Assembly: GCA_017454215.1 (NCBI GenBank)
Contig: JAFTDL010000270.1
Coordinates: forward strand, 1 to 39,202
DNA: 39,202 bases
Reading direction: 5' to 3'
Origin: Lentisphaeria bacterium
GTDB lineage: Bacteria > Verrucomicrobiota > Lentisphaeria > Victivallales > Victivallaceae
Shown in pieces: positions 1 through 39,202 of the stretch (within the stretch, counting starts at the first letter, position 1; each line of letters opens with the position of its first letter). The notes under the pieces were generated by a model. It worked only from the letters and a program-made list of their open reading frames with translations. It searched no databases and was not told the origin of the DNA. The position numbers and the translations under genes were made by a program.

Positions 1-1898
1 TCCGGCGTCTCCATGACGACGGCGTTTTTCAGCGCGGCAAGCCGGGAAGGCAGGGGCAGGACTTTTCCCCGCGAGAGCATGTTTCTGCTCCAGGCTTCGA
101 AGCCTTTCCGGTCCACGTTGACCTTGCGCGTTTTCTGAAGTTCGTCGAGGGTCTTGCGCATGCGTTCGAGGCGGAAGGGGGTCCTGTCGCCGAGTTTGGT
201 CACGATGGTGCTGTCGAGTCCGAGCCGGAGCAGACGCACGCGGAAGGCGTAGACGCCCTGCGCGGCCTTTTCGGCGTCGTCGAGCATGCCGTCCCACGCG
301 GAAAGGCGGGGCTTGTCGAGGAAGTCGGAGTCCATGCTGCGGTAATTCCACCTGCCGCCTTTTTTGACGAACCCGCGCATGGCGGAGGCGAGGGAAGCGT
401 GATAGCGGAGCACATGTTCCGCCGCGGGACCGTAGAAGGCGCGGATGAATTTCTCCGCGAGTTCATCCGCGTCGAGGGCGGGATCCTGAAAGAGTTTGAG
501 CATGACGTAGGTCTGCAGTTCCGAGAAATTCGTCCCGCAGCGGATGCCGCCGGAGTCGTGCTCGAAATACGTGCCCTCGATGCCTTTGGCGGCCATGAGC
601 CGGATGTCGGAGGCGACCCGGTCGAGAATGAAGGTCGGCGGTTCGATGAAGAACTTTTCCCGCTCCCGGTTGTAGGGGTTGGGGTAGTACCACACGAGGA
701 TGTCGCGGGTGATCTTCGTCCAGTTGACGAAGTCGTCGAAGTCCGTGGGGTCCTTTTTGTTTTCCTCGAAGGACCGGGCGTAATCGCCGTTGATGGGGGC
801 GAAGATCAGCTGAAGATTTTTCGGCCAGTCGATTTTGATTTTCGGCGGCGACTGGGTCAGACTGCGCTGGTACGCCGTGGTGCGGAAATTGATCTGCGGA
901 TTGTTCCGGGCCAGCTCAAGCACGAAGTCGAACAGCGGACCGCCGCGGGTGCCGTACTTTTCCTCCAGCGCGACGCAGTTTTTGCAGAAGCACAGCCGGT
1001 AGGCGATGTCGTTGGCGCTGATCTGGATGACGCCGTCCACCCCGGTGCGCTTCTTCTCGGCGGCGTGGAAGAGAAGTGCGTTTTTGGTCAGCTCCTTGCG
1101 CAGTTCGGGGTTGGAGAGACACAGATGCCAGTTGGGCACCCTTTTTCCGGTGCTGTCCATCGAGAAATATTCGGGATGTTCCTTGAAATAGTGCTTGTCT
1201 TTGAGGAAGGGCAAAGCGGCGTTGTGGCTCGACCAGCCCTTCTGGGCCGCAAGGCCGCTGGGGATGAGCATGGAAAACGAGTGCTCGCCCACGAAGGTTT
1301 CGGCGCGGGCGACGATCCCCGGATCCTTCCCCGGATAACGGGGATGATTGATGTCGTGCAGAAGCAGATTCTGGCGGTTGCGGTACAGCGCGAGGGTCAT
1401 GGTCTCCTTGTCGACGTAGAACCAGTTCATGACGGCCCGCGAGGTGAAGGCGTAGCGTCTGCGCTTTTTCATTTCGGGCAGGACGAGGGTCTTCTGTTCG
1501 GGAACGAAGAGATCGCCGTGGGCGTTGAAGAAGATGCACCCCAGTTCGTTTTCGAGCAGTTCGTAGACCGCCCACAGGGAACCGTGGAGCCCGCCGCCGT
1601 AAAGGTGCAGATCTTTCCCCCGGGTCTCGATGACGTTTTCCTGATCCGCCAGAGCTTTTCCTTCGGGAGCTCCGATCCGGATCGCGGGGCTCTTCCCCTC
1701 AGCGACGACGGGGAAATCCGCAGAGGTGATCTTTTTGAGAAAGAGCTGCAGTTCCTTCGCCGCGAATTTGTCCACGGCGGAGGCCTGCGCGGGAACGACG
1801 ATTTTGTAGTCTGTTTTACCGTTTTCGGCGAGTTTCAGCGGTGCGGCGGCGAGGGCAAGTCCCGTCGCCGCCAGAGTCAGGAGAAGTGCGAAACGCAT
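1..1898 (-). CDS. Secreted DUF4838 family protein (3' end outside window)
   Basis: The frame is open from an ATG at 1898 down to base 1, so the C-terminus lies outside the window; at least 632 residues are present. The first ~18 residues (MRFALLLTLAATGLALAA) form a typical signal peptide. An N-terminal alpha-glucuronidase/GH20-type accessory domain follows (about residues 25-130, with the FAAKELQLFLKKIT segment), then a DUF4838-like region with KEHPEYFSMD, CLSNPELRK, ISANDIAY and CFCKNC, and later FEHDSGG. DUF4838 proteins are exported and associated with polysaccharide loci in Lentisphaerota, Planctomycetes and Bacteroidetes; their activity is not established. It is the last visible gene of the operon that starts at 7133 and lies 22 nt after the pilin-like gene. 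Function in glycan breakdown is inferred from context. Confidence 0.85.
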   Translation of the reverse strand, partial: MRFALLLTLAATGLALAAAPLKLAENGKTDYKIVVPAQASAVDKFAAKELQLFLKKITSADFPVVAEGKSPAIRIGAPEGKALADQENVIETRGKDLHLYGGGLHGSLWAVYELLENELGCIFFNAHGDLFVPEQKTLVLPEMKKRRRYAFTSRAVMNWFYVDKETMTLALYRNRQNLLLHDINHPRYPGKDPGIVARAETFVGEHSFSMLIPSGLAAQKGWSSHNAALPFLKDKHYFKEHPEYFSMDSTGKRVPNWHLCLSNPELRKELTKNALLFHAAEKKRTGVDGVIQISANDIAYRLCFCKNCVALEEKYGTRGGPLFDFVLELARNNPQINFRTTAYQRSLTQSPPKIKIDWPKNLQLIFAPINGDYARSFEENKKDPTDFDDFVNWTKITRDILVWYYPNPYNREREKFFIEPPTFILDRVASDIRLMAAKGIEGTYFEHDSGGIRCGTNFSELQTYVMLKLFQDPALDADELAEKFIRAFYGPAAEHVLRYHASLASAMRGFVKKGGRWNYRSMDSDFLDKPRLSAWDGMLDDAEKAAQGVYAFRVRLLRLGLDSTIVTKLGDRTPFRLERMRKTLDELQKTRKVNVDRKGFEAWSRNMLSRGKVLPLPSRLAALKNAVVMETP

Positions 1899-1920
1899 GG
1901 TGGAACGCTCCTTTCACGCC

Positions 1921-2706
1921 TTACTTGAGACCGCCGCCGTTGAAGCGGATGGCCGAAAAATCCTTGTCGATATAGTGGAAGGTGAACCCGCCCTTTTCCG
2001 TCGCGGAGCCGTTTTTCTTGTATTCGGCGAACCAATCGGTGTAGCACTCGTTCCAGTTGCGCAGAGAGCCCGCGTGGCCGTCGAGGAAGACCATGTTGGC
2101 CGCGCCGCCGTGGGCCATGTAGACGCCGGAGGTGATGGCGGCGGAGGTGTGGATGAAGGAAAAGGAGTTCTGCATACGGCTGGAGGTGCCGACCGAGTCC
2201 GCGAAGATCATGAATTTCACCGGGTAGGCGATGCGCTTGGTGGCCAGCAGGAAATCGTTCTTGGCCTGAATGTAGCCGATGCCGCCGGGTATGTTGTTCC
2301 GCACGCGGCAGGTGTAGGTGTTGTAGGCGTTGTTGACCGTGCTCGTCGTCGTGAATTTGCCCGGCGGGATCGTCGGACAGGCCACGAAGTCGGGCTTCTT
2401 GGTGAACACGCCCTTGTTGATGAACCATCCGGCCCACTGACCGTTGCCGTCGTGGAGATAATGAGTTCCGTCCGAGGCGTCGATGTACATGAATGCGTTG
2501 AGCCCCAGCTGCTTCAAGTTGTTGAGACAGCTGGCGGCGCGGCCCCGCTCGCGGGCCTGCTGCAGTGCCGGCATCAGCATCGCCGCCAATATGGCGATGA
2601 TGGCGATCACCACCAGGAGCTCGATCAGGGTGAAGCACATGTGCTTCCCTTCAGCGATGCTGAAGGGAAAATGTCCCCTCAGCGCCCTCATGTTGTTTTT
2701 TTTCAT
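1921..2706 (-). CDS. Type IV pilin-like protein with N-terminal methylation motif and H-X9-DG box
   Basis: 261 residues. The start at 2706 is chosen because AGGAGGAAGGAA directly precedes it. After a 24-residue basic leader comes [20 protein letters not shown], the type IV pilin/pseudopilin hydrophobic helix with the essential Glu at +5 of the mature form. The residue before Phe is Cys rather than the usual Gly. Near the C-terminus [12 protein letters not shown] fits the H-X9-DG prepilin-associated domain, a family greatly expanded in Planctomycetes, Verrucomicrobia and Lentisphaerota. The product should be an exported, membrane-anchored pseudopilin-like surface protein. It sits between a GH2 gene and the DUF4838 gene, suggesting display or export linked to glycan use; that link is inferred. 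An alternative internal start is the Met directly before CFTLIE at 2640. Confidence 0.9.
2632..2669. repeat. Two overlapping perfect inverted repeats inside the pilin leader
   Basis: GAAGCACATGTGCTTC at 2632-2647 is a perfect 16-bp palindrome. It overlaps by three bases a perfect 11-bp hairpin, TTCCCTTCAGC (2645-2655), loop GAT, GCTGAAGGGAA (2659-2669). Both lie in the coding sequence of the pilin-like leader, immediately before and across the start of the FTLIE motif. The two stems share bases and cannot both form fully. Confidence 0.85.
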
Positions 2707-2719
2707 TTCCTTCCTCCTG

Positions 2720-4384
2720 TCAGTTGGGGTTATCGCAAGATTGCGGATATTGCTTCAGAAGTCCGGCCACGGCGTTCCACGCCGTTTTGGGGCGGCGGTA
2801 TTCGTCGAGGAGTCCTTTGTTGTTGAAGCCCCGGGGTCGGTCGTGGATGCGGTAGTCGTTGACGCTGCGGGTGTCGCAGAACATCCAGATCGCCACGCCG
2901 GTGCAGCGGGGCGCATCGAGCACGTACCGGAACACGGCGCAGGTCAGATCCGCCTGATACTCCTCGGTCCAGCGCACATCGCCGTGCCAGCCGGGAAGTG
3001 CCGCGGCTCCTATTTCGCTGATGATGAAGGGCTTTTCTTTGAACTCCGGGCGTTCGAGAAAGACTTCGTATTTTCGCAGAGTTTTCTTCAGTCCCTCCGG
3101 ATCGAACTGCTGAACATCGCTCATCAGGGGATTCCAGTACCATCCGGGGTAGAGGTTGAACGAGAGCACATCGACCTCCGGCATGGAAATATCCTCGAAC
3201 GGCATATCGCAGGCGAATGTCACGGGCCGGGAACCGTCCTCCTCCTTGAGGATAGCGGCCAGTTCGCGGATCAGCGTGCGTCCGGACTCGAGATTGCTGC
3301 GCAGTTCGTTCATGAATCCCTGCAGGATCACGCAGGGGTGATTGACGCTTTTTCGGGCCATGCGGCGAGTCTGTTCGCGCTGACGGGCGCGGAAGAGTCC
3401 GCTGGTGAGATACGGTTCCGTGTTTCCCCACCCGATGGACTCCTCCCAGAAGAAAATGCCCAGTCTGTCGCACCAGTCGAGCACGGTTTCGCTCTGGGGG
3501 TAGTGACAGCCGCGGATGAAGTTGCATCCCTGAGCCTTTATCAGTTCGAGATCGCGTTTGACGAGCGCCTCCGGAACGGCGTAGCCGAAGTCCGGATGGC
3601 AGTCGTGGCGGTTGTACCCGAGGAGTTTGACCGGTTTGCCGTTGACGAACAGCCGTCCCTGCTTCGCCTCCACGATGCGCATGCCGAATGTCGTCTTGCG
3701 CACGTATTCACCGACGGTCACGGTCAGGCGGTGAAGATGGGGGTCCTCCGGACTCCACAGCCGGAAATCGGGAACGGCAAGGGCAAATGTTCCTCTGCCG
3801 CCGGAAAGTCTTTCACGGACAGGCGCTTTCCCGTCGAAGGAGAAGGACACCGCGGCCTCCGCGGGGAAGTTCCCCGCCAGTTCCACGGTGATGCCCGCGA
3901 TCCCCTTGACGATGTCGCGGGGAATGACCTTCAGATGGGCGATCTCCCAGTCGGGGGTGCGGCAAATGGAAACCGGGCGGTAGATGCCGCCGTGGCGGTA
4001 GAAATCGTAGAAGCCGGGGAAGAGGGAGTCGGGAGAATCGTCGGCGCGGTTGTCGACGGCGATGAGAAGCGTGTGCTCCTTTTCCCCGCCCGCGTCGAAC
4101 CGGAACTCCTCCCGCGAAAAGGGCAGATCGCAGCGGCCGACCGTTTTGCCGTCCCACAGGATCTCGGCCTTGGGGCCGAGGCCTTCGAAGATCAGGGTGA
4201 CGGGACCGCCGATGACGACCCGCGTGCGGTAGACGCCCACGCCGCGGCGCAATTTGAACTGCGGTTCCACGTCGAAGCACCCCGGTACGGGGAGCCGGGT
4301 CGTGAATTTCACCCGCTCCGCACCGGGGTATTCGTCGAGCTCGCCGACGAAACCGAAGTCCCAGAATCCATCCAGAGAGACCAT
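2720..4384 (-). CDS. Glycoside hydrolase family 2 (beta-galactosidase/beta-glucuronidase type)
   Basis: 554 residues; start at 4384 chosen because AGGAGGG lies 7-8 nt upstream and the protein begins with the GH2 motif [12 protein letters not shown]. Layout is typical of compact GH2 enzymes: sugar-binding jelly roll (about 1-155), Ig-like domain (about 160-255), TIM barrel (about 260-540). [14 protein letters not shown] and [10 protein letters not shown] mark the barrel entry. GFMNE carries the predicted acid/base Glu360 and IISEIG the predicted nucleophile Glu457. No signal peptide, so probably cytoplasmic. It is a tandem paralogue of the next gene upstream (4456-5997), with a nearly identical C-terminal segment. 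Substrate (galactoside, glucuronide, mannoside) cannot be told from sequence alone. Confidence 0.93.
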
Positions 4385-4455
4385 CGTGTCGTCCCTCCTG
4401 TCAATTTTCGGCTGACATCCGGCTGCCGGATTTTGCTGTGTTCTGATCGGTCCGG

Positions 4456-5997
4456 TCATTTTTTCAAAAGTTCGGGTAAAATTTTCCACGCCGTTTTGGG
4501 GCGGCGGTATTCGTCGAGGAGCCCCTTGTTGTTGAAGCCCCGGGGACGGCCGGGCATGTGGACCGTCCCCGTGTAGGTGTTGCTGTTGCAGAACTGCCAC
4601 AGCATCACGCCTGACCACGCCCGGTTGCGGCGCACCGACGTGACGACCTGCCGCAGATATTCGGCCTGAAACTCCTCGGACCACGGCGCGCCGCTGTGGT
4701 CGCCGCACATGGCTGCGGCGCCGATCTCGCTGATGACTTTGGGTTTGCCCGGAGCAAGCAGAGCAAACTTGTCCAGACAGCCGGGGATCTCCTCGAGTTT
4801 TTCCGTGCCGTACCAGCCGGGATAGACGTTCATGGCGGCGATGTCGGTCACGTCCAGACAGATGTCGTGTTCCGGACGGTTCGTCGCGAAGGCCGCCGGA
4901 CGGGAGGGATCCTCCTCGTGGCACACCTGCGTGAAGCGCTGAACGATCTGCCGGGCCTCGGGGGTGTCGCTGGCGCACTCGTTGAGAAACCCGTGGATGA
5001 CGAGAGACGGGTGGTTGATCGAGTTGCGGATGGTCAGCCGCAGCTGTTCTTCGAGGGTGTCCACGAAGACGGGGTCCGTCAGGTCGCAGACCTTGTTCCC
5101 CCACGAAAGCGGTTCCTCCCAGACCATGAGGCCCAGACGGTCGCACATGCGGAAGAAGAACTCCCGCTGGGGGTAGTGACAGCCGCGGATGAAGTTGAAT
5201 CCCGCCTCCTTGATCTGACGCAGGTCGGAGGCGATCAGCGCTTCCGGCGTCGCCGGACCGAATTCGGGATGGCTCTCGTGGCGGTTCACGCCGAGAAACT
5301 CCGCCTCTTTGCCGTTGAGCAGCAGGTGCTCCCCCTGCCAGTTCAGCGTGCGGATCCCGAACTCCACCTCTTTTTCGTTGACGCGCAGCTTGTGGAGCCG
5401 GGGATGCTCCGGGCTCCAGACGCCGAAATCGGGGACCTGCAGATGGAATTTTTTTCTGTTTTCCATCCGCAGACAGCGGCCGCCGTCGAAACTGATCTCG
5501 AGCAGGGGCGCCGTCGTCTCCACGGCGATCTCCACTTCGCCCGTTTCGTGGTCCACGGGCGTCACCGCAAGACGCCCGATCTCATCCCTGCGGACCTCCT
5601 CCAGCGTCACGTGGTCGAAAATGCCGCCGAAACCGTAGAAGTCGTAGAACTCTCTGAACAGCGGATGTCCTTCAAGGCGGTTGTCGGTCCGGATGACAAG
5701 TTCATGATCCCCCGGCTGAGCGGTGAATTCCGCGACGAGGGGCGACCATGCAAGGGCGCTCGACGCGATCTCTTCCCCGTCCCAGAAAACTTTTGCGCGC
5801 AGACCGAAGGAGCCGATCGCAAGGCGCAGACGCCCTCCCGCCGTTACCCGGCGGCGGTAAAAGCCGTATCCCCGCCGGTTGAAGTACCCCTGCATGGTGT
5901 CGAAACACCCCGGCACCGCGGCAAAACTGTCGTAACGCGGCTCCTCCGGATCGTCCTCCGTCCACGCGAATTCCCAGATGCCGTCAAGGTTCAGCAT
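4456..5997 (-). CDS. Glycoside hydrolase family 2, second tandem copy
   Basis: 513 residues. The ATG at 5997 follows GGAGGAG and overlaps the stop of the upstream propeller gene by 7 nt, implying translational coupling. It begins MLNLDGIWEFAW and has the same three-domain GH2 layout as its neighbour: jelly roll, Ig-like domain, TIM barrel (from about 235). GVNRHESHPEFG and [11 protein letters not shown] are present; GFLNE gives predicted acid/base Glu340 and VISEIG the predicted nucleophile Glu424. No signal peptide is visible. The Ig domain is short, making it smaller than its paralogue. The pair, with a divergent AraC regulator, looks like an intracellular system for short oligosaccharides; the exact linkage is unknown. 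Confidence 0.93.
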   Translation of the reverse strand: MLNLDGIWEFAWTEDDPEEPRYDSFAAVPGCFDTMQGYFNRRGYGFYRRRVTAGGRLRLAIGSFGLRAKVFWDGEEIASSALAWSPLVAEFTAQPGDHELVIRTDNRLEGHPLFREFYDFYGFGGIFDHVTLEEVRRDEIGRLAVTPVDHETGEVEIAVETTAPLLEISFDGGRCLRMENRKKFHLQVPDFGVWSPEHPRLHKLRVNEKEVEFGIRTLNWQGEHLLLNGKEAEFLGVNRHESHPEFGPATPEALIASDLRQIKEAGFNFIRGCHYPQREFFFRMCDRLGLMVWEEPLSWGNKVCDLTDPVFVDTLEEQLRLTIRNSINHPSLVIHGFLNECASDTPEARQIVQRFTQVCHEEDPSRPAAFATNRPEHDICLDVTDIAAMNVYPGWYGTEKLEEIPGCLDKFALLAPGKPKVISEIGAAAMCGDHSGAPWSEEFQAEYLRQVVTSVRRNRAWSGVMLWQFCNSNTYTGTVHMPGRPRGFNNKGLLDEYRRPKTAWKILPELLKK

Positions 5998-7133
5998 AAG
6001 ATCTCCTCCGGCAGGTCGATGACGTAGGTCCCGCGGTATTTTTCGTGGAAGGAATCGAACGAAACGCGCCTCCCGTCCCGCGACCAGCGCGGGTGCAGAT
6101 CGCACCGCGTGCACTGCAGGATGTCGGGCGAGTGATAGCGCCCCAGCGAATAGCGGGCGTCTTTTTCTTCGTCGTAGACCACCAGCTCCCGGCAGCCGTC
6201 GGGTTCTGTGTAGGAGTCGGTGAGCAGCAGTCGGCCGTCGGGAGAAAAGGAGCAGTGGCCGTTGGCGGGCAGGCGGTCCCGGGCGAAGATGCGCGGGGAG
6301 TTCTCCCCGACCCGGTAGATGCGGTACTGGTCGCCCCCCGCGGGCAGGCGCGAGTAGACGATCAGTTCGTCATTATTTTTCCACGTGTAGTGCGAGGCGT
6401 GAAAGTCGACGGGCAGCTGCCGCAGGTTTTGGCCGCCGATGTCGGCCGTGAACATCCGCGTCACATAACTTTTGACGCCCCGGCCCCACGGGCCGAAACA
6501 GCGGAAGCGGTGCAGAAAGGCGATCCGCTTTCCGTCGGGACTGATGGTGAGATGATTGACCCAGTTCATGTTGGCGTCCGCGCCCGGCGCGTAAAAACCG
6601 TCCGCCAGCTGCCGCAGGGAAATGATGAGACGGCACTCTTTCGTCGCGGTATCCATGAGGAATATGCCGTCGTTGTCGGGGAAGGCGTGCTGCGCCGAGG
6701 GGTCGGCGCCGCCGGGATAGCCGTACCCGGGACGCTCCGCGTCGAGACGCGAAAAATTGAGAGAAAGGGCGTGCTTACGGTCCGCCGAAAGCGTGTACAC
6801 CGCCCGGGGCAGTGTGCTTCCGTCCGAAAGGCGTGCAACGAAGTGATCGCCCTCGATGTCGTTCCAGATCAGGCGCTCCTCATCGAAGAATTCCAGCATG
6901 GCGCCCTGCTGCCAGCACCAGGCGAAGGTCTCGGCGGTCTTCTCGAAGCGGCCGTTTCTCATCACGCCGATCTCCGCCCTGTCGCCGAAACGCGGATGTT
7001 TCCCCGCAAAACCCACCCGGTGGACCGGATGGTCCCCCGCGGCGTTCCACGGGCATTTGTCGAAGTAGCCGAAAAAGTAATGGGCGTCCTGAGGCGTCAG
7101 GCGCTTTTCGAGATGCTGATATTTTCTGTCCAT
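5991..7133 (-). CDS. WD40/TolB-like beta-propeller protein, possible oligosaccharide-acting enzyme
   Basis: 380 residues. It begins MDRKYQHLEKRLTPQDAHYFFGYFDKCPW and contains repeated propeller strands such as LTISPDGKRIAFLHR, CSFSPDGRLLLTDS and PRWSRDGRRVSFDSF. Such cytoplasmic propellers with an HYFFGYxDKxPW opening occur in polysaccharide loci; some related propellers are oligogalacturonate lyases (PL22), but I cannot see residues that prove lyase activity. Histidines in DFHASHYTW and NGHCSF are candidate metal or substrate ligands. No signal peptide. It is the first gene of the leftward operon and overlaps the next GH2 gene by 7 nt. Its ribosome-binding site is weak (GGGAAA), unusual beside the strong ones downstream. 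Confidence 0.8.
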   Translation of the reverse strand: MDRKYQHLEKRLTPQDAHYFFGYFDKCPWNAAGDHPVHRVGFAGKHPRFGDRAEIGVMRNGRFEKTAETFAWCWQQGAMLEFFDEERLIWNDIEGDHFVARLSDGSTLPRAVYTLSADRKHALSLNFSRLDAERPGYGYPGGADPSAQHAFPDNDGIFLMDTATKECRLIISLRQLADGFYAPGADANMNWVNHLTISPDGKRIAFLHRFRCFGPWGRGVKSYVTRMFTADIGGQNLRQLPVDFHASHYTWKNNDELIVYSRLPAGGDQYRIYRVGENSPRIFARDRLPANGHCSFSPDGRLLLTDSYTEPDGCRELVVYDEEKDARYSLGRYHSPDILQCTRCDLHPRWSRDGRRVSFDSFHEKYRGTYVIDLPEEILC

Positions 7134-7173
7134 AAAAAATTTCCCGCGGCGGAAAATTTCCCCGCCATCGGAT

Positions 7174-7201
7174 AATATAGCCGGAATTTCCTCGGGAGCA
7201 A
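7174..7201 (-). promoter_or_regulatory. Sigma70-like promoter of the glycan operon
   Basis: On the minus strand TTGCTC (7201-7196) is followed after 16 bp by TATATT (7179-7174); shifting two bases gives TATTAT with an 18-bp spacer. It lies about 40 bp before the propeller start codon. Confidence 0.5.
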
Positions 7202-7217
7202 CAGGACCGGCAAGTAA

Positions 7218-7248
7218 TTTTGTAACAAAAATCAGCGCTTTTGCAACA
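7218..7248. promoter_or_regulatory. Candidate AraC-family operator: direct repeat with 21-bp period
   Basis: TTTTGTAACA (7218-7227) is repeated as TTTTGCAACA (7239-7248), one mismatch in ten, offset exactly 21 bp (two helical turns). AraC-family activators bind as two HTH units to such direct half-sites. The pair is upstream of the -35 of the leftward operon and between the divergent genes. The first copy also forms a 13-bp palindrome, TTTTGT-A-ACAAAA (7218-7230). Confidence 0.55.
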
Positions 7249-7279
7249 GGGCGCGCGCACTGCCGTGGTTTCTGCGGTC

Positions 7280-7308
7280 TTGTAATCCGTATTGAGCAGG
7301 ATTATATT
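7280..7308 (+). promoter_or_regulatory. Sigma70-like promoter of the araC-type gene
   Basis: TTGTAA (7280-7285), 17-bp spacer, TATATT (7303-7308). Transcription would start near 7315, leaving a very short leader that includes the GGAGGGG ribosome-binding site. Confidence 0.5.
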
Positions 7309-7326
7309 ATATCACGGAGGGGTCGG

Positions 7327-8103
7327 ATGGAACTCAAAAGACACTTCATCATGGCGCCGCGGTGTCTGGCGACCGGATTTTTTGTTCGCGGAACGGGGCA
7401 TTTCGTCATAAGACAGAAAGAGAATGTGAAAACGGCCCTGCACTGCGAGATCTTCTGGTGCGTCGGCGGCGCGGGGGTCATCCGCTGGGAGGGGCGCAGA
7501 TATGCTTTCCGTCCCGGAGACGTGTTTTACTTTCCGCCCGGTTCTCTGCACGACGTCACGCCTGAAGCGCCCTGTCTCGACTACCACTGGCTGTCGGTGG
7601 ACGGTCCCAATGCCGCCGTGCTCTTCGATTCTCTGGGGATCGGGCCGGGGCTCACGGACGCGGGGGTGTGTCCCGGAGAACTCTTCGGGCGGCTCGAAGA
7701 GCATCTGTTCGACAGCGTCAAGGAGTCCCAGCTCAAGGCCCTGAACGTCGCCTTCGAGATCCTCACCCGGATCGTTTCGCCCCGGCCGGACCGGCTTTCG
7801 GTCATGGAACAGGTCAAGGAGTTCATCGACGCCGATTTTCACAGGCCCGAACTCAATGTCAGCGGCATCGCCGCGCACTTTCACATGCACAGGGTCTCTC
7901 TCAGCCGCATGTTCCGCCGCCGTTTCGGCATTTCGCCGGTGGAGTATCTGAGCAACTGCCGCATACAGGCGGGCATGTCCCTGCTGAGCTCCACCGGACT
8001 TCCGGTCAAGGAGATCGCCGCGCAGTGCGGATTTGCCTCCGCGGACTATTTCACCAAGGTCATCCGCCGCGCTTCCGGCCTGCCGCCTTCGCTTTTGCGG
8101 TGA
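7327..8103 (+). CDS. AraC family transcriptional regulator
   Basis: 258 residues, ATG at 7327 after GGAGGGG. The N-terminal half is a cupin-like sensor domain (about 20-110; YAFRPGDVFYFPPGSLHDV is the typical cupin strand), the C-terminal half a double HTH (about 160-258): LNVSGIAAHFHMHRVSLSRMFRRRFGISPVEYL is helix set one and VKEIAAQCGFASADYFTKVIRRASG set two. It is divergent from the GH2 operon, so it most likely senses a released sugar and activates that operon through the direct repeats at 7218-7248. The ligand is unknown. It ends just before the V-ATPase promoter, with no clear terminator between. Confidence 0.93.
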   Translation: MELKRHFIMAPRCLATGFFVRGTGHFVIRQKENVKTALHCEIFWCVGGAGVIRWEGRRYAFRPGDVFYFPPGSLHDVTPEAPCLDYHWLSVDGPNAAVLFDSLGIGPGLTDAGVCPGELFGRLEEHLFDSVKESQLKALNVAFEILTRIVSPRPDRLSVMEQVKEFIDADFHRPELNVSGIAAHFHMHRVSLSRMFRRRFGISPVEYLSNCRIQAGMSLLSSTGLPVKEIAAQCGFASADYFTKVIRRASGLPPSLLR

Positions 8104-8110
8104 AATCGAC

Positions 8111-8139
8111 TTGAAAAAAAGCGAAAGTGAGGCTACTTT
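8111..8139 (+). promoter_or_regulatory. Sigma70-like promoter of the V-ATPase operon
   Basis: TTGAAA (8111-8116), exactly 17 bp, TACTTT (8134-8139), followed by an ~80-nt leader before the subunit E start. Confidence 0.6.
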
Positions 8140-8181
8140 ATTTGCGATTGTAAAATTCACGGACAGTAACGATTCCGGAAA

Positions 8182-8199
8182 GCGTCCCGGAAAGGACGC
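8182..8199 (+). other. Leader hairpin before V-ATPase subunit E
   Basis: GCGTCC (8182-8187), loop CGGAAA, GGACGC (8194-8199): a 6-bp GC-rich stem in the predicted 5' untranslated region. CCGGAAAG occurs twice here. No U-run follows, so it is not an obvious terminator; it may only stabilise the leader. Confidence 0.35.
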
Positions 8200-8227
8200 C
8201 GACCGGAGAAAAGAATGGAGTTGCGAT

Positions 8228-8830
8228 ATGGCTGAAGAGTTGCAGAGCCTTCTGGAGAAGATCCGCGCGGACGGAATCGAAAAAGCCGAAGCGGAACGGG
8301 AGGAGATCCTGAAAAAGGCCCGGACCGAGGCCGGGGAGATCGTCGCGGCGGCCCGGAACGAGGCGAAGAAATTGACCGACGGCGCCGCGGCCGAGGCGGA
8401 GTCTTCCAAAAAACGCGCCGAAAACGCCATCCGGCAGGCGGCACGGGACATCGTGCTGAAACTCAAGGCCGAACTCGAAAGCCGTCTGCGCCGCGCCGTT
8501 TCCGCTTCCGTCAAGGAGGCCATGACCCCCGCGTTCATGACGGAGCTTCTCCGCACCATGGCGGCGGATTTTGCCAAGGATCCCGATGCGCGGATCACCG
8601 TTCTCGCTTCCGCCCGCGACGCCGACGCTCTCGCCGCCGCCGTCAGGGACACTCTTTCCGCCGATTTCAAGGCCGAGCCCAGGGTCTTTGCCGACGCCTC
8701 CGTCAAGGGCGGACTGCAGGTGAGCTTCTCCGGAGACGAGGTATTCTTCGATTTCTCCGAAGAGGCGGTGACGAGTCTCGTTGCCGGGTACGCCGGAGAG
8801 AAACTGGCCGCCATTCTGGAAAACAGGTAA
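8228..8830 (+). CDS. atpE: V-type ATP synthase subunit E
   Basis: 200 residues. Start at 8228 fits GGAG 7 nt upstream and the typical opening MAEELQSLLEKIRADGIEKAEAE. The first ~100 residues are a highly charged Ala/Glu/Lys coiled coil, the peripheral-stalk helix; the C-terminal ~95 residues (ITVLASARDADALAA, VSFSGDEVFFDFSEEAVTSLVAGY) form the globular domain that binds the A/B head. Length matches bacterial V-type E subunits. It is first in the E-DUF2764-A-B-D cluster and lies downstream of a good promoter. It acts on the cytoplasmic face as part of the stator. Confidence 0.9.
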   Translation: MAEELQSLLEKIRADGIEKAEAEREEILKKARTEAGEIVAAARNEAKKLTDGAAAEAESSKKRAENAIRQAARDIVLKLKAELESRLRRAVSASVKEAMTPAFMTELLRTMAADFAKDPDARITVLASARDADALAAAVRDTLSADFKAEPRVFADASVKGGLQVSFSGDEVFFDFSEEAVTSLVAGYAGEKLAAILENR

Positions 8831-8836
8831 GGTGAC

Positions 8837-9379
8837 ATGTACTACTTCCTCATCGCTTCGCTTCCGCTCCTCGAGATCGGCGTTCCCGCGCCGCTGACGA
8901 CGGCGGACTTCGACGAAATGCTCGAGGAGGCCCTGCCCGAATCCGGCAGGCGGGCGATCTTTTCCTACAGCGGCGGGGCCGGATTTCCCGACACCTGCCG
9001 CGTCTACCGCGAGATGGCGGCTTTCGAGACCTTTCTGCGCACCCGCATCGCGCAGAAACGGGCCGAACGCGCCGGGATTTCTTTCACCCCGGCGGACCCC
9101 GAGACTTATTTCAGCGAGGTCGATTTCGGTCTGGCTCAGGCCTCCTCGTGTGCGAATCCTCTCGAAAGGGAGTTCATCGTCGACCGTCTGCGCTGGGCGC
9201 ACCTCGACGAGCTGGCCCTCGGGCACGACTTCGATTTCGACGCCCTGTGCATCTACCGCGTGAAACTTTTCATCGTGAACAAATACAACGATTTCCGGAA
9301 AGAGTCCGGAACGGTCAATTTCGCCGCCGCGCTGGAGAAAACCGTCGGCGCCGCGGACAAATCCGTAAAGGAGGCTTAA
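8837..9379 (+). CDS. DUF2764 family V-ATPase-associated protein
   Basis: 180 residues, 6 nt after subunit E. It opens MYYFLIASLPLLEIG, the typical start of DUF2764 proteins, and is mostly helical and acidic, with WAHLDELALGHDFDFDALCIYRVKL in the C-terminal half. From family knowledge, DUF2764 genes occur between subunits E and A in V-ATPase operons of Chlamydiae and Bacteroidetes. By position and size it may replace subunit C, but this is not shown. No membrane segment is visible; it probably binds the V1 sector in the cytoplasm. Confidence 0.8.
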   Translation: MYYFLIASLPLLEIGVPAPLTTADFDEMLEEALPESGRRAIFSYSGGAGFPDTCRVYREMAAFETFLRTRIAQKRAERAGISFTPADPETYFSEVDFGLAQASSCANPLEREFIVDRLRWAHLDELALGHDFDFDALCIYRVKLFIVNKYNDFRKESGTVNFAAALEKTVGAADKSVKEA

Positions 9380-9386
9380 CCTCATC

Positions 9387-11132
9387 ATGGCAGAATCCCA
9401 AACCGCAAAAGAGAAGGTCGTCGGCGTCAACGGCAACCTCATCACCGTGCAGTATACCAGCCGCGTCATGCAGAACGAAGTGGCCTACGCCCGCGTCGGC
9501 GACACCCGGCTCAAATGCGAAGTCATCCGCGTGCGCGGAGACGTGGCCGATCTGCAGGTATTCGAGAGCACCAACGGGCTCAAGGTCGGCGACGAGGTCG
9601 AGTTCACCGGGGAACTGCTCTCCGTCGAGCTGGGGCCCGGACTCCTGACCCAGGTCTACGACGGTTTGCAGAATCCCCTCAAACTGCTGGCGGAGCACTC
9701 CGGCTTCTTCCTCAAGCGCGGCGTCTATCTGCGGGCCCTCGACCGCGAAAGGCGCTGGCACTTCACCCCCTGCGCCAAGGCCGGAGACGAAGTGAGGCCC
9801 GGCGACCGCATCGGCAGCGTTCCCGAGGGGATCGTCAAGCACTACATCATGCTCCCCTTTTCGTGGCACGGCGCGTGGCGTCTGGAGTCCGTAGCATCCG
9901 AAGGAGACTACACCATAGACGACGTCATGGCCGTGGCCGTGGACGAACAGGGGGTGAAACGCAATGTCACCATGACCCAGTTCTGGCCGGTGAAGGTCCC
10001 CATTTCGGATTACGCCGAGAAACTGCTGCCCGAGCGCACCATGGTGACCCAGATGCGCACCATCGACACCTTCTTCCCCGTGGCGGTGGGCGGCACGTTC
10101 TGCACGCCGGGACCCTTCGGCGCGGGCAAGACCGTTCTTCAGCACTCCATCAGCCGCTACGCCGAAGCGGACGTGGTGGTGGTGGCCGCCTGCGGCGAGC
10201 GCGCGGGCGAAGTGGTGGAGATCCTGCGCGAGTATCCCGAGCTCGAGGATCCCCGCACGGGACGCTCCCTCATGGACCGCTCCATCATCATCTGCAATAC
10301 CAGCTCCATGCCCGTGGCCGCCCGCGAGGCCAGCGTCTACACGGCGGTGACCCTTGCGGAATACTACCGGCAGATGGGACTCAACACCCTGCTGCTGGCC
10401 GACTCCACGTCGCGCTGGGCTCAGGCCCTGCGCGAGATGTCCGGCCGTCTGGAGGAGATCCCCGGCGAGGAATCTTTCCCGGCGTACCTCGAATCGCGCA
10501 TTTCGGACTTCTACGAACGGGCGGGCTTCGTGCGGCTGCGCACGGGCGAGACCGGTTCCGTCACCATCGGCGGCGCGGTCAGTCCCGCGGGCGGCAACTT
10601 CGAGGAGCCGGTCACTCAGGCGACCCTCAAGGTGGTGGGCGCGTTTCTGGGCCTCTCCCGCGAGCGCTCCGACGCCCGCCGGTATCCGGCCATCCATCCG
10701 CTGGACAGCTGGAGCAAGTACAAAAGCCTCGTCGATCCCCGAAAACTCTCTCTCGCCCGCGGCATCCTTGCGCGGGGCAGCGAAGTCAATCAGATGATGA
10801 AGGTCATCGGCGAGGAGGGAACCAGCATCGACGACTACATCGTCTATCTCAAAAGCGAATTTCTTGATTACGTGTTTCTGCAGCAGAACACCTTCGATCC
10901 CGTCGACGCCAGCACTTGCGCCGACCGCCAGCGTTACGTGTTCGACAAGGTCTGCGGCGTGCTCGACCGCGCCTTCGCCTTTGCCGACAAGGACGCGGCG
11001 CGGCGCTGGTTCCTCGAGCTGCGCCAGCTCTTCCTCGACTGGAATTACATTCCCTGGCAGGGCGAGGCGTTCAAGGTGCAGGAACAGGCCATCGACAGCA
11101 AACTTGCCGGCGCTGCCGCGGAGGTGAAATAA
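9387..11132 (+). CDS. atpA: V-type ATP synthase catalytic subunit A
   Basis: 581 residues; ATG at 9387 after AAGGAGG. N-terminal beta-barrel (about 1-70), the non-homologous bulge region specific to A subunits (about 110-200, [20 protein letters not shown]), nucleotide-binding domain with Walker A GPFGAGKT at 242-249, and a C-terminal helical domain. [10 protein letters not shown] and [20 protein letters not shown] are hallmark segments of the catalytic core. It hydrolyses or makes ATP at the A/B interface. Its TAA shares one base with the next ATG, so A and B are translationally coupled and made in equal amounts. Direction of use (Na+ or H+ pump versus synthase) cannot be told here. Confidence 0.98.
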
Positions 11133-12427
11133 TGCGCAAGGTCTATCATAAAATCAGTCATATCGCGGGCAACGTCATCACCGTCGAGGCCGACGGCGTG
11201 GCCTACAACGAACTGGCCGAAGTGGAGAGCGCCCGCGGCGTTTCGCTGGCTCAGGTGATCCGGCTCGACGGCAGGAAGGTGTCGCTTCAGGTCTTTGCCG
11301 GCAGCCGCGGCATCAGCACGAAGGATCAGGTGCGTTTCCTCGGTCATGAAATGCAGGTCTCGGGTTCCCTCGATCTGCTGGGCAGAGTCTTCAACGGCCG
11401 CGGCGTTCCCCGGGACGGGCGGCCCGACGTCGATACCGAACTGGTGGAGATCGGCGCGCCTTCGGTCAATCCGGCCAAGCGCATCATTCCGCGGAACATG
11501 ATCCGCACCAACATTCCCATGATCGACCTCTTCAACACGCTGGTGGAATCCCAGAAACTGCCCATCTTTTCAGTGGCGGGCGAGCCCTACAACGAACTTC
11601 TGGCCCGCATCGCCCTGCAGGCCGAGGTGGACGTGATCGTGCTGGGCGGCATGGGCATGAAGTACGACGACTATCTCATTTTCCGGCGCACCCTCGACGA
11701 GCGCGGCGCGCTGTCGCGCACGGTGATGTTCATCCACACCGCCGCCGATCCGGTGGTGGAGTGCCTGATGGTGCCGGACCTCTCCCTCGCCGTGGCCGAA
11801 GCCTACGCGCTGCGGGGCAAACGGGTCCTCTGCCTGCTCACCGACATGACGAACTTTTCGGACGCCCTCAAGGAGATCGCCATCACCATGGAGCAGATCC
11901 CCTCCAACCGCGGTTATCCCGGCGACCTTTACAGTCAGCTGGCCTCGCGTTACGAGAAGGCCGTGGACTTCGACGGCGCGGGCTCCATCACCATTCTCGC
12001 CGTGACCACCATGCCCGGCGACGACGTGACCCATCCGGTGCCGGACAACACCGGCTACATCACCGAGGGGCAGTTCTATCTGCGCAACGGGCGCATCGAG
12101 CCTTTCGGATCCCTTTCGCGCCTCAAGCAGCAGGTGAACGGCAAGACCCGCTCCGACCACCGGGCCATCATGGACGCCATGATCCGGCTTTACGCCGAAT
12201 ACAAGAGCACCCTCGAAAAGCAGTCCATGGGTTTCAAGATGTCCGCGTGGGACAACAAACTGCTCAAGTACGGTTCCCGCTTCGAGGCCGAGATGATGTC
12301 CCTTGCAGTCAACATCCCCCTCGAGGCCGGACTGGATCTCGGCTGGAAGATCCTCGCCGACTGTTTCGACAAAACCGAGATCGGCGTCAAGACCGATCTG
12401 CTTGACCGGTACTGGCCCGGAAACTGA
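11132..12427 (+). CDS. atpB: V-type ATP synthase regulatory subunit B
   Basis: 431 residues; ATG at 11132 in a TAATG junction with subunit A. It opens [30 protein letters not shown] and contains [65 protein letters not shown] and [21 protein letters not shown], all typical of V-type B subunits. As expected for B it lacks a Walker A motif; the equivalent position is SVAGEPYN. Length fits the bacterial family. It alternates with A in the hexameric head. The next gene starts 2 nt after the stop. Confidence 0.98.
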
Positions 12428-12429
12428 CC

Positions 12430-13038
12430 ATGGCGAAGATCAAGTTCACCAAGACCGAGCTCAAGAAGCAGCAGGACAACAAGAAGCAGTTCGAGCGCTT
12501 CCTGCCGACTCTCCAGCTCAAGAAACAGCAGCTCCAGATGGAGGTGCGTCAGAGCGCCGAGGCGCTGGAGGAGAATCTCCGCGAACAGCGGCGGCTCGAA
12601 AAGGAACTGGCCGTCTGCATCGCGTTTTTCGGCGACGCCGCCGTGTCGGAACTGGTCTCTTCCAACGTGGTCATAAGCCGGGTCGTCACCGGAACGGCCA
12701 ACATCGCCGGGATCAATATCCCGACCTTCGACCACGTGGAGTTCGAACCGCAGCACATCGACCTCATGACGACGGACTGGTACGTGGACGATGCGCTGGC
12801 GGCCCTGAAGAGCGCCGCTTCGCTGCGCGAGGCGCACCGCGTGCTTCAGGTGCAGTACGATCTGCTGGCGGCCGAACTGCGGACCACCAGTCAGCGGGTC
12901 AATCTTTTCGAGAAGGTCAAGATACCGGAGTGCAAAGAGAACATCCGCAGGATCTGCATCTTCCTCGGCGACATGAACACCAGCGCCGTGGCCCGGTGCA
13001 AGATCGCCAAGGGCAAGGCGGAGGAACGGGCGTCGTAA
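12430..13038 (+). CDS. atpD: V-type ATP synthase subunit D (central stalk)
   Basis: 202 residues. KIKFTKTELKKQQDNKKQFERFLPTLQLKKQQLQMEV is the N-terminal half of the long antiparallel coiled coil of the rotor; the C-terminal helix contains TSQRVNLFEKVKIPECKENIRRICIFLGDM, the diagnostic end of D subunits. It rotates within the A/B head and couples ATP turnover to the membrane rotor. In related operons subunits I and K come next; here the stop is followed without any gap by an acetyltransferase. Subunit F and C genes are also not seen in the window. Confidence 0.95.
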   Translation: MAKIKFTKTELKKQQDNKKQFERFLPTLQLKKQQLQMEVRQSAEALEENLREQRRLEKELAVCIAFFGDAAVSELVSSNVVISRVVTGTANIAGINIPTFDHVEFEPQHIDLMTTDWYVDDALAALKSAASLREAHRVLQVQYDLLAAELRTTSQRVNLFEKVKIPECKENIRRICIFLGDMNTSAVARCKIAKGKAEERAS

Positions 13039-13458
13039 ATGCGCATACGTCTTCTTGCCGCCCTTTCCGACGGGGAACTGCTCTGCGCTTCACGGCTTTA
13101 CGCCGCGGCGGACTGGGTGGAGAAGGACGCCGATTTTTCCTTCATCCGCGCGGCGGTCGCGGGATCCTTCCTGGCGGCGGGGGCGTTCGAAGACGGGCGT
13201 CTCGTCGGCATGGGCAGGGTCCTCTCGGACGGGTGTTCCGACGCGTACATCCAGGATGTGGTCGTGGATCCCGCCTTCCGGGGCAGGGGCATCGGAAGCG
13301 CTCTGGTGACGTTTCTCGCGGATGAGACGCGTTCCCGCGGCGTGGACTGGATCGCCCTCGTCGGCGAGCCGGGGACCGAAAATTTTTACGCGCGTCTCGG
13401 ATTCGAGCGCAAAGAGGGTTTTACATTGTGGAAGCGGCCTGAGAGCCGCCCGGAGTGA
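13039..13458 (+). CDS. GNAT family N-acetyltransferase
   Basis: 139 residues; the ATG directly follows the stop of subunit D, with GGAGG inside the end of that gene. The acetyl-CoA motif A is clear: YIQDVVVDPAFRGRGIGSALV, with the RGRGIG pyrophosphate loop, followed by motif B (WIALVGEPGTENFYARLGFERKEGFTLWKR). Size and ending match small cytoplasmic GNAT enzymes. The acceptor is unknown. It lies between V-ATPase and cell-wall genes in one transcript, which gives no clear clue to function. Confidence 0.9.
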   Translation: MRIRLLAALSDGELLCASRLYAAADWVEKDADFSFIRAAVAGSFLAAGAFEDGRLVGMGRVLSDGCSDAYIQDVVVDPAFRGRGIGSALVTFLADETRSRGVDWIALVGEPGTENFYARLGFERKEGFTLWKRPESRPE

Positions 13459-13477
13459 AAGAGGAAAAGCAAATATC

Positions 13478-15550
13478 ATGGGCGATCTGAAAAGCAGAGT
13501 GGAGTCCGCGGTCCCGGGGATCCGGCTGCGCACGAACGTGTCGTACAAGGAACTGACCACTCTCGGCGTGGGGACCGATCTGCCGCTTCTGGCCGAGCCG
13601 GAAAACAATGAACAGCTCCGGAAACTTCTGCGTTTCGTGCGCCGCACCGGGACGCCGTATTTCGTCTTCGGCTCGGGCAGCAACGTCATCGGTATGGATA
13701 TGCCCTACCGGGGACTGGGGATCCGCCTCGCCGGTGAGGAATTCAGCCGCATCGAGCGCCGCGACGGCGTCTTCATCTGCGGCGCGCGGGCCCAGCTGGC
13801 CGAACTTGTCAATGCCGCGGCGGCGGCGGGGCTGGCCGGCGTTTCCGGTCTGGCCGGGATCCCCGGCACCATCGGCGGCGCCGCCCGCATGAACGCCGGC
13901 GCCAACGGCGTGGAAACGGGCTCCGCCGTCACCGGGATTTACGGGATCTCCGCCGACGGAACTCCTCTGGTCATGGAGGGAAAAACCCTCGAATGGCGCT
14001 ACCGCAAAGGTCCCGTTCCCGACGGCGCCGTGGTGACCAGTGTGAAGTTCGAACTTGCGCCCTCGACGCCTGAGGCCGAGAAGCGCATCATTTCCGAGGT
14101 CCTGGCCGCGCGCCGCGAACGGGAGCCCCGGGGCCGCACCGCCGGATGCGCCTTCCGCAACGTCTCCGGGACCGAGCCCGCCGGAAAACTCATCGACCGG
14201 TGCGGTCTCAAGGGCCTGCGCTGCGAGGACATGCAGATCAGCGACAAGCACGCCAACTACATGGTCAATCTCTCCGGCGACACCATGGCGTCGGATTATC
14301 TCCGGCTGCTGATCTTCATCCGCCGGGCCGTCAGCGACCGCAGCGGTTTCTTTCTCAAGCTGGAGCAGATCCCGGTGGATCCCGAATTCGAGAAGACCCT
14401 TTACCGCGAAGTGCCGGCCATCAAGGTCAACGTGCTGTGCGGCGGCGTCAGCAGCGAGCGCGAAGTCTCTCTGCGCAGCGGCAGCGCCGTGGCCGAAGCT
14501 CTGCGCAACGGCGGTTTCGACGTGGAACTGTCGGACATCACCAGGTGCCGCATCACCGGGAGCATGCGCAGCTGCGACGTGGTTTATCCCGTGCTTCACG
14601 GAGGCTTCGGCGAGGACGGCCGCATCCAGAAGCTCATGGAGAGGGAGGGGGTGCGTTTCGCCTGTTCCGGTTCCGCGGCCTGCGCGGCGGTGATGGATAA
14701 GATCGTCACCAAACGGCTGCTGGACAAGACCAAAATGCCCACCGCCCCGTGGCGGATCGTGACGCGGGACAACTGCGCTTTTCCCGAGGAACTGGGTCTG
14801 CCGCTCATCATCAAGGTCCCCAACGAAGGCTCCACCGTGGGCATCGTCAAGGTGGACCGCAAAGAGGACTGGGTCAAGGCGCTGGAGAGCGAATTCAAAC
14901 TGGCCGACGAACTTCTGGTGGAGTCGTTCATCAAAGGTATCGAGATCTCCGTTCCGGTGGTCTGCGGCAAGGCCTTCGAGGCCATTGAAATACGCAGTCC
15001 CAGCGGCTTCTACGACTGGGACGCGAAGTACGTCTACAAGAACGGTCACACGCAGTATTTCTGTCCGCCCGAATCCCTGAAGAGCGAGGAGATCGCCCGG
15101 GCGAAACAGCTGGCCGAGGCGTTTTATTTCGTCACCGGCTGCCGCGATCTGGTGCGGGTGGACTTCATCGTGGCTCCCGACGGCACGCCGTACATCCTCG
15201 AAGGCAACGCGCTGCCCGGATGCACCGCCACCAGTCTGGTCCCCAAGGCCGCGCAGGTGGGCGGCATCTCCTTCGAGGCGCTCACCGCGGGCATGGTGTA
15301 TTCGGCCATGCGCCGTCCGATCTTCCGGACCGGCGGGGAGTCCGGAAGCAGCATCGTCACCGGCCGCCTTGCCCGGGTGTGCCTGTGGATGTTCCGCATC
15401 ACGCTGGTGCTCTGTGCCCTCGTCCTCGCGACCAGCGGTCTTGTGGCCCTCTTCACGGGACTGCCCGGCTGGCCGCTGGTGGTGGCCGCCGGACTCATGG
15501 TGCTGGCCGAGATCATGTTCACCTGGCTCAAATCCATAGGTAAAAAATGA
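13478..15550 (+). CDS. murB-ddl: MurB-Ddl fusion: UDP-N-acetylenolpyruvoylglucosamine reductase / D-Ala-D-Ala ligase with membrane tail
   Basis: 690 residues; start at 13478 with AGAGGA upstream. Residues ~1-305 are MurB: YKELTTLGVGT, GSGSNV (65-70), GIPGTIGG (127-134), AGCAFRN (Cys224 at the place of the proton-donating Ser of E. coli MurB). Residues ~315-620 are a D-Ala-D-Ala ligase of the ATP-grasp fold: VNVLCGGVSSEREVSLRSG, HGGFGEDG (374-381), GSTVG near 450, LEGNALPG. Residues ~634-690 hold two hydrophobic segments ending GKK, predicted membrane anchors. The enzyme would join two cytoplasmic peptidoglycan precursor steps. The frame is continuous through both domains. Chlamydiae have a MurC-Ddl fusion, so this is a different pairing. 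Its TGA overlaps the next ATG. Confidence 0.93.
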   Translation: MGDLKSRVESAVPGIRLRTNVSYKELTTLGVGTDLPLLAEPENNEQLRKLLRFVRRTGTPYFVFGSGSNVIGMDMPYRGLGIRLAGEEFSRIERRDGVFICGARAQLAELVNAAAAAGLAGVSGLAGIPGTIGGAARMNAGANGVETGSAVTGIYGISADGTPLVMEGKTLEWRYRKGPVPDGAVVTSVKFELAPSTPEAEKRIISEVLAARREREPRGRTAGCAFRNVSGTEPAGKLIDRCGLKGLRCEDMQISDKHANYMVNLSGDTMASDYLRLLIFIRRAVSDRSGFFLKLEQIPVDPEFEKTLYREVPAIKVNVLCGGVSSEREVSLRSGSAVAEALRNGGFDVELSDITRCRITGSMRSCDVVYPVLHGGFGEDGRIQKLMEREGVRFACSGSAACAAVMDKIVTKRLLDKTKMPTAPWRIVTRDNCAFPEELGLPLIIKVPNEGSTVGIVKVDRKEDWVKALESEFKLADELLVESFIKGIEISVPVVCGKAFEAIEIRSPSGFYDWDAKYVYKNGHTQYFCPPESLKSEEIARAKQLAEAFYFVTGCRDLVRVDFIVAPDGTPYILEGNALPGCTATSLVPKAAQVGGISFEALTAGMVYSAMRRPIFRTGGESGSSIVTGRLARVCLWMFRITLVLCALVLATSGLVALFTGLPGWPLVVAAGLMVLAEIMFTWLKSIGKK

Positions 15551-16659
15551 AACGACTGTTTGCTGTACTGTTTCTGATCCCGGGGCTTGCGGCATTTTCC
15601 GCGCCGCTGGCCATCGGGGAGAAGATGACGAGCATGCCGGTGGGCGTCTGGTATAAGAACGCTCCGGCTCCCGTGGAGCAGTGGCTCGGCAAAAAGACCT
15701 TCGCCGTGTTTTTCATCACGCCCGCGGCGCCCGACATTCTGGCGCTCCGCCGCGTCGAGCAGGTGGCCGGAGCGTTGAAAAAGCAGGGCGTCGGCGTGTT
15801 CTATTCCTCCCCGGGCCTGCCGAAGAATCCCTCGAACGTGCCGGCGTGGAAGGATGTGAAGACCCCGGTGATGTTCGATCTCAAATCGGACCTCTTCGAG
15901 CTCCTGAGCGGCAAGTTTGAAAAGATCCCCTTCGCGGCGGTCATCACGCCGAAGGGGGAACTGGCCTGGCGGGGCAGGATCGAGCGGGTCCCGGCGCTGC
16001 TCGGGGAACTTGCTTCGGGCAAATACCGCATCCCCGACGCCGCCCGCCGCGAAAAGTTCACCGAGGGCCTCGACGTTCTGCTCCGCGCCCGGAAGTATCA
16101 GGAGGCGGTGGACGCCATCACCGCCGAGCAGAAATTCGAACCGGCCAACACGGAACTGGTGGGTCTCAAATGCAATCGTGTGTGGCGGCGGCTGAAAAAT
16201 GCCGAAGCGGCCTTTCGGGAGATCGACCGGGCGCTGGCGGCCGATCCCTCGCTCTTTGCGCTGTACGACTTCAAACTGCGTTTCATGCGTCAGGCCGCCC
16301 CCGGCCGGCCCGTGATGCCGGTCTTTCGGGAGATGGCCGCCAAATTCGGCGACAAGCCCGCATTGCTCATGGCTCAGGTCTCCCGCGAAATGAACGTGCC
16401 TCTGGCGGAGATGTGTCCGCAGGGCGCCCTGCTTCTGGCCCGGACGGCGGCTTCGTCGCCGAAATTCAAGGACCGTCAGGAGGAGGGGTTCGCCCATCTG
16501 TGTTACGCGCGGATACTGCACTACTGCGGCCGGCCCGGACCGGCCGCGGCCGAGGCCGGCAAGGCCGCGAAGCTCCTGACCGGAAGAAGCGCAAAACTTG
16601 CGGAAATGGTGGAAAAGCACTTCCGCATCATCGAGAAACTGTCAAAAACTCTTGAATAG
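15547..16659 (+). CDS. Secreted thioredoxin-fold protein with helical repeat tail, no CXXC
   Basis: 370 residues, ATG in an ATGA overlap with murB-ddl. Signal peptide at 1-19 (MKRLFAVLFLIPGLAAFSA). Residues ~45-165 resemble a thioredoxin/TlpA-like fold (KKTFAVFFITPAAPD, then TPVMFDLKSDL, IPFAAVITPKGELAWRG), but the site expected to hold CXXC reads TPAAPD (58-63), so it is not a redox enzyme of the usual kind. The C-terminal ~190 residues are helical and TPR-like (ARKYQEAVDAITAEQKFEPANTELVGLKC). Probably periplasmic, with a binding or scaffold role; function unknown. Confidence 0.75.
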   Translation: MKRLFAVLFLIPGLAAFSAPLAIGEKMTSMPVGVWYKNAPAPVEQWLGKKTFAVFFITPAAPDILALRRVEQVAGALKKQGVGVFYSSPGLPKNPSNVPAWKDVKTPVMFDLKSDLFELLSGKFEKIPFAAVITPKGELAWRGRIERVPALLGELASGKYRIPDAARREKFTEGLDVLLRARKYQEAVDAITAEQKFEPANTELVGLKCNRVWRRLKNAEAAFREIDRALAADPSLFALYDFKLRFMRQAAPGRPVMPVFREMAAKFGDKPALLMAQVSREMNVPLAEMCPQGALLLARTAASSPKFKDRQEEGFAHLCYARILHYCGRPGPAAAEAGKAAKLLTGRSAKLAEMVEKHFRIIEKLSKTLE

Positions 16660-16671
16660 GAATTCCGGCGC

Positions 16672-17043
16672 ATGAACCGTTCTCTGAAAATCCTGCTGCT
16701 TACGGCGTCACTTCTGTTTCTCTGCCCGCAGCCTGTTCAGGCCATCGACCCGGTGACCATCGCCATCCTTGCGCCCATCGCCATCAAGGCGGCTCAGGCG
16801 GCGTCGCCCTACGTGCTGCGGGCCGCCAAAAACACCGGCACCGGACTGATCAAAATGGGCAAGGACCTCTTCGAACTGGTGTATCTGCCCTACGGACTGG
16901 GCAAGATGTCCTTCGGCTATCCCTTCGGCGGTTTCCGTTCCGGACTGATCTACTCCATCAAGGGGTGCATCGCGCCCTGCAAGCTCATCGTTCACACGCT
17001 CCTTCTGCCGGTGTACATGATCGGCGTCGAGGTCAACGTCTGA
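16672..17043 (+). CDS. Small exported or membrane-associated hypothetical protein
   Basis: 123 residues, 12 nt after the preceding gene. It begins with a clear export signal (MNRSLKILLLTASLLFLCPQPVQA) with likely cleavage after QA at ~24. The mature part contains hydrophobic helices (VTIAILAPIAIKAAQAA; KLIVHTLLLPVYMIGVEV), a Gly/Tyr/Phe-rich middle (GLGKMSFGYPFGGFRSG) and two Cys in KGCIAPCK. I do not recognise the family. It may sit in the envelope; its position between a secreted protein and a DciA-like gene gives no further clue. Confidence 0.7.
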   Translation: MNRSLKILLLTASLLFLCPQPVQAIDPVTIAILAPIAIKAAQAASPYVLRAAKNTGTGLIKMGKDLFELVYLPYGLGKMSFGYPFGGFRSGLIYSIKGCIAPCKLIVHTLLLPVYMIGVEVNV

Positions 17044-17048
17044 CGGCC

Positions 17049-17471
17049 ATGGACCACCGGATAAGAAGCCGCAGACGACGGGTGCGGGCGGTGCGTTTCG
17101 GACTGCTCCGCGACTGGTACGGCGAGGAGGCCGCGCGCACGGAGATGGCCGCGCACACCCATCCCGGCGAGGAGCTGTCGGACGCCCTCGACCGGGTGCT
17201 GAACGAACTCGAAGGCGACGAACTTTCGGATTACGCCCGTCTTGCGGCCAACTGGAAAACCTACTGCGGCGAGGCTCTCGAAAAGTATCTGACGCTGGGA
17301 GGACTGCGCAACGGCGTCCTCACGCTGACCGTGCCGCACAGCGGGCTTCTGAGCATGATCGCCCCCAGCGTCGAACTGATCCAGGCCCGGATCGCCGCCG
17401 ATTTCGGTCCCGGCTTCTGCCGTGAGATCCGTCTCGCGAGCGGCGGCCGCAGGCGTCCCGCCTCCCGCTGA
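17049..17471 (+). CDS. DUF721/DciA-like protein, probable DnaB helicase operator
   Basis: 140 residues from the ATG at 17049, 5 nt after the preceding stop. A basic Arg-rich N-terminus (DHRIRSRRRRVRAVR) is followed by the DUF721 fold: WKTYCGEALEKYLTLGGLRNGVLTLTVPHSGLLSMIAPSVELIQARI, with the typical Trp, Gly and rGvL.v.v spacing. DUF721 proteins are DciA, the ancestral replicative helicase loader used by bacteria lacking DnaC/DnaI. The order (DUF721 domain after a basic segment) and shortness differ from the long DciA of actinobacteria but fit many minimal forms. Role inferred by family. Last gene of the operon that starts with the V-ATPase. Confidence 0.7.
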   Translation: MDHRIRSRRRRVRAVRFGLLRDWYGEEAARTEMAAHTHPGEELSDALDRVLNELEGDELSDYARLAANWKTYCGEALEKYLTLGGLRNGVLTLTVPHSGLLSMIAPSVELIQARIAADFGPGFCREIRLASGGRRRPASR

Positions 17472-17498
17472 AAACCTTTTCCTCCGCGGTCTGTCCGG

Positions 17499-17512
17499 CC
17501 GCCGTCCGGCGG
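17499..17512. terminator. Possible hairpin between convergent genes
   Basis: CCGCC-GTCC-GGCGG (17499-17512) lies in the 50-bp gap between the dciA-like and radC stops; an alternative wider stem pairs CTCCGC (17482) with GCGGAG (17514). No T-run on either side, so a true terminator is uncertain. Confidence 0.25.
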
Positions 17513-17521
17513 AGAGCGGAA

Positions 17522-18250
17522 TCATTCGGAGATGTCCTGTTCCTTTCTGTCGTCGCTCACGGCGCAGAATCTGTTCGGTCCGGGGATATCGCAGAACAGC
17601 GGTGAAAAACTGCGGCACTCCGAGGAAGAGACGATGACATGATCCACCAGTTCGATCCCGAGGCGGGAAAGGGTCTCCTTGAGACTGCGGGTGAGCGAAA
17701 TGTCCTCCCCGGAAGGTTCGCAGTTTTCGCTGGGGTGATTATGGGCGAGTATGACGCCGCAGGCGTGGCAGAGCAGGGCGCGTTCCACGACTTCCCGGGC
17801 GTAGATGGCCGTATGGTCCACGGTCCCCCGGTAAAGTTCGTAGTCGATCAGGTGACGGCGGGAATCCAGATAGAACACCATGAGCGTCTCCTTGCCGCCG
17901 CTGCCGATCTTCATGCGGAGAAAGTCGCTGACGTCGCTCACGGAGTCGATCGTTTTCTGGCGGCGCACCTTTTCCTCCAGACACTTGGTCATCAGCGCGC
18001 GGATGAATACGAGAAACGTCACCGCGCCCGTCCCCATGCCCGGTATGGAAAGAAGTTCCTGCGCCGAGGCGTTGACGATCCCCGCCGCGTCGCCGAAACG
18101 TTCGACCAGAAGTTTCGCCAGCGGCTTCACGTCCCGGCGCGGAATGGCGTAAGTCAGCAGGAACTCGACCAGTTCGTACTCCTGAAAGCAGTCGATCCCG
18201 TTGGCTGAGAACCTGGCGCGCAGTCTCTTTCTATGGCCGGAACTGTCCAT
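17522..18250 (-). CDS. radC: RadC/JAB-domain protein
   Basis: 242 residues. N-terminal helix-hairpin-helix-like region (ELVEFLLTYAIPRRDVKPLAKLLVERFG, LLSIPGMG), C-terminal JAB/MPN metalloprotease-like domain. The JAMM signature is complete: AHNHPS with His170 and His172, then Ser180 and Asp183, the zinc ligands and neighbours in this family. Length matches RadC. The family was named for DNA repair but its role is unsettled. It is the last gene of the leftward operon beginning at 23635, 15 nt after the Gfo/Idh gene, and ends facing the dciA-like gene. Confidence 0.95.
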   Translation of the reverse strand: MDSSGHRKRLRARFSANGIDCFQEYELVEFLLTYAIPRRDVKPLAKLLVERFGDAAGIVNASAQELLSIPGMGTGAVTFLVFIRALMTKCLEEKVRRQKTIDSVSDVSDFLRMKIGSGGKETLMVFYLDSRRHLIDYELYRGTVDHTAIYAREVVERALLCHACGVILAHNHPSENCEPSGEDISLTRSLKETLSRLGIELVDHVIVSSSECRSFSPLFCDIPGPNRFCAVSDDRKEQDISE

Positions 18251-18265
18251 GATCTTTCCGCCCGG

Positions 18266-19261
18266 TCAGATGCCGTTCCGGTCCGCGCAGTCGCGCGCGG
18301 CGAGACAGGCCCGGGTAAGTTCGAATGTCGCCTCCGCGTCCACCACGCAGGGTTCGCCGCAGATCAGATGCCGGGCGAAATCGTAGAAGATGCCCCGCTC
18401 GGGCAGCAGTTCCAGCTCTTTCGCTTCGTCGGCCGTGATGAGCGTGACTTTGCCGTGCATGGTCTCGACGACGCCGAGGGTCCCCGCCACTCTGACCTGA
18501 TCGTCGCCGTGAGTCGGAGCCGCCGACGGACGCAGATAGTCGATGGAGGCGCTGCCCATGACGTTGTTTTCGAGGACGCATGAGAAGAGCGCGGTCATTT
18601 CCAGATCGCCGTTGCCGCGGTTGTCGGACTTGTCGTGGACGGCGTACACGGTCTTGAAGTTGGAGTTGCCCCCCATCCAGTAGATCCAGTCCAGCGCGTG
18701 GCTGCCCACCCACGGGATGGTGCCGCCGTAGGTCGCCCGGTCATGGTAGTAGCCGGGACGGATGCCCAGTTTGTAGGATTTACGCGCATTGACCATCTTG
18801 ACCTTGCCGATCAGTCCCCGTTTCACGACGTCGTAGACGGTGCGGAAGGGGGCCTCGCCCCGGTAGCCCACCATCGAGATGATGTCGACTTTGCTCTTGT
18901 CGCAGCGGGCGTAGGAAGCGCGGATGCGGTCGAGGTCGGCCAGTTCGAGGGCGATGGGTTTTTCGCAGAAAACGCTGATGCCGCGGTCGAGGGCGTCGCA
19001 GCACATCTGTGCGTGAAGCTCGAAGGGCCCGCAGATGGAGACCACGTCGGGCTTTTCGGTGTCGAGCATTTCGACGTAGTCGCCGTACACCCGGGGCGCG
19101 AATCCCCGGTCGGAAGCGTTTTTCACCAGCGCTTCGGGAGATTCGTCGCTGCCGGAAGAGACGGCGCAGAGGTCGACTTCGGGCAGATCGGGCAGGGCTT
19201 TGAAGACGTAGCCCACGTGACCGCGGGCGCCGATGAGCGCAAGTTTGAGTTTCTTTTTCAT
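18266..19261 (-). CDS. Gfo/Idh/MocA family oxidoreductase
   Basis: 331 residues. N-terminal Rossmann fold with LALIGARGHVGYVF (NAD(P)-binding, Gly11, Gly14, Gly17), DVVSICGPFELHAQM, and the family signature CEKPIAL (Glu100-Lys101-Pro102, the Lys being catalytic). The C-terminal half has GGTIPWVGSHALDWIYWMGG, with the conserved His of the sheet domain. These enzymes oxidise or reduce sugars or cyclitols in the cytoplasm; the substrate is not predictable. It sits among information-processing genes with no carbohydrate neighbours. The ribosome-binding site (AAAGGG, 12 nt upstream) is rather distant. Confidence 0.92.
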   Translation of the reverse strand: MKKKLKLALIGARGHVGYVFKALPDLPEVDLCAVSSGSDESPEALVKNASDRGFAPRVYGDYVEMLDTEKPDVVSICGPFELHAQMCCDALDRGISVFCEKPIALELADLDRIRASYARCDKSKVDIISMVGYRGEAPFRTVYDVVKRGLIGKVKMVNARKSYKLGIRPGYYHDRATYGGTIPWVGSHALDWIYWMGGNSNFKTVYAVHDKSDNRGNGDLEMTALFSCVLENNVMGSASIDYLRPSAAPTHGDDQVRVAGTLGVVETMHGKVTLITADEAKELELLPERGIFYDFARHLICGEPCVVDAEATFELTRACLAARDCADRNGI

Positions 19262-19282
19262 GACGGCGGCTGACCCTTTCTT

Positions 19283-20659
19283 TTATGGAGTGTTATGTTT
19301 GACGTTATCGGGAAACGCGGTGTTTTTCCGCAGCAGACGGCAGGCGGCTTCCAGCGCGGCGGCGCGGTCGGGGAATTCCCCCGCCAGCTGACGGTCGAAG
19401 ACGAGATCCAGCACCGTTTTGAAGGCGGGACCGGGGGAAAAGCCCGCCGCCACCAGATCGCGGCCCATGACCAGCGGTTCGGGCAGGGCCCGCTGCGGTG
19501 TGCGGCTGAGATGATCGACGAGAAACGTGAATGTCTCCATGCATCCGTGACAGGCGATGCAGTCCAGCCGGTGCAGTTCCAGCTCCATTCCGAAGTGTTC
19601 CTCGGAGACGAGTTTTTTCAGTTTCGCCTCTTTCATTTCGCGCACGGAAGCCATGCGCATGTGATTTCTGACGGCGTGGGCGACGGCCTCTTTCGCCGCG
19701 GTGGAAAAGTGCAGTCTCTGAGCGACGGCATGCACGATCTTTTCGCCCAGGTCCTCGTGACCGAAAAAGCGGATCCTGCCGTCGGGATCGGCGGAAGCCG
19801 TTCCCGGTTTTCCCGTGTCGTGCAGAAGCGCGCTCCATGCGAGGAGTTCGTCCGGAAGGACCATGTGGCGCAGCAGAAGGCAGGTGTGCTCGAAGACGTC
19901 GCCTTCGGGATGAAACTCCTTCGGCTGGCGGACGCCCTTCAGCGCCGCGACTTCGGGCAGGACCGCCTGCAGGATGCCGGTTTCGGACAGGAGCCGCAGG
20001 GCTTTTTCGGGGAAACGGCAGGTCAGCATGCGGGTCACCTCCTCCCGGATCCGCTCTCCCGAAAGCGAGGCGCAGCGGGGAGCGAGGGCGCGGATGGCCG
20101 CGAAGGTCCTTTCTTCGAGGGCGAAATCGAGCGTGCAGGCGAACCTGACCGCCCGGAGCATGCGCAGATAGTCCTCCTCGAAGCGTTCCTCCGGGACCCC
20201 CACGGTACGGACAAGACCGCGGGCGAGGTCGTTCAGTCCTCCGGCGGGATCGGCGATCTTCCCGGTCAGAGGATCCCAGCGCATGGCGTTGACGGTGAAG
20301 TCCCGCCGCAGGGCGTCCTCGTCGAGGTCGCGGGTGAATTTGACCGTTTCCGGATGGCGGCCGTCCATGCTGCCGCGCTCCCTGCGGGCCGAGGCGATCT
20401 CGAATTCGAACCCGTTCCGGCGCAGATGCGCGACGCCGAAGCAGGCTCCGGCGATCTTCACCTCGGGAAAGACCTCCGTCAGTTCGTCGAAAGTTGCGGT
20501 GGTGACCAGATCCACATCGGCCGGCGTGCGGCCCGAGACCATATCGCGCACCGCGCCGCCCACGACGCAGGTCTCGAAATCGCGCCGTTTCAGAGTTCGG
20601 GCGATGCTCCGGACCGCTTCGACGAGCTCCGGTCTCAGACTGTCGGCGGGCGCGGACAT
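19283..20659 (-). CDS. cca: CCA-adding enzyme / poly(A) polymerase family nucleotidyltransferase with HD domain
   Basis: 458 residues. Class II nucleotidyltransferase head: VVGGAVRDM (GGAVRD at 34-39) and ADVDLVT with catalytic Asp48 and Asp50. RRDFTVNAMRWDP and the neck/RNA-binding segment EERFEEDYLRMLRAVRFACTL follow. An HD domain begins about residue 240, with LLHDTGKPG (His280-Asp281) and a later GHEDLGEKI. This matches bacterial tRNA nucleotidyltransferases that add or repair the CCA end; separation from poly(A) polymerase or A-adding enzymes is not certain. It abuts the phosphatase gene upstream without a gap. Confidence 0.92.
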   Translation of the reverse strand: MSAPADSLRPELVEAVRSIARTLKRRDFETCVVGGAVRDMVSGRTPADVDLVTTATFDELTEVFPEVKIAGACFGVAHLRRNGFEFEIASARRERGSMDGRHPETVKFTRDLDEDALRRDFTVNAMRWDPLTGKIADPAGGLNDLARGLVRTVGVPEERFEEDYLRMLRAVRFACTLDFALEERTFAAIRALAPRCASLSGERIREEVTRMLTCRFPEKALRLLSETGILQAVLPEVAALKGVRQPKEFHPEGDVFEHTCLLLRHMVLPDELLAWSALLHDTGKPGTASADPDGRIRFFGHEDLGEKIVHAVAQRLHFSTAAKEAVAHAVRNHMRMASVREMKEAKLKKLVSEEHFGMELELHRLDCIACHGCMETFTFLVDHLSRTPQRALPEPLVMGRDLVAAGFSPGPAFKTVLDLVFDRQLAGEFPDRAAALEAACRLLRKNTAFPDNVKHNTP

Positions 20660-21298
20660 TCAGAACCCGCTCAGAATGAGGTTGACGTCTGAAAATGAAT
20701 CAGCGGTGTAGTCCGGCGTCTCCGAACCGGTCTCGCCGAATCCGTAGGTGACGAAAATGCGCCGGAATCCGGCCCGGCGTCCGGCCTCGAGGTCGGTGTA
20801 ATGGTCGCCGATCATCCAGCAGTCGTCGCCGGAGAAACCGTATTTGTTTTTGAGGGAGATCAGCCCGTCGGGCTCCGGTTTGAGGGGGAAATCCGAATCG
20901 CCGCCGATGAGTTCCGAAAAGAACTCCCTGATGCCGAGCTGGTTCAGGATCTTTTCGCTTTCGCCCGCGGGTTTGTTGGTGACCAGCGCCACCAGCGTTC
21001 CCGCGGCGCGCAGCTGTTTCAGTCCGGCGGGCACGCCGTTGTAGAGGGTGGTCGTGTCGGTGATGTGGTCGCGGTAATAGGCCCGCATGCGGCGCACGGC
21101 CTCGTCGACGTCGATCTCCGCGTCGGCGATGGCGCGGCGCACCAGAGAGGCGGCCCCGCCGCCGATGAAATGGACGATCCTCTCGGCGTCCAGCGGTTCG
21201 AGGCCCATGCTGGCGCGGGTGTAATTGACCGCGCCGGCCAGATCGAGCCGGGAGTCGATCAGCGTTCCGTCAAGATCGAATGCTGCAAGTTTCGGCAT
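20660..21298 (-). CDS. gph: HAD hydrolase, phosphoglycolate phosphatase-like
   Basis: 212 residues. HAD motif I FDLDGTLID (Asp8 nucleophile, Asp10 acid/base), motif II ALVTNKP, motif III Lys in PLKPEPDGL, and motif IV MIGDHYTDLEAGRRAG. The small helical cap between motifs I and II puts it in subfamily IA, which includes phosphoglycolate phosphatase Gph; a beta-phosphoglucomutase is less likely. In the cytoplasm it would remove 2-phosphoglycolate formed during DNA repair. It lies directly before cca and 18 nt after tsaD in the same leftward operon. Confidence 0.85.
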   Translation of the reverse strand: MPKLAAFDLDGTLIDSRLDLAGAVNYTRASMGLEPLDAERIVHFIGGGAASLVRRAIADAEIDVDEAVRRMRAYYRDHITDTTTLYNGVPAGLKQLRAAGTLVALVTNKPAGESEKILNQLGIREFFSELIGGDSDFPLKPEPDGLISLKNKYGFSGDDCWMIGDHYTDLEAGRRAGFRRIFVTYGFGETGSETPDYTADSFSDVNLILSGF

Positions 21299-21316
21299 GT
21301 CTTCCTCCGTGAAGTG

Positions 21317-22381
21317 TTAGATGAAAGGAACACGGACGATCCGCGGCAGTCGGGCAAAGGAGTCCGCGTTCAGGGGAGTGAATTCTTTTCGTCTGAAGCT
21401 GTGCCAGGCGATCCCGCCCACCATGGCGGCGTTGTCGGTGCAGAACCTGGGCTGGGCGATGCGGAGCGTCACGCCCCGGGGACACTTTTCGGCCATCAGA
21501 CGCCGCAGTTCGGCATTGCAGGCGACGCCTCCCGCCACGACGATGGTCTTCGCCCCGCCGTCGCGGCAGGCGCGCAGTGTCTTGCGCACCAGACAGTCCA
21601 CCACGGCCCGCTGAAAACTCGCCGCGGTGTCCGCGACGAACTGCGGCTCTTCCCTGAGGGGATTGCCGTTCAGGTGGTACAGCAGAGCGGTCTTGATGCC
21701 GCTGAAACTGAAGTTGTAGAGGTTTTCCGGACTCAGGGCCTTGCCCGCCGCTCCGGTGAGCGGGCGGGGAAAATCGTACTTTTCCGGATCCCCCGCAGCG
21801 GCGGCCTTCTGGATGGAGGGACCTCCCGGGTAGGGCAGTCCCAGCAGTTTGGCGCCCTTGTCGAGGGCCTCGCCGGCGGCGTCGTCGATGGTGCATCCCA
21901 TCTGCCGGGCGGTGCCGTCCGCGCCGACGAGCACCAGAGAAGTGTGTCCGCCCGAAACCACCAGCGCCAGAAGCGGGTAGGTTTCGGGATCGCGGAGTTT
22001 TCCGGCTCCGCCGTCGAGAAACGCCCCGTAGATATGGGCCATGAAGTGATTGACGCCGATGAAGGGCAGTCCGTTGCCCGCAGCCAGACCCTTGGCGTAA
22101 TTGAGCCCCACCAGCAGGGCGGGGATGAGTCCCGGACCCTGAGTGACGGCGACGGCGTCGATCCTGTCGAGGGTCGTTCCGGCCTCCTGAAGAGCGCATG
22201 TCACGACGGGCGTCAGGGCCTTGAGGTGCTCCCGTGCGGCCAGCTCGGGCACGACGCCGCCGTGGGGCGCGTGAGTCGCGATCTGCGAGGCGATGATGCT
22301 CGATCTCACCTCGAACCCGTCTTCGACCACCGCCGCCGCGGTTTCGTCACAGCTGCTTTCGATGCCCAGTATCAGACTCAT
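21317..22381 (-). CDS. tsaD: tRNA N6-adenosine threonylcarbamoyltransferase TsaD
   Basis: 354 residues, a usual TsaD length. ASKHA fold with the opening LILGIESSCDETAAAVV, PELAAREH, GPGLIPALLVG and the metal-binding VNHFMAHIYG (His112, His116), then LVVSGGHTSLVLV and FSFSGIKTA. With TsaB, TsaE and TsaC it makes t6A at position 37 of ANN-decoding tRNAs. TsaC is encoded nearby on the other strand (25443-26063); TsaB and TsaE are not in the window. The gene is second in the leftward operon, 21 nt after the DUF1015 gene. Confidence 0.97.
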   Translation of the reverse strand: MSLILGIESSCDETAAAVVEDGFEVRSSIIASQIATHAPHGGVVPELAAREHLKALTPVVTCALQEAGTTLDRIDAVAVTQGPGLIPALLVGLNYAKGLAAGNGLPFIGVNHFMAHIYGAFLDGGAGKLRDPETYPLLALVVSGGHTSLVLVGADGTARQMGCTIDDAAGEALDKGAKLLGLPYPGGPSIQKAAAAGDPEKYDFPRPLTGAAGKALSPENLYNFSFSGIKTALLYHLNGNPLREEPQFVADTAASFQRAVVDCLVRKTLRACRDGGAKTIVVAGGVACNAELRRLMAEKCPRGVTLRIAQPRFCTDNAAMVGGIAWHSFRRKEFTPLNADSFARLPRIVRVPFI

Positions 22382-22402
22382 TTTTCAGGCGATGCTTTCC
22401 CG

Positions 22403-23635
22403 TCAGAAATCGTGCGAGACCAGACCGTCGCGCAGTTTGGGCTCGAACCATGTGGATTTGGGCGGCATGATCTCTCCGGCGTCGGCGATGGCCATGAGCT
22501 GGTCCACGGTCACGGCGTGCATCGAGAAGGCGACGGCCCACTTGCCGGAATCCACCCGTTTCTCCAGTTCGCCCGTGCCCCGGATGCCGCCGATGAAGTC
22601 GATGTCGGCGCTGGTGCGGGGATCGGCGATGCCCAGCAGCGGGGCGAGGACTTTCTCCTGCAGCCAGCTCACGTCCAGACTGCCGATGACGCCCAGTCCG
22701 GCGACGTCGAACTTCGGCCGGGCCAGATACCAGCCTCTGTCGAGGTAGAACTTGAACTCCCCGGGGGCGGCCACCGCGCCGTCCTGAGCGGGCGTCACGG
22801 TGAAATCGCGGGCGAGCTTCTGAAGAAACTCCTCTTTGCTCAGGCCGTTGAGGCTTCTGACCACCCGGTTGTAGGGCATGATCGCCAGCTGGTCGGCGGG
22901 GAAGGCGACGGCGAGGAAGAAATTGTAGTCCTCTCTGCCCGTGTGGCCGGGGTTTTTCGGCGCGCATTCCGCCGCGGTGCGGGCGGCGGCGGCGCTGCGG
23001 TGATGGCCGTCGGCGATGTAGAATACGGGCACTTCGCTTTCGAACAGCGCGGCGAGCTCCAGACTTCTTGCGGCATCGACCCGCCACAGCGTATGCCGGA
23101 TCCCGTCGGACGCGACGAAGTTGACCAGCGGCTTCTTCGCCGTCTCCTCGGCGACGAGGCGGTCGATGGCGGCGGAATCCCGGTAGGTGAAGAAGGCCGG
23201 ACCCGTGTGCGAACGCAGGGTCATGACATGGCGCGTCCGGTCGTCCTCCTTGTCGGCCCGGGTGCGCTCGTGCTTCCTGATGACGCCCGCCCGGTATTCG
23301 GAAGCGGAGGCCGCGCCGATGACGCCGGTCTGGACGCGCCTGTTCATTTCCAGCTGGTAGATGTAGAGGTGCTTCTCCCTGTCGGTCACCAGCGGCACTT
23401 CGCGGCGCAGCCGGTCGAAAGCGGTCCGGGCCTGGGCGTACACCCGGTCGTCGTGAAGATCGATGCCTTTTTCGAGATCGATCTCGGGCCGGGACACGTG
23501 AAGGAACGAGAAGGGATTGCCCGCCGCCAGAGCGGCGGCCTCGGCGGTGTCCACCACGTCGTAGGGGACCGCCGCGACTTTGTCGGCCCGTTCGGGCACG
23601 GGGAGAAGACCGTTGAAAGGAAGAAACGTCGCCAT
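22403..23635 (-). CDS. DUF1015 family protein
   Basis: 410 residues. The start at 23635 is preferred over upstream in-frame Met codons because CAGGAG precedes it and MATFLPFNGLLPVPERADKVAAVPYDVV is the standard opening of the family. Typical segments follow: NPFSFLHVSRPEIDL, YIYQLEMNRRVQTGVIGAASASEY, VIRKHERTRADKEDDR, FYIADGHHRSAAAA and IMPYNRVV. DUF1015 proteins are widespread, cytoplasmic and often next to serine biosynthesis genes; the biochemical role is unknown to me. It is the first gene of the leftward operon and sits under a good promoter. Confidence 0.93.
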   Translation of the reverse strand: MATFLPFNGLLPVPERADKVAAVPYDVVDTAEAAALAAGNPFSFLHVSRPEIDLEKGIDLHDDRVYAQARTAFDRLRREVPLVTDREKHLYIYQLEMNRRVQTGVIGAASASEYRAGVIRKHERTRADKEDDRTRHVMTLRSHTGPAFFTYRDSAAIDRLVAEETAKKPLVNFVASDGIRHTLWRVDAARSLELAALFESEVPVFYIADGHHRSAAAARTAAECAPKNPGHTGREDYNFFLAVAFPADQLAIMPYNRVVRSLNGLSKEEFLQKLARDFTVTPAQDGAVAAPGEFKFYLDRGWYLARPKFDVAGLGVIGSLDVSWLQEKVLAPLLGIADPRTSADIDFIGGIRGTGELEKRVDSGKWAVAFSMHAVTVDQLMAIADAGEIMPPKSTWFEPKLRDGLVSHDF

Positions 23636-23720
23636 TATTTTCCAACTCCTGTTTTGTGAAGAATAGATCCCGATGTCTGAAAAGGAAACGGTGTTTGTCG
23701 AAAACATCCGTCCCGCATAT

Positions 23721-23749
23721 AAAATAATTGCATTCGGGGCGTTTTTCAA
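23721..23749 (-). promoter_or_regulatory. Sigma70-like promoter of the DUF1015-tsaD operon
   Basis: On the minus strand TTGAAA (23749-23744), exactly 17 bp, TATTTT (23726-23721). Located about 85 bp before the DUF1015 start and back to back with the plus-strand promoter at 23762. Confidence 0.55.
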
Positions 23750-23761
23750 CTGCCGTTGCGC

Positions 23762-23789
23762 TTGAATAATCGCGCGGAGGAACTATATT
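23762..23789 (+). promoter_or_regulatory. Sigma70-like promoter of the symporter operon
   Basis: TTGAAT (23762-23767), 16 bp, TATATT (23784-23789), about 50 bp before the symporter start. It does not overlap the divergent promoter. Confidence 0.5.
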
Positions 23790-23839
23790 TTTAGAAATGC
23801 ACCTCCGGAGAAGGCTTTTTTCTTCCGGAACGTGGGGAT

Positions 23840-25426
23840 ATGACGGGTAAAAAACTTTCGGAGACGTTTGAAATCATGGATCTTATCTTCCTTGCCGCCG
23901 GCCGGCCGCCGCTGACCGGGGGACTGTCGGACAACGCGCTTATGGTTCTCTGGATCGGCATCGCCGCCTACTTCGCCGTCATGCTGGGCATCGGCATCTG
24001 GTCGGGCAAGCAGATCAAGAACATGAAGGACTTTCTCGTCGCGGGCCGCCGTCTGCCCCTGTGGATGGCCACCGGAACGCTGATCGCCACGTGGTTCGGC
24101 GCGGGGTCCAGCATGGGCGTGTGCGCCACGGTCTACAGCGAGGGTGTCGGCAGCGTGCTGGCCGATCCCTTCGGCGCTTCGATCAGTCTGGTGCTCGCCG
24201 GCGTGTTCATCGTGGGCATGCTCCGCAAATTCAAATGCCTCACGGTCACGGACATCATCGCCAACCGCTTCGGTCCCGCGGCGGGCGTGTACGCTTCGAT
24301 CTGGATGATCCCCGTTTACATCGGCTGGCTCGCCGCCCAGTTTCTCGGCATGGGGACCATCCTTCACGTCATCACCGGCATGGAGGTGTGGAAGGGCACG
24401 CTCATCGGCAGCGCCATCATCCTCTTCTACACCTTCGCCGGCGGCATGTGGGCCGTGACCGTCACCGACATCGTTCAGGTGGGCCTCATCGTCGCGGGAC
24501 TGCTCATCATCATGCCCAACGCCGTCAGCCAGGCGGGGGGATTCGAGGCCATCGCCGCGAATCTCAAGCCCGGCGACCTCTCCATGGGACCGGGAGAGAT
24601 CAAGTGCGCCAATGACGTCACCTACTACATCGGCAGCTGGATCGTCATGGGGCTGGGATGCATGGTCGGTCAGGACCTCGTGCAGCGCTCCCTGTCGAGC
24701 AAGAGCGCCAAAGTCGCCATTTCCAGTTCGATCATCTCGGGGTTCATGTACGCGGCGCTGGGGTTCGTGCCCATCATCATCGGCTTCGCCGCCCGCACGG
24801 TCCTGGCCAGAAACGGCGTCACCGCCGAAGTCATGGGCGACAATCTGGGCAATCAGGTCATGCCCCGCATGGCCATGATCATTCTGGGCAACATCCATCC
24901 GGTGCTCATGACGCTCTTTCTCGCCGCCCTCGTCAGCGCCATCATGAGTTCCGCCGACAGTTCGCTTCTCGCCGGATCTTCGCTTCTCGTGCGGAACGTC
25001 ATCGGCGCGCTCCGCCCCAGGCAGAGCAGCCGCATGCTGCTGGTCGAGACCCGGTCCGCCACCGTGCTGCTGGCCCTCGTCGCCCTTTACTTCGCCTTCA
25101 ACGCCAACAGCATTTACGCGCTCATGGTCAACTGCTGGGCCTCGCAGCTGGTGGTGGTGTTCCTGCCGGTGGTCATCGCCATCTACGTGAAAAAGGCCAG
25201 CCGTTCCAGCGTCTGGGCCTGTATGATCGTTTCGACGGTGGTGTGGATCGTCTACACCTTCATCGCCTCCTGCGGTTCCGGCGGCACTTTCGGCGAGATC
25301 CTCAACAGTTCCCGTTTCGAGCGTTCGCTGACCTGCGGCGCGGTCTACGGATTCGTTTCGGGCATCGTGACGTTCCTTTTCGCCTACCTCGGCGAGCGGC
25401 TGACCGCCAAGGTGGAACGCGGCTGA
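23840..25426 (+). CDS. Sodium:solute symporter (SSS family)
   Basis: 528 residues from ATG 23840; a second Met in frame at 23876 is also possible. About 13 hydrophobic helices are visible. Family features: AYFAVMLGIGIWSGKQIKNMKDFLVAGRRLPLWMATGTLIATWFGAGSS is the classic TM1-2 region of SSS transporters, with GAGSSMGVCATVY forming the unwound sodium-site helix; LVSAIMSSADSSLLAGSSLLVRNV carries the Ser residues of the second sodium site. It imports a small solute with Na+ across the inner membrane; sugar, amino acid and carboxylate carriers all occur in the family. It is followed after 16 nt by tsaC. Confidence 0.93.
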   Translation: MTGKKLSETFEIMDLIFLAAGRPPLTGGLSDNALMVLWIGIAAYFAVMLGIGIWSGKQIKNMKDFLVAGRRLPLWMATGTLIATWFGAGSSMGVCATVYSEGVGSVLADPFGASISLVLAGVFIVGMLRKFKCLTVTDIIANRFGPAAGVYASIWMIPVYIGWLAAQFLGMGTILHVITGMEVWKGTLIGSAIILFYTFAGGMWAVTVTDIVQVGLIVAGLLIIMPNAVSQAGGFEAIAANLKPGDLSMGPGEIKCANDVTYYIGSWIVMGLGCMVGQDLVQRSLSSKSAKVAISSSIISGFMYAALGFVPIIIGFAARTVLARNGVTAEVMGDNLGNQVMPRMAMIILGNIHPVLMTLFLAALVSAIMSSADSSLLAGSSLLVRNVIGALRPRQSSRMLLVETRSATVLLALVALYFAFNANSIYALMVNCWASQLVVVFLPVVIAIYVKKASRSSVWACMIVSTVVWIVYTFIASCGSGGTFGEILNSSRFERSLTCGAVYGFVSGIVTFLFAYLGERLTAKVERG

Positions 25427-25442
25427 AACGGGGAAGAAAGTC

Positions 25443-26063
25443 ATGTTTTTCGACTGGCGGAGCCGTGACGCGGCCGGGACCGTTCCGGAGCTGGCGCGCA
25501 TCCTGCGGCGGCCCGGAGCCGTCGCGGTGGTGCCCACCGAAACGGTCTACGGTCTCGTGGGACGCGCGTCCGATCCCCTCTGCCGCGAAAGGATCTATGC
25601 TCTCAAACACCGGGACGGCGCCAAGCCCCTGGGGCGGTTCTTCTCCTCGCCGGAGGAGCTGGAGAAGTACGGGATCGTGCTGAACGCCCCCGCCCGGAAA
25701 CTGGTGCGCGATTTCATGCCGGGACCGCTGACGGTCATCGCCGCCTGTTCCGGCGGCGGCACGGCGGGGTTCCGCATACCGGAGCATCCGCTGCTGCTGG
25801 CGCTGCTGCGGGAACTGGGGGAGCCGCTTTTTCAGACCAGCGCCAACCGTTCGGGTTCTCCCAATGCGCTGACCTGCGCCGAAGCCTGTGCCGTTCTGGC
25901 GGGCACGCCCGACGCCGTCGCCGACGGGGGACCCGTTTCGCCGCATGCGCTGGCCTCGACCGTGGTCGACTGTTCGGGAGCCGTTCCCCGCATCCTGCGC
26001 CGGGGCGCTCTCGATCTCGAAGATTTTCTGAACGACGCAAAACAAGGTGGATATCATGAGTGA
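25443..26063 (+). CDS. tsaC: L-threonylcarbamoyladenylate synthase TsaC/Sua5-type (YrdC domain)
   Basis: 206 residues. The YrdC fold is recognised by VAVVPTETVYGLVGRASDPLCRERIYALKHRDGAKPLG (ATP and bicarbonate site region), FMPGPLTVI, GFRIPEHPLLLALL and PLFQTSANRSGSPN. The length fits a TsaC without the extra Sua5 domain. It makes threonylcarbamoyl-AMP from threonine, bicarbonate and ATP, the substrate for TsaD, which is encoded in the divergent operon. Its stop overlaps the next gene by 8 nt. Cotranscription with a sodium symporter is unusual but may be chance. Confidence 0.93.
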   Translation: MFFDWRSRDAAGTVPELARILRRPGAVAVVPTETVYGLVGRASDPLCRERIYALKHRDGAKPLGRFFSSPEELEKYGIVLNAPARKLVRDFMPGPLTVIAACSGGGTAGFRIPEHPLLLALLRELGEPLFQTSANRSGSPNALTCAEACAVLAGTPDAVADGGPVSPHALASTVVDCSGAVPRILRRGALDLEDFLNDAKQGGYHE

Positions 26064-27006
26064 ACACGACCGCGTATGGAACGAACTTCTCGCCGACGCC
26101 GGATCTTTTCGGATCGACATGGAGCAGTTCCGCCGTCTCGAACCGGCCTTCAGAAGCTGGGACGCCGGCTTTTTCAACGCCTGCGCCGAGAAGGCGCTGG
26201 ACAGCGACTTTCCCCTCGACGACGTGCGGAACAAACTGAAGCCGGGGGAATTCGAGAAGTTTCTCTTTCTGTGCATCACGGCCAACTTTCACCGGGCCGG
26301 GGAGATCTACCGCAGGAAGGGCTGGCCGCGCGAAATGGTGGACGAGATCCGCGGCGATTTCCGGCTGTGGGCCGAAACGGGGGTGCGCGATTTCGGTTTC
26401 TGCGGCCTTTCGCCCCGGCTCTTCTCGTGGTCGGTCCAGTGCCTCACCGGCGAAGTCAAGCAGTTCGGCCGTCTGCAGTGCAACGACATCCACTTTTTCG
26501 AGCTGGAGCTTTCGCTGTACCGGCAGGCCGACGGTTCGGTGAAGGCGCTGCCGTGTTTTCAGCGGGGCAATCCGCCGCATCCCGATCTCACGTTCCGCGA
26601 CCGGGCCGTCAATCTGCACATCCCCGCCTCGGGACCGCTGAAACGGGAGGAGTGTCTCGACTCCATCCGCCGGATGTGCCGTTTTTCGCAGGAATTCCAT
26701 CCCGACTACGATTTCAGGGCGGTGGTCTGCTATTCGTGGCTGCTGGATCCCCTGTTCCAGACTTTTCTTGCGCCCGGGTCCAACATCGTGCAGTTCCAAA
26801 AGCTGGGACACCTTCTCACCTGTCCCGGCCGGGATCAGACTCAGGAAGTGATCTGGCGGCTGTGGGGCCTGCCGGGCAGGGAGCGTCCCTTCGATGAACT
26901 GCCCGCGAGGACCGCCCTCGAACGCGGCGTCGTGGAACACCTCAAAAAGGGCGGCCGCTTCGAAGAGGGACTGCTCGTCATCTTCCGCGACGAATTGAAT
27001 TTCTGA
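26056..27006 (+). CDS. GNAT-like acyltransferase, DUF5596/GNAT_C type
   Basis: 316 residues from ATG 26056 (AAGGTGG just upstream; a GTG at 26047 would add three residues). The N-terminal part is helical (MEQFRRLEPAFRSWDAGFF, PGEFEKFLFLCITANFHRAGEIYRRKGWP), the C-terminal part GNAT-like: VNLHIPASGPLKREECLDSIRRMCRFSQEFHPDYDFRAVVCYSWLLDP. This resembles the two-part acyltransferase-domain proteins (DUF5596 plus GNAT-like C-terminal domain) found in gut bacteria. The acceptor is unknown. It overlaps tsaC by 8 nt, so it is probably translated with it. No terminator is seen before the rpsT promoter. Confidence 0.7.
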   Translation: MSEHDRVWNELLADAGSFRIDMEQFRRLEPAFRSWDAGFFNACAEKALDSDFPLDDVRNKLKPGEFEKFLFLCITANFHRAGEIYRRKGWPREMVDEIRGDFRLWAETGVRDFGFCGLSPRLFSWSVQCLTGEVKQFGRLQCNDIHFFELELSLYRQADGSVKALPCFQRGNPPHPDLTFRDRAVNLHIPASGPLKREECLDSIRRMCRFSQEFHPDYDFRAVVCYSWLLDPLFQTFLAPGSNIVQFQKLGHLLTCPGRDQTQEVIWRLWGLPGRERPFDELPARTALERGVVEHLKKGGRFEEGLLVIFRDELNF

Positions 27007-27022
27007 TCTCTCCGGAAAGGAC

Positions 27023-27050
27023 TTGCAATTTTCCAAACAGGCAGTATATT
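27023..27050 (+). promoter_or_regulatory. Sigma70-like promoter of rpsT
   Basis: TTGCAA (27023-27028), 16 bp, TATATT (27045-27050); TATTAT two bases later would give an 18-bp spacer. The predicted leader to rpsT is about 130 nt. Confidence 0.55.
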
Positions 27051-27078
27051 ATAAGACGGACCTGTTTCGGCGTGTTCT

Positions 27079-27107
27079 GCGGGAATATCTCATCCTCTAT
27101 ATTCCGC
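27079..27107 (+). other. Hairpin in the rpsT leader
   Basis: GCGGGAATAT (27079-27088) pairs with ATATTCCGC (27099-27107), 9 bp with one bulged G, loop of 10. It begins about 20 nt after the predicted transcription start. No T-run follows. S20 represses its own translation in E. coli, so a leader structure here could be regulatory; that is inference. Confidence 0.45.
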
Positions 27108-27189
27108 ATGTTCGGGCCGTGGCGGGGGCTGGGAAGAAGTTTTTATGTTTTTTCGGTGATACAGTCATCAATTTGAAGGAAAACAGACA

Positions 27190-27459
27190 ATGGCTCACAT
27201 CAAATCCGCCATCAAGCGCAACCGCACCAGTCAGGCGGCCAATCTCCGCAACCGCGCCCGCATCAGCGAGCTCAAGACCATCGAAAAGCGTCTCCGCGCC
27301 GCCGTCGCCGAGGGCGATGCCGCCGCCGCCGGAGAGCTGGCTAAGAAGTTCACCAGCAAACTGGATAAGGTCGCCAAGGCCGGCACGATCCATGCCAACC
27401 GCGCCGCCAACAAGAAATCTCAGGCAGACAAGCTGGTCAACTCCCTCGCCGCGAAGTGA
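27190..27459 (+). CDS. rpsT: Small ribosomal subunit protein bS20
   Basis: 89 residues, the normal S20 length. MAHIKSAIKRNRTSQAANLRNRARISELKTIEKRLRAAV and the closing NRAANKKSQADKLVNSLAAK are diagnostic for the all-helical, Lys/Arg/Ala-rich S20 that binds 16S rRNA in the 30S subunit. GAAGGA lies upstream of the ATG. It is transcribed alone, between its own promoter with leader hairpin and a strong terminator at 27486. Confidence 0.98.
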   Translation: MAHIKSAIKRNRTSQAANLRNRARISELKTIEKRLRAAVAEGDAAAAGELAKKFTSKLDKVAKAGTIHANRAANKKSQADKLVNSLAAK

Positions 27460-27485
27460 TTTCGGGCTTGTGAACGAGTTTTCCG

Positions 27486-27527
27486 ACAGATCCGGTTTCC
27501 GTGTGGATCCGGATCTGTTTTGTTTTT
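27486..27527 (+). terminator. Rho-independent terminator after rpsT
   Basis: ACAGATCCGG (27486-27495) and CCGGATCTGT (27509-27518) make a perfect 10-bp stem with a 13-nt loop, followed by TTTTGTTTTT (27518-27527). Confidence 0.88.
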
Positions 27528-27572
27528 GAGGAACTCCGTTCCCGATGCGGGGCGGCGGATCCGGTTCCTGAA

Positions 27573-27604
27573 GATCCGGTTTCCGCGGGATCTGTTTCGT
27601 TTTT
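27573..27604 (+). repeat. Degenerate second copy of the rpsT terminator
   Basis: GATCCGGTTTCCGCGGGATC (27573-27592) then TGTTTCGTTTTT (27593-27604) repeats the terminator at 27489-27527 with about nine bases missing from the 3' stem. A shorter stem AGATCC/GGATCT (27572-27577, 27588-27593) remains, ahead of a T-rich run. A third partial copy of GATCCGGTT lies at 27558-27566. The nth ribosome-binding site AAGGAGGG follows at once. Confidence 0.7.
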
Positions 27605-27618
27605 AAGGAGGGCGTGTC

Positions 27619-28275
27619 ATGGCCGTGAAAAGTGCAAAAGAGCGGCGTCTGGCGGAACATCTGCGTCTGATCCACGACCGGCTGTACGGGGTCTACGGCG
27701 ACTGCACGTGTCCGCTGGAGCATGCCGACGCCTTCCAGCTGCTGGTCGCCGTCACGCTTTCGGCCCAGTGCCGGGACGAGCGGGTGAATCAGGTCACGCG
27801 GATCCTCTTTTCCGCCGCCCCCGACGCCCGGAGCATGGCGGAAATGCCCGTGGAACGCATAGAAGAGATCGTCCAGCCCTGCGGTCTGCACAAGGCCAAA
27901 AGCCGCAATATCAAGGCCGCGGCGGAGATGATCCGGAGCAGGTTCGGGGGAGCCGTTCCCCGCACCATGGAGGAACTGACCTCTCTGCCCGGCATCGGCC
28001 GCAAGAGCGCCAATGTCATTCTGGGCAATGTTTTCGGCGTACCGGGATTTCCCGTCGATACCCACGTGCGGCGGCTGATGAACCGCCTCGGCGCGGTCGC
28101 AACTCAGGATCCCGAAAAGATCGAAGCCGTCGTGAACGCCCTCGTGCCGCCGGAGCTGTGGACCAATTTTTCGCATCTGCTCATCACCCACGGGCGGAGA
28201 GTCTGTCATGCGGGCCGCCCGGAGTGCGCAAAGTGCGTGCTGAACGACCTCTGTCCCGAAAAGGGGATCAGGTGA
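27619..28275 (+). CDS. nth: Endonuclease III
   Basis: 218 residues, start after AAGGAGGG. HhH-GPD glycosylase: LPGIGRKSANVILGNVF with catalytic Lys129, and FPVDTHV with catalytic Asp147. The iron-sulfur loop is complete at the C-terminus: Cys196, Cys203, Cys206 and Cys212 in C-x6-C-x2-C-x5-C spacing. It removes oxidised pyrimidines in base excision repair and nicks the abasic site. It follows the rpsT terminators and is 4 nt before the DUF374 gene, with which it is probably cotranscribed. Confidence 0.97.
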   Translation: MAVKSAKERRLAEHLRLIHDRLYGVYGDCTCPLEHADAFQLLVAVTLSAQCRDERVNQVTRILFSAAPDARSMAEMPVERIEEIVQPCGLHKAKSRNIKAAAEMIRSRFGGAVPRTMEELTSLPGIGRKSANVILGNVFGVPGFPVDTHVRRLMNRLGAVATQDPEKIEAVVNALVPPELWTNFSHLLITHGRRVCHAGRPECAKCVLNDLCPEKGIR

Positions 28276-28279
28276 ACTT

Positions 28280-28951
28280 ATGGGCTATCTGAAGCAGAAA
28301 TTCCGTTCCGTGAAGAAACTGCCGGATTGGATCTTTTGGGTGCTGGCGGCGGTTTACCGGGTCATTTTCAGGTGCTTCTACCGGTTCGAGGTCGTCGATC
28401 CCATGGGCTACCGGTCCACGGGGCGGGGCATGATCGGACTGGCGTGGCACAACCGGCTGCTGTTCTTTCCCGTCCTTTTTCCGGCGGAGACCCGGCGTCA
28501 CACCACGGCGGTCATCAGCGCCTCCCGCGACGGCCAGTACATCGCCGACTTCGCCGCCCAGTTCGGACTGGAATCCCTGCGCGGCAGTTCCACCCGCGGC
28601 GGCGCGGCGGCCCAGCTGGGGGCGGTCCAGGCCATCCGCGCGGGCAAGAACGTGATCTTCACCCCCGACGGTCCCCGGGGGCCCCGCTACGTCATCAAAC
28701 GCGGTCCCGTTCAACTGGCCGGCATCACGGGGGCGAAGATCGTGCCTCTGGCCATCAACGCCAGTTCCTGCTGGTCTCTGCACAGCTGGGACGGTTTTCA
28801 GATCCCCAAACCCTTCTCGAAACTGACGCTTGTCATCGGCGAGGGCATCGACGTTCCCCCCGGTCTGGACGACGCGGGCATCGAACTCTGGCGCCGCAAA
28901 GTCGAAGCCGCCCTGCTGGCCATCACGCAGGATCCGCCCCTTTCACGCTGA
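28280..28951 (+). CDS. DUF374 lysophospholipid acyltransferase-like protein
   Basis: 223 residues. LAWHNRLLFFPVLF holds the WHN(R) form of the acyltransferase His motif, ISASRDGQYIADFAAQFGLESLRGSSTRGG is the DUF374 block, and FTPDGPRGPRYVIKRGPVQLA the phosphate-binding motif of the LPLAT superfamily. A hydrophobic N-terminal segment (WIFWVLAAVYRVIFRCFY) probably anchors it to the inner membrane. Relatives transfer acyl chains in lipid or lipid A-like biosynthesis, sometimes next to KDO genes; the acceptor here is unknown. A terminator follows 35 nt after its stop. Confidence 0.88.
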   Translation: MGYLKQKFRSVKKLPDWIFWVLAAVYRVIFRCFYRFEVVDPMGYRSTGRGMIGLAWHNRLLFFPVLFPAETRRHTTAVISASRDGQYIADFAAQFGLESLRGSSTRGGAAAQLGAVQAIRAGKNVIFTPDGPRGPRYVIKRGPVQLAGITGAKIVPLAINASSCWSLHSWDGFQIPKPFSKLTLVIGEGIDVPPGLDDAGIELWRRKVEAALLAITQDPPLSR

Positions 28952-28985
28952 GGAAGCGGATCGGCGGTCATTCATCTCCCGGCGG

Positions 28986-29006
28986 ACTCCGAGGCGGAGT
29001 GTTTTT
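28986..29006 (+). terminator. Rho-independent terminator after nth-DUF374
   Basis: ACTCCG (28986-28991), loop AGG, CGGAGT (28995-29000), then GTTTTT (29001-29006). Short but GC-rich, and correctly placed. From here to the gene remnant at 29114 nothing else is recognised. Confidence 0.7.
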
Positions 29007-29113
29007 GGGCGGAGAAGTGCGGACCGTACGTGCGAATCAAGCCGCGTCGTCCAGTTTGTCTGTCGTCAAAACCGTCACCGACTCTTGTGGGGAACAGAGC
29101 CTATTTTTTTCGT

Positions 29114-29410
29114 TCAAAAAAGTTCGAATATCCGCGCCCGGATGGCGCATCCGTCCGGTTCCCAGCTCCAGTAGAGGAGCAGATACTCGTTCCCCCCGAG
29201 CCGGGTCATGGAGGGCTGACCGAATTTCAGCGCCCTGAACTGTTTCTCGATGCGTTCGCCCTGAGCGCCCGCCATGCCGGAAGCGCTCCACAGCGCGACT
29301 GACTTGCCGACAGAAAGAGTGTTCTGCGCCGTCAAGTCGAACTCGGCGCAGTATATGCCGATGTTCTCTCCCTCGCGGACGGTGTAGAGGATGAATTTCT
29401 TTTCTCCCGC
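29114..29410 (-). pseudogene. Truncated copy of the Asp-box sialidase-like gene (3' end only)
   Basis: Read on the minus strand from about 29410 the frame gives GEKKFILYTVREGENIGIYCAEF, then LSVGKSVALWSASGMAGAQG and GGNEYLLLYWSWEPDG, ending at TGA 29114-29116. This matches the last ~95 residues of the intact gene at 30887-31987 at about 88% of positions, while DNA identity is nearer 80% (estimated by eye). Upstream of 29410 the match stops abruptly; the propeller body and all four Asp boxes are missing. Either a paralogue was deleted or a duplication was incomplete. A short product could start at an internal Met but would lack any active site. The next 160 bp (29411-29570) hold no recognisable gene. 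Confidence 0.88.
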
Positions 29411-29570
29411 GGCGCCTCGCCGGATTATATCATTTATCGTTTTGACGAGTTGCCCCGCGCCGTGGATTTTCTGGACCGCTGATCCGACAAATCTTTCCGC
29501 GGTCCGATGGGGCGGCCGCCGTGGAACGCTTTTTCCGTCCCGTCCGCAGGGAACGACGGCGTCTCCGGAT

Positions 29571-30872
29571 TCAGCGGGCCGCGTTCATCACCCTGCGGAT
29601 TTCTTCGGCGGCGACTTGACGCACGTCTCCCCCGGGAGCAAGTGCGGCGGCCGTCCCTGCCGCGTAGCCCGTAAGATAACAGCCCGGCATGACGCGAATG
29701 GATGCCTCCATCGGCTGATCCGTACTGACGCATCGCCCTGCGGTCAATACGTTTTTCAGGCGTGACGGAATCAAAACGCGATAGGGAACGCCGTAACACT
29801 CCCCTGCTTTGTAACGCAGATTCGTATAAAATTCACGCTGAAAACGCTCGAACTCAGCTTTCGTGTCATCGAGGGGATGGATATCCACCGAATAGGCGAA
29901 AACGCCGATCTCGTCATCAAAACGCGCTTTTTTCCTGAAGTCGTCGAGCGTCAGGATGTAGTCTCCCGTGATCCGGCGGCATTCGCGGATTCCCATCATG
30001 GCCGCCGTCGCCACCAGTTCCGCCCGTTGAAATCCCGGAACGTAATTGCGGTAAAAATACTTGAATTCCCCGATGCGTTTGCGGATATCCAGCCAGCCGG
30101 ATGTTCGGGAATCGGTCTTGTCCGCCCGCAGATTGTAAATGTGTCCGAAATTCCCCCCCGCAATACCGCGTCCCACGGGAAACATGCCCGAGTGGTGCCA
30201 GTCTTTCAGGCTGAAAACTCCGTCGTCCATCGCTTTCGTCAGCAGGTCAAACAGGGGTGTTCCCTTCCGGTCATAAGCCTGCCAGTCAATCCCCGACCAG
30301 CTTGAGCAGAGCGTGGAGGGCATGACGACTCCGCAGGCATTGCCTATGGCGAAGTCCGCCCCCGCCCAGGCGGCGAGATCTCCGTTGCCCGTGGCGTCGA
30401 TGAAGACGGAGGCTTTCACTGCGAACAGGCTTTCGTCTCCGCATTCGGTGAACAGCGCCGCCTCCACCCGGCCCGATTCGGCGACCACGGCTGCAAGACG
30501 GACTTCGAGCGAACAGATACAGCCGGATTCAACCACAATCTCATCGTAAACACGTTTGAGCTTTTCCGCATCTATGTAACTGAATTCACGGCTCTCCGCT
30601 CCCGGCGGAATGTCCATGGCTTTGAGGATCTCATTGCAGAAGGGCCCCCCCAGAACGGACACACCGTTGCCGACTCCGCAAAATGCGGGAACCAGTCCTG
30701 CGGTTCCCAAACCGCCGAAACATCCGGTCGCCTCGCCGAGAAAAACGCTGGCTCCGGCCCGGCTTGCCGCCGCCGCCGCCGCAACGCCCGCCGCTCCCCC
30801 GCCGACGACGCAGACATCCACCTCGTGGCGAACGGGAACTTCACGCCTGAATTCTATTGCCTGCCCTGACAT
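29571..30872 (-). CDS. FAD-dependent oxidoreductase (FAD_oxidored family)
   Basis: 433 residues. The dinucleotide-binding motif VCVVGGGAAGVAAAAAASRAGASVFLGE sits at ~20-48 (GGGAAG fits GxGxxG), followed by GCFGGLGTAGLVPAFCG, FIDATGNGDLAAWAGADF and a C-terminal LTAGRCVSTDQPMEASIRVMPGCYLTGYAAGTAAALA, the second FAD-contact motif of this family. No export signal. Such proteins are common in Lentisphaerota and Planctomycetes sugar loci and are presumed to oxidise sugars or polyols; the substrate is unknown. It lies 14 nt after the sialidase-like gene, in the same leftward transcript from the promoter at 32026-32053. Confidence 0.9.
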   Translation of the reverse strand: MSGQAIEFRREVPVRHEVDVCVVGGGAAGVAAAAAASRAGASVFLGEATGCFGGLGTAGLVPAFCGVGNGVSVLGGPFCNEILKAMDIPPGAESREFSYIDAEKLKRVYDEIVVESGCICSLEVRLAAVVAESGRVEAALFTECGDESLFAVKASVFIDATGNGDLAAWAGADFAIGNACGVVMPSTLCSSWSGIDWQAYDRKGTPLFDLLTKAMDDGVFSLKDWHHSGMFPVGRGIAGGNFGHIYNLRADKTDSRTSGWLDIRKRIGEFKYFYRNYVPGFQRAELVATAAMMGIRECRRITGDYILTLDDFRKKARFDDEIGVFAYSVDIHPLDDTKAEFERFQREFYTNLRYKAGECYGVPYRVLIPSRLKNVLTAGRCVSTDQPMEASIRVMPGCYLTGYAAGTAAALAPGGDVRQVAAEEIRRVMNAAR

Positions 30873-30886
30873 GTTTTTCTCCTTTT

Positions 30887-31987
30887 TCAGGAGGCGCTGA
30901 CTTCGAGCACGCGCGCACGGATGGCGTAACCATCCGCCTCACAGCTCCAATAGAGAAGCAGATACTCGTTTCCCCCCAAACAGGTCATGGAGGGCTGTCC
31001 GAATTTCAGCGCGCGAAATTGTTTTTCTATACGCTCGCCCTGGGCTCCGGCCATCCCCGAGGCGCTCCAGAGCGCAACAGATTTCCCGACGGAGAGGGCG
31101 TTGTCGGACTCCAGACTGAATTCCGCGCAGTATATACCGGTGTTTTCCCCCTCGCGGACCGTGTAAAGGATGTGCTTTTTCCCCTCCGCGATGAAAAGAT
31201 TCGCGGCCTGACCGCGGATTCCCGTGGAAAGCGGAGGACTCCATGTGCGGCCCAGATCGTCGGAATATACCAGCTGATTGCACAAATGCGCCTGCTTTTC
31301 AAAATCATAGGCCCAGATTACCAGCCAAATACGTCCGGATTTCTCACGCAGGGATCGGACTTCCCACGGGGCGACGGAGGGCGAATCAAAAAAAGTTCCG
31401 TACTGTTCCCAGGTTTTTCCCCGGTCACGGCTGCCCAGAACTACGCCCTGCTGCCGGTGCCCTTTCAGAACAAACGGGGGACCGAAGACGAGAAGAACCT
31501 TTTCTTCCGCACACCACAACGCGGGACCGGAAAGTTCGAGAGCCGTTTCAAATCTGTGGCCGATGAAACTCGGAACCTTCCAGGTTTTACCGCCGTCGCC
31601 GCTGAAACTGAAGGTATTGTGGGACTCCGGGAAACCTCCGTGCTTTAGCGCATACTCCTCAAGACCCTCCTCCGAGTTTTCGCGGATAAAACCGTAACCG
31701 ACCGAAACGAGTTCGTCGTTGTCTATTGCCGTAGGCTTGCAGCTGTCGGTAAAACGGTGCGCCAAACCGAGGGCCGAACTGTCATACATCACGCCGCCGT
31801 CCTGCCAGCTGCGGCCGCTGTCGGTTGAAAAAGCGATTCTCATATCGTGTTCTGCGGAAAAACTGTCTTTGCCGTCGTCGTAAAGAACCACCAGTCTGCC
31901 GTTGCTCAGACGCGCCGCTCCGGGAAAGCGTGAACACGAACCGGGCCTTCCCCTGAACGAGCAGTATGACAATTCCTGAAATTTCAT
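30887..31987 (-). CDS. Asp-box (BNR) sialidase-like exo-glycosidase
   Basis: 366 residues from ATG 31987. Four Asp boxes (S-x-D-x-G-x-T/S-W) are visible in order: STDSGRSW, SGDGGKTW, SRDRGKTW and SDDLGRTW, defining a six-bladed sialidase-type propeller. RFPGAARLSNGRLVVLYDD near the N-terminus resembles the opening blade with its arginine. There is no signal peptide, so it would be cytoplasmic or exported in another way. Whether it is a true sialidase (GH33) or one of the many Asp-box proteins with other or no activity is open; a convincing arginine triad and nucleophilic Tyr could not be placed. A truncated paralogue lies at 29114-29410. Confidence 0.85.
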   Translation of the reverse strand: MKFQELSYCSFRGRPGSCSRFPGAARLSNGRLVVLYDDGKDSFSAEHDMRIAFSTDSGRSWQDGGVMYDSSALGLAHRFTDSCKPTAIDNDELVSVGYGFIRENSEEGLEEYALKHGGFPESHNTFSFSGDGGKTWKVPSFIGHRFETALELSGPALWCAEEKVLLVFGPPFVLKGHRQQGVVLGSRDRGKTWEQYGTFFDSPSVAPWEVRSLREKSGRIWLVIWAYDFEKQAHLCNQLVYSDDLGRTWSPPLSTGIRGQAANLFIAEGKKHILYTVREGENTGIYCAEFSLESDNALSVGKSVALWSASGMAGAQGERIEKQFRALKFGQPSMTCLGGNEYLLLYWSCEADGYAIRARVLEVSAS

Positions 31988-32013
31988 GATGGACCGCCTT
32001 TCTTTATGGAGTA

Positions 32014-32026
32014 TATGTTCAACATA
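32014..32026. promoter_or_regulatory. Candidate GntR/FadR-type operator
   Basis: TATGTT-C-AACATA is a perfect 13-bp inverted repeat. Its core TGT-N3-ACA fits the loose GntR-family pattern (yGT...ACr). It lies over the predicted transcription start of the sialidase-like gene, next to a gntR-type gene, as expected for a repressor site. Confidence 0.55.
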
Positions 32027-32053
32027 ATATATCACGGATCCGCTGAAAATCAA
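32026..32053 (-). promoter_or_regulatory. Sigma70-like promoter of the sialidase-like/FAD operon
   Basis: On the minus strand TTGATT (32053-32048), 16 bp, TATATT (32031-32026). The -10 touches the operator at 32014-32026. Confidence 0.5.
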
Positions 32054-32063
32054 ATGATCATTT
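32052..32063. repeat. 12-bp palindrome between divergent promoters
   Basis: AAATGATCATTT is a perfect 12-bp palindrome that overlaps the -35 region of the leftward promoter. It may be a second regulator site or a chance AT-rich palindrome. Confidence 0.35.
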
Positions 32064-32099
32064 TCGCGGCGGTTTCCGTACACTTTTACCATTGCGGAG

Positions 32100-32128
32100 T
32101 TGAAAAAAACGGAAAAATGTGCTATTAT
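32100..32128 (+). promoter_or_regulatory. Sigma70-like promoter of the gntR-type gene
   Basis: TTGAAA (32100-32105), exactly 17 bp, TATTAT (32123-32128). Same -35 and spacing as the V-ATPase promoter. Confidence 0.6.
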
Positions 32129-32160
32129 AAGCGATGATTACACATTCAGGGGAATTTGCG

Positions 32161-32892
32161 ATGACGAAGAAAGATTTGCCTCCCGGCGGGACTCTCGCTG
32201 AGGTCGTTGAAAAACAGCTTCTCGACTACATCCGTCAGGGCGGACTTCAGGCCGGCGATCTTCTGCCGAAAGAGGAAGAGCTGGCGGCGGCTCTCGAGGT
32301 CAGCCGTCACATCGTGCGCGAGGGCATCAGCCGCCTGAAGGTGCTGGGGATCGTCGAAGCGCGCAAGCACCGGGGAACGGTCATCGTCCACCCCGAGGCG
32401 TTCGACGGCCTGAAAAAAGTCGCCGACATGAATCTGCTCACCCCGGAGGAGTGCCGGGAATTCATGGAAATGCGCGTGGCTCTCGAATTGGGCATGGCCC
32501 ATTTTATCTATCTGCGCAAGACTCCCGAGGCCATCGCCGGACTGAGGAAACTTGCCGGAGAACAGGGGGAATACATCCATGAATTCGGAGCCGAACTGGC
32601 GTTTCACTCGGCTTTGCTGGCCATATCGGGCAACTCCATGGCCGGCAAGTTCCGCGAGCTCATTTACAATGCCTTTTATCCCATCTACGCCGGACGCAAA
32701 CTTCAGGATTCCCCCGCCTGCACCGTGACCCACTGCGAGATCTGCGATGCCCTCGAAAAGGGAACATTCGAGGAATTTCAGCAGAAAATGTGCATGCACT
32801 TCGTTCTGTACCTGACGCCGCTTCCCCCGGCAAACGAAAGGACCGCAGGTCAGGGCGGTCCTTCCCGGGAGAAAGCACTTCTCACCACATGA
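32161..32892 (+). CDS. GntR family regulator, FadR/FCD subfamily
   Basis: 243 residues from ATG 32161 (AGGGGA 8 nt upstream; a Met at 32134 has no such site). Winged helix at ~10-75: LAEVVEKQLLDYIRQGGLQAGDLLPKEEELAAALEVSRHIVREGISRLKVLGIVEARKHRGTVIV. The C-terminal part is an all-helical FCD-like ligand domain (FMEMRVALELGMAHFIY, FGAELAFHSALLAISGNSMAGKFRELIY), with His in FHSALL and TVTHCEICDAL as possible metal ligands. FadR-type regulators sense sugar acids or carboxylates. It is divergent from the sialidase-like gene and convergent with the long operon, which it probably also controls. Its 3' end overlaps the facing gene by 11 bp. Confidence 0.92.
   Translation: MTKKDLPPGGTLAEVVEKQLLDYIRQGGLQAGDLLPKEEELAAALEVSRHIVREGISRLKVLGIVEARKHRGTVIVHPEAFDGLKKVADMNLLTPEECREFMEMRVALELGMAHFIYLRKTPEAIAGLRKLAGEQGEYIHEFGAELAFHSALLAISGNSMAGKFRELIYNAFYPIYAGRKLQDSPACTVTHCEICDALEKGTFEEFQQKMCMHFVLYLTPLPPANERTAGQGGPSREKALLTT
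32838..32863. terminator. Hairpin between convergent genes, inside the gntR 3' end
   Basis: AAGGACCGC (32838-32846), loop of 8, GCGGTCCTT (32855-32863): a 9-bp perfect stem. Seen from the minus strand it follows the stop of the GH32/43-like gene by about 20 nt and has a TTTCGTTTG tail, so it could end the leftward operon although it is coding for gntR. Confidence 0.5.
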
Positions 32893-34372
32893 TCATTTCG
32901 GGTTCGTACTTCGTGGGGATCACGGGGATCTCGCGTTCCTTCTCCCACGGCACGAACTGCATGGCGTAAAGATCGGCGTCGCGGCCGGTCAGGCGCAGAC
33001 GGATGGTCTTTCCCTCGAGGGCGCGCAGATTGCTGAGGGTGTTTTTCCACTCCGGCCGCAGATCGAGGGCATCGGCCTTGATTTCGTAGAAATCCTCTTC
33101 CCTGAAGCCGGGCAGGGGAATGCCGTCCTGATCGGTGATTTCGATGGAGAGGGCTCCCCATGCACTTGTGGAAACGTTGAGCGAAAGCGCTCCGCCCTTG
33201 AAGGTGAAGGGCTTGGTCAGGACCTGCGCGCCTTTTCCGGGAAAGTGCAGCGATACGAAACCGTCCATGCGCAGGGTACAGCGGCGCAGATACTCCGTGC
33301 CCTCGTTTTCGGGATCGCGCTCCACGGCGTAGAACGAAAGTTCATCCGGAGAGGTCTCCCCTTGGGTCGAAGCCGTCGGGACCATGCCCGCCGCGACGAA
33401 ATTGTCTCCGTACATCCATGTCGCCCGGGAGGGGCCCGGACGCAGAAACGCCTCGGGATAGCGGGTGAAATGCCAGCCGTCGCGGCTGCACATGAATACC
33501 GTATCGGTCGAGACGGTCCCCAGACGGGTGTACTTGTCGGTTGCGATGCGGGCCAGCCGTGTCTCCAGCGCGGGCAGGTAATTCATTCTTCTGTCCCAGA
33601 CCTGTCCCCGGTCCTCGTAGCGCATGGGGAAGCCCATCAGCAGATGAGGCGCCCGGAAATAGGGCTCGATCTGATTGGTGTAGAAGGCCATGGAATCCGT
33701 ATCGTTGTAGACCAGGTCCGTGGAGTTGCGGAAATCGATGAAGTCCGGCGTGATATGAACACGGATGGCCCGCTCTCCGAAGTGGCGGACCCGGTGATAA
33801 ATGCGGTAAAACCCCAAATTATGGTCGAAGAAGGCCATGTTCTGGGAATCGCGGCGGCTTTCGATGTTGAATGCCGGAATATCTTTCCTGAGCGTGTATT
33901 TCAAGCCGTCGGGAGAGACTAACAGACGCAGGGATTCCCGGGCGACAATGACCGCTTTGAAGCGCTCTTCGGGCAGGCAGGCGGGGTTTGTATCCAGAAA
34001 GGGAACCATGTGGGCGGGGGATCCCTGGATATAGATATCGGGTTCCGCGGCCACATCCGTCTGATCCATGACCACTTGGGCCTCGCCCCAGTGGATGCCG
34101 TCCGTTGAGGTGGTGACCATCATGCGGAAGTTGGAATTGCGTTCCGGATTTTTGACTGTCGGCGCCATGTTGCCGGAGTGATAATACAACAGGAACCGTT
34201 TGTTGACATCATCGTACAGCACCCGTTCATAAATGGCGCTGTTGGTATCCAGCACCAGGGATATCTCCTGCCGCTGGGGAGAATGCAGACGCAGATCGGC
34301 GTCTCCCATGGTGTCGATCAGAAAATTATCGACGAACAACTCGCGGCGGTCTGCAAGATCGAGAATCTTCAT
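32882..34372 (-). CDS. GH32/43-like beta-propeller protein
   Basis: 496 residues, ATG at 34372 with GGAGG upstream. It opens MKILDLADRRELFVDNFLIDTMGDADLRLHSP, characteristic of a large family of uncharacterised propeller proteins from Planctomycetes and Lentisphaerota often named glycosyl hydrolase family 32-like. The propeller shows RMMVTTSTDGIHWGEAQVV, YIQGSPAHMVPFLDTNP and VFMCSRDGWHFTRYPEAFLRPG; a C-terminal beta-sandwich follows (about 380-480). Catalytic residues cannot be assigned with certainty. No signal peptide, so likely cytoplasmic. It is the last gene of the leftward operon and overlaps the end of gntR. Confidence 0.82.
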   Translation of the reverse strand: MKILDLADRRELFVDNFLIDTMGDADLRLHSPQRQEISLVLDTNSAIYERVLYDDVNKRFLLYYHSGNMAPTVKNPERNSNFRMMVTTSTDGIHWGEAQVVMDQTDVAAEPDIYIQGSPAHMVPFLDTNPACLPEERFKAVIVARESLRLLVSPDGLKYTLRKDIPAFNIESRRDSQNMAFFDHNLGFYRIYHRVRHFGERAIRVHITPDFIDFRNSTDLVYNDTDSMAFYTNQIEPYFRAPHLLMGFPMRYEDRGQVWDRRMNYLPALETRLARIATDKYTRLGTVSTDTVFMCSRDGWHFTRYPEAFLRPGPSRATWMYGDNFVAAGMVPTASTQGETSPDELSFYAVERDPENEGTEYLRRCTLRMDGFVSLHFPGKGAQVLTKPFTFKGGALSLNVSTSAWGALSIEITDQDGIPLPGFREEDFYEIKADALDLRPEWKNTLSNLRALEGKTIRLRLTGRDADLYAMQFVPWEKEREIPVIPTKYEPEMIMW

Positions 34373-34388
34373 TTCGGGCTTTCCTCCG

Positions 34389-34874
34389 TTAAAAATTCTT
34401 TTTTATCATTTCCGCCGGGCAGGTCTTGAGCAGTTCTTCATATTTTTTCTGCGCCTTTTCCCGGTCTTCGAAGATCCACGAGCGGCAGGCGGGATTGTCC
34501 AGACCCATCATGTCCTTGACCTGAAACAGACCGGCCTTGCGGTAAAGCGGAAAGGTCCATCCCGGACAGTGCAGACAGTATTTCGGACAGGCGCCCGCAT
34601 CGTTGTCGATGGCCTTGGCCAGACTGGGACAGGCGGTCATGCCCAGATAGATGCAGTCCTTTTCGAGCCGCAGCTCCATGCCGCAGTTCTCCTCTTTGCG
34701 GATCTTGACGTAGTAATCGTAGACGCCCTTGAGTTTCTTTTCACTGAAATCCTTGAGACAGTGGAACTCCTGATGGGCGCTGATGTGGGCATAGTATTTT
34801 TCGAGTCCGTTCCTTTCGTCCAGAAACTTGAAAACTTCATTGTAGAAACGCACGAAATGGTCGCTGGGAATCAT
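34389..34874 (-). CDS. Cysteine-containing hypothetical protein
   Basis: 161 residues; start at 34874 has AAGGTGG upstream and overlaps the stop of the previous gene (ATGA), so the two are translationally coupled. The protein is soluble and helical at first (MIPSDHFVRFYNEVFKFLDERNGLEKYYAHISAHQEFHCL), then carries a cysteine cluster: MTACPSL, ACPKYCLHCPGW. Cys-x3-Cys-x2-Cys in the second part looks like a metal or Fe-S site. I do not recognise the family with certainty. It lies between an ATC-hydrolase-like gene and a glycoside hydrolase-like gene in the same operon. Confidence 0.72.
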   Translation of the reverse strand: MIPSDHFVRFYNEVFKFLDERNGLEKYYAHISAHQEFHCLKDFSEKKLKGVYDYYVKIRKEENCGMELRLEKDCIYLGMTACPSLAKAIDNDAGACPKYCLHCPGWTFPLYRKAGLFQVKDMMGLDNPACRSWIFEDREKAQKKYEELLKTCPAEMIKKNF

Positions 34875-35317
34875 TTGTCCACCTTCTTTCTGAAAATCTG
34901 CATGCAGTGTCCTTCGCCGAGGATCTCCACGGAACTCGTCCAGCACGTTCCTTCGCACATGCCGGCATTGACTTCCGATGTCTGGAGGCAGCTGTAAGGC
35001 GATATCTCCATACCCAGGGACTTCAGATGTTTGTGAGCAGGACACTCGAAAACTTCGAATCGAATTTCGTTTCCATCCACTGTCAGCTGAAATTTGCCGT
35101 TCTCCCTGTAAAAGAACCAGTTGAGATGTTCGATCAATTCACTGGCGTCGCCCTTTTCCAGTTTTACACGGATGGATTTGTAGACATCGTGTCCGGTCTT
35201 GCGCAGAAGGGCCTTTAGTGCATCGACGCCGTAATTCTCCGCGATGTAGTTGAGCGTCGTATTGGTTGTTCCGTGAAAATCCCGGTGCAGTTCATTGTTT
35301 TCCTGATAGCGCAGCAT
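34871..35317 (-). CDS. L-2-amino-thiazoline-4-carboxylate hydrolase-like protein (tentative)
   Basis: 148 residues from the Met at 35317 (MLRYQENNELHRDFHGTTNTTLNYIAENYG); an in-frame Met at 35392 would add 25 residues of less protein-like sequence, so the start is uncertain. The C-terminal half has FEVFECPAHKHLKSLGMEISPYSC, GMCEGTCWTSSVEILGEGHCMQIF, with spaced Cys residues as in the ATC hydrolase family (PF14196), whose members mostly have unknown roles. The match is from memory and weak. It overlaps the next gene by 4 nt. A short ORF in another frame covers the region just upstream (35328-35471). Confidence 0.6.
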   Translation of the reverse strand: MLRYQENNELHRDFHGTTNTTLNYIAENYGVDALKALLRKTGHDVYKSIRVKLEKGDASELIEHLNWFFYRENGKFQLTVDGNEIRFEVFECPAHKHLKSLGMEISPYSCLQTSEVNAGMCEGTCWTSSVEILGEGHCMQIFRKKVDK

Positions 35318-35327
35318 TTTTTCGTTA

Positions 35328-35471
35328 TCAATTCCTTCTGTTATGAAAAATTCGATATTCAGGAAGAATACGGGACTTGAGAAGCCCCTCATATTTCTTC
35401 CCGAGTGGTTCTTTTTCCGATGTATGTGTGACTGTCCGGAAGACCTCCTTCACTTTCTGTTCCACATCCAT
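35328..35471 (-). CDS. Possible small ORF, 47 residues
   Basis: An ATG at 35471, inside the end of the aldo/keto reductase gene, opens MDVEQKVKEVFRTVTHTSEK and closes ILPEYRIFHNRRN at TGA 35328. It is charged and amphipathic and more protein-like than the other two frames of this interval. A strong AAGGAGG (about 35443-35449) lies within it, not before it. It could be a small gene, the remnant of a longer N-terminus of the following gene lost by frameshift, or chance. Confidence 0.3.
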   Translation of the reverse strand: MDVEQKVKEVFRTVTHTSEKEPLGKKYEGLLKSRILPEYRIFHNRRN

Positions 35472-36304
35472 GGACTGACCAACGCCTCGTCCAGCGGAGG
35501 CAGAACGATCTCTTCCACCGCGGCCGTTTCCTCCGCGCTCAGAGGAGGAAGCTGGGACAATCTGATATTTTCCCGCAGCTGTTCCAACGTCTCCACGCCT
35601 GTTAAAATACATTTGGGCCCCTTTTTTCCGGCCAGATAACGCAACGCGAGTTCCGCCATGGGGATGCCCAGATTTTCCAGCCGGCGTCTCTTTTCCCGGA
35701 TTTCGGGGAACGGGATTTTTTCCTGCGGCATGAGCAGCATTCCCTGCAGATAGGCGCCGCGGATGAAACAGAGCCTTTCCCCTTTTCCAAAACAGGAGTC
35801 GAACCGGTGATCCAGCAGGCTGCAGGGTATCTGAAGACAGTCGGCGCTGCTTCCCGCATCCTTGTATTTGAGCGTGTTGAGGGAAATCCCCGCCCGTTCC
35901 GTCAACCCCCGCGCGCACATGGTTTTGAGCACGTCGAGGTAAATGCAGTCCTTTTCCGTGTGAAGAAGAACTGCCGCGGCGCGAGGGATACCCAAACGAT
36001 TGAGGGAGTTCTCAAGAGACGTTTTCATAAACTCCTCGGGGTCTCCCGCCTCGGGCAGGGTCGGGATTTTGGTGACGACGGCGAAGCGATCGGAGAGCCC
36101 CAGTTCTTTCAGAGCTCTGCCGATCACTTCTTCGCTGTCTCCGTATTCGGGGGCCGTGTCAAGCGCGGTGACCCCGCTGTCGTAGGCCTCTTTCAGGATG
36201 GCCTTGACGGTTTCATACGAGGGTTTTCCCGTTACGTTGGCAACGCCGTAATTCATGCCGAACTGAACGGTCCCCAGCATCAAATGCGAAAAAACCGGAC
36301 TCAT
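35450..36304 (-). CDS. Aldo/keto reductase
   Basis: 284 residues; ATG in an ATGA overlap with the SDR gene. The AKR catalytic tetrad is visible: Asp49 in TALDTAPEYGDSEE, Tyr54 in the same segment, Lys79 in VVTKIP, and His115 in LLHTEKD. GVETLEQLRENIRLSQLPPLSAEE is the C-terminal NADPH-binding helix. The opening LMLGTVQFGMNYGVANVTGKP is typical of the subgroup with a GTxQfG-NYG motif, seen in surface sugar and sugar-acid loci. It would reduce a carbonyl or oxidise a hydroxyl of a sugar derivative in the cytoplasm. It is coupled to SDR and aldolase genes. Confidence 0.92.
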   Translation of the reverse strand: MSPVFSHLMLGTVQFGMNYGVANVTGKPSYETVKAILKEAYDSGVTALDTAPEYGDSEEVIGRALKELGLSDRFAVVTKIPTLPEAGDPEEFMKTSLENSLNRLGIPRAAAVLLHTEKDCIYLDVLKTMCARGLTERAGISLNTLKYKDAGSSADCLQIPCSLLDHRFDSCFGKGERLCFIRGAYLQGMLLMPQEKIPFPEIREKRRRLENLGIPMAELALRYLAGKKGPKCILTGVETLEQLRENIRLSQLPPLSAEETAAVEEIVLPPLDEALVSPWMWNRK

Positions 36305-37104
36305 TTGGCGGAATATCCCCCATCAATGACAAGGTTTGTTCCCGTGACGAAGGAGGAGGCTTCCGATGCGAGGTAGACGATTCCGCCCTTGAGGTCGGAG
36401 GCGCTGCACAACCGTCCCAGCATGGTGGCTTCGGCGTGGTTGCGGGTAAACTCGGAGGGGTGATCCTGCCACTTGGCGTCAAATCCCGAGGGACTTATGG
36501 AGTTTACCCTGATGTTGTACCTGCCCAGAACGCTTGCAGCCCAGCGGGTGAAATTGATCATGCCGCCCTTCTCGTAATGATAGATGGGGGAGGGAAGCAC
36601 GTCGCCGTCGGTCTGCATCCCCGTATTTTTGTAATTGGCGGGGTCCAGCCCCAGCATACCCATATAGCTTGCCATATTGATGATGGAGCCGGAACGGCGC
36701 TTCATCATATCCGCGGCAGCCAAACGGGTGATGAGGAACAGCCCTGACGCATTGACGTGCATACTCCGGTCAAAAAGTTCCGTGGGCGTGTCCCATCCGG
36801 AAAGGGTCGCGCGCAGGACGGCGTTGTTGACGAGAATATCCAGTTTCCCCTCCTGTCGGACGATCGTTTCGATGCACCGGGAGATGGAGTGCTCGTCGGC
36901 TAGATCGAGCTCAACATATTTCATCCCCGGATACCGGGCCGTGAATGCGGCAAGCTTTTCGACGTTCCGCGAAGCGGTGTAGACGACAGCGCCCGCTTCG
37001 TAAAGAGCTTCGGATATCTGGGCGCCGAAACCGCCCTGATGACCGGCGCCGCCGGTCACCAGAGCCACTTTGCCTTTGCAGGAAAAGGATTCAAGCACAT
37101 TCAT
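36301..37104 (-). CDS. Short-chain dehydrogenase/reductase
   Basis: 267 residues, GAGGAG upstream inside the end of the aldolase gene. Rossmann motif LVTGGAGHQGGFGAQI, an extended form of TGxxxGxG; NNAV at 93-96; catalytic Ser146 (MASYMG) and Tyr175-x3-Lys179 (YHYEK). The C-terminus FVTGTNLVIDGGYSAK is classical SDR. The inserted GHQ in the glycine-rich loop and the YKNTGMQTDGDVL insert before the active Tyr are seen in sialic acid and nonulosonate-type SDRs from memory, not proven here. It would act on the same sugar as the aldo/keto reductase. Confidence 0.93.
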   Translation of the reverse strand: MNVLESFSCKGKVALVTGGAGHQGGFGAQISEALYEAGAVVYTASRNVEKLAAFTARYPGMKYVELDLADEHSISRCIETIVRQEGKLDILVNNAVLRATLSGWDTPTELFDRSMHVNASGLFLITRLAAADMMKRRSGSIINMASYMGMLGLDPANYKNTGMQTDGDVLPSPIYHYEKGGMINFTRWAASVLGRYNIRVNSISPSGFDAKWQDHPSEFTRNHAEATMLGRLCSASDLKGGIVYLASEASSFVTGTNLVIDGGYSAK

Positions 37105-37108
37105 TTTC

Positions 37109-38005
37109 TCAGTCCAGCTCCTCTTTGAACTGAGCCAGGCATTTTTCTATCCTTTTCTTGGCTTCATCGGTGAGGAGACTCATTTCCTGCGCGATGGTGT
37201 AGGGAGTGGAGATCAATCCCAATTTAACCAGCGCGTACTTCTGTCCGTTCCAGCAGTTTTTGATGTCGATGCCGTAGACGCCGTGGAAGACCTTTATCAT
37301 GTTGTTCTGCGCGGCGACGGCGCCGGGAATGTCGCCGTTGTCGACACAGCGGGCCAGCTTTTTCATCATCTTCGAGCAGAGGGCGCCCATGCCGCAGATC
37401 ATGCCGTCGTAACCGGCGATCAGGGCTTCGTCGGCGGCCCATTCCTGTCCCTCGAAGAAGAGGGTTTTGAAGCCTCTTTCGGCGCGCAAAAGCAGAAGTT
37501 CGCGCCGCAGCCACATGTTGGACGACGAGTTTTTTATGCCCTTGAGATTGGGGTGGGCCATCATGGTTGCGAATTCGTCGAGCGTGAAGTTGACGTTGTT
37601 GTTGGGCGGACAGTGATAGAGATACACCGGCCGGTCGGCCGTATCCAGCACCTTGAGCACGGATCTCACCGGATTCAGCCGGCTGGTCGCGGCGGGGGGC
37701 ATGTAGACGTAGGCGTCGAACTTGTACTTCTCATAGCTTTTCAAAAGTTCCAGCGAGAGGGGCAGACTGGTGGCGTTGATTCCCACCATCAGTTCCATTC
37801 TGCTGCCGACGAGAGAGGAGGCCAGTTCCACGGTTTCCTCTTTGAAGGCGCTGCTGAAACTGCCCCATTCCCCCATGGAGCCGAAAAGGAAAACGCCGTC
37901 CAGCCCGTGACGGATGTTGCGCTCAAGGATGTTTTTCAGTCCTTCTCTGTCAAGACGGCCGTCCTCGAAGAGGGGCGTGACCGTCGCCGAAATCACTTTT
38001 TTCAC
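37109..38005 (-). CDS. DapA/NanA-superfamily class I aldolase
   Basis: 298 residues with a GTG start at 38005 preceded by TGAGGT. TIM barrel of the DHDPS/N-acetylneuraminate lyase family: Schiff-base Lys158 in KGIKNSSSN and catalytic Tyr130 in YLYHCPP. The loop that reads GTTGE in DHDPS or GSTGE in NanA is FGSMGEWGSF (Met44), and the Arg after the YNVP motif in DHDPS is absent (YHCPPNNN). It is therefore unlikely to make dihydrodipicolinate and more likely cleaves a 2-keto-3-deoxy acid or related compound to pyruvate. It lies 48 nt after the DUF4091-like gene and 4 nt before the SDR. Confidence 0.9.
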   Translation of the reverse strand: MKKVISATVTPLFEDGRLDREGLKNILERNIRHGLDGVFLFGSMGEWGSFSSAFKEETVELASSLVGSRMELMVGINATSLPLSLELLKSYEKYKFDAYVYMPPAATSRLNPVRSVLKVLDTADRPVYLYHCPPNNNVNFTLDEFATMMAHPNLKGIKNSSSNMWLRRELLLLRAERGFKTLFFEGQEWAADEALIAGYDGMICGMGALCSKMMKKLARCVDNGDIPGAVAAQNNMIKVFHGVYGIDIKNCWNGQKYALVKLGLISTPYTIAQEMSLLTDEAKKRIEKCLAQFKEELD

Positions 38006-38053
38006 TTTTTACCTCAGTTGTTTTCTCCGAGTGGAGACATAAGTTTATTTTGT

Positions 38054-39202
38054 TTATTTTTTGCTGTTGTCCAATTTGATGAGTTTTTCCGACAGGCTGA
38101 GAATGACATCGGACTGGGCATCCATATCGGCCATGGCGCCGTCGCATCCCTTCAGAATGGCGGTTTCCAGTTCCTTCTCGAAACTGCCGACGTCGACGTT
38201 CTTGCGTTTGAGGGAGTCCAAATGTTTGCGGCAGATCGCGATCAGGCGGGTGTCCTGATACCCGAGCTGGGCGGCTTCGAAGCGGCGGCTCACCAGAATC
38301 GTGCCGTAATTGAAATCCACATAGGCCATGCCGTAGTCGGTACGGCGGGGCCGTCCCTTGGGATTGGTGACGTCGCTGGAATCGAATCCGTCACCGCCCG
38401 CGTGGTCGTCAAAACTCCAGAAGGCGGTGATGGAGTTGAAACCGTCGCGGCAGTTGCGCCAGTAATCCCGCCGATAGGCTTCGGGACTTTGCGACTTCAT
38501 CAGTATATGGTAGGTCCATATTTCCTTGCCGTGCAGAGCGAGAGAACGCATGTATTTGAGAAAGGGCTTGTTGCCTTCGACCTGCGGACGATGGAGATCG
38601 AAAGCGTCGCTGTACTCGGCATAGCGTTTGTACGTATCGATTTTATTGCAGTAGAGGGGATTGTTCATCACTTTCGCCCGGGGAGCGATTTTTTTGATGA
38701 ACTTGCTGTAGCGGTACGATTGGGCCATGCTGGTTTGGGGGTCGTCGATATTGCCGTTGGGTTCGTCGATGGGGTTGAAGTAGACATTCTCGTGAGGGAT
38801 TCCGTATTTCTTTTCCAGGTAATCCAACCATGCGGGGATGCTGGCGGTCATGATGCGTTCCCAGAGTTTTGTTTCGGGCTTGCCGCCGTAACCGAAATTC
38901 CAGCCGAGGTCAAACATGAATTTGAGTCTTTTGGCGTCAAAGCCGCTGGCAAGGGCGAGGTCGACGATTTTGCCGAGCTGTTCGAGTTTGCCGGGAATGA
39001 GGGTGTCACCGGGACCTTTTTCCCAATAGATGTACAGTCCGTTGCCGGGAACAAGCTCCAAAAAGTTGTAGTCGTATTTGAGGAAGAATTTGCGGAAGGA
39101 TTCGTGATGCCAGGCGCGTCTTGTGGCGCTGTTGTATATCAGGTGATCGAGCTGTACCTCATCCAAATCCGTCTCCGAGACGGTGACTTCCAGTTCGGCC
39201 GA
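38054..39202 (-). CDS. DUF4091/GH123-like glycoside hydrolase (5' end outside window)
   Basis: The frame is open to the window edge; SAELEVTVSETDLDEVQLDHL precedes the first in-window Leu start candidate, so the N-terminus is missing. At least 382 residues are present. A TIM-barrel-like domain is marked by LKFMFDLGWNFGYGG, NVYFNPIDEPNGNIDD (the DEP motif of DUF4091 and GH123 proteins, probable catalytic acid pair) and EIWTYHILMKSQSP, AFWSFDDHAGGDG. A helical C-terminus follows (ICRKHLDSLKRKNVD, LETAILKGC). GH123 enzymes act on N-acetylhexosamine ends; activity here is inferred only by motif. It begins the visible part of the leftward operon. Confidence 0.75.
   Translation of the reverse strand, partial: SAELEVTVSETDLDEVQLDHLIYNSATRRAWHHESFRKFFLKYDYNFLELVPGNGLYIYWEKGPGDTLIPGKLEQLGKIVDLALASGFDAKRLKFMFDLGWNFGYGGKPETKLWERIMTASIPAWLDYLEKKYGIPHENVYFNPIDEPNGNIDDPQTSMAQSYRYSKFIKKIAPRAKVMNNPLYCNKIDTYKRYAEYSDAFDLHRPQVEGNKPFLKYMRSLALHGKEIWTYHILMKSQSPEAYRRDYWRNCRDGFNSITAFWSFDDHAGGDGFDSSDVTNPKGRPRRTDYGMAYVDFNYGTILVSRRFEAAQLGYQDTRLIAICRKHLDSLKRKNVDVGSFEKELETAILKGCDGAMADMDAQSDVILSLSEKLIKLDNSKK

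Follow-up and report, generated by a model that had tools for sequence, protein, structure and literature searches.

The locus described here raises two questions: why a gut-dwelling Lentisphaeria bacterium encodes the peptidoglycan precursor enzymes MurB and Ddl in one gene, and where the two hydrophobic helices at the end of the gene product came from. The gene lies in the window, i.e. the whole stretch of DNA that was analysed (39,202 nucleotides; contig JAFTDL010000270.1 of assembly GCA_017454215.1).

The murB-ddl gene and its product

The frame starts with ATG and runs through 690 codons without interruption. An earlier in-frame ATG at 13322 would give a product of 742 aa; the start at 13478 is preferred, because homologues begin near this position and the purine-rich GAGGAAAAG is found upstream of its ATG. 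In the protein, a complete MurB is joined through a linker of 19 residues to a complete Ddl, behind which comes a tail that holds two hydrophobic helices. The ORF, Pfam matches, hydropathy, and structure model thus bear out the original prediction of a one-frame MurB-Ddl fusion that ends in two such helices. Coordinates of the features are given in Table 1.

Table 1. Positions in the window of the murB-ddl gene, the segments of its product, and neighbouring genes.
Feature	Position	Strand	Basis or remark
V/A-type ATPase subunits A, B, D	9387-13038		precede the GNAT gene
GNAT acetyltransferase (upstream neighbour)	13039..13458	+	
murB-ddl fusion gene with predicted C-terminal membrane tail	13478..15550	+	690 aa; single open frame; Pfam/NCBIfam; kept in relatives
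MurB domain, residues 14-296	13517..14365	+	NCBIfam PRK13905, E 3.1e-63; best PDB match 2gqt
MurB-Ddl linker, 19 residues	14366..14422	+	modelled as an ordered helix (302-311)
Ddl (DdlB-type D-alanine--D-alanine ligase) domain, residues 316-611	14423..15310	+	PRK01372; PDB 4c5a/1iov; invariant columns
C-terminal tail, residues 612-690, two hydrophobic helices	15311..15547	+	hydropathy; AlphaFold model; separate homologous ORFs in related genera
Modelled tail helix, residues 629-659	15362-15454	+	AlphaFold
Modelled tail helix, residues 665-689	15470-15544	+	AlphaFold
Downstream gene	15547..16659	+	370 aa; overlaps the fusion stop as ATGA; no Pfam match

In the MurB part, FAD_binding_4 (residues 38–163) and MurB_C (205–296) match above the Pfam gathering cut-offs. 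TIGR00179 and PRK13905 also match strongly, at 116.3 and 213.4 bits, respectively, which is below their cut-offs for whole proteins of 144.5 and 259. In an alignment of 28 homologues, Cys224 and Glu296 are invariant and Arg176 is nearly invariant. These correspond to the MurB active-site residues (the Ser/Cys proton donor, the Glu, and the Arg, respectively). 2gqt too has Cys at the position of Cys224, in an AGCAF motif. The domain and its catalytic residues predict NADPH-dependent reductase activity, by which UDP-GlcNAc-enolpyruvate would be reduced to UDP-MurNAc.

In the Ddl part, Dala_Dala_lig_N (362–396, one of two stretches) and Dala_Dala_lig_C (418–607) are above the gathering cut-offs, and PRK01372 passes its cut-off of 243 with 284.6 bits. 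The half was aligned to the solved Ddl chains 4c5a and 1iov. Residues K408, K446, E482, E489, K517, Y518, R560, D562, E575, and N577 are invariant in the same 28-homologue alignment; the catalytic residues of Ddl are among these, Lys517-Tyr518, Arg560, Asp562, Glu575, and Asn577 included. The domain and the kept residues point to Ddl activity, and this part would join two D-alanines for MurF.

The AlphaFold model of the fusion has a mean pLDDT of 89.4 and a pTM of 0.81. Both enzyme parts match solved MurB and Ddl structures in the PDB comparison, and the model shows an ordered linker helix and a terminal helical hairpin.

Distribution and integrity of the fusion

The genome set comprised 60 genomes, mostly of the genus, family, and order of the window and including the window's own. 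A single match crosses the MurB-Ddl junction in 50 of these, the window genome among them, and the fusion is common to the order. Named Lentisphaeria metagenome-assembled genomes, mostly from animal gut, also carry it.

Between the window and the relative G032, changes at codon positions 1/2/3 number 35/20/101 in MurB, 2/0/7 in the linker, 24/17/93 in Ddl, and 17/10/38 in the tail, i.e. change is biased to the third position in all four segments. A frameshift hidden between the domains, allowed for in the original prediction, is contradicted by this pattern and the junction-crossing matches, and an assembly or frameshift artefact was rejected on the same grounds. Stand-alone murB and ddl were looked for in the assembly of the window's genome (83.6% complete, 372 contigs), and no second MurB_C or Ddl_N match was found there. 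It is extremely improbable that the gene is an artefact, or an inactive relic beside working murB and ddl in the unassembled part. The incompleteness of the assembly and the additional Ddl-like gene of some relatives (e.g. G008, G041, G059) leave some room for a relic, but the same frame recurs in dozens of independent assemblies, all its segments show the third-position bias, and its catalytic residues are invariant.

The assembly of G005, of the same genus and 97% complete, has a MurC match, but no MurB-Ddl or MurB match. Separate MurB-like frames of ~342 aa, distant from the fused MurB, occur on contig C37 of G042 and contig C27 of G049; G049 also has the fusion.

Genomic neighbourhood and other mur genes

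In the relative G440, the gene at the place of the downstream gene encodes an AhpC/TSA-thioredoxin-like protein with TPR. The window's genome has murC as a separate gene on contig C200, murE and murF on C284, and mraY on C114; hence the Mur genes of this lineage are scattered. On C114, the gene after mraY is dxr, which belongs to the isoprenoid pathway (L194:304-2594).

The murC gene (L062:1483-2727) contains one in-frame TAG, which replaces the second Glu codon of a conserved EADESD motif (GAA in G032). This TAG may be an error of the assembly or a genuine nonsense mutation. TAG also ends the normal downstream gene of the window.

In family f4, MurC is fused to IspD (2-C-methyl-D-erythritol 4-phosphate cytidylyltransferase) at L157:823-2826 and at L158, the latter also with a longer N-terminal frame. 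Cell-wall synthesis and isoprenoid synthesis are thereby linked in a single polypeptide.

Origin of the MurB-Ddl fusion

MurB and Ddl do not act next to each other in the pathway, but their genes usually stand side by side, in the order murC-murB-ddl. In other orders of the Lentisphaeria, single frames of ~1020–1110 aa with all the Pfam domains encode MurC-MurB-Ddl triples (L066–L072 and L074–L077). In the loci read from other classes of the phylum, MurC and MurB are fused and ddl is an ORF of its own directly behind; triples were suggested there too by the search output, but reading of the ORFs revealed a stop between murC-murB and ddl. Since the three genes are neighbours and all three are fused in other orders, the double is best read as a triple minus MurC. 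The original prediction was right that MurB is joined to Ddl, but its view of this as a skipping of the MurC–F steps gives way to an explanation by gene order and the triples. The distinct solution within the PVC group that it proposed stands in altered form, as one of several fusions in a graded series that follows gene order.

In a tree of MurB+Ddl, a branch with support of 100 divides doubles and triples from the loci that have MurC-MurB + ddl; the doubles group together with 100, and the triples lie together on one side of a branch with 93. Because of this position of the triples, the tree alone leaves it unsettled whether the triple or the double is older. The Ddl tree separates doubles, triples, and the locus L078 (see below) from the remaining sequences with support of 95.8, and the MurB tree agrees weakly with this grouping (76). 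In a carefully built MurC tree, the stand-alone MurCs of the window's order are sister to MurC of the triples of family f9 (97/99) and lie inside a paraphyletic set of triples. One clade of these stand-alone MurCs and those of family f11 was rejected (p 0.009); the triples as one clade were not quite rejected (p 0.07).

Alternatively, MurB and Ddl may have been fused independently from adjacent murB and ddl, MurC being gained by the triples later or independently, so that the double would be ancestral or parallel. The single side occupied by the triples in the MurB+Ddl tree is in keeping with this, as are the other-class loci in which ddl lies directly behind murC-murB or overlaps its end: with ddl so placed, fusion by loss of one stop would be easy and could recur. 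This course is credible but unlikely, given the place of the order's MurC inside the paraphyletic triples, the similar linkers (12–19 residues across all doubles and triples read), and the common side of doubles and triples in the Ddl tree. Most probably, the window's double goes back to a triple from which MurC was lost, although the trees do not prove this. Family f11, which has separate MurC and MurB and a different (DdlA-like) Ddl, calls for one or more additional splits or replacements in a history with a triple ancestor.

Another part appears to have been lost in G070 (97% complete), where one frame (L078:2377-5724) encodes MurC, ~200 residues, and Ddl. The middle residues have recognisable MurB ends and no Pfam MurB domain; a separate MurB-like frame, cut by the contig end, is present on L166 of this genome. 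L078 is best read as a MurC-Ddl fusion that arose in place from a triple, its MurB having probably shrunk to a remnant.

Origin of the C-terminal tail

The best 19-residue hydropathy means of the two tail stretches are 2.53 and 1.96. Positive residues precede the first helix and follow the second, and the loop of the window protein has none. Hydropathy, model, and charges fit a predicted membrane hairpin whose two ends would lie in the cytoplasm.

Most of the loci read from genus g1 and from g24 of family f1 have the tail, and none of those read elsewhere in the order has it, other families included. It is missing in some members of the tailed clade (G026, G030, and G123), hence it is dispensable. 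Directly behind murB-ddl, a separate two-helix ORF of ~70 residues is found in G083, G326, and G440 (g26) and in G144 (g32); the same ORF lies behind a partial ddl at the contig end in G329 (g81). A search profile built from 12 tails matched the separate ORFs with E values of 3.9e-4 to 7e-13. These ORFs overlap or abut the end of murB-ddl, with a redoxin-like gene coming next, and in the MurB+Ddl tree the genera that have them sit beside the tailed clade. Descent of the tail from the redoxin-like gene was rejected, since the small gene, where separate, lies between it and murB-ddl.

Capture of a downstream gene for a small membrane protein best explains the tail, which would have been lost again in a few members. 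It is distinctly unlikely that a fused tail was ancestral and split off later in the separate-gene genera, or that the helices are a structural or dimerisation pair and not an anchor. The tree alone does not fix the direction, separate-tail and tailed genera being neighbouring groups, and conservation of the tail sequence is loose (mean column identity 37%); on the other side, the separate ORFs have starts of their own that overlap the ddl stop, no tail turned up in the other families of the order, hydropathy is at transmembrane level, and the flanking charges fit two cytoplasmic ends. As a captured gene confined to part of one family, the tail lies outside the basic design of the fusion.

A different and larger membrane extension is encoded at L145:3690-7262 (G354), where the MurB-Ddl frame runs on for ~580 residues that have no Pfam match and include seven hydrophobic stretches.

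Proposed function and course of events

The explanation that best covers the whole locus, and that we consider probable, is a bifunctional cytoplasmic enzyme with the following history. In the ancestor of the class, murC, murB, and ddl would have been fused to one triple gene. MurC would then have been released to a separate gene in the window's order, leaving MurB-Ddl, and in part of one family a gene for a small two-helix membrane protein overlapping the ddl stop would have been read into the frame. The captured tail would hold both catalytic domains at the cytoplasmic face of the membrane. That it places precursor synthesis near MraY, as the original prediction proposed, is a hypothesis. 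Frame, domains, conserved active-site residues, distribution, triples, and separate tail homologues are observed directly, while the two activities, insertion into the membrane, and the sequence of events are inferred. The fusion itself would fix co-production and co-location of two enzymes from formerly neighbouring genes; substrate channelling was set aside as its reason, because the MurB and Ddl reactions have no common intermediate.

A wider proposal is tentative, its chances being a little short of even: that the class had a trifunctional ancestor from which parts were lost (MurC here; MurB in G070, whose case may serve as a model for the chlamydial fusion), and that one family made the enzyme membrane-integral through the captured gene. 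If true, early steps of peptidoglycan synthesis that are normally soluble would be brought to the membrane in one family. The captured tail would be a natural test of whether holding early precursor enzymes at the membrane is of benefit, as models of a multi-enzyme Mur complex have it, with tailed and tail-less relatives as ready controls.

Comparison with known Mur-enzyme fusions

Fusions of Mur enzymes are already known as a kind; neither a MurB-Ddl nor a MurC-MurB-Ddl fusion is named in the literature searched (subscription papers lying mostly outside the search), and both forms are apparently unreported in it. A MurC-MurB (MurB/C) fusion is known from Verrucomicrobium spinosum and other Verrucomicrobiales/Methylacidiphilales (PMC4803751). 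It resembles the window's fusion in its origin from murC-murB-ddl neighbours, in including MurB, and in belonging to the same superphylum, but its partner is MurC, at the N-terminus, ddl is a separate gene, and there is no membrane tail. The window protein has no Pfam match to a Mur ligase domain and is thus not of the V. spinosum type.

In the MurC-Ddl fusion of chlamydiae, for which PMC4803751 cites McCoy and Maurelli 2005, Ddl is C-terminal and the partner is not adjacent to Ddl in the pathway, as in the window protein, but that partner is MurC and not MurB. The model for the chlamydial protein, NF011171, matches the window protein in the Ddl half only, with 98.1 bits against a cut-off of 1015. 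The MurC-[MurB remnant]-Ddl frame L078 of G070 resembles the chlamydial fusion in arrangement.

The MurE-MurF fusion of Bordetella, elongated and flexible by SAXS, joins consecutive pathway steps (PMC6420597). Like the window's fusion, it unites two cytoplasmic precursor enzymes from cluster neighbours in one chain; unlike it, its steps are consecutive and no membrane tail is reported. The triples of other Lentisphaeria orders have a homologous MurB-Ddl half and a similar short linker, and differ by the additional N-terminal MurC and by having no tail.

Fusions of non-consecutive Mur enzymes, such as the chlamydial MurC-Ddl, have so far been without a clear reason. The series that runs from murC-murB with ddl behind it through the triple to MurB-Ddl and MurC-remnant-Ddl suggests that gene order together with loss of parts can yield such fusions.
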